Positions 1 to 46,433 of a DNA stretch of 46,433 nt are shown here, piece after piece. The stretch's first letter is position 1. Every line of letters begins with the position of its first letter. The position numbers were made by a program, and so were the translations under genes. Where the stretch lies: NCBI GenBank assembly GCA_903889965.1, contig CAISZM010000046.1, positions 1-46,433 of the forward strand, written 5' to 3'. This DNA is from an uncultured Elusimicrobia bacterium (GTDB lineage: Bacteria > Elusimicrobiota > Elusimicrobia > Elusimicrobiales > UBA9959). Below the pieces are notes generated by a model. That model worked only from the letters and a program-made list of their open reading frames with translations. It had not been told where the DNA came from and did no database searches.

Positions 1-2
1 AG

Positions 3-182
3 TACATCAGCAGCGCGGGCCTGCGGAGCATCCTGGCTTCCGCGAAACTCCTTAAAGAAAAGGACGGGAAGCTGGTTTTTTCCGGACTTCAGGGACACGT
101 CAAGGAAGTTTTCTCCATTTCCGGCTTCCAGGGTATCTTCAAGACCTACGATTCCGACGCGGAAGCTCTGAAAGCGCTTTAG
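3..182 (+). CDS. STAS-domain anti-anti-sigma factor (C-terminal part, cut by window edge)
   Basis: The visible 59 codons begin inside the gene. They start with YISSAGLRSIL, which matches the STAS signature around the phosphorylatable serine of SpoIIAA/RsbV (D-S-[SA]-G-L). By alignment the second serine, codon 12-14, is the expected phosphorylation site, and the usual preceding Asp is Ser here. The remainder (KLLKEKDGKLVFSGL, then VKEVFSISGFQGIFKTYDS) fits the last strand and helix of the fold. In the family the unphosphorylated form binds the anti-sigma kinase and releases its partner. The stop lies 4 bp before the next start, so it is co-transcribed with the kinase gene. The start codon and promoter are outside the window. 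Confidence 0.88.
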   Translation, partial: YISSAGLRSILASAKLLKEKDGKLVFSGLQGHVKEVFSISGFQGIFKTYDSDAEALKAL

Positions 183-186
183 CCCT

Positions 187-609
187 ATGGACGCCACCGG
201 GCACCTGAAGCTGCCGGCCCTGCTGGAGAATCTTCCGGCTATAACGGCCTGCGTTACCGCGGCGGCTTCCGCGGCGGGGTTCTCCGCGCGGCGCATAGGC
301 GAGATAGACCTGGCGCTAGAAGAAGCCGTTACCAATGTTTTTAAATACGCCAGCCCCGGCAAGGCCGGCGAGATAGAGATAACCTGCTCCCGCGGCGCCG
401 GGGCGTTCACGGTCGAGCTGCGCTATTCCGGCCGCGAATTCGATATCACCAGACTTCCGGACCCGGATCTGGCCCAGGACATAGCCGAGCGCCCGGTCGG
501 AGGGCTGGGGGCTTATCTGATAAAAAAAATGGCCGACGGCGTAAGTTACCGCCGCCTTTCCGGGCTGAACGTTCTTACCCTGGTCTTCCGGGAAATTAAA
601 ACACCATGA
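187..609 (+). CDS. RsbW/SpoIIAB-like anti-sigma factor serine kinase (GHKL ATPase)
   Basis: A 140-residue single-domain protein of the HATPase_c_2 type, the usual size for RsbW/SpoIIAB. The N-box is LALEEAVTNVFKYA with Glu46 and the Mg-coordinating Asn50 both present. A glycine-rich lid GGLGAYLIKKMAD lies at 105-117. The Asp of the DxG adenine-contact motif appears replaced (YSG at 80-82), so nucleotide binding may be altered. In the family it phosphorylates the STAS partner and sequesters a sigma factor or another target. It sits directly after the STAS gene (4 bp gap) and overlaps the next gene by ATGA. No sigma factor gene is visible in the window, so the output target is unknown. Confidence 0.85.
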   Translation: MDATGHLKLPALLENLPAITACVTAAASAAGFSARRIGEIDLALEEAVTNVFKYASPGKAGEIEITCSRGAGAFTVELRYSGREFDITRLPDPDLAQDIAERPVGGLGAYLIKKMADGVSYRRLSGLNVLTLVFREIKTP

Positions 610-1574
610 AGCTCCCTCGCCTGTTCCTGTCGCTCTGCGTTTGCGCCTGTATTCTGCCGGCGCCGGCCCTGGCTGCGCCCAAAAAGCTGTCTTTCATACC
701 GCTGTGGAGCCCCCAGGCGCAGTTCGCCGGCTACTACGTGGCCCTTGAAAAGGGTTTTTACCGCTCAAAGGGGCTGGAGGTGGAAATTCTGAAAGGCGGC
801 CCCGAAAGACCGGCCGATGTTTTGCTTAAAGAAGGGAAAGCGGACATCGGCACGCTCTGGCTTTCCGAGGCCATTAAAGAACGTTCGCAGGGCGTACGGC
901 TGGTGAACGTAGCCCAGATGGTGCAGCGCTCCGCGCTGATGCTGGTGGCCAAAAAGTCGAGCGGCATCCGCAAACTGCAGGACCTGGACGGGAAAAAGGT
1001 GGCGCTCTGGGAAAGTTTCCAGCTGCAGCCGCTTGCCCTTTTCAGGAAATACCATCTTCATGTTAACGTTATCCCGCAGGCGCATTCCATAAACCTGTTC
1101 CTGCGCGGCGGGGCCGACGCCGCCTCGGCGATGATCTACAACGAGTATCACACCATACTCAACTCCGGGCTGAACCCAGAAGAGCTGACCACCTTCTTCT
1201 TTTACGATTATGGGCTCAATTTCCCGGAAGACGGGCTCTACATGCTGGAGAAAAATTACAACCGGGATCCCGCCGCAGCCGCGGCTTTCGTCAAAGCCAC
1301 GGTCGAGGGCTGGAAATACGCCTTCGGGCACCAGGATGAAACTATAAACATAGTGCTGCGCCGCATGGCGGACGCGCACCTCCCCGCTAACCGGATGCAC
1401 CAGAAATGGATGCTGGAGAAAATGCAGGGCCTGATATTTCCCGGGGGGGCGGGCGCGCGCGGCGGGGAACTGAAGCGGGCCGATTACGAACGCGTAGCCT
1501 CCGAACTGGCGGCGGCCGGCGGCTGGAAAAGCGTAGATTTTAACGCGTTCTACAGGGATTGTGTAACCAAGTGA
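606..1574 (+). CDS. NMT1/SsuA-type periplasmic substrate-binding protein
   Basis: A 322-residue protein with a signal peptide (about residues 1-23, ending ALA). The N-terminal lobe carries the NMT1/THI5 hallmark SPQAQFAGYYVALEKGFY and GLEVEILKGGPERP. ADIGTLWLSEAI and LQDLDGKKVALW follow, typical of binding proteins for thiamine pyrimidine, sulfonates or nitrate-like ligands. The start overlaps the kinase stop (ATGA), and its own stop overlaps the GTG start of the phosphatase. No permease or ATPase of the SsuBC type is next to it. It is therefore an orphan binding protein inside a signalling operon, and a likely role (inference) is presenting a ligand to the sensor phosphatase that follows. 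The exact ligand cannot be told from sequence. Confidence 0.82.
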   Translation: MKLPRLFLSLCVCACILPAPALAAPKKLSFIPLWSPQAQFAGYYVALEKGFYRSKGLEVEILKGGPERPADVLLKEGKADIGTLWLSEAIKERSQGVRLVNVAQMVQRSALMLVAKKSSGIRKLQDLDGKKVALWESFQLQPLALFRKYHLHVNVIPQAHSINLFLRGGADAASAMIYNEYHTILNSGLNPEELTTFFFYDYGLNFPEDGLYMLEKNYNRDPAAAAAFVKATVEGWKYAFGHQDETINIVLRRMADAHLPANRMHQKWMLEKMQGLIFPGGAGARGGELKRADYERVASELAAAGGWKSVDFNAFYRDCVTK

Positions 1575-3508
1575 TAACCTTCAAGAAAGGCATAGCTTTT
1601 AAACTCGCGCTGATATTTTCGGGCAGCGTGATGCTGATCTTCGTCCTGATCTTCGGGACGTACTACCGCTTCACCAGGAAGCTGATAGAGAAGAATACCG
1701 CCGAGAACGCCCGGAACCTGACGCTGGGAACGGTGGCGCGTATCGACGGGATATTGCGCTCCGTGCAGCGCGGCCCGGACAATATGGCGGGAACCATGGA
1801 GCGCGGCCCCGTAGCCAGGGAGGAAATTCTCGGGCTGCTGAGGTCGGAGCTGGAAAAAAACCCGGAGATCTACGCTTGCGGCGTCTCCTTCGCTCCCTAC
1901 GCCTTCGGGAAGAACGAGCAATACGCCTTCCCGTATTATTACCGCACTAAAAAATCCCTTACGTACTCCTGGCTGGGAAGCAGCGAGTACAACTATTTTC
2001 TGGCCGACTGGTACCAGATCCCTAAAGAGAGCGGCCACGCGCAGTGGTCGGAACCCTATTACGACGAGGGCGGCGGCAATATACTGATGGCCACCTATTC
2101 CGTGCCTTTCTACCGGCTGGTCAACGGGAAGCGTACCTTTACGGGCGTTGTCACCGCCGACATGTCGCTCGGGTGGCTGCGCGAGCTGGTGGCCACCATA
2201 AAGATCCTCGATACCGGGTATGTCTTTCTGATCTCGAAGAACGGGGATTTTGTCACCCACCCGGACAACGCATTCGTAATGAACCAGAGCATTTTCGGGC
2301 TCGCCGAAGAGCTCGGCGACACAAAACTGCGGGCTATCGGCCGCGGCATGCTGGGCGGGCGGACGGATTTTGTGCATACGCCCAGGCTTGACGCGGGGAA
2401 ACCGGGATTTTTGTATTACACGCCGGTCACTTCCTCCGGCTGGTCCCTTGCGGTCCTGTTCCCCCAGGTTGAATTGCTGGCCGACCTGACCCGCCTCAAT
2501 TGGCTGGTGCTGCTGCTCAGCGCGGCGGGCATGCTGGTCCTTTTTGTAGTGGTGGTTTCCGAGGCCCGCTCCATAACCGGCCCCCTTACGCACATGGCCG
2601 ACGCCACCGCCGAGATCGCCGCCGGGAACCTGGACGTCGACATGCCCGAGACGCGCTCGCAGGACGAAGTGGGGGTGCTCTCCCGCGCCTTCGCCGCGAT
2701 GCAGATGTCGCTGAAGAACCATATAGCCCGCCTTACGGAGGCTACCGCTGCCAGGGAGAGGATAGAGAGCGAGCTTAACATCGCCCGCGACATCCAGCTA
2801 AGCATACTCCCCAAGATCTTCCCGCCTTTCACCGGCATGCCGGAACTGGACCTTTTCGCTGTCCTTAAATCGGCCAGGGAGGTGGGCGGTGACCTTTACG
2901 ATTTCTTCGCGGCGGACCCGGAACATTTCTGTTTCGTCATCGGCGACGTCAGCGGGAAGGGCGTGCCGGCCTCCCTTTTTATGGCGGTTACAAAAACCCT
3001 TTTCAAGGCGACTGCTGTCCGGGGGACGCCGCCCGAAGCCGTGCTTGACCAGGTTAACGCCGAGCTTAGTAAAGGCAACGATAAAGCGATGTTCGTTACC
3101 GCGTTTTTCGCTATCCTCAACACCAAAACAGGGGTGGTAGAGTTTTCTAACGGCGGGCACAACCTGCCGGTGCTCATAAGGAAAGACGGCACTGTAGAGT
3201 ACCTGTGGCGGACGAAAGGCATGGTGGTGGGCGCCATGGAGGGGATGGAGTTCGAGCGGGGGACGCTTACTCTCGCCCCCGGCGACAGGTTCTTCCTGTA
3301 CACCGACGGAGTTACCGAGGCCATGGACAGGAACAAGGTGCTGTTTTCGGACGAGCGCCTGCTCAGGGAACTTAAACTTCTGAAAGGCCTGCCGGTAAAG
3401 GAAGTGCTGGGCCGGCTGCTGACCATGCTGGTGGATTATTCCGGGGGCGACCAGTCAGACGATATAACCATGATGCTGCTGGAGTACAAGGGCCCGCAGC
3501 CGGGTTAA
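1571..3508 (+). CDS. Membrane sensor PP2C/SpoIIE-family serine phosphatase (RsbU-like) with extracytoplasmic sensor and HAMP domains
   Basis: About 645 residues. TM1 lies at roughly 8-30. An extracytoplasmic domain of about 270 residues contains CACHE-like motifs (AQWSEPYYDEGGGNI, LDTGYVFLISKNGDFVTHP). TM2 is followed by a HAMP linker (SEARSITGPLTHMADA) and a PP2C/SpoIIE domain with the metal-binding motifs REVGGDLYDFF and IGDVSGKGVPASLF and a C-terminal DQSDDITMML. Such enzymes dephosphorylate the STAS antagonist. I chose the GTG at 1571 because it overlaps the previous stop in the GTGA arrangement; a TTG at 1559 is the alternative. It completes a STAS/kinase/phosphatase partner switch. The next gene is convergent only 21 bp away. 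Confidence 0.88.
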   Translation: MITFKKGIAFKLALIFSGSVMLIFVLIFGTYYRFTRKLIEKNTAENARNLTLGTVARIDGILRSVQRGPDNMAGTMERGPVAREEILGLLRSELEKNPEIYACGVSFAPYAFGKNEQYAFPYYYRTKKSLTYSWLGSSEYNYFLADWYQIPKESGHAQWSEPYYDEGGGNILMATYSVPFYRLVNGKRTFTGVVTADMSLGWLRELVATIKILDTGYVFLISKNGDFVTHPDNAFVMNQSIFGLAEELGDTKLRAIGRGMLGGRTDFVHTPRLDAGKPGFLYYTPVTSSGWSLAVLFPQVELLADLTRLNWLVLLLSAAGMLVLFVVVVSEARSITGPLTHMADATAEIAAGNLDVDMPETRSQDEVGVLSRAFAAMQMSLKNHIARLTEATAARERIESELNIARDIQLSILPKIFPPFTGMPELDLFAVLKSAREVGGDLYDFFAADPEHFCFVIGDVSGKGVPASLFMAVTKTLFKATAVRGTPPEAVLDQVNAELSKGNDKAMFVTAFFAILNTKTGVVEFSNGGHNLPVLIRKDGTVEYLWRTKGMVVGAMEGMEFERGTLTLAPGDRFFLYTDGVTEAMDRNKVLFSDERLLRELKLLKGLPVKEVLGRLLTMLVDYSGGDQSDDITMMLLEYKGPQPG

Positions 3509-3529
3509 ACATCCGCCGCGCCGCTCTCC

Positions 3530-5020
3530 CTAATCCAGTTTCGCGGCCGCTTCTGGATCTATCTGCCGTATAAAGTCGATGAAAGAGCTTTTGCCGTCGA
3601 ATATGCTTTTCAGCTTCATCTGCCCTTTCTGATTGTATTTTTCGAAACAAACCTTCTCCAGTCCCGCCGGGAGGATCTTAACGATGGGCGCTCCGATCGT
3701 GGCGCTGTCGCGGCGGTCTTTATATTTCGGCGCGAGCGCCATCAGTTCCCTGTCGAGGGCGCCAGAAATCGTCTCCGTCGGTATATTCCCGGCATTGTCG
3801 CAGATAAGGAGCCATTCATAACAGGGAATGTTTTTGTTCTGTGAAGGGTAAAGGAAATAGTGGCGGATGGCAATCCGCAGCTTCTTTCCCGTTTCGGCTA
3901 TGGCGCTGTTCGTCACAATCAGCGGGACTTTTTCCGTAGCTATATTGATGTCCGGGCCTTTGCGTCCTATCACCTGGAATTCTATGCAGGGCTCTGTCCT
4001 GGTGACCCGAATCACGTCGTTCAGGGCATATTTAATGAACCCGTTCGGCGTGCCGATGTTCACCAGGTATTCCCCGCCCGGCGCCAGCTCATGGATACCG
4101 AGGGTTTTGCCGTCCGGGTCGCTGAAAAGATTGAAACTGTAGAGGACCAGGCCGGTGTTAAATGAATAATCGCCCGAGGCCGTCCGCGTCAGGCCGAGGG
4201 GGGCCTCGGTAGAAAGATACACCCCTGTGTATTTAAGGGGCAGTCCCGCCAGCTCGTCTAAGCGTTCGCGGTAGTTCTGTATGGAAGTTCCGGAATAGCA
4301 GCAGGCCTCGAGATTGGGCCAGATCTCCCGCAAATTATTTATTTTCAGCCTGCGGTTTATTTCCTCTAAAATATTTATCAGGTACGACGGCACGCCCGAC
4401 ATAACGCGTATGTCCTTGTCTTTTACTTCCTCCGCGATAGCGGCCATTTTCTCCGCCCAGCCGGGAATGCGAAGGGCGGCGATGCTCGGGAACAGGAGGT
4501 CGGGCCTGAAGTTCTTCGCGGCGAAGGCGGCTATTAATCCCGAGATGTAGCCCCGGGGGATCTTCCCGGCCTCCCGGGAAACATAATGGGAGCCATATGT
4601 GAACTGCATGCTCGTAGCCGGGTTCACGCCGGCGGTCCGGGCGGCCACTATACAGCCAATGTCCCTTTGGAAAGACAGGAAGATACCGACCATGGCCGAG
4701 TTGTACGGGATCTTTTTACATATTTCGCCGCTTGTGCCGCTGGAGACGCCGTAATATTTCAATTCGTCGGTAAACAGGAGGTTCGGGACGGTTTCCAGCT
4801 CTTTAACATAGCTTTCGTAAAATTCGTGATCCCTGGCGGGAACCTCGCGCACGTATTCTTCGTAAGTATTTATCTGTTCCAGGCCCAGGTCCTGATAGAT
4901 CTTTGTTCCCTTAAGCGCCTGCTTCATTTTCCCGTAAAGACCGCTCTGAATGTCAAAAGAAACCGCCGGGTTTCCCGGGCTGGAGGGAGGAAAATTGGTT
5001 CCGGTCATGTCTTTGTCCAT
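3530..5020 (-). CDS. GH3-family (auxin-responsive GH3-like) acyl-adenylating enzyme
   Basis: A 496-residue cytosolic protein with the GH3 layout. The phosphate-loop-like motif YYGVSSGTSGEICKKIPYN corresponds to the SSGTT-G-K-P motif, a mid-domain CCYSGTSIQNYRERL is present, and the acyl/nucleotide site TGVYLSTEAPLGL corresponds to Y-x-x-S-E. The C-terminal region NIATEKVPLIV precedes the mobile lid. Plant GH3 enzymes adenylate carboxylates and conjugate them to amino acids. Bacterial members are common but mostly uncharacterised, so the substrate is unknown. It converges with the phosphatase gene and diverges from the ABC operon. ATGs at codons 1 and 5 are both possible; neither has a strong ribosome binding site. 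Confidence 0.78.
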   Translation of the reverse strand: MDKDMTGTNFPPSSPGNPAVSFDIQSGLYGKMKQALKGTKIYQDLGLEQINTYEEYVREVPARDHEFYESYVKELETVPNLLFTDELKYYGVSSGTSGEICKKIPYNSAMVGIFLSFQRDIGCIVAARTAGVNPATSMQFTYGSHYVSREAGKIPRGYISGLIAAFAAKNFRPDLLFPSIAALRIPGWAEKMAAIAEEVKDKDIRVMSGVPSYLINILEEINRRLKINNLREIWPNLEACCYSGTSIQNYRERLDELAGLPLKYTGVYLSTEAPLGLTRTASGDYSFNTGLVLYSFNLFSDPDGKTLGIHELAPGGEYLVNIGTPNGFIKYALNDVIRVTRTEPCIEFQVIGRKGPDINIATEKVPLIVTNSAIAETGKKLRIAIRHYFLYPSQNKNIPCYEWLLICDNAGNIPTETISGALDRELMALAPKYKDRRDSATIGAPIVKILPAGLEKVCFEKYNQKGQMKLKSIFDGKSSFIDFIRQIDPEAAAKLD

Positions 5021-5153
5021 AGCGTGCGCTTAAAGGCCGGAACAGGTCCGGATTTCGCTTAATAATGATACAAAAACCGGGAGGCTTTCCCGCTTCGGCT
5101 TTTCGCTCCCGGAGGTTTATGCCGCCGCCGCTCGCCCCAGTTTTAACGATATT

Positions 5154-5182
5154 TTGAGACTGCCATGGCGATGCTGTATAAT
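5154..5182 (+). promoter_or_regulatory. Sigma-70-type promoter of the ABC/GHKL operon
   Basis: TTGAGA (5154-5159), a 17-bp spacer and a consensus TATAAT (5177-5182). Transcription would start near 5189, about 45 nt before the chosen permease start. Because the promoter covers any upstream in-frame start for the permease reading frame, it argues for a downstream start codon. An imperfect GC-rich inverted repeat (CCGGGAG 5077-5083, CTCCCGG 5106-5112) lies upstream, between this promoter and the divergent GH3 gene. Confidence 0.78.
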
Positions 5183-5234
5183 TGAGATACAGCGCGCGCA
5201 AAATATGGCGCATTCAGCGGGAATCGTAAGGCTT

Positions 5235-5915
5235 ATGCAGATATTCACCCAACTATCCGAGTCGATACACGCTAATTTAATAGCGGGGGACTCGTACCTG
5301 TATATACTTTCCGGCCTTAAGGTCACGCTGCTCATCACTCTTGCCGGTCTTTTCTTAGGCACCCTCCTCGGCGCCGTTCTTTGCGCCATGCATTACTCCG
5401 GCAGCAAGGCGGTAAGGTTCGCGGCCAGAACGTACATAGTGGTAATGAGGGGCACGCCTATCCTGCTCCTTTTGATGCTACTGTTTTACGTGGTCTTCGC
5501 CAGGACCAGGCTGGACGCTATCCACATCGCTATAATCGCCTTCGGACTGAACAGCGCGGCCCACATCGCCGAGATAATGAAAGCCGCCCTGGCCTCCGTG
5601 GACCCGGGCCAGGTAATGGCGGCCAGAACCCTCGGTTTCACGCGGCTTGGCGCTTTTTACCATATCACCCTTCCCCAGGCTGGCGCGTATGCCAGGCCGG
5701 TCTATCAGAACGCCGTCATCAACGTCATCCAGTGGACTTCCGTCGTGGGCTACATCACCATCGCCGACCTGACGCGGGTTATAAACGCGACCGGCGCCAG
5801 AACGGCTGATCCTTTCTTCGTCATTTTCCTGGGCATTGTCATCTACCTGTTCCTGGCTTACGCCACCCACCTGCTGTTCACCCTGGCCGGCCGGAAAACA
5901 AGGACCGCCGGATGA
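5235..5915 (+). CDS. Amino-acid-type (HisM/GlnP-like) ABC transporter permease
   Basis: A protein of 226 residues from the chosen ATG, with about five hydrophobic segments (VTLLITLAGLFLGTLLGAVL, VMRGTPILLLLMLLFYVVF and others). The EAA coupling loop MAARTLGFTRLGAFYHITLP contacts the ATPase. This is the polar amino-acid permease (HAAT) type, usually a homodimer or paired with a second permease; only one is present here. Start choice: ATG 5235 has a TAAGG ribosome binding site 4-5 nt upstream and lies downstream of the promoter; ATG 5205 (MAHSAG) is an alternative. Its end overlaps the ATPase gene by ATGA. Confidence 0.87.
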   Translation: MQIFTQLSESIHANLIAGDSYLYILSGLKVTLLITLAGLFLGTLLGAVLCAMHYSGSKAVRFAARTYIVVMRGTPILLLLMLLFYVVFARTRLDAIHIAIIAFGLNSAAHIAEIMKAALASVDPGQVMAARTLGFTRLGAFYHITLPQAGAYARPVYQNAVINVIQWTSVVGYITIADLTRVINATGARTADPFFVIFLGIVIYLFLAYATHLLFTLAGRKTRTAG

Positions 5916-7027
5916 TAAAAGTAGAGAATCTTTCAAAGAGCTTCGGCGGGCTGCGGGTGCTGTCCGGCGTGGACCTGGAGATACAGAAAGGCGAATGCGT
6001 GGCTATAATAGGCCCTTCCGGCGCCGGCAAAAGCGTGCTGCTGTACTGCCTCAACGCGCTCGAGAAGCCCGACTCGGGCCGCGTAACCCTGAACGGCGTG
6101 GATATTACCGATAAAAGAACCGATATAAACAAGGTCAGGGAAAAAGTCGGGATGGTTTACCAGAACTTCCACCTTTTTTCCCACCTCACCGTCCTTGAAA
6201 ATATAATCCTGGCGCCGGTCAAGGTGAGGAAGCTCCCGCGCGCCGAGGCGATATCCCGGGCCTGCGGACTGCTGGAAACCGTAAGCCTTCTGGATAAAAA
6301 GGACAGCTACCCGGACCAGCTGTCGGGCGGACAGAAACAGCGTATCGCCATCGTCAGGGCCCTGGCGATGGACCCGGAGATCCTCCTTTTCGACGAGCCC
6401 ACCTCGGCCCTGGACCCCTCCATGGTGGGCGAGGTGCTGGCTGTCATCCGCGCGCTGGCTAAACAGGGCTTTACCATGGTCATAGTTACCCACGAGATGA
6501 ATTTCGCCCGGGAAGTGGCGGACAGGGTCCTGTTCATGGAGGAGCAAGGCGTTTACGAAAGCGGCTCCCCGGAAAAAATACTGGTAAACCCTGAAAGGGA
6601 AAAAACCATAGCTTTTATCAGGAAATTGAAGACCTTTAACTATAAAGTCGATTCCTATAATTTCGACCTGATCGGGATGTGCGCCCGGCTTGAACTGTTC
6701 TGCGCCAAGTACGCCATCGAAAAAAAACAGGTCAACGGCGCCAACCTGGCGCTTGAAGAGGTTATTACCTATATCTTAAAGTATTGCTACGAAAAGCCCC
6801 GGCAGCCCGACATAAACGTCACGGTGGAATACGGGGACGCGGATAAAAAGATAGCCGTTGAAATAGCACATGACGGGAAGAGTGTAGACCCGTTCGGGAA
6901 GGTCTCGGCTTCCGCCGGCGGCGCCGTGGACCCCGACTACCTGGGCATCTTCATGGTCAAAAAGATGTCGGCGGAGATAGTGTTCAGCCACGCGGACGGT
7001 CTCAGCAGGTTCAAAATTAAAATATAG
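5912..7027 (+). CDS. ABC transporter ATPase (GlnQ-like) fused to a C-terminal RsbW-like GHKL domain
   Basis: A 371-residue protein. Residues 1-242 form a complete polar amino-acid ABC ATPase: Walker A GPSGAGKSV (34-42), Q-loop Q84, signature LSGGQ (137-141), Walker B LLFDEP (157-162) and H-loop His194. Such ATPases normally end near 240-250. Here about 125 extra residues (245-371) align with the anti-sigma kinase encoded at 187-609: ANLALEEVITYILKYC against IDLALEEAVTNVFKYA, and YLGIFMVKKMSA against GLGAYLIKKMAD. The N-box Asn is replaced by Tyr (E283-V-I-T-Y287) and the lid glycines are reduced, so this domain probably does not hydrolyse ATP and may act as a docking or regulatory module. No frameshift or gap separates the two parts. 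Confidence 0.87.
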   Translation: MIKVENLSKSFGGLRVLSGVDLEIQKGECVAIIGPSGAGKSVLLYCLNALEKPDSGRVTLNGVDITDKRTDINKVREKVGMVYQNFHLFSHLTVLENIILAPVKVRKLPRAEAISRACGLLETVSLLDKKDSYPDQLSGGQKQRIAIVRALAMDPEILLFDEPTSALDPSMVGEVLAVIRALAKQGFTMVIVTHEMNFAREVADRVLFMEEQGVYESGSPEKILVNPEREKTIAFIRKLKTFNYKVDSYNFDLIGMCARLELFCAKYAIEKKQVNGANLALEEVITYILKYCYEKPRQPDINVTVEYGDADKKIAVEIAHDGKSVDPFGKVSASAGGAVDPDYLGIFMVKKMSAEIVFSHADGLSRFKIKI

Positions 7028-7038
7028 GAGTTCTTTAA

Positions 7039-7926
7039 ATGAAAATACACAAATGGATGTCCGTACTGGCAACGGTCGTAATGTTAGCGGCGCCCGCGGC
7101 GCTGTCCGCGCAGGCGCAGGCCGTCAAGACGCCGCGTCCGGCAGCCGCCGTTAAAAAAACCGCGGCAAAGCCGGAATTTTCTTTCCTGAACGGCAAGACC
7201 GGCACAGCCAGCGCCTCCGTGTTCAGCGAAGATCAATTGACGGCCGCCATGAACGACTACCTTGGCACCCAAATAAAAAACTTCGTTTACACCGATTCCC
7301 TGGCCAGCGGCCTGGCCATGCTGAAATCCGGCAGGGCCGATTTTATGCTGACCGGGGATATCGCCGCGGATTATATCAGCCAGCGGAACCCGGAATATAA
7401 AACCGTTATTTTCACGCGCAACAACAGCCTTTCCATGGTCTTAAGGCATGCCGACGTCAAGCTGAGGGATTCTCTCAATTATGCCATAGGCAAGCTTAAA
7501 GCTTCCGGGAAAGGCGCCGAGCTGTACAAGACCTGGGTCACCGGGCTGCCTGTGGGCCGTGAGCCCGCCATGCCGAAAACGGAGAAAACGGCTTACAAGG
7601 AAACCGTCTATGTAGGCGTATCCGGGGATATGCCGCCGCTCGATTACGTGGCGGCCAACGGCAAACCTGCCGGCTACAATATCGCGCTATTGGCCGAGAT
7701 CTCGAAAATAATAGGCAAGAACATCGAGGTTATGTCCATCGAGTCTTCGGCGAGGTTCGCCGCCCTGCAGGCCAAGAAGATAGACGTTTTTTTCTGGGAA
7801 AGGCTGCCGGGCCCGAACGAGCAGAATTTAATGAAGGATATGCCCGCCGTGCGGAATTTTCACAAGAACTTCATCACTACGGCGCCGTATTGCGCGTTCA
7901 AGACCGTCATCCTGTTGAAAAAATAG
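7039..7926 (+). CDS. Periplasmic amino-acid-type binding protein with circularly permuted lobes
   Basis: A 295-residue protein with a signal peptide (1-28, ending AQAQA), a Pro/Ala/Lys-rich linker, then two halves. Residues 47-167 look like the second lobe plus C-terminal helices of SBP_bac_3 proteins: FLNGKTGTASASVFSEDQL, SGLAMLKSGRADFMLTGD, LNYAIGKLKASGKGAELYK. Residues 189-295 look like the first lobe: VYVGVSGDMPPLDYVAANGK, PAGYNIALLAEISKIIGK, then ITTAPYCAFKTVILLKK. In ordinary family members the first lobe precedes the second, so the order here is swapped while the total length is one domain. The ribosome binding site is GGAG at 7027-7030. It is the third gene of the ABC operon and ends at a strong terminator. 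Confidence 0.8.
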   Translation: MKIHKWMSVLATVVMLAAPAALSAQAQAVKTPRPAAAVKKTAAKPEFSFLNGKTGTASASVFSEDQLTAAMNDYLGTQIKNFVYTDSLASGLAMLKSGRADFMLTGDIAADYISQRNPEYKTVIFTRNNSLSMVLRHADVKLRDSLNYAIGKLKASGKGAELYKTWVTGLPVGREPAMPKTEKTAYKETVYVGVSGDMPPLDYVAANGKPAGYNIALLAEISKIIGKNIEVMSIESSARFAALQAKKIDVFFWERLPGPNEQNLMKDMPAVRNFHKNFITTAPYCAFKTVILLKK

Positions 7927-7943
7927 GACCGGCTTGGCAAATC

Positions 7944-7975
7944 AAGGCGCCTCCGCGCATGCGCGGGGGCGCTTT
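7944..7975. terminator. Hairpin terminator between convergent genes
   Basis: AAGGCGCCTCCGCGC (7944-7958) pairs with GCGCGGGGGCGCTTT (7961-7975) through about 15 positions, two of them G-U on the plus strand. It lies between the permuted binding-protein stop and the convergent oleate hydratase stop, and has A/T flanks on both sides, so it could serve both strands. Confidence 0.7.
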
Positions 7976-7976
7976 G

Positions 7977-9554
7977 CTATTTCAGGATGGTCCTGAGGGC
8001 GTTCCAAAGCACGCCGATATGGCGTTTTCCCTTGTAGATGGGTTGCACCTTTTTGCCCGGCTTCAGCAGCGCGTAGACCGCCGTCTGCGCCGAGCGTACC
8101 GAATATTCCACGGTGAAAACCGTATCGCCGGGAATCTCGCAGAACTGGCCGAGCAGGGCCAGGTTGGGATAGCCCTTCTGGACGGGCGGAGGGCGGTCGC
8201 CCGGCTTTCGCGCCATGAACTGGCTGGTTATATACGGCATCAGGCAGGGAATCGCCGTGGCGGTTTCGCGCAGCAGCGGCAGTTCGCTCTCGAACCCCAG
8301 GTGGCCGCAGAGCTCGGTCAGGATTTCTTCGCCGGTGCATTCGTACATCTTTTTCTGAACAAAGTTGCCGGTCCTGTCGGGGAATAAGCCGTAACCCCAG
8401 AAGACCTGTATGTTCTGCGGCTGATTTATAAAATGCGGCTGCCGGAACAGTACTACCGACATGAGCCAGTTGGAATCTTTTAACGTGACCAGGCCGCCGG
8501 TCCCTGCCTCGTTCCCGGTGAATTCCTCCATTCTCCTGAAGAAGGCGGGGTCGCGCAGCGTTACAGTGAAAGATTCCCATTTTGATTCGTTGGGATGCCC
8601 GCAGAACACGGCGGGCCGGCCCAGGTCCGGGTTGTCTTTTGCGAGGCTTTCCCACAAGGTCCAGGCGCCGTCCTTCTTGCCTGTTTCAAGCAAGGGCGCC
8701 CGCGTCATGGCCCCCAGGCTGGAGTCCGCGGTCATGGAGCCTATGGTGGCGAACACCAGGTCTTCCCGGTTTACCGCTATTTCAAAACTTTCGCCGCGCC
8801 GCGCGTACCGTATCCGCTCTACGGTCCTGGTATTTCCGTCCGTCCTGAAGTCGAGTCCCGTCACCCGGCTGCCCAGTTCGAACCGGACGCCCTGCTCTTT
8901 CAGCCATTTAGAGAGCGGCAGGACCAGCGAGTCATACTGGTTGTATGGCGTGCGGGACACGTCCTCAAGCGTGTGAAAGTGCGGGAAGATATGCAGGAAC
9001 CTGTCCGCGTACCGCCGGAACTCGGCGGCGCTGTGCCAGGGCTGGAACGCGAAAGTAGTGGCCCACAGGTGCCAGAAAACGGTATTGAAGAAAGCCGGCT
9101 TAAAGCAATCCTCTATCCGGCTGTCCCCGATGGCCGCCTCGGACCGCGCCGAAAGTTTAAGCAGGTCGAAACGGTCCCGCCAGCTCAGTCCGGGAGAGGC
9201 CGCGTTCACCTTTTGCCGGTTCCCGTCCACCAGCCGAGCCCGGCAATGCGTTCTTCCCTTTTTATTGAACTCGACGATCTCGTCCATGACCGATCTGCCG
9301 GGATCGCCCAGCGAGGGAATGGAACGGAGGAGGTCCCAGGTGCATTCGAAAGTTTCAAAATTGAGCATCCTGCCGCCGCGGATTACATAGCCGCTCTCCG
9401 GCGAGCCTGCGCCGTCCAGGCTGCCGCCCAGCGTACCGCCCTCTTCGTACAGGCTTATGTTACCCCCGGGGACGCGCCCGTCCCTTATAAGGAACGCGGC
9501 GCAGGAGAGCGACGCAATACCGCCCCCGACAATATAGACATTCTTTTTATTCAT
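7977..9554 (-). CDS. ohyA: Oleate hydratase (myosin-cross-reactive-antigen family flavoprotein)
   Basis: A 525-residue protein. The N-terminal Rossmann motif YIVGGGIASLSCAAFLIRDG (about 7-26) with a downstream acidic residue binds FAD. The following GYVIRGGRMLNFETFECTWD is the family-specific segment near the substrate and flavin. Other family hallmarks include SMTADSSLGAMTRAP, FEWINQP-like PHFINQPQNIQVFWGYGLFP and MPYITSQFMARKPGDRP. The family adds water across the cis-9 double bond of unsaturated fatty acids to give 10-hydroxy acids; FAD is a structural cofactor. It is slightly shorter than many homologues (560-650). It is transcribed alone, converging on the ABC operon. The start has no strong ribosome binding site. 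Confidence 0.9.
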   Translation of the reverse strand: MNKKNVYIVGGGIASLSCAAFLIRDGRVPGGNISLYEEGGTLGGSLDGAGSPESGYVIRGGRMLNFETFECTWDLLRSIPSLGDPGRSVMDEIVEFNKKGRTHCRARLVDGNRQKVNAASPGLSWRDRFDLLKLSARSEAAIGDSRIEDCFKPAFFNTVFWHLWATTFAFQPWHSAAEFRRYADRFLHIFPHFHTLEDVSRTPYNQYDSLVLPLSKWLKEQGVRFELGSRVTGLDFRTDGNTRTVERIRYARRGESFEIAVNREDLVFATIGSMTADSSLGAMTRAPLLETGKKDGAWTLWESLAKDNPDLGRPAVFCGHPNESKWESFTVTLRDPAFFRRMEEFTGNEAGTGGLVTLKDSNWLMSVVLFRQPHFINQPQNIQVFWGYGLFPDRTGNFVQKKMYECTGEEILTELCGHLGFESELPLLRETATAIPCLMPYITSQFMARKPGDRPPPVQKGYPNLALLGQFCEIPGDTVFTVEYSVRSAQTAVYALLKPGKKVQPIYKGKRHIGVLWNALRTILK

Positions 9555-9597
9555 GGCCGCCCAAGTTTAGATCCGTGATCATAGCCTTCAGCATAGT

Positions 9598-9603
9598 ATT
9601 ATA
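9598..9603 (-). promoter_or_regulatory. Candidate -10 element for the oleate hydratase gene
   Basis: On the minus strand a consensus TATAAT (plus ATTATA 9598-9603) is directly preceded by TG. It would start transcription near 9591, about 37 nt before the ATG at 9554. No convincing -35 hexamer is seen at 17 bp, so this is a weak to moderate call. Confidence 0.4.
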
Positions 9604-9835
9604 CATTTCTGATCCGGAGGCTTTGCTTCACAAAAAGGCTATCCCAATAGTACAAAGGTATAAAGGAGCCTGCTACCTTTTGGTTCCTAAAATTAACAAC
9701 TGTAAATAAATTCTTACAATTGTCAGCCGGATTGTTCGCTGGCCGCGGATAACTTAACGGGCGTGATGATGCGGATGGGAGGGCTTGAATGACATTTCCA
9801 GGCCTGAAGCGCTTAATATCCCCATTGCTGAATAG

Positions 9836-9905
9836 GGGGCAGCGACCTGTTTCGGTTGGTGAGAGTAAATTGGAATTAAAAACAGGTCGCTGTTGCCAGT
9901 TTCCC
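9836..9905. repeat. REP-like palindromic repeat, full copy
   Basis: A perfect 13-bp inverted repeat, CAGCGACCTGTTT (9840-9852) and AAACAGGTCGCTG (9880-9892), encloses a 27-nt AT-rich centre with GTGAGAGTAAATTG. It starts with GGGGG and is followed by CCAGTTTCC. Its right half recurs at 10872-10918 and its left half at 11011-11032. This is the form expected of small dispersed elements mobilised or copied in trans (REP/MITE-like); no transposase is present in the window. Confidence 0.7.
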
Positions 9906-10217
9906 AAAAACCTTGCGACCTACAGTTGCTAAATTTCAAGACCCGAGTCAGGACTGACCGGATTGGCTGAGCGCATGCACCTGCGGCTTATAAAAAGTAT
10001 AGGCCCAAAGACCGGCACAATATGCCCCTTTAGCCCTTAAAGAAGACGGCGGTTTTCCACTACAATAGAATCATAGTATGGTGTTGGAGGTTGCTGCGTA
10101 TCTGCGCCCCGCCAACACTGGAAGAGCCGGAAGCCGCACTCCCGAATAAAATGCAGTGTGCTGTATATCATGAACAGCGGCAAATTCCCGGACTCTTCGC
10201 GTAAAAGGAGCCCTTCG

Positions 10218-10790
10218 ATGAATAAATTTCTAACGTTGGCTACAATACTTGCCGCGGCCTGCCTGGTATCCGGCGGGACGGCATCGGCGCAGTCCGTCAG
10301 TATTGCCACGCAAGCTGCAGCTTCCTCCGGTGTTGTTACGGCCGCGCCGGGCCTCAAACAAATGCCATTTGATGATGACTCATTTTACTGCCAGGACGGC
10401 ACACTGCACGGTCCTGGCGGACTGCAGGAATGGTCCGGAGATTCGGATGCCTGCAACAATCCGAATAAAGTCATAATTGGCTACAATTACGCCTGCTTCA
10501 ACGGTTATTTATTTGGACGAAACGGCTTGAAGGAATGGTCGGGCGACTCGGATGTCTGCGGAGATAAGAACAGGGTTGTTCTGGCCGGGCGACACGCCTG
10601 CTTCAACGGTTACTTGTTTGGCCCCAGAGGGATGAAGGAATGGTCGGGCGACTCTAACGCATGCGGCAATCCGAAGGTTATTAAGTTCGGCAATCGTTTT
10701 GTTTGCTTCGCTGGTTACCTTATTGATCATCAAGGCAATGAGCAGTGGACCGGAGACTCGGATTATTGCGGCACCCACGATATTCCGTAA
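10218..10790 (+). CDS. Secreted protein of four 35-residue Cys/Trp repeats, unknown function
   Basis: 190 residues from ATG 10218, which has an AAGGAG ribosome binding site and begins a clear signal peptide (MNKFLTLATILAAACLV ... ASAQ). After a short linker, four tandem units follow, with codon-level starts at 10386, 10491, 10596 and 10701, exactly 105 bp apart. The unit pattern is C-x-x-G-x-L-x-G-x-x-G-x-x-E-W-[ST]-G-D-S-x-x-C, so each unit has two Cys and an invariant Trp. Units 2 and 3 are nearly identical in DNA, implying recent duplication. The cysteines suggest one disulfide per unit in an extracytoplasmic protein. I do not recognise the family. Palindromic repeats flank it on both sides. 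Confidence 0.82.
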   Translation: MNKFLTLATILAAACLVSGGTASAQSVSIATQAAASSGVVTAAPGLKQMPFDDDSFYCQDGTLHGPGGLQEWSGDSDACNNPNKVIIGYNYACFNGYLFGRNGLKEWSGDSDVCGDKNRVVLAGRHACFNGYLFGPRGMKEWSGDSNACGNPKVIKFGNRFVCFAGYLIDHQGNEQWTGDSDYCGTHDIP

Positions 10791-10802
10791 TATTCGGGTA
10801 AA

Positions 10803-10830
10803 GGGGTAAGGTCTTTACTTTTGACCTTTG
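10803..10830. repeat. Short palindromic repeat (AAGGTC/GACCTT type), copy 1
   Basis: GGGGTAAGGTCTTTAC followed by TTTTGACCTTTG. AAGGTC (10808-10813) and GACCTT (10823-10828) form a 6-bp stem. A near-identical copy lies at 18031-18060, directly after addB. This one directly follows the secreted repeat-protein gene, so both copies sit at gene 3' ends. Confidence 0.65.
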
Positions 10831-10871
10831 CTGAAGGGGAAAGGGCGGGAACCTTTTATGGTTTTACCTCG

Positions 10872-10918
10872 GTGAGAGTAAATTGAAATTAAAAACAAGT
10901 CGCTGTCCCCCAGTTTCC
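10872..10918. repeat. Right half of the 9836-type palindromic repeat
   Basis: GGTGAGAGTAAATTGAAATT, then AAAAACAAGTCGCTGT, then CCAGTTTCC: the same as the right side of the 9836-9905 element with a few substitutions (AGGTCG is AAGTCG). The left arm is missing here, so this is a decayed or partial copy. It lies in the 289-bp convergent gap between the repeat-protein gene and the lipoprotein gene; apart from repeats I see nothing else there. Confidence 0.6.
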
Positions 10919-11010
10919 GGGATAAGCTTAAGAAGCGGCTATCTACGGAAGGCAGTCAGTCGGTGACAGAGTGTTGCCAACTGAATTGGAAGCGGCTGAC
11001 GAACAAATAA

Positions 11011-11032
11011 GGGGGCAGTGACCTCTTTCGGT
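11011..11032. repeat. Left half of the 9836-type palindromic repeat
   Basis: GGGGGCAGTGACCTCTTTCG corresponds to GGGGGCAGCGACCTGTTTCG at 9836-9855. Together with 10872-10918 it may represent the two halves of one element now separated by about 90 bp of unrelated sequence. Confidence 0.55.
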
Positions 11033-11079
11033 ATTGATGCACCACGGTCCCATTTTCCCGCGCTCGCTCCGGCTTCGGG

Positions 11080-11607
11080 TTACTTCGCCGACAAATAATC
11101 CAGGATCTGTTTTTCGAGCTTGCCGGTGGAAACGCAGTCCTCTTTTACGCTTGATTCAAGAACATAGTTAGTGCTGAGCAGGTTCTCGTACCTGTATTTT
11201 TTAACCGCGCAGCTGAAAAAAACGTTCACGACCACTTTAGTGGAATTATCGTCTATCTTTTTGATCAGCACATTGAAATTGCCCAGATAATTATCCATCT
11301 CCACTTTCCCGGTCATGGTGGAATCGCCGCGGCCGCAATCCATGAACACCAGGGCGTCCTTCATCGACATGGAATATTCGGTTGAGATCAGCCCCGAAGA
11401 TTTATCGATATTTTTTATCGGGGTGTTATGTGTAGCGAACCATTCAACCGCGCTTTGCCAGGTTGCATCGAACGGCCGTTCTACCCTGCGCTCGTTCTCC
11501 ACCGCATAGGGGGTAGGCGCGATGCGCTGCGGGGCGCTGCAGCCGGAGATGAAAACAAACGACATAAACATATTCACTCCCGCCAGAATCCGTATTGCTT
11601 TCCTCAT
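11080..11607 (-). CDS. Putative outer-membrane lipoprotein, unknown function
   Basis: 175 residues from the ATG at 11607, which has an AGGGG ribosome binding site (TAAAGGGGATAAATATG on the minus strand). The N-terminus MRKAIRILAGVNMFMSFVFI is followed by SGCS, a lipobox with Cys23 as the expected lipidation site. The mature part begins with VERPFDATWQSAVEWF and KNIDKSSGLISTEYS, a pattern seen in small BamC/NlpB-like and other uncharacterised lipoproteins with alternating strands and helices. Later cysteines (MDCGRG, FFSCAVKK, KEDCVS) may form disulfides. A single-gene unit; no clear promoter was picked. Confidence 0.72.
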   Translation of the reverse strand: MRKAIRILAGVNMFMSFVFISGCSAPQRIAPTPYAVENERRVERPFDATWQSAVEWFATHNTPIKNIDKSSGLISTEYSMSMKDALVFMDCGRGDSTMTGKVEMDNYLGNFNVLIKKIDDNSTKVVVNVFFSCAVKKYRYENLLSTNYVLESSVKEDCVSTGKLEKQILDYLSAK

Positions 11608-11784
11608 ATTTATCCCCTTTATGCGCGCTCTATCCGTTCTCAAGTTTATCATTTTCTAAAAGCCTCTTCAGGCGGGTTTGCTGGCAGCGGCTGCTTATGC
11701 GGAACCAGTAGCCGGCCACGGGGAAAGGCAACATGAGCCCTTTGTGGTTTAAACCTGTAAATCCTGCATTTCACGGGCTAAAAT

Positions 11785-11856
11785 CAACACGACAGACCTT
11801 TGTCGCGGTGTTGTGCTATCATTTTACTGTGCGGCGGGCGGATCCTGTAATATAAT
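11785..11856 (+). promoter_or_regulatory. Leader region of addAB: strong hairpin and weak promoter
   Basis: CAACACGACA (11785-11794) pairs with TGTC (11801-11804) and GTGTTG (11808-11813), a 10-bp stem with a 3-nt bulge. Downstream, TTTACT (11823-11828), 17 bp, TGTAAT (11846-11851), or the TATAAT at 11851-11856, are possible promoter elements. Either would leave only a few nucleotides before the addA ATG at 11868, which lacks an obvious ribosome binding site. The rest of the 11608-11867 gap shows nothing I can name. Confidence 0.35.
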
Positions 11857-11867
11857 TATAGCGGCCT

Positions 11868-14800
11868 ATGGTTAAGAAAAGCGAGATCATACTTATAAGC
11901 GCTTCCGCGGGGTCGGGGAAAACGCACGCGCTTACGCGCCGGTACGTGCGCCTGCTGCTGAACGGGGCCGCGCCGGAAAGCATCCTTGCCGTGACATTTA
12001 CCAATAACGCGGCCAAAGAGATGAGGGACCGCATACTTTACTGGCTAAAGAGGGCCGCTTCGGGCGCTGTCTGCGCCGAAACCACGCAGCTCATGGAGGA
12101 CACCGGCCTGGCGATGCCGGACCTGAAGGCTAAGGCCGCAGCGATACTCGAGAACCTGCTCTGCAATTACTACAACCTGCACGTGCAGACCATCGACAGC
12201 TTCCTGAACCGTATAGCCATGTCCTCGGCCGGCGAGCTGGGCCTGCCGCTGCACCCGGACATCACCATGAGCCACAAGCGCCTGGTGGACGTGGCGCTGT
12301 ATTCCATACTTTCAAAAGAAACGGGGAACCACCTTTCCAAACAGGAGATAGAGGATTTCCTGAAATCCCTGCCGCCGGGCAATGCCTATCCATGGGACCC
12401 GGTGGAGAAGATGCGCGAGATCTACGCTAACCTGCTGGCCTTCGAGGGCAAAGCCGAGGGCCGCATAGTGCCGGCCGACACGGACGAGCGGGCCGTACAG
12501 GCCGCCAAGGACGCCGTTGCCTTTAAAAGCGCGGCCTTCCTGAAGGCGCTGGACGAAGGCAAGTATACCTACGCCAACAAAAGCAAACCCGATGTCCTCA
12601 AACTTTACGCCGACGCGCTCAAGGGCGGGGTCCGGGAGGCTATCGCCTCAGGCAACCACGTAAAGATAGCCGGGAATTTCTCGCAGGACTATGGTTTCTT
12701 CAACGGCGGCAAGGTGAGGAGCGTCGGCATATGTCCCGGGGTGGCCGGGCCGATGGGCGATGTGCGCGCCGCCATAGGCGGGTACTACAGCCTGTACGCC
12801 TATCACCGCCTCAACGGTTTTGTGCGGCTTTATCCCAAGTTCAAGGCGGAGTTGGAGCGCATTAAGTCCGGCCTGGAAGATGTGGCCCACATAGACGACA
12901 TAGCCAAGAAGATAACGAATTATTTAAAAGCCGGTGGCGGGCAGTCCGTGCCCGAGGTTTATATACGCCTGGGCGAGCGCGTGCAGCATTTCCTGATAGA
13001 CGAATTCCAGGATACGGACCCGCTGCAGTGGCGGGCCATGCTGCCGCTGGTGCAGGAGGCTTTGTCGCGGGGCGGTTCGCTTTTCGTGGTGGGCGATATA
13101 AAGCAGGCTATTTACATGTTCCGCTACGCCGACTACAAGATAATGCGCCAGTTCATGGAGGCCCTGCACGGCGTGGGGGCCGACGGCGACCCGCTGGGTA
13201 TGACCGCACTGGTGAACATGACAGAGGACGGGAACCACAGGGTGGAAAGCCTGAAGTGGAACCACCGCAGCGGCGGCGTGATAGTGGATTATGTGGACGA
13301 GCTTTTCCAGGAGCGCCTGCCGGCCTACAGGGGCGGCGAGATACTGGCGGAGGGTAATGACCCTACGGGGCTGACCTCCTGCGCGCAGCAGGTGGAGGAA
13401 GATAAGAAGGGGGCTGGGCTGGCGCGCGAGATAGTCTTTTCGCGCAAGGCCGTAAAAGACGCGGCCGCCGGGGCGGATCACGGGGACGACGAGGACGCGG
13501 GCGACCCGCTAGACCGGCAGGTGAGCGATAAAGTAGTGGAGCTGATAAAAGACGCGCATAAGCGTTACCGCTACGACCAGATAGCCGTGCTGGCGCCGCA
13601 GAACAAGAATATCCGCGGGGTGGTGTCCTGGCTGAACGCCGCCGGCGTCCCCGTGGCTTCCATGAGCTCGCTGGATATACGCGAGCGGCCGGCGGTGGCG
13701 GAGCTGATAGCGCTGTTCACTTTCCTGGAATTCCCGGCTAACGACTTGGCCTTTCTTAATTTCGCCTGCGGCGACATCTTTCTGAGTGTTTCGGGGCTGG
13801 ACAGGGAAACGGTATTGGGCGCGGCCGACGGGCAGCGCGAGCAGCGGAAGGCTAAGGGCCGGCCGCTTTACGCCGCCTTCAAGGAGCAGCAGCCCGCGGC
13901 CTGGGCGAAGTTCATCGAACCTCTTTTTTCCAAGGCGGGCTACCTGCCCGTATATGAACTGGCCTCGCTGGCTTTCTCGCTGCTGGAGATCTTTAAGCGC
14001 TTCCCGCAGGAGGCCTGCTTCCTGGTTAAATTCCTGGAGGTGCTGTCCTCGCTGCAGGGGAAAGGCGCGGCCGACGCGCGCAGCTTTATAAATTTCGCCT
14101 CGGACGAAGGCGAGGACTCGGCGGGGGCTTTCAGCATCGAGCTGCCGGAGTACGTGGACGCCGTGCGCGTGATGACCTTCCACAAAAGCAAGGGCCTTGG
14201 CTTCCCGGTGGTTATCAATTTGCTCTACGAGAAGCGCGGGCTTGGCGGCAGCGCTTCCGACCGGAATATATTTTACGACAAGAGCGATCCCGAGCGCGTG
14301 AAGATAGTTTACATAAAGAAAGACTACGCGGAGTGGGACGCTAAACTTAAAGCCATCAGCGAGGCGCGCGAGGCTGACGAGAAGGTGCAGGCGCTGAACG
14401 AGCTCTACGTGGTGACCACGCGCGCGAAGAACGAGCTTACGAACCTGGTGGTGCGCGGCGGCGACGAGCAGGGCGAAGGCTCCGGAGCCAAATTCCATTA
14501 TGTATTCGCCGACGCCGAGAAGGGCGCCCCGGATCCCGCGGCCGTGGCCGAGCCGCGCGCGCACAAACCTTCAGTGGTCAAACAGCCGGTTTTCCCCGAG
14601 CCGGAAATCCCGGCCGCCGGTACCACCCTGGAGGGCTACCGCGCCGCCCAGCGCGGCCTGCTCTACCACGAAGTGCTGATGCGCGTGGACTGGATAGGGA
14701 GCGGCCTGATTGACAGGCTTGGGCTGGCCTTCGACGCCTGCGCCTGGAAATACAGCCCTGCGCTGCGCGCGGAGAAAACGGGCGTGACCGCAAAGCTGCT

Positions 14801-15095
14801 GAGCCTGCTGAACAAGCCCGAAATAGCCGCTTTCTTTATAAAAAAGCCCGGGCGCGAGCTGAAGCGCGAGACCGAATATCTTTCCGGCCCGGAGGGCGGC
14901 AAACTTAAGCGGGTGGACCGCCTGCTGATCGAAGGCGGCCGGGCAGTGATAGTGGACTTCAAGACCGGCGGCGAAAGCGCCGCTTACCAGGACAAGATAA
15001 GGGCATACGCTGCAGCCGTGAGCGAAGCCACCGGCCTGCCGGCTGAGGGCTGGCTGATATACCTGGACGAAGAAAGCGCGGAGAAGGTCTTATGA
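11868..15095 (+). CDS. addA: AddA-like helicase-nuclease, double-strand break repair
   Basis: A 1075-residue UvrD/RecB-type SF1 helicase with a C-terminal PD-(D/E)XK nuclease. Motifs in order: Walker A SASAGSGKTHAL (near residue 15), motif Ia TFTNNAAKEMRDRI, motif II FLIDEFQDTDPLQW, motif III VVGDIKQAIYMFR, motif V VRVMTFHKSKGLGFP, motif VI LYVVTTRAKNEL. The nuclease has VDRLLIEGG followed by VIVDFKTGGESAAYQDKI and RAYAAAV, giving the D...DxK core and the Q-x-x-x-Y-like helix. With AddB it would process DNA ends for RecA loading. It overlaps addB by ATGA (15092-15095), implying translational coupling. Somewhat shorter than B. subtilis AddA. Confidence 0.88.
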   Translation: MVKKSEIILISASAGSGKTHALTRRYVRLLLNGAAPESILAVTFTNNAAKEMRDRILYWLKRAASGAVCAETTQLMEDTGLAMPDLKAKAAAILENLLCNYYNLHVQTIDSFLNRIAMSSAGELGLPLHPDITMSHKRLVDVALYSILSKETGNHLSKQEIEDFLKSLPPGNAYPWDPVEKMREIYANLLAFEGKAEGRIVPADTDERAVQAAKDAVAFKSAAFLKALDEGKYTYANKSKPDVLKLYADALKGGVREAIASGNHVKIAGNFSQDYGFFNGGKVRSVGICPGVAGPMGDVRAAIGGYYSLYAYHRLNGFVRLYPKFKAELERIKSGLEDVAHIDDIAKKITNYLKAGGGQSVPEVYIRLGERVQHFLIDEFQDTDPLQWRAMLPLVQEALSRGGSLFVVGDIKQAIYMFRYADYKIMRQFMEALHGVGADGDPLGMTALVNMTEDGNHRVESLKWNHRSGGVIVDYVDELFQERLPAYRGGEILAEGNDPTGLTSCAQQVEEDKKGAGLAREIVFSRKAVKDAAAGADHGDDEDAGDPLDRQVSDKVVELIKDAHKRYRYDQIAVLAPQNKNIRGVVSWLNAAGVPVASMSSLDIRERPAVAELIALFTFLEFPANDLAFLNFACGDIFLSVSGLDRETVLGAADGQREQRKAKGRPLYAAFKEQQPAAWAKFIEPLFSKAGYLPVYELASLAFSLLEIFKRFPQEACFLVKFLEVLSSLQGKGAADARSFINFASDEGEDSAGAFSIELPEYVDAVRVMTFHKSKGLGFPVVINLLYEKRGLGGSASDRNIFYDKSDPERVKIVYIKKDYAEWDAKLKAISEAREADEKVQALNELYVVTTRAKNELTNLVVRGGDEQGEGSGAKFHYVFADAEKGAPDPAAVAEPRAHKPSVVKQPVFPEPEIPAAGTTLEGYRAAQRGLLYHEVLMRVDWIGSGLIDRLGLAFDACAWKYSPALRAEKTGVTAKLLSLLNKPEIAAFFIKKPGRELKRETEYLSGPEGGKLKRVDRLLIEGGRAVIVDFKTGGESAAYQDKIRAYAAAVSEATGLPAEGWLIYLDEESAEKVL

Positions 15096-18031
15096 CCGGA
15101 AAATTCACCCTTCTGCCGCAGGACGCGGACCTGATAGACCATATAGCCGGCCTGCTGGCCGGGCGCAAAGATCTTGCCGACTGCGTTGTGGTTTTCCCCG
15201 GCCGCCGCCCCGCGCATTTTCTCCGCAAGCGGCTGTTTGAAAAGCTCGGCAGGTCTTTTGAATGCCCGGCGCTTTATTCCATGGACGAGTTCGCCGCTTT
15301 CCTCACCGAGGCGGCGGGCGGCGCAGGGCCCGAGATAGGGGAGCTGGACGCCGCGGCCATAATGCTGGGCCTGGAAAATAGCATACAGGGCCTGGGGCCG
15401 CTGGCAGGCAAGTCCAAGACCGAGCTGGACTGGTTCCTGCCCTGGGCCTTCAAGGCCTACGCCGATTTCGAGGAGATAAAGAAGGAGCTGATAACCGCGC
15501 GCGAGCTGGGCGGCCTGGACTCGGGGCTGGAGGCGGGCGAAGCCGCCGGCATGTTCGCGCGGGCGCGGGACTTCAGCGGCAAGTTCGGGGGCTTCTCCAA
15601 ACTTTATGGCGCTTTCTACGAAGCCTTGGCGGCTCAGGGCCTGCTGACCCCGGCCCTTAAATACGCCGCGGCGGCCGCCCCCGGAGCGCCGGAAAAAGCG
15701 GGGCTGGGCGGTAAGGGGCTGGTTATAGTGGCCGGTTTCTTTCTGCTGTCCCGGTCCGAGCAGCGGCTGGTGGAGAACCTTTTTAAACTGGCTAATTTCC
15801 GACTGATAGCCCAGGAAGGCCCGGGCCTGGACGAGCGCCTGGCTTTCCTGGTTAAGAAGGCCCTCATCCCGGCGCTTAAACCCTATAAGCCGGCGGCGCC
15901 CGACGCGGCCAGGTTCACCTTCCACAAGGCGGCGGACACGCACAGCGAGGTGTTCGCGCTCGGCGAGATAATAGAGAAGAAGGATTACGACGAGCGCGAC
16001 GTCATAGTGATACCCTCGGCGGACGCCCTGTTCCCCGTGGTCCACAATATACTGCCGGACTTCGACAATAATAATATCGCCATCGGCTACCCGGTGTCGC
16101 ATACGCCGGTCTATTCGCTGGTGGAGTCCATCGGCAAACTGCTGGACCGCGCGGACGGCAAGGCTTATTTCATACCCGACTACCTGGACCTGGTTTTCCA
16201 CCCTTATGTCAAAGGCGTCCTGCGGGAGGGCAGCCCCGAGCTGACGCGCATACTGTTCCAGGCGCTGAACGAGCATTTCCTCGGCCGCATGAGCCGCTAC
16301 GTGGAACTATCCGCCATAGAGACCGATAAAGATTTCCTGGACGCCGCCCTGAAGAGGCTGGAGCATTACCCGGACCACCGTGCCGTTACCAGGGCGGAGA
16401 TAACCGCGCACATAAAAGGTATACACGACGCTTTTATCCGCCCCTTCGAGGACATCCCCACTATAGGGGCTTTCGCCGGCGCGCTGCTGGAGCTTATCTC
16501 ATATGTTTCCCGCTCCACTACCGCGCACATGCACCCGTACTGGCGGGATTTCTCCGGGCGCTTCCTTTCGCTGCTCGACGGGGTGTGCGGGTCGCGGCTG
16601 GCGGGGGAGAGCTTCGGGAGCAGGCAATCCTACTTTAAGTTCTTCGGCACGGCGGTAAAGGGCGCGGTGTATCCCTTCGAGGGCACGCCGGTGAGGGGGC
16701 TGCAGGTGCTGGGCCTGCTGGAAACCCGCGGCCTTAAGTTCAGGCGGGTCTATTTCCTGGACGCCAACGCAGACGCCCTTAACGTTACCGGCGCGGGCGA
16801 CGCCGTGCTGTCTGACTTCATGCGGGCGCTGCTTAAGCTCCCGGCCTGCCGCGAGCGCGAGGCGGCGCGCAAGTATTATTTCGAAACACTGCTGGGCGGG
16901 GCAGGCGAGGCGCATATCTTCTACCGCGACAATTCCAAGGCCGAGAAGAGCCCCTTTGTGGAGGAACTGCTGTTCCGGCTGGAGAGCGCCGGGGCCGACC
17001 GGGAAAAACTGGAGAAACGCGTCTTTTTCGACCTGACGTTCAAAAACAAAGAACCCTCGGCCGCGGTTAAGAACGACCGGGTGATGGAGAAGCTGGCCGG
17101 GACTGTCTTCTCGCCCTCGGCGCTGAACCATTACCTGGCCTGCCCGCTGCGCTTCTACTATATCAGCGTGCTGGGCCTGCGCGAGCAGGAGGAAATTTCG
17201 GAGGAGATCAGCAGGGCCTCCATCGGCAATATAGTCCACAAGGCGCTGGAGCTCTACTTCCTGCGCGGCAGCCGCCTGGGCCGGCCCTTCGCGGCGGGGG
17301 AATTTAAGGAAGAGCTGGCCGTCATGATGGCTTGCCTGGCCGAGGCCATGGCTTTCTACCACCTAACCGATACGGCCAAAGGCTACGGCTATGTTATGCG
17401 GCGGCAGCTGGAGAAGCGCCTTGAGGATATACTCCGTTACCACATCGAGAAGCTGGGCGGCTTTACGCCTCTGGCCGTGGAGGCCTGGCTTGAAGCGGAG
17501 CTGGAGCTGCCGTCGGGCAAAAAGGCCAGGCTGGCCGGCAAGGCCGACCGCATAGACCTGCGCCCCGGCGACGAGGGGGCTCCCGAGAAAATAGTGATAG
17601 TGGATTATAAAACCGGCTCCGGCGCCAAGGTTCCCGCCTGGCAGAAATTTGACCTGGAAGGGCCGCGGTCGGATTGGGGCAAGACCCTGCGCTCGGTGCA
17701 GCTGCCGGCGTATGTGCTGATGGCCATGACCGGGAAAGTAAAGCCCGCGGCCGGGGTTGAGGATAAGGTTAACCCTTTGATAAGCGGCCGCGCCGTATCT
17801 GATTTCGACGCCAGGCTGATGATGCTGGGCAGGGAAGAAATTACAGAGGAAAGCCTTTATAAGCAGTTCAAACACAAGTCCCCGGATGTGCCTTCCACTT
17901 TTGAAAAATATAAGGGCGCCGTCTGTGTTCTGCTGGACGAGATCCTTAACCCGGACCTGGCTTTCGAGCCGACAAAGAGCGAGGACGACTGCAAGCATTG
18001 CCCTTTCAAAGTAATGTGCGGCCGCTTTTAA
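15092..18031 (+). CDS. addB: AddB-like nuclease subunit with Fe-S clasp
   Basis: 979 residues. The N-terminal part (VVVFPGRRPAHFLRKRLFEK) resembles the inactivated helicase of AddB and lacks a Walker A motif. The C-terminal nuclease has KADRIDLRP and IVIVDYKTGSG (Asp near 838). Four cysteines are arranged as in AddB [4Fe-4S] nucleases: Cys684 in LACPLRFYY, then Cys967, Cys970 and Cys976 in DDCKHCPFKVMCG, the C-x2-C-x5-C spacing of B. subtilis AddB. This supports a DNA-end-processing AddAB complex rather than RecBCD. The missing Walker A resembles alphaproteobacterial-type AddB. A short palindromic repeat begins at the stop codon. Confidence 0.87.
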   Translation: MTGKFTLLPQDADLIDHIAGLLAGRKDLADCVVVFPGRRPAHFLRKRLFEKLGRSFECPALYSMDEFAAFLTEAAGGAGPEIGELDAAAIMLGLENSIQGLGPLAGKSKTELDWFLPWAFKAYADFEEIKKELITARELGGLDSGLEAGEAAGMFARARDFSGKFGGFSKLYGAFYEALAAQGLLTPALKYAAAAAPGAPEKAGLGGKGLVIVAGFFLLSRSEQRLVENLFKLANFRLIAQEGPGLDERLAFLVKKALIPALKPYKPAAPDAARFTFHKAADTHSEVFALGEIIEKKDYDERDVIVIPSADALFPVVHNILPDFDNNNIAIGYPVSHTPVYSLVESIGKLLDRADGKAYFIPDYLDLVFHPYVKGVLREGSPELTRILFQALNEHFLGRMSRYVELSAIETDKDFLDAALKRLEHYPDHRAVTRAEITAHIKGIHDAFIRPFEDIPTIGAFAGALLELISYVSRSTTAHMHPYWRDFSGRFLSLLDGVCGSRLAGESFGSRQSYFKFFGTAVKGAVYPFEGTPVRGLQVLGLLETRGLKFRRVYFLDANADALNVTGAGDAVLSDFMRALLKLPACREREAARKYYFETLLGGAGEAHIFYRDNSKAEKSPFVEELLFRLESAGADREKLEKRVFFDLTFKNKEPSAAVKNDRVMEKLAGTVFSPSALNHYLACPLRFYYISVLGLREQEEISEEISRASIGNIVHKALELYFLRGSRLGRPFAAGEFKEELAVMMACLAEAMAFYHLTDTAKGYGYVMRRQLEKRLEDILRYHIEKLGGFTPLAVEAWLEAELELPSGKKARLAGKADRIDLRPGDEGAPEKIVIVDYKTGSGAKVPAWQKFDLEGPRSDWGKTLRSVQLPAYVLMAMTGKVKPAAGVEDKVNPLISGRAVSDFDARLMMLGREEITEESLYKQFKHKSPDVPSTFEKYKGAVCVLLDEILNPDLAFEPTKSEDDCKHCPFKVMCGRF

Positions 18032-18060
18032 GGGGTCAGGTCTTTACTTTTGACCTTTAG
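18031..18060. repeat. Short palindromic repeat (AGGTC/GACCT type), copy 2
   Basis: AGGGGTCAGGTCTTTACTTT followed by TGACCTTTAG. The stem AGGTC (18038-18042) with GACCT (18052-18056) follows the addB stop. It shares about 26 of 28 positions with 10803-10830. It may form a 3' end structure for addAB, but it has no T-tract typical of an intrinsic terminator. Confidence 0.65.
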
Positions 18061-18166
18061 CGGAGCTGCGCGGTCGGAGCTGGTTATTATTGCGTTGTTT
18101 TAGGGGGCGCCTTTGTACGCGGTTCGCGGACCTGCCGGCTTTAGACGGCGAAGGCTTGTTTTCCTC

Positions 18167-18195
18167 TTGATAAATCGAGGCGGAGCGGGTATACT
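18167..18195 (+). promoter_or_regulatory. Sigma-70-type promoter of the FGE-fold gene
   Basis: TTGATA (18167-18172), 17-bp spacer, TATACT (18190-18195). Transcription would start near 18202, 34 nt before the ATG at 18236, leaving room for the ribosome binding site GAGGGG. This fixes the start downstream of the longer in-frame opening. Confidence 0.75.
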
Positions 18196-18235
18196 TTCAT
18201 ATAGGGTTAAACATCTCCGCGGGAAAGAGGGGTTT

Positions 18236-19183
18236 ATGAATAACTGGAAAAAATATTCGCTCGTTTGCCTGGTGGCGGCAGTGTCCTTGTTCGCCTACGG
18301 CAGGAACGCCCGCAGGAGCCTTCCTTCCGATTTCCGGGACGCGCCCCGGGATGTCCGCGCCACGGATTCGCTTAAAGAGGCGGGCCCCGCCAGTTCCGCC
18401 GCCGACGGGGATGTTCCCGACGCGTCCGCTCACAAAGGCTATGTTGCGGGGAACGATGCGTCCATCCCCGGGCCCGCAAAGCCGGTGGAGTGGATCGCTC
18501 TCGATGGCGGGAGGTTCACGATGGGCACCGACAGCGGGGAAAATTTTTTTGCGGACGCCAAGCCGGTACACGAGGTCGTCATCAAAACCTTCGACATGTC
18601 GCTGACGGCGGTCACGGTGGAACAATACGCGGAATGCGTGAATAAAGGCGGCTGCACGGAGCCGGCCATGGGAGAATATTGCAACTGGGGGAAGGCGGGG
18701 CGGCAGTTCCACCCGGTCAACTGCCTGAACTGGGACCAGGCGAGCCAGTACGCCAAATTTAAGGACGCCCGGCTGCCCAGCGAGGCCGAGTGGGAATACG
18801 CCGCCACCAGCGGCGGCAGGAACCAAAAATATCCCTGGGGCAGCGACGAGGCGACCTGCGACAAGGCCGTGATGTTCGGCAACGGCAATTACGGCTGCGG
18901 TAAAAACAGCACCATGCAGGTGTGTTCAAAGCCCGCCGGCAATACCGCGCAGGGCTTGTGCGATATGGCTGGTAATGTGGCGCAGTGGGTGCAGGACAAA
19001 TACCAGGATTCGTACAAGAACACGCCGGCTGACGGCAGGGCGTACGAGGCTTCCGGCGTCGCCAGGGTTGTGCGCGGCGGCTCCTTTTACTTAAGTGAGA
19101 CCAGGGCTATGAGGGCCGACTTCCGCGACCGCGTAGACCCCGGGTTCCGCGGGCCCACCCTCGGGTTCCGCATAGCGAGGTAA
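18236..19183 (+). CDS. Secreted or anchored FGE-sulfatase (SUMF1) fold protein, probably not an active FGE
   Basis: 315 residues from ATG 18236 (good GAGGGG ribosome binding site). A hydrophobic N-terminus (YSLVCLVAAVSLFAYG) exports or anchors it. From about residue 80 the formylglycine-generating-enzyme fold is clear: GGRFTMGTDSGENFF, PVHEVVIKTFDMS, PVNCLNWDQASQYAKF, RLPSEAEWEYAAT, YPWGSD, GLCDMAGNVAQWVQD, VVRGGSFYLSETRAMRADFR, GPTLGFRIAR. Active FGEs carry two catalytic cysteines just after the RGGSW motif; here that stretch is SFYLSETRAMR with none, so oxidation of sulfatase cysteines is unlikely. Such relatives often bind ligands or peptides. No sulfatase gene is nearby. Confidence 0.85.
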   Translation: MNNWKKYSLVCLVAAVSLFAYGRNARRSLPSDFRDAPRDVRATDSLKEAGPASSAADGDVPDASAHKGYVAGNDASIPGPAKPVEWIALDGGRFTMGTDSGENFFADAKPVHEVVIKTFDMSLTAVTVEQYAECVNKGGCTEPAMGEYCNWGKAGRQFHPVNCLNWDQASQYAKFKDARLPSEAEWEYAATSGGRNQKYPWGSDEATCDKAVMFGNGNYGCGKNSTMQVCSKPAGNTAQGLCDMAGNVAQWVQDKYQDSYKNTPADGRAYEASGVARVVRGGSFYLSETRAMRADFRDRVDPGFRGPTLGFRIAR

Positions 19184-19239
19184 TTTTCAGCTCATTAGTT
19201 CTTCGGCGCGAGGCTGTCCAGGCAAGTTGGCGCGAAAAT

Positions 19240-19272
19240 AGAACCGGGCGCGTTTTAAACGCGCCCGGTTCT
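19240..19272. terminator. Bidirectional intrinsic terminator
   Basis: AGAACCGGGCGCGTTT (19240-19255) and AAACGCGCCCGGTTCT (19257-19272) are perfectly complementary, giving a 12-bp GC-rich stem closed by an AT loop. T-rich sequence follows on the plus strand (TGTTTCTTC) and TATTTT on the minus strand. It separates the convergent FGE-fold and C11 protease genes. Confidence 0.88.
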
Positions 19273-19296
19273 GTTTCTTCCCGTGCCGCGGAGGTT

Positions 19297-20694
19297 TTAC
19301 GGCGCTTCGGGGTCCGGTGCCGGCTCTTCGCTCTTTTTTGTCATCTCCTGCGCGTATTTCTGCGTTGACCGGATCATCTCCGCCCAGCCGGTCTTCGACA
19401 TTTTGAGCGAATCAAAGTCGGTATCGTAATCGGCCAGCGGCAGGTAGGCCGATACGCCCATAGCCCCGCTGTGCTTGCCGCTGGCGGTGTTGGCGAATAC
19501 CAGTTTCTGGCGCAGGGTTTCCACCACCTGCCTGGCGGCGTCCTGCACGGCCAGTACCTTGCTTTTCCCGGCCAGGCAGGCCGAGAACTGGCCGAGGTCC
19601 AGCTGGTCGTAATTGTCGAAATGTGTCACGCTCTTGGACAGGGCGCAGCCGATCACCGCGCGCTGGTCGGAGTTGTCCACCACCGCATTAGCCAGCGTCC
19701 CTTCGGCGGAGGCCAGGGCGGGAACCTGGTCCGTCAGGACCGCCGACTGCGTAACGTCACCGTTGCCGTAGAACTCCTTCCAGGACTGTACCACGTTGCG
19801 CGCCGCTTCCGCGGGGCCGGCCCCGGGCATCCTTGAAAGGCGGCGGAGGAAGGTGGCGTAATCGTAACCGTCGCCGGGCTCGCTCTCCTCGGAGCCCAGA
19901 ATCACCTTGGCGTAAGGGGAAAGTTCCTGGAGCACCGCGGCGTCCTGCATCAGGCAGGCGTCCGAGCCGTAAACATCCAGCGGCCCTATGGCGGCCAGAG
20001 CCGCCGCGTGTTCGGCCATGGTGATGTGGTTCTTGGCCGCGTCATCGTAGGAGATGCCTTTGTCCACCGAACCGGCGGGTTTGGCGTATTTGCTGCCGGA
20101 CTGCCAGCCGGAGCCGTGGTTCCAGACCACCAGAATGTACTTCTCGGCGGGGAAGGACTTCTTGGCCCATTTAGCGAACTCCACCAGGTGCCTCCAGTCG
20201 CCCATATCGGCGTTGGGCAGTTCCTGGAGCAGGCGCGATGAGGCCGCGCCCTTTTTATTTATGAGGATGCGGCGCGAGCCGTCGAAGGGCCCGCCCTCCG
20301 ACTTAAGAGAGGCGTGCTCGACTACTATGTTTATGAAGGCGTTGGAACCGACCTGCTCCATTTCATGAACGTCATTGGCGCCGGCCAGGGCCAGGTTGTT
20401 CTTGCCGTTAATATAGACTATCACGGTCCAGGAGGCGCGGAAGTTGGCCGGTTTGGCGAAAGAGACGTTCTGCAGGCTGTTGGCGCTTACATTGGACACC
20501 TGCGACTGCGCCAGGTTGGTGTCGATGTCGTCAAAACCCACGGGAACATTGTTGATGTCGGCCAGGGAAGGGGCGCTCATCCCGGAGACGTCCGAGGCGT
20601 GAAGGGCGTTTAGGTCGAATTGGCTATTGTCCTGCGCCGCCAGGGAGCCGGCCAGGGACAGGGCAAGTGTAAGGGTCGCGATAATGTTTTTCAT
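19297..20694 (-). CDS. Secreted clostripain-family (C11) cysteine protease
   Basis: 465 residues from the ATG at 20694, which has an AAGAGG ribosome binding site and begins a signal peptide (MKNIIATLTLALSLAGSLAAQ). The catalytic domain starts at WTVIVYINGKNNLA. The dyad is His193 in VVWNHGSGW and Cys247 in YGSDACLMQ, the C11 hallmarks. SEESEPGDGYDY and SKSVTHFDNYDQLDL also fit the family. C11 enzymes usually cleave after Arg or Lys and are often autoprocessed; the substrate here is unknown. The C-terminus ends in an acidic Pro-rich tail. An alternative start 14 codons upstream lacks signal-peptide logic and lies near the promoter. Confidence 0.88.
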   Translation of the reverse strand: MKNIIATLTLALSLAGSLAAQDNSQFDLNALHASDVSGMSAPSLADINNVPVGFDDIDTNLAQSQVSNVSANSLQNVSFAKPANFRASWTVIVYINGKNNLALAGANDVHEMEQVGSNAFINIVVEHASLKSEGGPFDGSRRILINKKGAASSRLLQELPNADMGDWRHLVEFAKWAKKSFPAEKYILVVWNHGSGWQSGSKYAKPAGSVDKGISYDDAAKNHITMAEHAAALAAIGPLDVYGSDACLMQDAAVLQELSPYAKVILGSEESEPGDGYDYATFLRRLSRMPGAGPAEAARNVVQSWKEFYGNGDVTQSAVLTDQVPALASAEGTLANAVVDNSDQRAVIGCALSKSVTHFDNYDQLDLGQFSACLAGKSKVLAVQDAARQVVETLRQKLVFANTASGKHSGAMGVSAYLPLADYDTDFDSLKMSKTGWAEMIRSTQKYAQEMTKKSEEPAPDPEAP

Positions 20695-20727
20695 AAGTTG
20701 CACGCCTCTTGCGGCTTCCGCGTCAAT

Positions 20728-20757
20728 AGTATACACCGCCCCCTTGACATGTCAAGG
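20728..20757 (-). promoter_or_regulatory. Promoter of the C11 protease gene with overlapping palindromic operator
   Basis: Minus strand: TTGACA (plus 20750-20755), 16-bp spacer, TATACT (plus 20728-20733), about 28 bp before the ATG at 20694 after the start site. The -35 lies within a perfect 16-bp palindrome, CCTTGACATGTCAAGG (20742-20757), so a dimeric regulator could bind there and block the promoter. Confidence 0.72.
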
Positions 20758-20786
20758 TGTCTAAAGTCCGGGCGCCGTATAGGTCC

Positions 20787-20814
20787 TTGGACCCAGGGCG
20801 GAAAATGTTAGAAT
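20787..20814 (+). promoter_or_regulatory. Extended -10 promoter of the dockerin-like operon
   Basis: TTGGAC (20787-20792), 16-bp spacer, TAGAAT (20809-20814) preceded by TGT, an extended -10 arrangement. Predicted start near 20821, about 70 nt before the ATG at 20891. It is divergent from the protease promoter only about 30 bp away, so the palindrome between them could affect both. Confidence 0.68.
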
Positions 20815-20890
20815 AAACCGTGTTAAGACGCCACCGAAATTGTATTTGCCAGGCGGCAACTGGTATTGCGCGGACATAACGGGGGTTTTT

Positions 20891-22378
20891 ATGAGGAAGG
20901 CTATCGGGACTAAACTTTTCGGCTCCCTGCTGATCTTTATAGCGGTATTTATAGCGGCGGGATATTTCACTATGCCCGTGAACCGCATAAATATGCGCTC
21001 CAGGCTCGTCATGCTGGGGGATTTTAATTCCGATAATAAATGGGACCAGAAGGACGCCGGGCTTCTCTCCGCTTTAATAGCGGACCCTTTCTCCATGCCC
21101 GAGGAGGCCGCCTACAAGGCCGACATCAACCACAACGGGCTCCTTGACGACGAGGACGCGGCCTTCCTGAAAGAGCTTTACAAGACGGGAGACCCTTACA
21201 AGGCGCGGGAAGAGTTCGCCGGGAAAGTGTTCCCTTACCCGCGCGAGTTCTTCCGCTACGTGCCGGAAAGCGAATATATACAGCGCCCGGTCCTGGACAT
21301 AAAGAATAAGGCCGAAGACACCTCGCCGCTCAAATTCCTCAGGCAGGCGCGCCTGAAGGCCGCGGCCGGTTATGAGGGCGAACTGCTGCGCGAGATCTAC
21401 GGCGAGGGGATAAGGTTCTCGCTGGCCTACGCCAGGAGGGAGCCTGGCCTGGCGCCCAAAGAAAAGGAATACTCCGACGCGAAGATAGCGCGCTGCGCGG
21501 CCATGTGGGGGGCCGGGCGCTATTACGAGCTTCTCCTTGAGATCATGGGGCTTACCGAAGACGCCGAGACGCTTACGATAAAAGGTCAGCCGGCTTTTGT
21601 GGCCCAAAGCCTCTATTTCAGGGACCATTTGCGGGCGCTGCTGGGGTCCGCGCTTTACCGGGACTACGCCGCCGGCAAAGTTCCCGCCGCGGAGGTGTTC
21701 AAGCTGATCGAAAAATACGCGCTGGAGGACATGCATATACAGGTGGACCTGATAAACCTGGCCCCGCCGCGCGACTTCCTGGAGCTTAAAAATTACTCCG
21801 ACAGGGCGAAGTGGCAGTATTACAAATCCACTTCCACCAGGAAGGATTTCAGGCGGCTGCTGCTTTTCGCGCAGTACGACCGGCGCTATCTGCGCGCGGC
21901 CGCGCGCACTACCCGCAAAATGACGGACGCGCCGCTGGACAACCATAACCTGCCCATGGTGCTGCTGTTCCGCGAGGCGCTGGCGATAAAAGGCGGCGAC
22001 AAGCTGGCCGCTGTCGGCCTTGTGGACGAGGCGGTGCGTATACCCTTCAGCTGGGTGAAGGCCATCCCGAGGGACAAGCTGCCGGCCTCCGTGGCTCTCG
22101 AGAATTTCCTTCTGCCGGGGAATAAAGAGGACGGTTCGGACAAGAGCCGGCATTGGAACGTTTTCGGCGGGGTAAGCCTGTACAAGTCGCCGGAGGAGTC
22201 GCTGCGTCTGGCCCTGGCGCGCGAGGTGAAGGACTTCAGGGATGAAGGCCGGACTACGCACGCCATGACCGAATTTATCCGGGACACGATGGCGAATCTT
22301 AACGGCATATATTACGTGGTAAGCATAAACCCCGGCCTGCTCGTTAAAAAAACAGGGACCGGGCCGGAGGGAATATGA
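20891..22378 (+). CDS. Membrane-anchored protein with dockerin-like EF-hand pair, unknown function
   Basis: 495 residues from ATG 20891 (GGGGG ribosome binding site, 20881-20885). An N-terminal membrane segment (LFGSLLIFIAVFIAAGYF) is followed by two calcium-loop motifs, GDFNSDNKWDQKDAGLL and ADINHNGLLDDEDAAFL, spaced like a type I dockerin duplicate. The remaining 370 residues are helical with no family I recognise. Dockerin-type repeats normally sit at protein ends and bind cohesins or simply calcium; here they are next to the membrane anchor on the outside. It overlaps the next gene by ATGA, so the two are co-translated. Confidence 0.75.
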   Translation: MRKAIGTKLFGSLLIFIAVFIAAGYFTMPVNRINMRSRLVMLGDFNSDNKWDQKDAGLLSALIADPFSMPEEAAYKADINHNGLLDDEDAAFLKELYKTGDPYKAREEFAGKVFPYPREFFRYVPESEYIQRPVLDIKNKAEDTSPLKFLRQARLKAAAGYEGELLREIYGEGIRFSLAYARREPGLAPKEKEYSDAKIARCAAMWGAGRYYELLLEIMGLTEDAETLTIKGQPAFVAQSLYFRDHLRALLGSALYRDYAAGKVPAAEVFKLIEKYALEDMHIQVDLINLAPPRDFLELKNYSDRAKWQYYKSTSTRKDFRRLLLFAQYDRRYLRAAARTTRKMTDAPLDNHNLPMVLLFREALAIKGGDKLAAVGLVDEAVRIPFSWVKAIPRDKLPASVALENFLLPGNKEDGSDKSRHWNVFGGVSLYKSPEESLRLALAREVKDFRDEGRTTHAMTEFIRDTMANLNGIYYVVSINPGLLVKKTGTGPEGI

Positions 22379-23115
22379 GATATTTGATCATTGTCCTGCT
22401 GCTGGCGGCCGCGGTAGACGCGGGCGCCAAGCCGCACTCGGTGGAAGTGCGAGTCTCGGACGGCAAGGCCGTGTACCTGAGGACGCTCAGCGTGGAGACC
22501 GGCAAACAGACGGATTATGTGGGGCCGGTTTCCTCCTTCGGCGCGCCCGGCAGGATGCTGCTCGCCAATGTCCTGCTGAACGAGGATAAGGGCTTCGGCC
22601 TGCAGTACCAGGTGGAACTTTCCGGGGGGAAGGGCAGCTCTGACCCCGTTATACAGGGGCAGGGAGAGGTTTCCATACGCTCAGGCAAAAGCGCGCGCGT
22701 GATAGAGTGCGGGGTCTGGACTGTGGAAGTCAGCCTTGACGGCACCGGCACGCTCGGGAAGAAAAATAAAGCGAAGGAGTGGAATCCCGGCGGTTCGGAC
22801 AATTACCGCCTGACCGCCACCGTGCGCGGCTTCAATGGCCGGGTCTGCCGCCAGATCGGGCGGAACAGGACGCAGGGCAATGTGGTGGATGGTTCTGTTT
22901 CGGGCGACAGGAAGTTCGGCTTCCTCATGAACAGTATCGTGGCCTCCGGGGCCGGCTCCGGCCCGGTCAACCTGCAGTACCAGGTCGAGCAAAGTCTGGC
23001 CGATGGAAGCGAGGGCTTTCAGCTCCAGGGTGAAAACACCGTTATCCCCGGCGTCAAGCTGCCGCTGAAGTCCGGCAGCCGCATCATAGACCTCCTGGTG
23101 GAAAGCGGGAAGTAG
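22375..23115 (+). CDS. Secreted two-repeat beta-rich protein, unknown function
   Basis: 246 residues with a signal peptide (MRYLIIVLLLAAAVDAGA). Two related halves are visible: LLNEDKGFGLQYQVELSGG ... VIQGQGEVSIRSGKSARVIE and SGAGSGPVNLQYQVEQSLAD ... FQLQGENTVIPGVKLPLKSG ... RIIDLLVE. Each ends in a strand after an R/K-S-G turn, suggesting duplicated beta-sandwich units. I do not recognise a named family. Co-transcribed with the dockerin-like protein; the operon ends at the terminator 23149-23182. The pair may act together at the cell surface, an inference from translational coupling only. Confidence 0.72.
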   Translation: MRYLIIVLLLAAAVDAGAKPHSVEVRVSDGKAVYLRTLSVETGKQTDYVGPVSSFGAPGRMLLANVLLNEDKGFGLQYQVELSGGKGSSDPVIQGQGEVSIRSGKSARVIECGVWTVEVSLDGTGTLGKKNKAKEWNPGGSDNYRLTATVRGFNGRVCRQIGRNRTQGNVVDGSVSGDRKFGFLMNSIVASGAGSGPVNLQYQVEQSLADGSEGFQLQGENTVIPGVKLPLKSGSRIIDLLVESGK

Positions 23116-23148
23116 CGGGGCGTATGTCGGTTGTAAATTCTGAACGAT

Positions 23149-23182
23149 AAAAAACCGGGCCCCTTAACGGAGCCCGGTTTTT
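23149..23182 (+). terminator. Intrinsic terminator after the dockerin-like operon
   Basis: AAAAACCGGGC (23150-23160), 11-nt loop, GCCCGGTTTTT (23172-23182): an 11-bp stem with A/T ends followed by TCGTTT. It also marks the left edge of the AT-richer island that follows. Confidence 0.85.
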
Positions 23183-23185
23183 CGT

Positions 23186-23269
23186 TTAAAGGCATTGCTT
23201 GTTACCTATATAGGTGCCGGCTACCAAGGCGCCGGTGGCTGCGCCGACTATCTAGCCTAAGTCCATCAT
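23186..23269 (-). pseudogene. Remnant of a glycine-zipper (17-kDa-antigen-like) protein with in-frame stop
   Basis: Read on the minus strand, positions 23254 down to 23186 encode stop, then IVGAATGALVAGTYIGNKQCL, then TAA. The G-x-x-x-G spacing is the glycine zipper seen in small envelope lipoproteins. An amber codon (23252-23254) separates it from a short upstream ATG-ATG start in the same frame, and there is no room for signal peptide or lipobox. It is best read as a decayed 3' fragment. Confidence 0.42.
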
Positions 23270-23511
23270 TATACCTGCGGCTGCACGGTAAGCCGGAGAT
23301 CTTTGACAGCGGCCCCGGGCGGCCAGGTCACAAGAGAAGTGTTCCTAACCCGGTTAAAGGCTGAAGAAAATGTTAAAATAAACAGTGTTGTGGTTGGCGA
23401 TGAGCTTAATCGGGTGATATAGGGAAGCCGGAAAAAGTGCTCGCTGGCAAAACCAGACATAACCGTATCCCTGCCCTCCGGGACGGCAAGGCAACCTTCA
23501 TAATTCCTATA

Positions 23512-23517
23512 TATAAT
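23512..23517 (+). promoter_or_regulatory. Candidate -10 element for the polysaccharide operon
   Basis: A consensus TATAAT at 23512-23517 lies 37 bp before the wecB GTG. No good -35 is seen at 16-18 bp, so this may depend on an activator or be incidental. The stretch 23270-23511 otherwise contains only short frames; one (plus strand, ending TAG at about 23420) shows plausible protein-like sequence TREVFLTRLKAEENVKI, but too short to name. Confidence 0.38.
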
Positions 23518-23553
23518 TGATACAGAAACGAGCGGCTGAACAATGAGAAACCT

Positions 23554-24690
23554 GTGAAAAAAATTCTGCTTGTCTTCGGTACCAGGCCGGAAGCCATAAA
23601 AATGGCTCCGCTGATCAAAGCGTTTCAGGGGCAAGGGCAAAACTTTGAAACCAGGGTGTGCGTTACGGGGCAGCACCGGGAAATGCTCAATCCGGTCTTG
23701 TCATTGTTCGAAATTAAAACAGATTACAATCTTGATGTGATGAGGCCGGACCAGGACCTGTACGATATTACCTGCAATGTTTTGAAAGGCATGAAAACCG
23801 TTTTTCAGGCTTGGCGCCCCGATTTCGTCTTTGTTCAGGGTGATACATCGACCACATTCGCGGTCAGCCTGGCGGCCTTCTATGAAAAGATCTTGGTTGG
23901 ACATGTTGAAGCGGGGCTGCGGACGGGCGACCTTTTTTCCCCTTGGCCGGAAGAAGCCAATCGCAGGCTGACATCGCAGTTGGCCTGCTATCACTTCGCC
24001 CCAACCGCGCGCAACCGGGACAATCTGCTAAAAGAAAATATCGCGTCGGATAAAATTATCGTTACGGGGAATACGGGTGTCGACGCCTTACTTCTTATGA
24101 AAAACAAGCTCGACAGCGATGCTTTTCTCCGTGAAAGAACGCGTAAATCCATAAAACAAAAGGGGCTTGATCCTGACAGCGCCGAATTTGTCCTGGTCAC
24201 CGGGCATCGCCGGGAAAACTTCGGGCAGGGTTTAACCGATATTTGCGCGGCTTTGAAAACAATAGCGTCGGCAAGACCGCATATCAATATAGTCTATCCG
24301 GTTCATCTGAATCCCAAAGTCTGTAAAACAGTTAAAGAATCATTGACTGGTATAAGGAACGTCCATCTTATTGAACCCTTGGACTATAATGATTTTGTTT
24401 ACTTAATGAGTTCGTCAAGGTTGATCATTACCGATAGCGGCGGGATTCAGGAAGAGGCGCCCAGCCTGGGTAAGCCGGTATTGGTTGCGCGCGACAAAAC
24501 CGAGCGTCCGGAAGCGGTAGATGCGGGCACCGTCAAACTCGTCGGCGCAAATGCGCGGCGGATCGTAATAGAAGCCAATGATCTGCTGGATAATAAGCAA
24601 GCTTATGAAGTTATGGCCAAAGCTCATAACCCTTACGGAGACGGCAAAGCGTGTGAGCGCATCGTGAATTTTATGAGGGGCGTAGAATAA
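23554..24690 (+). CDS. wecB: UDP-N-acetylglucosamine 2-epimerase, non-hydrolysing
   Basis: 378 residues, full family length. The N-terminus [20 protein letters not shown] is the hallmark of WecB/MnaA. [46 protein letters not shown] and [20 protein letters not shown], with [14 protein letters not shown], supply the substrate-binding residues. It interconverts UDP-GlcNAc and UDP-ManNAc in the cytoplasm for surface polysaccharides. It starts with GTG (23554) after a modest ATGAGAAA Shine-Dalgarno. First gene of a five-gene polysaccharide operon with composition visibly AT-richer than the neighbouring regions. Confidence 0.94.
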   Translation: [378 protein letters not shown]

Positions 24691-24759
24691 TCACGTTAAA
24701 AAAACGACCCGCAACAAGACAGGGTTTATCCGGGTGTCTATAGCGGAAGTGCTGCATAA

Positions 24760-25971
24760 ATGAAAAAAATAGCTCTTGTCGCATACGCGCTCAATATCGG
24801 AGGGATGGAAACATTCCTGCTTGGTTTAGCGCGGCATCTCAAAACAAAAGGAATGGCGCCGACTTTTGTTATTACTGATTATATAGGCCCATGGCATAAA
24901 AAACCGGTCGCCGACGGGTTTGCCGTAGAGGCGATCCTTCCCCGTATCTGGCAAAGCCGGGCCCGGCATGCCAGGCGAGTGGCGGCTTGCTTGAAAAAAT
25001 TTGATATTGTCCTGATAAATCACAGTGCCGCCGCCCAAAGTTCCCTTGGGTTGCTGCCAAAGTCCGTAGTTGCAATTCCTGTGCTTCACAATGATTCGGC
25101 GTCAATTTACACTGTCGGTCTTGCGAACCGGCAGAACAGTGATCTTGTAGTGGCTGTAAGCGAGAGGATACGTCTTCAGTCGATCGCCCGCGGGATTTCT
25201 CCCGAACAAATTAGATGTGTCAAATATGGAGTAGAGGTTGTAAAAGATCTGCAAAATGCGGCTCGTAATTCTTCAAAAGATACTTTGTTGCGTATCGCGT
25301 TCGTCGGGCGAATTGAGCATCGTCAAAAAGGCGTGCTTCACTTGCCTGGAATACTTCATGGAATGACCGCCCGCGGCATAAGGTTTCACTGCGACATAAT
25401 CGGCGGCGGGGGTGATATGGGGGAGCTGCGGGTTCAGATGATGGCGGCCGTGCCTCCCGGCGCGGTAACTTTCCACGGGCCGCTTCCCCATGAGAATGCC
25501 ATGCGTGTCTTGCAAGACGCTGACGCGCTGCTTATGCCTTCAAATTATGAAGGTCAGGGAATCGTTATCTTTGAGGCGATGATGCGCGGAGTTGTGCCGG
25601 TTGTGAGCAATTTGCGGGATGTGACGGATACAGTTATTGCGCACGGGAAGAACGGGATATTGGTTAAGGCAGGCGATGAATACGGATTTGCCGATGCGCT
25701 GGCGCAGCTTGCAAATGACAGGAAGTTATTGGCGAAGATGTCCCGGGCCGCCCGGCAAACCGCACTGGAAGAATACGGTGTCGGAGCGATGGTACAGCAA
25801 TATCTGGATATCTTCGCTGTCTGCGGCCAAAAGCATGACAATCCGGGATTCAATGGAAGAACCGGCACGCTTCACTATCCATTGTTGGGACGGTGGCCGG
25901 GAATCCCTTCCGGGATAGTGAATATGATTGTGCGTGCAAAGAAAGTGCTTAAGAAACTGTTTAAAATCTAA
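24760..25971 (+). CDS. GT4-type glycosyltransferase
   Basis: 403 residues with GT-B architecture. The N-terminal ALVAYALNIGGMETFLLGLA is the acceptor-side loop. The C-terminal domain has RIAFVGRIEHRQKGVLHLP and the donor-site ADALLMPSNYEGQGIVIFEAM with the E-x7-E motif, then GVVPVVSNLRD. Retaining GT4 enzymes transfer sugars from nucleotide donors onto lipid-linked intermediates at the inner face of the membrane. It lies 69 bp after wecB. Donor and acceptor cannot be told from sequence, though ManNAc or a derivative is plausible from the neighbour. Confidence 0.87.
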   Translation: MKKIALVAYALNIGGMETFLLGLARHLKTKGMAPTFVITDYIGPWHKKPVADGFAVEAILPRIWQSRARHARRVAACLKKFDIVLINHSAAAQSSLGLLPKSVVAIPVLHNDSASIYTVGLANRQNSDLVVAVSERIRLQSIARGISPEQIRCVKYGVEVVKDLQNAARNSSKDTLLRIAFVGRIEHRQKGVLHLPGILHGMTARGIRFHCDIIGGGGDMGELRVQMMAAVPPGAVTFHGPLPHENAMRVLQDADALLMPSNYEGQGIVIFEAMMRGVVPVVSNLRDVTDTVIAHGKNGILVKAGDEYGFADALAQLANDRKLLAKMSRAARQTALEEYGVGAMVQQYLDIFAVCGQKHDNPGFNGRTGTLHYPLLGRWPGIPSGIVNMIVRAKKVLKKLFKI

Positions 25972-25996
25972 TATTATCCGGGCAAATACTAATCAG

Positions 25997-27328
25997 ATGT
26001 CGACAATATTTATCTTAATATGCGTTATGGTGGCGATGCTGTCGTTCAGACATGTGTTTTTAGGTATATGTTTCATATTGCTGACGAGATGTGTCGTGTC
26101 GATCCCTATGACATTCGCTGCGGTGGATATCGGGGCCGGAACAATAACGGGACCTGATATCGTTATACTTGCGCTATTTCTTCGGGTTGTATTCGGCTTA
26201 TACAAAAAAGAAATCAAGCCCGGGTATGTGTTGCCGCTTTTATTGATGCTGGCTTTTATCTTCTTTGGAAGCACGCTGGCTTTCCTGCATGAGCATAACA
26301 TGAAGGTGGTTTATTACCGATCAGTCATAGGTATAGCCTGCTATTATTCCATCTGTTTAGCCATGTTATTGCTGACTGAAAAAGAGGCAAAATATGTGAT
26401 TAATTTCGCCATATTTACGGCATGCGCCGGGATCGGAGTGCAAACATATCTTATTTATACCCAAAACAATGAGCTCCTTATAGCTTTTAACCGCTATTAT
26501 CAACAAATCGAAACCGCCGGGCAATTGCAGGCTGCGTTTAATAAAGGGAATATACCTCGTGTATTGCCCAGCGGGACGCTTCTTATTGCCATGTGTTCCG
26601 GATATGCGTTGGCGAGATCGATTACCAGCTCGCGCATTTTTTTGGCTATAAGATTCGCTATTTTGTACCTTGTGCTTACTTTTTTCCTGCTGACGACAGG
26701 TACCAGGGGGTTTGTGGCGGGTTCATTGGCGGTGTTGTGTTATACAGTCTATTCGGTTAGGAAGACCGTGACGATATCGAGAAAATTAATACTATTCTTT
26801 TTATTGCCTGCCGGCCTGTTTTTATCGGCTACCCTCGTAATAAACAACAACATTTTCAGCACTTTAGTCGAAAGATCCGTGGATTTTCAGCAGCGGGGTT
26901 ACTATGATGCCGGTCTGGAGTATCGGTTTCAACAGGGTCTGGAAGCCTTGGGTGTAATTGCTGACGCGCCATTGGGTATAGGCGCGACCAGACCTCTTAA
27001 CCTTGGCGGTGATGTGAGCGACGGAATGTGGGATATAAATAGTTTCCTCGTAATCGGTTTTTTGGGGGGAATCCCCGCTATTATATGTCTGTTCTGGTTT
27101 TTAATCAGACTTTATAAACAGTATCGGAAAAGAGAGGTTTCTGTTGAGATCCTGGCATGCGGCGTGGCGTTATCCTACGCTATGATCCTTACCGTGTTCA
27201 GTTTAAGCTTCGCATTCACTATTGGGGAGAATGTTATTGCTTTTAGCTTGTTCGCCGGCTACATATTAAGAAACCGGCTGCGGACGTCTGACGGTATAAC
27301 TGCCGGGACTGCGGATCAGAACGCTTAA
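25997..27328 (+). CDS. O-antigen ligase/Wzy-like polytopic membrane protein
   Basis: 443 residues with about ten or more hydrophobic segments. A large periplasmic loop in the last third (DFQQRGYYDAGLEYRFQQGL ... PLGIGATRPLNLGGD ... MWDINSFLVIGFLGGIPAI) is the Wzy_C/WaaL pattern, with the conserved R-x5-G-x-G-type stretch and a residue cluster before the last helices. The start at ATG 25997 is chosen because the first hydrophobic segment begins there; a TTG 23 codons upstream would overlap the previous gene. It would polymerise or ligate the polysaccharide. Composition is clearly low in GC (20 of 60 bases in the line starting 26341). Confidence 0.83.
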   Translation: MSTIFILICVMVAMLSFRHVFLGICFILLTRCVVSIPMTFAAVDIGAGTITGPDIVILALFLRVVFGLYKKEIKPGYVLPLLLMLAFIFFGSTLAFLHEHNMKVVYYRSVIGIACYYSICLAMLLLTEKEAKYVINFAIFTACAGIGVQTYLIYTQNNELLIAFNRYYQQIETAGQLQAAFNKGNIPRVLPSGTLLIAMCSGYALARSITSSRIFLAIRFAILYLVLTFFLLTTGTRGFVAGSLAVLCYTVYSVRKTVTISRKLILFFLLPAGLFLSATLVINNNIFSTLVERSVDFQQRGYYDAGLEYRFQQGLEALGVIADAPLGIGATRPLNLGGDVSDGMWDINSFLVIGFLGGIPAIICLFWFLIRLYKQYRKREVSVEILACGVALSYAMILTVFSLSFAFTIGENVIAFSLFAGYILRNRLRTSDGITAGTADQNA

Positions 27329-27333
27329 GGTTC

Positions 27334-28566
27334 ATGATTAAATATCTTCTGATTCACAAGTATCGTAACCCGGATGATGGAGCCTTTATCCGGGTAAAGA
27401 ATCTTAATTCAGCTATTGCGGGAATTGCTTCCGCCGATTGCCGGGAGATCGTTCTGGTTTCTTTGCGGCATTTCCTCTCCGTATTCAATAACGATTGGGC
27501 GTCGCGTATTTTCCGCCGAAGAATTATTCTTCCGATTGTGTGGACAAATCGTCATTTAATTGCCCGGATCTGGAACCGCTTAAGTTCAGATCTGGCGGGT
27601 ATAGTAGTGGCTTTCGCCTTCCGGCCGGACATCATCGTCGGTGAGAACCTCAGTTCATTCAGGCTGGCCCGGTCCATCAAGGCAAGGCTGCCGGAAGCTA
27701 AATTAATAACAGATCTTCATGGAGCATGCCCGGAGGAGTGTCTGTTTAATTACACTGATCCGGTAAAGCGCGAAATGGCCATTTTGGAAGCAACGGCTTC
27801 GGAGAGGGATATTGCCCTGAATTCTGAATTTGTAATCTGTCAATCGGAGAACATGATCGAACATTTAAGGGCTAAATACCCCGGCACCAAGGCCCAATTT
27901 CATCCTTTTCAATGTTCGGTACGGCTGGAATTATTCCAATATAAGGAGGCTATGCGGGAACGCTATCGAAAAAAACTTGTTCTAAAAGATGAAACACTTT
28001 TTATTTATAGCGGCTCATTCAACAAATGGCAGAATATCCGGTATGCCGTTGAAATATTCGCGAAATACCTTAAGGCCGGCGGGGCTTCCGCTAAACTGCT
28101 GATCCTGAGCCCAAGTCCGGGAGATGAAATCCTTGATTATGGCTATTCAATAGGTTTAACAGAGAACGAAATTAACATCTTAAAAGTTCCACATGAAGAG
28201 GTTCCCGGCTATCTTAACGCTGCCGATATCGGATTTCTGATCCGTGATGACAGTGTGGTGAATCGTGTCGCGTCGCCTACAAAATTGGGGGAATATCTTG
28301 CCTGCGGACTGCCGGTTATAGTAGGGCCTGTCGCCCATTCCTGGCCGGTCGCAAAACTGGATGGCACATGTTTCTGCTTTGTCGGTCTGGAGGATGCCGG
28401 AGTCGCCGCGCTTTCGATCCTGAATTTTCTGAAAACATGGGGCCTGAGGCCGGCAGATTCAAGAAACTCCGCCGCTTCTCTGGCGGCGCGAGTTCTGTCA
28501 AATCAAAAGGAAACAGAACGCTTAAACAGCTTTATCTTAGACAATGTCCTGGAGCGAAAACAGTGA
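27334..28566 (+). CDS. Putative glycosyltransferase (GT-B fold)
   Basis: 410 residues. The N-terminal half has KYLLIHKYRNPDDGAFIRVK and AFAFRPDIIVGENLSSF, and KLITDLHGACPEECLF resembles the region before the acceptor site of GT4-like enzymes. The C-terminal half has LFIYSGSFNKWQNIRYAVEI, KLLILSPSPGDEILDY, EVPGYLNAADIGFLIRDDSV and ASPTKLGEYLACGLPVIVG, the last being the donor-site helix. Placed 5 bp after the Wzy-like gene with a TAAGG ribosome binding site; overlaps the next gene by GTGA. The family is divergent, so linkage and donor are open. Confidence 0.78.
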   Translation: MIKYLLIHKYRNPDDGAFIRVKNLNSAIAGIASADCREIVLVSLRHFLSVFNNDWASRIFRRRIILPIVWTNRHLIARIWNRLSSDLAGIVVAFAFRPDIIVGENLSSFRLARSIKARLPEAKLITDLHGACPEECLFNYTDPVKREMAILEATASERDIALNSEFVICQSENMIEHLRAKYPGTKAQFHPFQCSVRLELFQYKEAMRERYRKKLVLKDETLFIYSGSFNKWQNIRYAVEIFAKYLKAGGASAKLLILSPSPGDEILDYGYSIGLTENEINILKVPHEEVPGYLNAADIGFLIRDDSVVNRVASPTKLGEYLACGLPVIVGPVAHSWPVAKLDGTCFCFVGLEDAGVAALSILNFLKTWGLRPADSRNSAASLAARVLSNQKETERLNSFILDNVLERKQ

Positions 28567-29657
28567 AAATAGCATTGGTCACTAACTGTTTCCTGCCGCA
28601 AGTGGGAGGTGTTGAGTTTGTCGTTCATCATCTGGCAAATCAGTGGGCCGGGCAAGGCCATGAGGTTTGCGTTTTTAACTCTTTGGCAGATAAGGCTGTA
28701 CACCCTGAAGCGCTTTACAAGGTGAAGCGATATGCAATCCTGCGCGGAGCCACCCGGTTCGGCTATCACAGTTTTCCGTGGTTGAATATAAGCGTTAGAA
28801 GTCTGAGTAAATTGATAAATGATTACAACCCTGACTTTATTTCGGGTCATGTGACCGTTCCTGTAGCTTTTTATCTCGCGAACTTGAAACCAATGCGGGA
28901 ATGGATAATTACCGGACACAATTCAGGCCTTACTAGATATAAATTCGATCTGGAATTGGCGCGGGCCCTTAATGCGGCGCGTTCGGTTGTTGCGATAAGC
29001 AAAAAACAAAAAGATAACCTGCTGGCAATAGGAGTGGCGGCATCAAAAATAGTAATTATTCAAAATGGCGCGGATCTGGAGCGCCTTCAAAGTCCTGTGT
29101 CTGTTGATATCCGCAAGTTGTTCGGCATTCGCAGTGATAAAAAATTGGTTTTAACCGTCGGAAGCAATAAGCCGCAAAAGAATTTTCAATTGGGCCTGCA
29201 GGTCTTTGCTGAAATTGTGAAAATAAACAGGGATGCCCACTACCTTATTGTCGGGAAGGGTACGTCCGCGTTGCGCGAATCAATCCGGCGGTTTGGTATA
29301 AGTGATAATGTTACAGTATGTGAGGGCTTGGCTGGAGATTGTCTGGTAGGGGCTTATCAGCAATCATGTGTGTTTCTTTCAACGTCCTTCTGGGAGAGTT
29401 GTCCTTTGGTGATTCTTGAATCAATGGCTTCGGGGCTTCCTCAGATAGCCACCGATGTTCAGGGTAACAGGGATTTGATAGATGATGGCGTGACAGGGCT
29501 GCTAATTGAACTGAATAATCCTCAGGCCATGGCAAGGGCAGCCGTTTCTCTTTTGGATAATGCCGAGTTGAGAAAGCGGATGGGGGAAAATAATTTACAA
29601 AAAGCGAAAGAATTCAGCTGGCAGAAAGTCAGCAGAAGATATCTGGAACTTTCCTGA
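28563..29657 (+). CDS. GT4-type glycosyltransferase
   Basis: 364 residues from GTG 28563, which overlaps the previous stop. The N-terminus VKIALVTNCFLPQVGGVEF is the classical GT4 opening with the G-G-V-E loop. LVLTVGSNKPQKNFQLGLQV, YLIVGKGTSALRESIRRFG and FLSTSFWESCPLVILESMAS (donor motif E-x7-E) follow, then GLPQIATDVQGNRDLIDDGV. I rejected the longer upstream opening because it lies entirely within the previous gene. Last gene of the polysaccharide operon; a strong terminator follows at 29785-29819. Confidence 0.88.
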   Translation: MKIALVTNCFLPQVGGVEFVVHHLANQWAGQGHEVCVFNSLADKAVHPEALYKVKRYAILRGATRFGYHSFPWLNISVRSLSKLINDYNPDFISGHVTVPVAFYLANLKPMREWIITGHNSGLTRYKFDLELARALNAARSVVAISKKQKDNLLAIGVAASKIVIIQNGADLERLQSPVSVDIRKLFGIRSDKKLVLTVGSNKPQKNFQLGLQVFAEIVKINRDAHYLIVGKGTSALRESIRRFGISDNVTVCEGLAGDCLVGAYQQSCVFLSTSFWESCPLVILESMASGLPQIATDVQGNRDLIDDGVTGLLIELNNPQAMARAAVSLLDNAELRKRMGENNLQKAKEFSWQKVSRRYLELS

Positions 29658-29784
29658 AGAATTGCGGGGTAAGGTTACGGGTTCCGGCAGGGTTTCGCTT
29701 ATCCGGATCTGCCGTCAATCGCTCCCGTTATTTGCCTGCCTACTTAAACTTGCTAAATTGTAAATACAAAAACCTGGAAGATGT

Positions 29785-29819
29785 AAAAAAAGAAGCCACC
29801 GGAGTGGCTTCTTTTTTTT
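29785..29819. terminator. Bidirectional intrinsic terminator closing the polysaccharide island
   Basis: A perfect stem AGAAGCCAC (29791-29799) / GTGGCTTCT (29804-29812) with loop CGGA, preceded by a run of A and followed by a run of T. It works for the rightward polysaccharide operon and for the leftward TPR operon. Confidence 0.92.
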
Positions 29820-29834
29820 ACTGCGGCTTCGGTT

Positions 29835-30605
29835 TTATTCCAGCTGGCTTACGTATTGCTGGGCCGTCTGGTTGGAGGGGTCGATCTTGAGAACTTTTTT
29901 ATAGGCCTTCAGGGCCCTGCGTTTGTCACCCGAGTGCCGGTAAGAATCGCCCAGGTTCAGGAGCGCCCTGACCTTTTCTCCGTCCGCGCCGGCGGCTTTG
30001 TAGGCGAGCTTGAAGCAATCCTGTACAAAAGGGAAATAGGCGGGCAGGTAATTCTCCGCCATTAATTCCATTACCGCTCCGGAGTCCAGGTGGAAGGTGA
30101 AATTGCGCATATGAGTGCGCCTGCCCTTCATTATCTCCCGCTCCGCCGCCTGGTCCTTGTCCTTGCCGTAATAATTATGGACCGGGTCCTGGTGCCAGGC
30201 GACCCATTGCGAATAAAGGAGCCACGCGGCGGTGGTGAAATTATCCCATTGCGACGGGTCCAGTTCCTCCGCCCTGTCTAAAAGCCTGATGATGTTCGTG
30301 TAGCTGCCAGGCGGGTTATCCTGCTGTTCGCCGTGCCAGTAAATGTCCATGCAAAGATATATCTGGCCCAGATCGGTGCCGTGCTCCGTCACCGCCGCGC
30401 AATCGACGGGAGAGCCGGGACGCCAGGCCTCGGGAGCCGGGGGTTCGGGGGCTGCCGCCGAGCGGTAAGCGGCGGCGGAATCTTTTATTCCGGAGAGGGG
30501 AAGGGAGTCAAGGTTGAAGCCGGCGGCCATAGCCGCCGCGGCCATCAGGAGGGCTGACGAGGCTATCAGCGGTCCGGCGCAACAACGGATCTTGTGTGTC
30601 CGCAT
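29835..30605 (-). CDS. Secreted TPR-containing protein
   Basis: 256 residues with a signal peptide (GPLIASSALLMAAAAMAAG) and an AAGGA ribosome binding site. The C-terminal 40 residues form a clear TPR: ALLNLGDSYRHSGDKRRALK, then AYKKVLKIDPSNQTA. The middle has paired motifs (IYLCMDIYWHG, TTAAWLLYSQWVAWHQDP) suggesting further helical repeats. TPRs mediate protein contacts; the partner is unknown. It is the third gene of a leftward operon, 27 bp after the GDYXXLXY gene. Confidence 0.78.
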   Translation of the reverse strand: MRTHKIRCCAGPLIASSALLMAAAAMAAGFNLDSLPLSGIKDSAAAYRSAAAPEPPAPEAWRPGSPVDCAAVTEHGTDLGQIYLCMDIYWHGEQQDNPPGSYTNIIRLLDRAEELDPSQWDNFTTAAWLLYSQWVAWHQDPVHNYYGKDKDQAAEREIMKGRRTHMRNFTFHLDSGAVMELMAENYLPAYFPFVQDCFKLAYKAAGADGEKVRALLNLGDSYRHSGDKRRALKAYKKVLKIDPSNQTAQQYVSQLE

Positions 30606-30632
30606 TTTTCCTTTTTACCGGGCTTCCGCCGT

Positions 30633-31160
30633 TTAATTGTTCTTGCTTACCAGGTCGATGAGTACCAGGCGGTGGTCCGGGCCTATTTTAACTTTTGCCA
30701 GCACCGAGCCGGAGCTGGCGGTCTTGCGCGGGTCGTTCTCGTTCAGGTAAAACTTCTCTATGCCATATTGGACGGAGGGGCTGCCGGAGGGGAAGGCGGA
30801 ATCCAGCCTGGAGGCGCGTACCCAGCCGTAGTCTGCGGTCGGGGACTGCGCGCAGTCGGTATCTTCATAGACGGACAAAGGACCCTTTGGGGTGAAGATG
30901 GTTCTTCCCCGGTTATCCAGTTTGACGTAAAAATCCGTGCCGGTGGCCGCCGACATCATCTGGGTGCAGGAGTCCGCCCGGGGGGTGGCTATGGGATATC
31001 TGAGCGCCACATAAGTGCCGGCGAGCATGTCCCGGGGGTCCACCGGTTCCGTTTCGAGGTAAAACTCCCGGGTGGGCGCGTTCCTGGAATAAAGCAGGAA
31101 GGCTCCCCAGCCGAAGAAGAACAGCAACTGTACAGAAAGGACGATCCTTAATTTGCTCAT
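30633..31160 (-). CDS. GDYXXLXY-domain membrane protein
   Basis: 175 residues with one N-terminal membrane segment (VLSVQLLFFFGWGAFLLYS). The motif ETEPVDPRDMLAGTYVALRY matches the PVDPRDLLRGDYxxLxY signature of this family, although the Asp of GDY is Thr here (GTY). Members are normally encoded next to DUF2157/DUF4401 membrane proteins, as seen here with a 4-bp overlap to the DUF2157 gene. The function of the pair is unknown. Confidence 0.8.
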   Translation of the reverse strand: MSKLRIVLSVQLLFFFGWGAFLLYSRNAPTREFYLETEPVDPRDMLAGTYVALRYPIATPRADSCTQMMSAATGTDFYVKLDNRGRTIFTPKGPLSVYEDTDCAQSPTADYGWVRASRLDSAFPSGSPSVQYGIEKFYLNENDPRKTASSGSVLAKVKIGPDHRLVLIDLVSKNN

Positions 31161-32506
31161 TTGGAATCCTCCGCCGGGGAAGGCGTTCTCGCGGCGTTGA
31201 TGAGGGCTTTGCGGCCCCGGTTGACAAAATAAGCCAGCGCCGCGAAAGCCAGGCCGGTGACTATGAAGGCCATGCCGCTCCTGAGGAGGTTGCCGAAGAG
31301 GTCCACGAAACGGGTTACGGCGGTCAGCGTTATTACGGCCACGCCGCGGTTTATCAGTTTCTCATTGGAGTTCCTGGCCCCGCTGATTATGCAGCCCGCG
31401 CCGAAGGCCGCCAGTATCAGGTTGGCGATTACCGCCAGTATCTTCGCAGAATCGGCGGTGGCGTTGAACAGGAGGAAGGCGCAGAGCACCGAAGCCGCAA
31501 GCAGGCCCTTGGCCAGGTAGTCGTCTGTTTTCCCGGAGGGCAGCAGCGGCTGTTTGCGCAGCGCAAGGGTGGCCAGGGCCGCGGCTAAGGCCCCGTAGGC
31601 CACGAAGCCGCCGATGGCCGAGTCCACATCCCCCGCGCGGGGGAAAGTATCCGGCTTATAGTGCCAGAAAAAAGTCATCAGGTACACCGCGGCCGTCCAG
31701 AGGGTAAGCGGGAAGGCGGACGCCGAATCATCTTCGTTCCTGCCCCAGACCAGCCAGAGCACGGCTAGGGACATGCCGGCCAGCAGCAGCATGGCGGGGG
31801 TGCGCAGCCTTATGGATGTATCGGCGACCAGCATTATGAAAAGCCAGATGAGCCCGGCGCCCAGGGGCTTATTGAGCCTTTGTGACGGGTACAGAGCGAA
31901 GGCCGCTCCGAGCGTGACCAGCGCCAGTATCCAGTGCGCGGCCGGGGCCGCCGCCTGGTTGTAAACATACGAACCGGAGAGCGTCAGCATGTTTCCCGAG
32001 GTGAGCGTGCCGTAGTACAGGACCGCGAATAGCAGGATAGAGCAGAGATAGGCCGGAGTTTTCCTGGTGGCGAGGATGGCCAGCGGGGCGGAGATGCCGG
32101 CCCAGGCCAGGTAAGGTTTTACGGGGTCGCCGCTGAGATTGAATATCTGGGCGTAGAGGCCTATGCCCAGCGCCGGCATGAAAAACCATAATATTTCCAG
32201 CATGGAGGCGCCGGGTTTGTCCCCGAGGCGCAGTGAGGCTTCGGACGCGCCCGCGAAGAGCAGCAGGTAGGCGAGTATCTTGGCCGAGGGGCCGATCTTG
32301 TCCCAGTTGTGCGCGGCTATCAGTATCACGCCCAGCGAGATGAAAAGCCCCGCCGCCGCGGCTATCCAGTGAGTCGCCCTTAAAGAGGAGAAAGGCCCTC
32401 CGGTGCGGGAGTGTTCCCAGACCTTGTCGGCCTGCTCGTTGGTAATTATCCCGGCCCCCGCCGCGCGGGCGAGGTCCGCTTTTAATTTTTTGTAATATGA
32501 AGCCAT
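31157..32506 (-). CDS. DUF2157-domain polytopic membrane protein
   Basis: 449 residues. A short cytosolic N-terminal domain (AGAGIITNEQADKVWEHSR) precedes ATHWIAAAAGLFISLGVILI and about a dozen hydrophobic helices. The N-terminal domain plus helix pair is the DUF2157 pattern; the remainder resembles DUF4401, so this may be a combined form. First gene of the leftward operon with GDYXXLXY and TPR partners. A TATAAT lies only 9 bp before the ATG, so the message may have almost no leader. Confidence 0.82.
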   Translation of the reverse strand: MASYYKKLKADLARAAGAGIITNEQADKVWEHSRTGGPFSSLRATHWIAAAAGLFISLGVILIAAHNWDKIGPSAKILAYLLLFAGASEASLRLGDKPGASMLEILWFFMPALGIGLYAQIFNLSGDPVKPYLAWAGISAPLAILATRKTPAYLCSILLFAVLYYGTLTSGNMLTLSGSYVYNQAAAPAAHWILALVTLGAAFALYPSQRLNKPLGAGLIWLFIMLVADTSIRLRTPAMLLLAGMSLAVLWLVWGRNEDDSASAFPLTLWTAAVYLMTFFWHYKPDTFPRAGDVDSAIGGFVAYGALAAALATLALRKQPLLPSGKTDDYLAKGLLAASVLCAFLLFNATADSAKILAVIANLILAAFGAGCIISGARNSNEKLINRGVAVITLTAVTRFVDLFGNLLRSGMAFIVTGLAFAALAYFVNRGRKALINAARTPSPAEDSK

Positions 32507-32514
32507 TGTTTTTT

Positions 32515-32520
32515 ATTATA
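32515..32520 (-). promoter_or_regulatory. -10 element giving a nearly leaderless DUF2157 mRNA
   Basis: Minus-strand TATAAT (plus ATTATA 32515-32520). Start of transcription about 7 nt downstream would fall at 32508, next to the ATG at 32506. No recognisable ribosome binding site precedes the ATG, in agreement. The -35 region is poor. Confidence 0.42.
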
Positions 32521-32555
32521 TTAAAAATCACACCGATATTATGAGGGAAACCGGC

Positions 32556-33167
32556 TCAGGCCGGCATCCTGTCCACCTGCGCGGCCAGCGCCAGCGCGAC
32601 GATGCCCGCTACGGCCTTCTTCGAATATTCATCGTCGTCGTAGCTGCCGCCTATGCTGTTGCCGCTTATGTTCATGCTTAAACCCGCGCCGCTTGCGTTA
32701 AAAGAGTAGATATCGAATCCCTTATAAAGGGTGAGGTTTATGTATTGCGTCCGGTTGTCTTCCCCGGTTACGGTGCCGGAGACGCTGTAGTTCCCTCCCC
32801 ACTCGCTCATGCTGAGGCTGATACCTGAGCCGGAGAGGCGGAAGCTGCCGCCGAACTTGCTGAGGTTGAGCCATTCGCTGTTCGTGCCGACGCGGACGTC
32901 GGCGCTGAACATGGTGTCGAGGCTTTTGCTCACGCGAACATCTATACCGGCCGAGTAATCGCTGGCCTGGGCTTGTTTCATGGAGGTGTTGCCGTAGACG
33001 CTCATCCACAGGTTCTGGCGCTGCTTCTGGGCCGGGACGGCGGGCGCGGACGCGGCCGGAAAGGCGGGTTCTTCGGCGATATCCGCGGCTTTAAGGGCCT
33101 GGAGTTCGAAGGCGTATGACGAGGCTGAAAGGGATACGAGTATGGCGGCAAGCGCTATTATCTTCAT
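32556..33167 (-). CDS. Secreted beta-rich protein, unknown function
   Basis: 203 residues from the ATG at 33167, chosen because it has a GGGAGGT ribosome binding site 7 nt upstream and opens a signal peptide (MKIIALAAILVSLSASSYA). The mature part (QASDYSAGIDVRVSKSLDTM, SADVRVGTNSEWLNLSKFGG, ISLSMSEWGGNYSVSGTVTG, YINLTLYKGFDIYSFNASGA) alternates polar and hydrophobic residues like a beta-barrel or beta-sandwich. The C-terminus (AVAGIVALALAAQVDRMPA) is hydrophobic. No family recognised. The longer upstream opening lacks coding character. Confidence 0.72.
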   Translation of the reverse strand: MKIIALAAILVSLSASSYAFELQALKAADIAEEPAFPAASAPAVPAQKQRQNLWMSVYGNTSMKQAQASDYSAGIDVRVSKSLDTMFSADVRVGTNSEWLNLSKFGGSFRLSGSGISLSMSEWGGNYSVSGTVTGEDNRTQYINLTLYKGFDIYSFNASGAGLSMNISGNSIGGSYDDDEYSKKAVAGIVALALAAQVDRMPA

Positions 33168-33345
33168 TGGCTGAACCTCCCCTGCTTTCCTTAATATATT
33201 ATATCCATAAATGACGCCGCCCGGAAAAGAGACTTTCGGCTTTATTACGGGAATCGGGCTTACAAGCGGAAAATGCGCGGCGGGTTTAACCGGCGTCCGT
33301 TTATAATAATAAAAATAGCGCGCCGATATTATAGAATTGAACCTG

Positions 33346-35106
33346 ATGTCCAGGCGCGAAAGGATATACAACATACTAGGCTGGGGGGCTTTCGCCTTCT
33401 CCTGCTCCGCTTTTTTCCTGCCGATCATAAACCCGGATATTTTCTGGCATCTCTCCGCCGGCAGATATGTCCTGGCGCACCTGTCCCCGCCGCGCGCGGA
33501 TTTCCTCTCCTGGCCCATGTCGGGCGCGGAGTGGGTGGATTTTGAATGGCTGACGCAGGCGGTTTATTTCCTTCTTTTCAAGGCCGGCGGGTTCAAGGCC
33601 CTGCTGTTCTTTAAGGCCGCGCTGCTTGCGCTGACGCTGCTGGTGTTCCGTTCGACCGTGCTTCTGTACGGCCGCCGCGGGGCGCTGCCGTTCGTCCTCC
33701 CTTTTTTCGCGGCCGCCATTGTGACCAACAGCGACCTGCGCCCGGAAAATTTCACGCTGCTGTTCTTCGCGCTCACGCTTTACGCGCTCGAAAAGGCCAG
33801 GCTCTCCGGCCTCCCCCGCGGCCCCCTGTTCAAGGCCGCGGTGTTCTGCTTTTTCGCGCTTTGGGCCAATCTGCACGCCGGTTACCTTTATGGCCTGGCG
33901 CTCGTCGGTCTTTACGCCGCCGGGTATTTCTTCGAGGAGGAACTGCCGTTCATCTACGGCAAGGCGCCGTTCGCCCGCCCTGCCGCCAGCCTGGGATACC
34001 TGCGCCTCTTCTTCATAGGCCTGGCTTCGAGCCTCGCCAACCCGTACGGCTGGAAAATATATTCCGTCATCACCAACCACCAGAAGTATATGGAGACGCT
34101 GCAGCAATACATACAGGAATGGGCCACCTTCGACCTTACTAACCTGTACCAATGGCCGTATGTCCTGGCGCTTGCAGCCGTCATGGGGAGCTTCGTTTAT
34201 TTCGTCCTACGCCGGCGGCGCCTGGTTTACGCTCATTTTGCAAGCCTCATGTTCTTCCTGTGGGCCTCCGCCAACTACGCCAGGCACATCCCGTTCTTTA
34301 TCATGACCGGCACGGCGTTTACCCTGTCGCTGCCGTGGACCCGGGCGGCTTTTTCCAGGGCGGGACGCCTGCTGGCCTGGTGCGGGGCGGCCGCGTGGCT
34401 ATGCGTCACCTTCTGGTTCTATAATAACCTGATCTGGACACAGTACACCGGCAAGGACACGCTTTTAAAATTCCAGTCCGAGGGTCTGGCCAATTTCCTC
34501 ACTCTGAATAAGGCCGAGCTTTCCCCGCTGAAGCTTTACAATTTCTGGGGTTGGGGCGGCTGGCTTGGCTGGCGTCTCGGGCCGGAATACAAGGTCTTTA
34601 TCGACGGGCGCTACCTGTTCCACGACCGCATACGGGAAACTGTGGAAGCTTATGACAACATGCTCAACTGGCGCAACCTGATAAATAAATACAGCTTCGA
34701 CCTGATGCTGATAACCCTAGACGAGCCCAGGGTGCCCGTAAGGCAGTCCACCTCCGCCGGCCCCATGGTTTTCTGGCGGCCCGCCTACCTGTTCTACCTT
34801 CCCCGGAAAGAGTGGGCCGTGGTTTACTGGGACCATTCTATCGCCGCGCTGGTGAGGCGCTCGGCCGTACCCGGGGCTTGGCTGGCGGAGCATGAGTTCA
34901 GCTACCTGCGCCCGGGCGACAATATCAACCTGGTGAGGCCGCTTATGGACGGCGAGGTCCCGCTCTCCGCCCTCAGGGCGGAAAGGCTGCGTTATCTCAA
35001 GAACCACCTGGCCGGGCAGGAAGAGTCCGCGAACGGCGAAGTTATACGTTTCCTGGCCGGCGTTGAACGGCTTTGCTCGCAAAAGGGAATTAAATGCGCG
35101 AAGTAA
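33346..35106 (+). CDS. GT-C-like polytopic membrane protein, probable glycosyltransferase
   Basis: 586 residues with about ten hydrophobic helices in the first two thirds and a soluble C-terminal domain. The first loop NPDIFWHLSAGRYVLAHL ... PPRADFLSWPMSG carries the D-x-x-W-H-L motif seen in uncharacterised GT-C superfamily proteins, and RPENFTLLFFALTLYALEKA is also typical. The C-terminal part WGGWLGWRLGPEYKVFIDGR is characteristic. GT-C enzymes use polyprenyl-phosphate sugars outside the membrane; activity here is inferred. A TTG nine bases upstream is the alternative start; a TATTAT box (33327-33332) close to the start suggests a very short leader. It overlaps the MFS gene by 13 bp. Confidence 0.75.
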   Translation: MSRRERIYNILGWGAFAFSCSAFFLPIINPDIFWHLSAGRYVLAHLSPPRADFLSWPMSGAEWVDFEWLTQAVYFLLFKAGGFKALLFFKAALLALTLLVFRSTVLLYGRRGALPFVLPFFAAAIVTNSDLRPENFTLLFFALTLYALEKARLSGLPRGPLFKAAVFCFFALWANLHAGYLYGLALVGLYAAGYFFEEELPFIYGKAPFARPAASLGYLRLFFIGLASSLANPYGWKIYSVITNHQKYMETLQQYIQEWATFDLTNLYQWPYVLALAAVMGSFVYFVLRRRRLVYAHFASLMFFLWASANYARHIPFFIMTGTAFTLSLPWTRAAFSRAGRLLAWCGAAAWLCVTFWFYNNLIWTQYTGKDTLLKFQSEGLANFLTLNKAELSPLKLYNFWGWGGWLGWRLGPEYKVFIDGRYLFHDRIRETVEAYDNMLNWRNLINKYSFDLMLITLDEPRVPVRQSTSAGPMVFWRPAYLFYLPRKEWAVVYWDHSIAALVRRSAVPGAWLAEHEFSYLRPGDNINLVRPLMDGEVPLSALRAERLRYLKNHLAGQEESANGEVIRFLAGVERLCSQKGIKCAK

Positions 35107-36320
35107 TGACGGAAATACTGGCGCACCCGCTGGCCCTGTTCGCCGATTTCCGCAGGCTTTTTACCGGCCGCGTTATTTCCGCCGTGGGCGACAAATTCTT
35201 TTCCATCTCCATAGCCTGGTGGGTGCTTTCGCGGGCCGGGGAAAACTCGAGGTTTCACCTGGGCCTGGTGATGGCGGTGGGCGTGGTCCCGGTGGTTCTT
35301 TTCGGACCGCTGCTGGGCACGCTTTCGGACCGCTCGGACAAGAGGCGCGTGATGCTGGCGGCCGACCTGGCGCGCGCGGCCCTGGTCCTGATATTGGCGG
35401 CGCTGCTCCTGGCCGGAAGGCTTAGCCTCGGCTGGCTTTACGCCCTCTGTTTCCTTATCGCCGGTTTCGGCCCGCTGTTCGAGTCGGCTGTTGCGGCCTC
35501 GCTGCTGCGCCTGACCTCGGAGGAGAAGATGCCGCAGGCCGTGGCGGCCGATTCTTCCGTGCAGCAGCTTTCCGGAGTTGCAGGCTCGGCGCTGGGCAGC
35601 GTCCTGGTAGCCGCGGTGGGGGTGGCCGGGGCTTTTCTTTTTAACGCAGCCAGCTACCTGGCTTCTTTCGCCGCGGTCCGCGGCATAAAGACGCCCCTGG
35701 CCCCGGACGACAAGGGGGAGAATTCCTTCATGGCGGAGTTCCGCGAGGGACTGGCTTATATCTGGGGCAACAAGCCGGTGCTTTACCTCATCCTGGCTTT
35801 CGCTGCTTTCAATTTCTTCGTGGGGCCGATACTTATACTGATACCTATGATAGTCAAGTTCACGCTGAAAGAATCCGTGACCTGGCTTGCCGTCTTCGAG
35901 ACCTTCTTCGCCCTCGGTTCCGCCGCGCTGGCGGTGGGGCTCAGCTTCAAACGCTCGTACGGGAATATCTACGGCTGGTTCTTCGGCTCGCTGCTGGCGG
36001 TGGGGCTGTCTTTCGGGGGTCTTTATTTCGCCGGGGGAAAGGCGGGGATCTGCGCGCTGCTGTTCGCCGCGGGGGCGGCGCTGGGGGCGGGCAACGCCGT
36101 GGCGCTGACGCTTTTCCAGTCTACGGTGCCCGACGCGATGAAGGGGCGGTTCTTCTCGGTGCTGACCACGCTCGCCTACGCGGTGCTGCCGCTGACCTTC
36201 ATGCTGAACGGTTTCCTGACCGAGGAGTTCTCGGTGGGTTTCTCCATAGCCGTCAACGCCTCGGCGGTGCTGGCGCTCTCTTTCCTTATACTGCTTATCC
36301 CGCGGGTTCGCGGGTCCTGA
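35094..36320 (+). CDS. MFS_3-type (EntS-like) transporter
   Basis: 408 residues, twelve predicted membrane helices. The N-terminus LFADFRRLFTGRVISAVGDK is the usual opening of this MFS branch; the intracellular loop GTLSDRSDKRRVMLAADLAR is the MFS signature between helices 2 and 3. MPQAVAADSSVQQLSGVAGS matches the central region. Such proteins export siderophores, macrolides or lipids; the substrate is unknown. Translation is probably coupled to the upstream GT-C-like gene (13-bp overlap), and AAAAGGGA lies 6 nt upstream of the ATG. Confidence 0.88.
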   Translation: MREVMTEILAHPLALFADFRRLFTGRVISAVGDKFFSISIAWWVLSRAGENSRFHLGLVMAVGVVPVVLFGPLLGTLSDRSDKRRVMLAADLARAALVLILAALLLAGRLSLGWLYALCFLIAGFGPLFESAVAASLLRLTSEEKMPQAVAADSSVQQLSGVAGSALGSVLVAAVGVAGAFLFNAASYLASFAAVRGIKTPLAPDDKGENSFMAEFREGLAYIWGNKPVLYLILAFAAFNFFVGPILILIPMIVKFTLKESVTWLAVFETFFALGSAALAVGLSFKRSYGNIYGWFFGSLLAVGLSFGGLYFAGGKAGICALLFAAGAALGAGNAVALTLFQSTVPDAMKGRFFSVLTTLAYAVLPLTFMLNGFLTEEFSVGFSIAVNASAVLALSFLILLIPRVRGS

Positions 36321-36428
36321 GTGCGGGCCTGGAGCAGTGCGCGGCCCACGGCTGAAACAACCACTCCCGAAAATTCCATGACGCCCGGCAGCTGCCGGAT
36401 GCGGAGGAACTGTTCAGGATTTAAGGGG

Positions 36429-36502
36429 AACGCCCCGATTTTTTGTATTATTAGGAAAATAGACGGAAGGGAAGCGCTTTCTGGAAATTTTCAGGCAGCG
36501 GA
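36429..36502. repeat. 74-bp direct repeat, copy A
   Basis: Begins AACGCCCCGATTTTTTGTAT and ends TTTTCAGGCAGCGGA. It matches 37161-37234 at 72 of 74 positions by eye. It lies in the 333-bp gap between the MFS gene and the zinc-ribbon gene. The gap also holds a 7-bp stem (CAGACTG 36612-36618 / CAGTCTG 36626-36632) just before the zinc-ribbon start and nothing else I can name. Confidence 0.88.
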
Positions 36503-36629
36503 GCAACGAGTAAAGAGTATTTCACTAAAGAGGCGGAGAGGATCCGGGCGGCGCCCGGGCGCTGCAAGAAATATAGCAGGCCTTAATATTGTCGCCGCTT
36601 CATAATGAATCCAGACTGTTTATTTCAGT

Positions 36630-36774
36630 CTGTGCGCGAAGAGGAAAGTTCGTATGACCAATGAAAATGAAAACTCGATCTGTGTTCAATGCTGCGGCCG
36701 CAAGCATCCTGAAAAAAGCGACCAGTGCCGTATGTGTATAGGGCTGTGCGCGAAGGAGGGAGTTGGTATGACCG
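36630..36774 (+). repeat. Tandem duplication carrying a ribosome binding site and start codon
   Basis: CTGTGCGCGAAGAGGAAAGT followed by TCGTATGACC (36630-36659) recurs as CTGTGCGCGAAGGAGGGAGT followed by TGGTATGACC (36744-36773), exactly 114 bp later. The repeated unit includes a Shine-Dalgarno and ATG. It continues into the coding part (TGTGTTCAATGC with GCGGCCGSAA), where a 6-bp deletion shifts the spacing to 108. The second copy is read through in frame by the first. Confidence 0.85.
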
Positions 36775-37001
36775 ATAATAGAGCGTTCTGTGTTCAATGC
36801 GGCGGCCGGAACAAGCATCCCGAACAAAGCAACCTTTGCCATATCTGTCAAAAAAAAGGGCTGGAGGGACTGCGTCGTGACCAGGCCACGCTAACCAATG
36901 CCGAAATGGAGGATAAATACCCTCAGTGCTCGCCTGATACTTATCCCACGTTCAAGGACCCGTATTTCAAAGGCCCGAAACCTAAAAATAAGAAAAAATG
37001 A
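36654..37001 (+). CDS. Small tandem zinc-ribbon protein with internal start
   Basis: 115 residues. Two zinc-ribbon-like units: ICVQCCGRKHPEKSDQCRMC (9-28) and FCVQCGGRNKHPEQSNLCHI followed by C (residues about 44-64), each with a CxxC ... CxxC quartet. Between them, residues 31-38 (LCAKEGVG) are the translated leader and ribosome binding site of the second copy. Met39 (36768) has its own GGAGGG Shine-Dalgarno and could start a 77-residue single-ribbon form. The C-terminus is Lys/Pro-rich (KGPKPKNKKK). Function unknown; the basic tail would suit nucleic-acid contact. Flanked by the 74-bp direct repeats. Confidence 0.7.
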   Translation: MTNENENSICVQCCGRKHPEKSDQCRMCIGLCAKEGVGMTDNRAFCVQCGGRNKHPEQSNLCHICQKKGLEGLRRDQATLTNAEMEDKYPQCSPDTYPTFKDPYFKGPKPKNKKK

Positions 37002-37160
37002 AATATTTTTACCGGACCGAGGGGATCTTACCTGAACTGCTCATCGACACCGATTTTTTCGGTTATAGACCCGCCCCGGCCGCCTATTAAATCAAATAAC
37101 TTTCCGCTTCGCTACGCCCGGAACGCCAGGGCGCGGCGGAGCTTTTTGAAATTTCAGGAA

Positions 37161-37234
37161 AACGCCCCGATTTTTTGTACTATTAGGAAAATAGACGGAA
37201 GGGAAGCGCTTTCTGGAAAATTTCAGGCAGCGGA
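37161..37234. repeat. 74-bp direct repeat, copy B
   Basis: Same as 36429-36502 with two substitutions (GTACTATT for GTATTATT, and GGAAAATTTC for GGAAATTTTC). Together the copies bracket the zinc-ribbon gene, a 658-bp stretch. Neither copy has long terminal inverted repeats, so it is not an obvious insertion sequence; it may be a duplicated regulatory region or the scar of a segmental duplication. Confidence 0.88.
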
Positions 37235-37359
37235 AAGATAAGGGCAGGACTGGAAGCTGCGGTAACCGCTCTTATGGTGTCTGCGATCTTCTTGCTATCC
37301 CTATCCATTGGTTCTTGAAAATATTCGGTGGCGTCAAAGGAATACTTGATGATCCCGGG

Positions 37360-37446
37360 ATGGATCCGAGAACCATGATTATGCTCCTGGCGGGGACCGC
37401 AACTGCGGTACTCTTGATGTCGGTCTGGATTGCGGAGGGCGAGTGA
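37360..37446 (+). other. Possible membrane peptide or decayed gene end
   Basis: The frame from 37199 to 37446 is open but starts without a good initiator. Its end reads HWFLKIFGGVKGILDDPGMD, then RTMIMLLAGTATAVLLMSVW, then IAEGE and TGA: one convincing membrane segment. From ATG 37360 it would be a 28-residue peptide with no clear ribosome binding site. It could be the 3' end of a lost gene or a small membrane protein upstream of the Sel1-like gene. The rest of 37002-37470 holds only repeat copy B. Confidence 0.3.
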
Positions 37447-37470
37447 AGTCTTTACGCGAAGGGAAGAATT

Positions 37471-38178
37471 ATGAAATTACGCGGCAAATATTTTAAGGCT
37501 GGCGCTATGATAGCGGTCGCGGCGGCTGGCGCGATAGCGGGCCTTACAGGCATAGCCAGCGGGGCGGAGGAGCGGGTTATAGCCCCGGCCGATCAAATGG
37601 ATACCGTATACTCCTCTTATTGCGCGCGGGCGCCCGTGATTGCCTATAAAAAAACAGATTACTCTGTTGCGCACGTAAAACAACTGGCCGGCCTGAAAAT
37701 AGACGCCCTTGTGAACAACCTGGCCGGCAATGCTTATCCCGCCGATAAACTCCCCGAGGCCCTGAACGCTTTCGGGGGGAAACTGATAATGGATAATAGA
37801 TTCGACGACGGTTATAAGATATTCGCGTGCGCGGCGGAAAAATATTACGACATGTCGGCCATGTACAAGATGGCCATGCTCTACAAGCACGGCTCAGACG
37901 CGTACAAGGAACAGTTCCCCACGGCGCTTATCGCGGCGCCAGTTAAGCGGGATTATGAAAAAGCCTATTTCTGGATAGGCTCGATGATGTACGTGGAAAT
38001 GGCGGAGAAAACGGGCAGGATATCCGCCGAAACGCAGACCGGCTGGAACGCCATAGCCATGCTGGACGACCTGCAGAATACCAGCAAAGTCCCGGCTAAA
38101 GACCAGGTTTCTATAGAAAAAGAGGTGCGGGTCTTTATCGCCAAAAGATACCCTGAAATACTTACGGTTTCCAGGTAG
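37471..38178 (+). CDS. Secreted Sel1/TPR-like protein
   Basis: 235 residues with an AAGGGA ribosome binding site and a signal peptide (AGAMIAVAAAGAIAGLTGIA-SGA). The middle carries Sel1-like helical hairpins: GYKIFACAAEKYYDMSAMYK, MAMLYKHGSD, RDYEKAYFWIGSMMYVEMAE. Sel1 repeats act as scaffolds for protein contacts. Two cysteines (SYCARAP and FACAAE) could pair outside the cytoplasm. Single gene; upstream are the 74-bp repeat and the possible membrane peptide. No function can be named. Confidence 0.72.
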   Translation: MKLRGKYFKAGAMIAVAAAGAIAGLTGIASGAEERVIAPADQMDTVYSSYCARAPVIAYKKTDYSVAHVKQLAGLKIDALVNNLAGNAYPADKLPEALNAFGGKLIMDNRFDDGYKIFACAAEKYYDMSAMYKMAMLYKHGSDAYKEQFPTALIAAPVKRDYEKAYFWIGSMMYVEMAEKTGRISAETQTGWNAIAMLDDLQNTSKVPAKDQVSIEKEVRVFIAKRYPEILTVSR

Positions 38179-38227
38179 CGCGCGGCTTCGCCGGCTGGGC
38201 GCGTTCCGCCCAAAATGCAACCTGGAA

Positions 38228-38353
38228 ATGAAGCCGGTGCCTGTTATCTTGAATGAGAAAGAACTTGTGCGGCTCTTAACCCACCTTGGACTACCCGCAG
38301 AACTCCCAAAGATCAAGCTGGCCGCCCAAGCGTTGCTATATAAACACGCCTGA
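38228..38353 (+). pseudogene. Possible 3' remnant of an IS91-type transposase
   Basis: 41 codons, MKPVPVILNEKELVRLLTHLGLPAELPKIKLAAQ. ELVRLLTHLGLPAE resembles the extreme C-terminus of IS91/IS801-type transposases (...I-x-x-I-L-x-H-L-G-L-P-T-E-P-P). Nothing upstream extends it. Recognised by memory of the family tail only. Confidence 0.33.
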
Positions 38354-38367
38354 GGCCCGCCGGACGA

Positions 38368-38511
38368 ATGGCGGATAAACCGGATTATCCGGGAGAAGTC
38401 CTGCGTGAGATTATTGTTAACGCCATGCTACACCGGGATTACGGTATATTCGGAACAGATATTGCGTTAACTGTTTTTTAAAACCGTCTTGAAATTCGAT
38501 TGCCGATCCAC
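38368..38511 (+). pseudogene. Fragment of an AlbA/RecG-like ATP-binding (HATPase_c_4) regulator with in-frame stop
   Basis: YPGEVLREIIVNAMLHRDYG then IFGTDIALTVF, stop (38479-38481), then NRLEIRLP in the same frame. This matches the conserved YPxxALREAIVNAxxHRDY...IFDNRLEI block of putative DNA-binding proteins with an AlbA_2/HATPase_c_4 layout. Both the N-terminal DNA-binding part and the C-terminus are absent, and a TAA interrupts the block, so it is a dead fragment. Confidence 0.68.
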
Positions 38512-38515
38512 GGTG

Positions 38516-39271
38516 TTATGCGGGGTTGGGTATGTCTATGAATTCGGTCTTGACGCCGAATTTCTTTTCCAGGACGGAGGCCAGCGCGGCCACGCCGGGC
38601 TTTTCGGTGTTGTAATGGCCGGCGGCGATGAAATTGGCGCGGTTCTCGCGGGCGGTTTCCTGGGCCGGCTCGGATACTTCCCCGGTTATATAGAGGTCCA
38701 GGCCGGCGGCTATAGCCTGGTCGAACATTTTAGCGGCGCCGCCGCTTATCACGCCCGCCGTCTTTATTTTTTCCTTGCCGAAGCGGAAGCAGAGCGGCTC
38801 GGCGTCCAGCTTTATGGCCAGCGCCGAGGCGACGTCGCCTATGGTCAGCGCCTTCGGGAAGGTCCCGCTGAAGCCGATAGTTTCGCCGTCGTAGGAGCCG
38901 AAAGGCCTGAGGTCCTTCGCCCCCAGCATTTTGAGCAGCTGCGCGTTATTGCCGGACTCCTTGTGCATATCCAGCGGCAGATGCCACGCGCACAATGACA
39001 TGCCGCTTGCGAAAAGCGCTTCCAGCTTCCGCTTGAAAGGACCCCTGAAAGCCTGTGAGCGGCCCCAGAGCAGGCCGTGGTGCACTATGAGCATGTCGGC
39101 GCCGCAGGCTGCGGCGCGCGTGACGCATTCTAGCGAGGCTGAAACCCCGAAAGCTATTTTTTTTACCGCAGCCCGTCCCTCTACCTGCAAGCCGTTCTGG
39201 GAGGCGTCGCGTATTTTGTCCGACCCGAGGTACGCGTCCGCGAAAGCGACTATCCTGTCCCTGTCAGCCAT
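38516..39271 (-). CDS. Nif3-like dinuclear metal-centre protein (YbgI family)
   Basis: 251 residues, the usual length for the short form. Metal ligands: MLIVHHGLLWG and GHYNTEKPGVAAL, plus DASQNGLQVEGR at the N-terminus. The family forms a hexameric toroid with two metal ions per subunit; homologues are labelled GTP cyclohydrolase 1 type 2, but the physiological role is not settled. It is the last gene of a leftward operon, 9 bp after the glucodextranase-C-like gene. The RecG-like fragment overlaps its 3' flank. Confidence 0.9.
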   Translation of the reverse strand: MADRDRIVAFADAYLGSDKIRDASQNGLQVEGRAAVKKIAFGVSASLECVTRAAACGADMLIVHHGLLWGRSQAFRGPFKRKLEALFASGMSLCAWHLPLDMHKESGNNAQLLKMLGAKDLRPFGSYDGETIGFSGTFPKALTIGDVASALAIKLDAEPLCFRFGKEKIKTAGVISGGAAKMFDQAIAAGLDLYITGEVSEPAQETARENRANFIAAGHYNTEKPGVAALASVLEKKFGVKTEFIDIPNPA

Positions 39272-39280
39272 ATAGCCCCC

Positions 39281-40960
39281 TTACCTGCCGTCCGGCCGCA
39301 CCGCGTAGATGTAGCCGTTGTTTATCGCGTCCGCGATATAGTCCGTTATGAATAAATTCTCGCCGGCGCCCGGGGCCAGTATCAGCGCCGCGTAGGACCA
39401 GAGGGCCGGGTTGCCGCGCAGCGCCTGGCGCGGCACGGCAACGACGATGGCGCCGTTCTCGGTTTTTGGACGGAAAGAACCCGCGGCCTCGGGCCCTTTA
39501 GGCGTGGCCTGGTAAAGCGTCGCGCTCACCGGCGTCACCTCGAGGGCGTATTCCCAGGCGTTGTCGGGGAAGAGCCGCAGCGGCCTGCCCGCCAGCAGGC
39601 TGGTCATTCCGGCGCTGGGCCTGTGGTTTATATCTATGTAGAGGTCCAGCCTCACGTGGCTGAAACCCGAGGCTTCGCGCTTGAAATTGTCTATCTCCGA
39701 AGGAGAGAACCGGAATATTACCGCGTCCGTGTCCGACTCCACGCTGAACGAAGAGAGTTTCCACACCTTGTAGGGGTCGGCGCTCGGAGAAAGCCGCGGC
39801 GCCGTGCTAGGTATCTCCGGCTTGCGCGCCACGTTCTGCATCTCAAAGCCCGAGGTGGAGCGGATCACCTTTATCTTGTTCTCCGTCTCCGTGCCGGAGG
39901 CCGCGTCCGTCAGGGAGGAGAAGATCCAGGACGGCGGCGTTTTCTGCATCAGCCGGTAGGAGTTGCCGAGGGCGCTGCGTATTTCTATTTCGGCGTCCCT
40001 GCCCTGGTCTGAGTTCATGTCCGCCAGCGCCAGCAGTTTCGCGCCGTCCTCAGCGGAAAAATATTCCTCGAAAGCCGGTTTTGCGGCCTTGTAGTCGTTC
40101 TGGCGGTCGTTGAGGCTGAGCATAAGGTCCGCCCGGGTCCTCGCGAAAGCGGCCAGCGCCCCGGCCTGCGCGGCGGAGCGCGCCCACGGAGTGTAGTCGC
40201 CGCTCCAGGGGGAGGCGAGCAGGGCTATGTCGGAAGGGGACGCCTGCGTTGACGCCGACACTTTCAGGGCTTCGGAAACCGTCATGAGCGTGCCGGGGGC
40301 CGCGGCTTTCAGCTTCGCCAGCAGCCCGGCGCGCATGGCTTCAGGATCGGCCGCGGACGTCTCGTCAAAAACCATAAAGGCGGGTTCCGCGCCCGGCGCC
40401 GGAGACGTGGAAAATGCGACAAAAGGCACCGCGTATATCCCTCCGGATTCGGGCACGGCGGCCGCGGTGGAGGCGAGCGGGCCGCAGGCCAGCCATTTAA
40501 CTCCCAGCGCCCTCGCCAGCGGGAAATAGTCGGCGGCCAGGCCCCCGGGCGGGGAAACCAGGCCCGCGGGGATCTTTTTCAGCGTTTTCAGGACCGTTTC
40601 TTTCTCCATGACCAGGCGCAGGTTGAGGAAATAGGGGTCGCTGGAAAGCGAGGCGGTTGACGGTTTTCCTTCCCATTTCACGCTCTCGCTGGAGGGATAA
40701 TAAAGCAGCGGCAGCGGCGGGTCGCCCTGCGGGCGCAGCGCCAGTTCCAGGCGGCCGTCGCGCTCAAGCGCCCCGATCCTGGCCTCGAGCCCCTTCGGAA
40801 GTTCGGTGAAAGCCGCGGTCAGCTTGAGGTTCCTGTCGTTTTCCAGCGCGGTCACGGTCTCGCCGGCGGTCTGACCGTCGGCGGGTATCCAGAGCAGGGA
40901 CTGGCGGGCTGCGGCGCTGCCGGGGAGGAGGAAAATAATGACGGCGATTTTTTTGAGCAT
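39281..40960 (-). CDS. Secreted GH57/deacetylase-like protein with glucodextranase-C (DOMON-like) domain
   Basis: 559 residues with a signal peptide (MLKKIAVIIFLLPGSAAA). The N-terminal 330 residues have a GH57/polysaccharide-deacetylase-like layout (RLELALRPQGDPPLPLLYYP, GLAADYFPLARALGVKWLAC, LMTVSEALKV), but canonical catalytic residues are not evident to me. The C-terminal 170 residues match the glucodextranase C-terminal module: WKLSSFSVESDTDAVIFRFS, VRLDLYIDINHRP, NAWEYALEVTPVSATLYQA, ENLFITDYIADAIN. This suggests action on, or binding of, alpha-glucans in the periplasm. The adjacent CBM48-like gene supports a glucan theme (inference). Confidence 0.68.
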   Translation of the reverse strand: MLKKIAVIIFLLPGSAAARQSLLWIPADGQTAGETVTALENDRNLKLTAAFTELPKGLEARIGALERDGRLELALRPQGDPPLPLLYYPSSESVKWEGKPSTASLSSDPYFLNLRLVMEKETVLKTLKKIPAGLVSPPGGLAADYFPLARALGVKWLACGPLASTAAAVPESGGIYAVPFVAFSTSPAPGAEPAFMVFDETSAADPEAMRAGLLAKLKAAAPGTLMTVSEALKVSASTQASPSDIALLASPWSGDYTPWARSAAQAGALAAFARTRADLMLSLNDRQNDYKAAKPAFEEYFSAEDGAKLLALADMNSDQGRDAEIEIRSALGNSYRLMQKTPPSWIFSSLTDAASGTETENKIKVIRSTSGFEMQNVARKPEIPSTAPRLSPSADPYKVWKLSSFSVESDTDAVIFRFSPSEIDNFKREASGFSHVRLDLYIDINHRPSAGMTSLLAGRPLRLFPDNAWEYALEVTPVSATLYQATPKGPEAAGSFRPKTENGAIVVAVPRQALRGNPALWSYAALILAPGAGENLFITDYIADAINNGYIYAVRPDGR

Positions 40961-40969
40961 AGCGAGGGC

Positions 40970-41434
40970 TTATTTTACGGTTAGAAGGGAGACCTTCCTC
41001 CCTCCCTCGATGTCGGTGTCGGGATTCAGCGGGTCAAGCGTTTCCTTCCCGTCCACCAGGCAGATATACCTGTACTTGCCCGGCGGCAGGGGGATCAGCG
41101 CCTCCCACAGGTTCTTGCCGTTCTTTACCAGAGCCAGGGAGCCGGGGTTCCACTTGTTGAAATCCGCCGCTATCCTGACTTCCTTGGCACCGGCCATCTT
41201 CACCGAAAATTTCACGAACCTGAGTTCCGGCTGGGGGATTTCGCGCGGTCCCCACTGGCGCCCCCTGAAGGGCGGTATTATTCCGGAGCGGGAAGATTTT
41301 ACCGTGGCCACGTTCCAGTGGCCGACGAAATTGAAATATCGTTTTGCGGCCCTGCTTAAAAATACGCTGGGAACGCTCAGGAGAGCGAAGACGGCGGCGG
41401 CCGCCAGCATTAGCAGGGGTTTCCGTTCTATCAT
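40970..41434 (-). CDS. Membrane-anchored CBM48/AMPK-glycogen-binding-like domain protein
   Basis: 154 residues. One N-terminal membrane helix (PLLMLAAAAVFALLSVPSVF) precedes a single glycogen-binding-type domain: FVKFSVKMAGAKEVRIAADF, NKWNPGSLALVKNG, LWEALIPLPPGKYRYICLVD, LDPLNPDTDIEGG. The pattern F/A-D-F-N-x-W plus P-G-x-Y-x-Y is that of CBM48/AMPK1_CBM. It lies 9 bp before the glucodextranase-C-like gene in the same leftward operon. Likely an envelope glucan-binding or signalling module; no enzyme domain is attached. Confidence 0.83.
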   Translation of the reverse strand: MIERKPLLMLAAAAVFALLSVPSVFLSRAAKRYFNFVGHWNVATVKSSRSGIIPPFRGRQWGPREIPQPELRFVKFSVKMAGAKEVRIAADFNKWNPGSLALVKNGKNLWEALIPLPPGKYRYICLVDGKETLDPLNPDTDIEGGRKVSLLTVK

Positions 41435-41504
41435 AACGCGGCCTCGTCAGCGGCTGGCGCGGGGGCGCACGGCCGCGTACAGGATCCGCGGATCTCCGGG
41501 TGGG

Positions 41505-42161
41505 TCACCTTTCCTCACCGGCCTCGAGGCGCGGCCGCACGCGCGGCGTGGCGCCCAGTTCCGCGGCCAGGGCCCTGAATTTATCCATGTCAACTTCGTT
41601 GCCCTCTACGGCGGTGGCGAACGTTTCCGGAAGGCAGTTCGCGGCCCGCCTTATAAAATCTTTTACAGTTTCAAACCCGTTGGCCGCCCACGGTTCCATC
41701 GGGCGCATAATGGCGGCCCATTGCACGGGGTCCGCGGTGTTCAGGCTGACGTGCACCGAATCTATAAGGCCTTTCATCTCCGAAACCACGTCGCGTCCCC
41801 AGACGGCGCAAGCCAGGCCGTTGGTGTTAAGCCTGATGCGGATGTTCGCGGGAACAGGTTCCGCACGGCCGTTCCTTATCAGGCGCGCGCAGGAGAGCAT
41901 CGCCTCCAGGCGCATTGTGGGTTCGCCGTAGCCGCAGAAAACGAATTCGGAAAACGGCGCGGCGGCCCATTCGGCCTTCGCCAGCGAGATAACTTCGGAC
42001 GGGGCGGGTTCCGCTCCCGCCAGATTGAGGTTGTTGCCGTGGTAATCCATGGCCCAGGCGTTCTTGATGCAGAACACGCAGGCCGTTGGGCAGCGGTTCG
42101 TAAGGTTAACGTACAAACCGTCCTTGTAGCGGTAAACGACGCTTATTTTTTTATCTGTCAT
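41505..42161 (-). CDS. TatD-family-associated radical SAM protein
   Basis: 218 residues. The opening YVNLTNRCPTACVFCIKNAW gives the C-x3-C-x2-C [4Fe-4S] site that cleaves S-adenosylmethionine, and FCGYGEPTMRLEAML is the G-E-P-T SAM-binding segment. IRLNTNGLA and VHVSLNTADPVQW follow. This compact family is named for frequent neighbours encoding TatD nucleases; no TatD gene is in view. Substrate unknown. First gene of the leftward group, 70 bp before the CBM48-like gene. Confidence 0.85.
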   Translation of the reverse strand: MTDKKISVVYRYKDGLYVNLTNRCPTACVFCIKNAWAMDYHGNNLNLAGAEPAPSEVISLAKAEWAAAPFSEFVFCGYGEPTMRLEAMLSCARLIRNGRAEPVPANIRIRLNTNGLACAVWGRDVVSEMKGLIDSVHVSLNTADPVQWAAIMRPMEPWAANGFETVKDFIRRAANCLPETFATAVEGNEVDMDKFRALAAELGATPRVRPRLEAGEER

Positions 42162-42224
42162 GGTTACAGGCCGCGGCTCACCGGTCTATCGCAACAGGCC
42201 GCACACTTATTCTATCATTTAGAA

Positions 42225-43328
42225 ATGAGAATTTTGATAGCAATGAACGCCTTCAAGAACACGCTCACCGCGGCGCAGGCCTGCGATGCCGCGGCGGCCG
42301 GCGTCCGCCGGGCTCTCCCCGGGGCCGTCATAGAAAAACTCCCCATTTCGGACGGCGGTGACGGGCTGATAGAGGCGCTTGCCCCTGTGCTGGGAGGCAA
42401 GATAAGAAAAAGTTCAGTGGAGGGACCCCTCGGCGGTGTCGTGCGCGCGCGCTGGCTGATGGCCGGGCGCACGGCCGTGATAGAGATGGCCGAGGCCTCA
42501 GGGCTCAAACGCATGGGCCCGGGCGCACTTCGCCCCCTGGACGCCTCCACCCGGGGCGTCGGACAGCTTATACTTGCGGCCTCGGCCTCGGGGGCGCGGG
42601 AAATAATAGTGGGCCTTGGCGGCAGCGCCTCCAACGACGGCGGGGCCGGGTGCGCGGAGGCTGCCGGGTTTTTCCTGGCAGACGCCTGCGGGCGCGCGGC
42701 TGTTCCCGGGGCGCGCGGATTGGCCGAGCTTGAAACCGTGGAGCTGGTGCGCCCGGGAGCGGGCCTCGGCGGCGTGAGGATGATCGGACTTGCCGATGTA
42801 AAGAACCGTCTTTGCGGCCGCCTCGGTTCCGCCAGGGTGTTCGGGCCGCAGAAAGGCGCGGGGCCCCGCGAAGTGGTGTTCATCGAAAAGGCGCTGCGCC
42901 GGTACGCCGGGGTTATTAAGGAAAGCCTTGGTGTGGATGCGGGCTCTCTGCCCGGCGGGGCCGCGGCGGGAGGATTGGGGGCCGGGTTGGCCGCTTTTTT
43001 CGGTGCGGAACTGGTGGACGGGGCGGCCTACGTGCTCGGAAAGCTGGATTTCGAAAGGAAGCTGAGACGCGCCGACCTGTTGGTGACCGGGGAAGGGTGT
43101 TTCGACAGGCAGACTTTTTACGGCAAGGCCCCCGGCGCCGCGATAGGGGCGGCCCGCAAGCTGGGGAAGCCTGTTTGGGTGCTCTGCGGCCGCTCAGAGA
43201 TGAAGAACCGGCGGCTGCTTGCCCGCCTGGGTATCCTTGGTGTGGCGGAGTCGGGCCTGACCCCCTCTCCCCGCGCCGCGCTGCGCCTGGCGGCCGCGCG
43301 GGCCCTGACCGCCAGTCCCGGAAAATAA
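42225..43328 (+). CDS. Glycerate 2-kinase (GlxK/GarK family)
   Basis: 367 residues. MRILIAMNAFKNTLTAAQAC corresponds to the family opening K-I-V-I-A-P-D-S-F-K-x-x-L-x-A. KLPISDGGDGLIEAL, GLGGSASNDGGAGCAEAAGF, LADVKNRLCG, FGPQKGAG and DLLVTGEGCFDRQTFYGKAP are the conserved sites. It phosphorylates D-glycerate to 2-phosphoglycerate in the cytoplasm. The frame is open far upstream, but family alignment fixes the start at ATG 42225. There is no obvious ribosome binding site. Divergent from the radical SAM gene. Confidence 0.92.
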   Translation: MRILIAMNAFKNTLTAAQACDAAAAGVRRALPGAVIEKLPISDGGDGLIEALAPVLGGKIRKSSVEGPLGGVVRARWLMAGRTAVIEMAEASGLKRMGPGALRPLDASTRGVGQLILAASASGAREIIVGLGGSASNDGGAGCAEAAGFFLADACGRAAVPGARGLAELETVELVRPGAGLGGVRMIGLADVKNRLCGRLGSARVFGPQKGAGPREVVFIEKALRRYAGVIKESLGVDAGSLPGGAAAGGLGAGLAAFFGAELVDGAAYVLGKLDFERKLRRADLLVTGEGCFDRQTFYGKAPGAAIGAARKLGKPVWVLCGRSEMKNRRLLARLGILGVAESGLTPSPRAALRLAAARALTASPGK

Positions 43329-43400
43329 ATTAGGCATCAAGATCTAATTTGTAGACTTCACCACTCCCGCCTAAAAAACAGAAATAGTACCAATAACTTT

Positions 43401-43987
43401 GGGCTTAGAGCCGCAGGGTAGCCAAGTCGGTGGCGCCCAGGGTATACCCATGCCCACCCGGACCGGGGAAACCCAATGCCTGCGCACGCGGACTACGCTT
43501 GCAATGTGACATCGGACGCTATCTTGTGCCGTATTGTTCGCTGAATTGTGTCACTTCGTTCCACCCAGGGCCTATGGCCATCAGACGGCCTTGCGTCTAT
43601 ACGGCTGGATACACTGCGGTGTCCGTAGTGGCGCATAACTGCGGCAAAGTCCACTCCTTTCCGCAAGGGTGTTCATGGGTATACCCCGGACACCCCTCCG
43701 CAAAAACGATGTTAGTCAAGTTTCTCTGGTTGGCAATAAAATGGATTCTGAGCGGGTGGCTGGAGGTTAGGGTTCTGAAGGCCCTCGCGGAGGCCGCCGG
43801 TTGCATAAGCCCGGCGGCCGAGTGTGGAGCGCGGCTACGGTGTAGCCGACGCGGTGCCTGAAGAACCCTAACCTTCAGGCAGGACCCGCGAACCAAAGCG
43901 TGGACCCCGGGTGGACTACGCTAACCTGCGTTACTCATGGACACAATTAGCTGTATTATCGCTTGGCTACCCTGCGGTTCTTAACCC
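43401..43987 (+). ncRNA. Large structured RNA candidate, about 587 nt
   Basis: No credible protein lies in 43329-44166. Ends pair: CCGCAGGGTAGCCAAG (43411-43426) with CTTGGCTACCCTGCGG (43962-43977), 16 perfect pairs, extended outward to 43401/43987 with small bulges. 5' domain: GGGTATACCCATG (43440-43452) with CATGGGTATACCC (43674-43686), plus CACCC/GGGTG (43455-43459/43667-43671) and GGTG/CACC. Inside it: GGG-GAAA-CCC (43465-43474), GTGACA/TGTCAC (43506-43511/43549-43554), AGACG/CGTCT, TGCGG-AAAG/CTTT-CCGCA (43640-43665). 3' domain: GCGGGT/ACCCGC (43752-43757/43884-43889) and a 17-bp helix with GGTTAGGGTTCT/AGAACCCTAACC (43765-43776/43862-43873), enclosing GGCCGCCGG/CCGGCGGCC and CGGCTAC/GTAGCCG. 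G-U pairs (43410/43978, 43763/43875) favour the plus strand. Not recognised as RNase P, tmRNA, 6S or SRP RNA. Confidence 0.8.
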
Positions 43988-44070
43988 GAAGACGGACAGC
44001 CCCTTCCCCCGCAAAGGGTCCGGGTTGAGGGGAACCGGAGCGGGACGCGGATAACGGACATACGGACATG

Positions 44071-44100
44071 TTGAGTTATATATTCGTTATTTAATAATAT
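44071..44100 (+). promoter_or_regulatory. Candidate promoter of the phosphohexomutase gene
   Basis: TTGAGT (44071-44076), 18-bp spacer, TAATAT (44095-44100), in an AT-rich block that contrasts with the GC-rich RNA region before it. Predicted start near 44107, 60 nt before the ATG at 44167, which has AAGGA at 44153-44157. Between the RNA and this promoter a stem AACCC/GGGTT (43983-43987/44022-44026) with GGAC/GTCC could form, competing with the outermost pairs of the RNA's terminal helix. Confidence 0.5.
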
Positions 44101-44166
44101 ATATGCGTTGCGCGAAACCGGCGGACCGGCTCCCGCAAAGGCGTTGGTTTACAAGGAAATGTATAC

Positions 44167-45579
44167 ATGAGCTCTCACCAGACAAGCCATATTTCGTTCG
44201 GCACGGACGGTTTTCGCGGCATAATCGCCCGGGACTTCACCTACGACGTTGTGCGCAAGACGGCCCAGGGTATGGCCGACTATATCTCCTACAAGTACAT
44301 GCGCACCGAAAAACCGTCGGTGGTCGTGGGTTATGACCGCAGGTTCATGTCTGAAAGGTTCGCCCGCACGGCGGCGGAAACGCTCGCGGCGAACGGCCTC
44401 ACCGTTACCCTTTCTTCCACCCCCCTGCCTACGCCGGCGATCAGCCTGCTGACCGTAAAAGGCTACGGCCTCGGCGTGATGATAACGGCCAGCCACAATA
44501 ATCACTATTATAACGGCATTAAGGTAAAGCAGGGCGGCCGCTCGGCCCCGCCTTCCGTCACCGCCGAAATAGAAAATTATATAGTGAAAGCCGTCCCTAT
44601 GAGGACGGCGGGCGTTCACGTGCCTACCAAGGATTTCCTGCCGGCTTACGTCGAGTACATTAATTCCAAAGCGGCCGCCTCCAAGATGCTCGGGAAACTC
44701 CCGGGGCCGGTGGTAATAGACTTTATGCACGGCGTCGGAGCCGAAACCTCCGGGGCGCTTTTCAACTCCAAAAACATATCAAAACTGCGCGAGCGGCATG
44801 ACCCGCTGTTCGGCGGCATGGCGCCCGAGCCGGTGGAGAAGAACCTCCAGGGGCTGGTGGCCGCGGTCAAGAAGGGCAAGGCCGTGCTCGGCCTGGCGAT
44901 GGACGGCGACGCCGACCGCTTCGCGCTCGTTTCCGACAAGGGCCAGTATATGACGCCCTGCCAGACCGCCCCGTTGCTGCTTTCCTATCTGCTTTCAAAG
45001 GGCCCGCTGAAAGGCAAGATCATACAGGCCGTATCCATGGGGTACCTGACAAAGCGCATAGCCCGCGCCGCCGGGATCACGTTCGAGGAAACTCCGGTGG
45101 GGTTCAAGTATATAGCTGAAAAAATGCTTTCGGAGGACATAGCTTTCGGCGCGGAGGAGTCGGGCGGCTACGCCTGGAAGGGCAATTTGCCGGAGCGCGA
45201 CGGGGCGCTGACCGCTCTGCTGGCCATAGAGATGGTCATAAAGACGGGGAAGCCGGTTTCCGCCCTTTACTCCGAAATAGAGAAGAAGTACGGCAAGTCG
45301 TGTTTTGTGCGCAGGGATTTTTCCCTGGAAAAGCCCATTCCCAACAAGCATTCTTTCGCGGTCAAAATAAAGAAGAAGCTGCCGAAGACGCTGCTGGGGC
45401 GCAAGATAACGGAAACCAATACGATAGACGGACTTAAAATAGTGCTGGATAACGACTGGTGGGTGCTGATGCGGCCTTCGGGCACCGAACCGCTGCTGCG
45501 CACCTATGCCGAGACCGACAGCCAGGAGAATACTAAAAAATTTCTGGACCTGGCCTTCAAGCTGGCGGACTGCAGGTAA
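44167..45579 (+). CDS. Phosphoglucomutase/phosphomannomutase family enzyme
   Basis: 470 residues, four-domain alpha-D-phosphohexomutase. Motifs in order: [34 protein letters not shown], the catalytic phosphoserine loop [16 protein letters not shown], metal loop [17 protein letters not shown], sugar-binding [12 protein letters not shown] and phosphate-binding [14 protein letters not shown]. It interconverts hexose 1- and 6-phosphates; glucose versus mannose cannot be decided. Own promoter upstream; followed 56 bp later by metK. It could supply nucleotide-sugar precursors for the surface polysaccharide genes (inference). Confidence 0.93.
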
Positions 45580-45635
45580 GTCTCTGTCAGCCCGCCGGGA
45601 TACCGGGTGGCGACATTCTAAGGAGGAACAAGAAA

Positions 45636-46433
45636 ATGAACTTTAAAGGCAAAAGGTATGTCAGTTCTGAATCCGTGACCGAAGGCCACCCCGACAAGGT
45701 GTGCGACCAGATCTCGGACGCCGTGCTCGACGAAATAATGAAGAGGGACCCCATGGGCCGCGTGGCCTGCGAAACCTTCATCACCCGCGGCATGGTGGTG
45801 GTCGGGGGGGAAATAACCACAAAGATCTACGTCGACGTGGACGCCCTCGCGCGGCAGGTGATAAAGGACATAGGCTATACCCATTCCAGATACGGCTTCA
45901 ACCACGAGACCTGCGCGGTCATCAACGTGATAGGCCGCCAGTCACCCGACATCGCCCAGGGCGTGGACACCGGCGGCGCCGGCGACCAGGGCCTGATGGT
46001 GGGCTACGCCTCGGACGAGACCCCGGAGCTGATGCCGCTGCCGCTGCAGCTGGCGCAGCGCCTGGCCATGCGCCTCGCCGAAGTGCGCAAGAAGAATATC
46101 CTCCCGTACCTGGGCCCGGACGGGAAGAGCCAGGTCACCGTGGAATATCACGACGGCAGGCCGGCCCGCATAGAGACGATCGTGGTGTCTTCCCAGCACA
46201 CGGAGGAGATACTGGATAAGAGCGGCCACCAGATAACGGAGAAGTCGCGCAGGGAGATCATCGACGCCGTCATTACGCCCGTCATCGACAAGCGCCTGAT
46301 CGACAAAAACACCAAGATATACATCAACCCCACCGGCAAGTTCGTGGTGGGCGGACCGCAGTCCGATACCGGCGTTACAGGCCGCAAGATCATCGTGGAC
46401 ACCTACGGCGGCGTGGCCCCGCACGGCGGCGGC
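45636..46433 (+). CDS. metK: S-adenosylmethionine synthetase, N-terminal 266 codons (cut by window edge)
   Basis: The visible part opens [20 protein letters not shown], then [15 protein letters not shown], the ATP- and methionine-binding start of Met[38 protein letters not shown] (core loop), [14 protein letters not shown] and [20 protein letters not shown], then [11 protein letters not shown], follow in order; the last is the P-loop-like signature. It makes SAM from methionine and ATP. The ribosome binding site is a near-perfect TAAGGAGGA (45619-45627), suggesting strong translation. No SAM riboswitch fits in the 56-bp gap before it. Confidence 0.97.

Follow-up and report, generated by a model that had tools for sequence, protein, structure and literature searches.

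A composite foldback repeat, probably MITE- and REP-like, between a glycerate kinase and a phosphohexomutase gene in Elusimicrobia

Introduction

MITEs are short, non-coding elements with terminal inverted repeats and a target duplication of fixed length. Other mobile or recombining sequences are better recognized by their shape. In integron attC sites the folded shape is conserved over the stem sequence and one strand is preferred, and the double-hairpin elements of fungal mitochondrial DNA are mobile hairpin repeats of compact genomes whose stems vary while their shape is kept. Among bacterial repeats, the REP, REPIN, and BIME sequences (GTAG- and CGTC-tagged) are described in PMC3733652 as dispersed, multicopy palindromes that lie mostly outside genes. 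According to the same source, REPs have units of 20-40 bp, frequently form dimers of opposite orientation, also between unlike partners, have spacers of about 20-100 bp, and are few between divergent genes.

Here we describe two structured repeat units, A and B, from an uncultured Elusimicrobia bacterium. The window, by which we mean the whole 46,433-nt stretch of DNA that was analyzed, contains a feature at positions 43401-43987 that a preliminary description had proposed as one large structured RNA of the OLE, GOLLD, or ROOL class. We think instead, with a probability of about 0.8, that the feature is an old composite copy of a clade-specific, non-autonomous foldback family (MITE/REP-like) of Elusimicrobiota that moves as DNA. 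The A/B element is MITE-like in its working and forms divergent dimers in the style of REPs, and within the open-licence literature on Elusimicrobia repeats the family is apparently undescribed. Neither a strong fold nor strong covariation suffices to tell a functional RNA and a foldback transposon apart, and repeats of this kind can therefore pass for new RNAs of large size. The family further offers a natural experiment, in which hundreds of copies retain a branched fold as their stems diverge. For insertion sequences (IS), PMC9208149 places Elusimicrobia among the phyla in which fewer than 30% of genomes contain one, with few genomes surveyed.

Results and Discussion

The folded region consists of two units and an insert

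The feature lies between two plus-strand genes, and Pfam confirmed the neighbors named earlier: a glycerate kinase upstream (42225..43328, start inferred; PF02595, E 1e-102) and a phosphoglucomutase/phosphomannomutase downstream (44167..45579; PF02878-PF02880 and PF00408). To the right of the element, positions 44071-44105 hold a TTGAGT...TTTAATAATATATA stretch that is probably the promoter of the mutase gene; many relatives have a similar stretch ahead of this gene.

As the preliminary description had argued, the region folds well beyond chance. The plus strand of the feature reaches -285.7 kcal/mol compared with -226.26 on average for shuffled sequences (sd 6.16; z -9.65), and none of 100 shuffles folded as well. 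The minus strand folds almost equally well (-279.2 kcal/mol, z -8.04, 0 of 100 shuffles equal), so the plus-strand preference that had been read from G-U pairs is weak in the window's single copy, and it is only across many B copies, considered below, that it holds. The three long helices were recovered where they had been placed, as inverted repeats of 30 nt (43397-43426/43962-43991, 87% complementary), 28 nt (43432-43459/43667-43694, 82%), and 26 nt (43757-43782/43856-43881, 85%).

Two structured units occupy this interval. Unit A (43397..43702, minus strand) aligned with positions 2-168 of the 169 in the A profile (nhmmer, E 2.8e-28) and is about twice the usual A length because of an insert. 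Comparison of copies places the extra sequence, which includes a repeat that we call C, at 43473..43651 (approximate limits); when mapped on fetched stretches, other A copies jump from about 43502 to 43653, and window positions 43473-43590 match L010:2201-2318 at 89%. An A+T-rich spacer (43703..43749), delimited by sequence and copy comparison, separates unit A from unit B (43750..43899, plus strand), which has a long stem, P1, with variable arms and two inner hairpins bearing CTTGCATAAGC-type and ACGGTGT loops. The covariance-model core of this B unit (43758-43880) scored 127 bits, and its near copies in the same genome span 43750-43894 at 91-92% identity (blastn).

The outermost helix proved to be of another kind. 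The left outer inverted-repeat region (43393..43431, plus strand) opens with ATAACTTTGGGCTTAGAGCCGCAGGGTAGCCAAGTCGG and reverse-complements the motif found at the 3' end of many units; its start at 43393 is our reading from comparison with other copies. In many B units the sequence past the 3' end reads CGACTKGGC...CTGCGG...CCCAAAG, which by eye is the reverse complement of the feature's opening sequence, and the right outer arm (43962..43991) lies on the minus strand. The helix described at 43411/43962 thus joins two inverted copies of an end motif that is common to many units. The right end of the window copy lacks a GTTAC terminus, which weighs against the foldback reading. When 25 genomes were scanned with a strict version of the window's end motif, 3 gave sites, 6 in all, and the pattern is too narrow to be informative.

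The strong fold would suit a single large structured non-coding RNA spanning 43401-43987, transcribed and folded as one molecule, and so would the covariation within both units and the G-U departures that favor one strand of B. None of the Rfam family models, OLE, GOLLD, and ROOL included, matched the window at its gathering score, and a permissive search of 43340-44160 returned a single unrelated match (E 4.1). The two units, however, fold on opposite strands, and the window copy carries an insert that is missing from other A copies. The distribution of the units, described next, leaves one large RNA very improbable.

The units are dispersed separately within one clade

Parts of the feature occur apart from each other, both in its own genome and in relatives. 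The own-genome assembly (87 contigs, 90.2% complete) gave 69 blastn matches to 43340-44160 at E up to 10, self and weak matches counted. Matches with E no greater than 1.6e-6 are spread over 20 further contigs, where several sit at the contig's end, and they correspond to differing parts of the query. Thirty-eight fetched stretches resolve the modules B (43750-43894), A (43393-43502 joined to 43653-43731), and C (43473-43590), the last of which lies inside unit A in the window copy.

Comparison of the locus among relatives also argues against one molecule. Elusimicrobia or Elusimicrobiales genomes supply the best-matching relatives of the downstream protein, with identities of up to 85%, and in 37 of 43 such loci the DNA fetched upstream contains the kinase. 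With the kinase in place, the gap between the two genes is 161-265 bp at 28 of these 37 loci and longer at 9, whereas it measures 838 bp in the window; among the nine longer gaps, those at L070 and L071 hold B units of their own.

Blastn with the whole feature found matches in 20 of 41 related genomes, all of the same genus. By covariance model, all 16 genus genomes examined carry unit B, with 9 to 101 copies each and at least 639 together, a lower bound since at most 141 candidates were scored per genome. Unit A has at least 332 copies in 15 of the 16, 100 of them in the related genome G006. Neither unit was found in nine sister-family genomes. A phylum-wide search for B with stricter filters (149 genomes, E up to 1e-4) gave matches in 14 genomes, of which six belong to the genus, six to other genera of the family, and two to another family; the matches were weak in one other-genus genome, which had a single match, and in both genomes of the other family. 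Three listed genomes of the family gave no B match in this stricter search, and blastn found no match to the element in plasmid and phage collections.

Repeat C was observed as a third dispersed repeat, at L022, L023, L024, L025, and L010 as well as in the window, and its boundaries seem to be inverted ends of the GCCRGRCATGGGGTTGC type. Four of its copies are close to the end of a contig, probably because the assembly broke at repeats. A 30-bp unit, GTGGAGCGAAGCGACACAACTCAGTGAACG, occurs once in the window, within the C insert, and forms a tandem array of 5.6 copies at an end of contig 9 of the same genome (L034:1989-2156); L027:7117-7241 is related to it.

Units face away from each other and lie chiefly between genes

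We counted as adjacent any A or B units within 320 bp of each other, in fetched loci that were chosen by match and not at random. One of the 29 adjacent pairs repeats another from the same place. Among the 28 distinct pairs, 27 are divergent (14 B-B and 13 A-B, the window's pair belonging to the latter), one is tandem, and none is convergent. Neighboring units are thus divergent pairs that fold on opposite strands, as would not be expected of a single RNA. Dispersed, multicopy, and mostly extragenic palindromes, frequent dimers of opposite orientation that also join unlike partners, similar spacers, and scarcity between divergent genes are all features that the A/B units share with REPs as described in PMC3733652. 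Their size and form differ from those of REPs, since the units are about 120-170 nt long and fold into a branched shape; the Y1/RAYT transposase is absent from the own genome; and, in a young subfamily, the inverted ends are long and 8-bp duplications are present.

Gene context was assigned for 116 B copies, 114 of them distinct (two identical pairs, at L096 and L192), with a home-made gene caller that is approximate. Six copies lie inside predicted ORFs, and 10 more are at the edge of a locus. The remaining 100 fall into 74 co-directional, 20 convergent, and 6 divergent gaps, compared with 147, 29, and 37 of the 213 background gaps longer than 60 bp. Copies of the proposed family would settle chiefly between genes and rarely between divergent ones. 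In the co-directional gaps, 30 B copies are sense and 44 antisense. This lack of sense bias, together with the close spacing within operons, is evidence against a dedicated RNA gene, the large one included.

The lack of bias within operons also weighs against the possibility that single A or B units are small regulatory or stabilizing RNA elements, or structural DNA of benefit to the host, with movement explaining their arrival and nothing more. Such a role would fit the strand preference of B, the conserved loops, and eleven B pairs in different species that share similar DNA on both flanks, often with several compensated changes (in a total that includes duplicate loci and one within-locus pair). 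Shared-site pairs of this sort could reflect old retention under constraint or repeated insertion at one spot; a retained function, in place of recent movement, would tell against the foldback account. Their members are scarcely closer than random copies, however (mean similarity 0.78 versus 0.74, with 4 of 11 above the random 90th percentile and 8 of 11 above the median), and young copies carry many uncorrected one-arm changes. We therefore consider a host role unlikely and favor the foldback family.

Stem arms change together within units

Covariation in homologues had been suggested as a check of the structure, and the helices within units A and B do covary strongly. B copies from the fetched loci (43 matches), folded singly, share one shape, a long P1 followed by two hairpins, of which one has a loop resembling CTTGCRTAAGC and the other CACGGTGTG. 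The models of the two units have 124 and 127 positions, that of B being built from 20 copies. Across 76 distinct B copies, 92.2% of cells pair and 29 of 33 pairs changed on both sides, with a covariation of 0.536 compared with 0.155 when shuffled and at most 0.112 when slid. Because the B alignment is fitted to the model, we also compared the arms without a structure model; P1 arms of 114 B copies had a mean score of 12.7 within copies and 5.7 between copies. In the 17 A copies compared, the paired fraction of cells is 94.5%, double changes are seen in 23 of 36 pairs, and covariation is 0.406 compared with 0.163 when shuffled. An outer stem beyond P1 is perhaps real in a subset of B copies (21 of 114 score at least 8, versus 4.8% of mismatched pairs). 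A pseudoknot in unit A, seen by eye between TTGCG and a CGCAA loop, was dropped because a TTGGG change has no match in the loop.

If a unit must keep its fold to continue spreading, both stem arms would change together. The paired changes are observed directly, and spreading may well be the force that selected them. Thirty young A copies in G006 carry 9 compensated doubles, 3 uncompensated doubles, and 77 single-sided changes, where by our estimate about 2 doubles of any kind would be expected by chance; departures from the consensus amount to 3.7% at paired and 6.7% at unpaired positions. We read this as fresh copies mutating freely while the spreading lineage retains pairing.

Pairing could also be restored by mutation itself. 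Template switching is a process that corrects imperfect palindromes, and it would yield perfect pairing with no selection on the fold. Whole arms that vary between copies yet match within a copy agree with such a process, as do the excess of compensated doubles even among young copies and the absence of a G-U preference among distinct events in young A copies (5 G-U to 4 A-C). The 77 single-sided changes that persist in the 30 young copies point the other way, and the excess of G-U over A-C in B, together with conserved unpaired loops, suggests selection on a folded strand. We regard template switching as the sole source of pairing as rather improbable, and selection during spread of a foldback family as the better account.

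In 1768 aligned positions, model-free comparison of the B arms found 74 G-U-type, 17 A-C-type, and 135 other mismatches, so that across B copies the G-U type is the more frequent on the plus strand. Counted as distinct contexts, G-U and A-C departures stand at 71 to 38 over all columns, at 47 to 11 when five weak or commonly wobble columns, picked after the data were seen, are omitted, and at 17 to 6 in the two inner hairpins. This excess favors selection on one folded strand, either RNA or single-stranded DNA.

A further idea, which we hold to be doubtful, is that A and B are the recognition structures of an undescribed shape-reading mobility system in which a folded single strand (ssDNA or RNA) is compulsory for copying. 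If true, it would explain the hypervariable self-complementary arms, the conserved loops, the strand-biased G-U tolerance of B, and the near-strict divergent pairing. By description, the units resemble attC sites in keeping shape over stem sequence and in their preferred strand, and differ from them in being dispersed and, in G006, flanked by target duplications. Likewise by description, they resemble double-hairpin elements, in which stem sequence differs and shape is kept, although those are organelle elements. The identity of the enzyme would reveal whether A/B mobility depends on shape.

A young subfamily has transposon-like ends and 8-bp duplications

The most direct evidence of movement comes from G006, in which a young A subfamily has GTAACTRCTCAGG inverted ends. 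The end pattern GTAACTRCYCRGG, with at most one mismatch, matched this genome 168 times compared with 14 for a reversed control. The fetched loci together gave 26 candidate end pairs flanking A or B units. In 9 of these, 7 or 8 of the 8 flanking bases are the same on both sides, as expected of an 8-bp target duplication, and in 2 others 6 of 8 agree; no shifted-register control reached 6. These 11 pairs all belong to A units of G006, and none to a B unit. A looser list of 62 G006 end pairs, which includes chance pairs and is thus the less strict count, has 14 duplicated at the right register (8 exactly), whereas each of six shifted registers gave 0. The 8-bp duplication of young A units is of the transposase type and marks DNA transposition, and such ends and duplications are a further argument against a single large RNA.

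At the divergent doublets, 0 of 27 have the duplication at 7 or 8 of 8, the window's included, one doublet (L011) ending at a contig end. This result, like the confinement of all duplications to G006, weighs against the proposed account, and we therefore infer the movement of doublets and B units from their dispersal and shared architecture. MITEs are likewise short and non-coding, and their terminal inverted repeats and fixed-length target duplication are matched by the young A units of G006. The conserved branched inner structure, the covarying stems, and the divergent two-unit form set the A/B units apart from MITEs.

Taken as a member of this family, the window copy would comprise two structured units that face away from each other, bounded by the inverted end motif, with a third repeat inserted into its left unit. 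Copies would move as DNA, cut or copied by a putative transposase that recognizes inverted ends starting GTAAC and produces 8-bp target duplications. Young single A units of the sister genome bear the marks of such a mechanism directly, and B units, doublets, and the window copy would presumably have followed the same route.

Several candidate mobilizers were sought and set aside, negative results that also tell against the proposed account. IS66 elements combine an 8-bp duplication with GTAA ends, which suggested them here, but the IS66 transposase (PF03050) is missing from all 25 genomes searched, 16 of them of the genus. Neither Y1/RAYT (PF01797) nor the IS110 family was found in the own genome (90.2% complete). 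Among the listed end-pattern matches in G006, about 100 of the 168, no autonomous element was recognized; one candidate region (C125) had an inner ORF of the GreA/GreB type and no transposase, the real element being 216 bp. The own genome holds four tyrosine recombinases. Its contig 65 (L186) encodes one group II intron-type reverse transcriptase with RVT_1 and GIIM domains, and a search of this locus at E up to 0.01 gave no B unit. In G006, the inner part of two A units (L261 and L265) is replaced by sequence with an inverted repeat of its own (AAAAAGGTGCCAGCCTCCTTTTT...AAAGGAGGCTGGCACCTTTTT), and these look as if one repeat had inserted into another.
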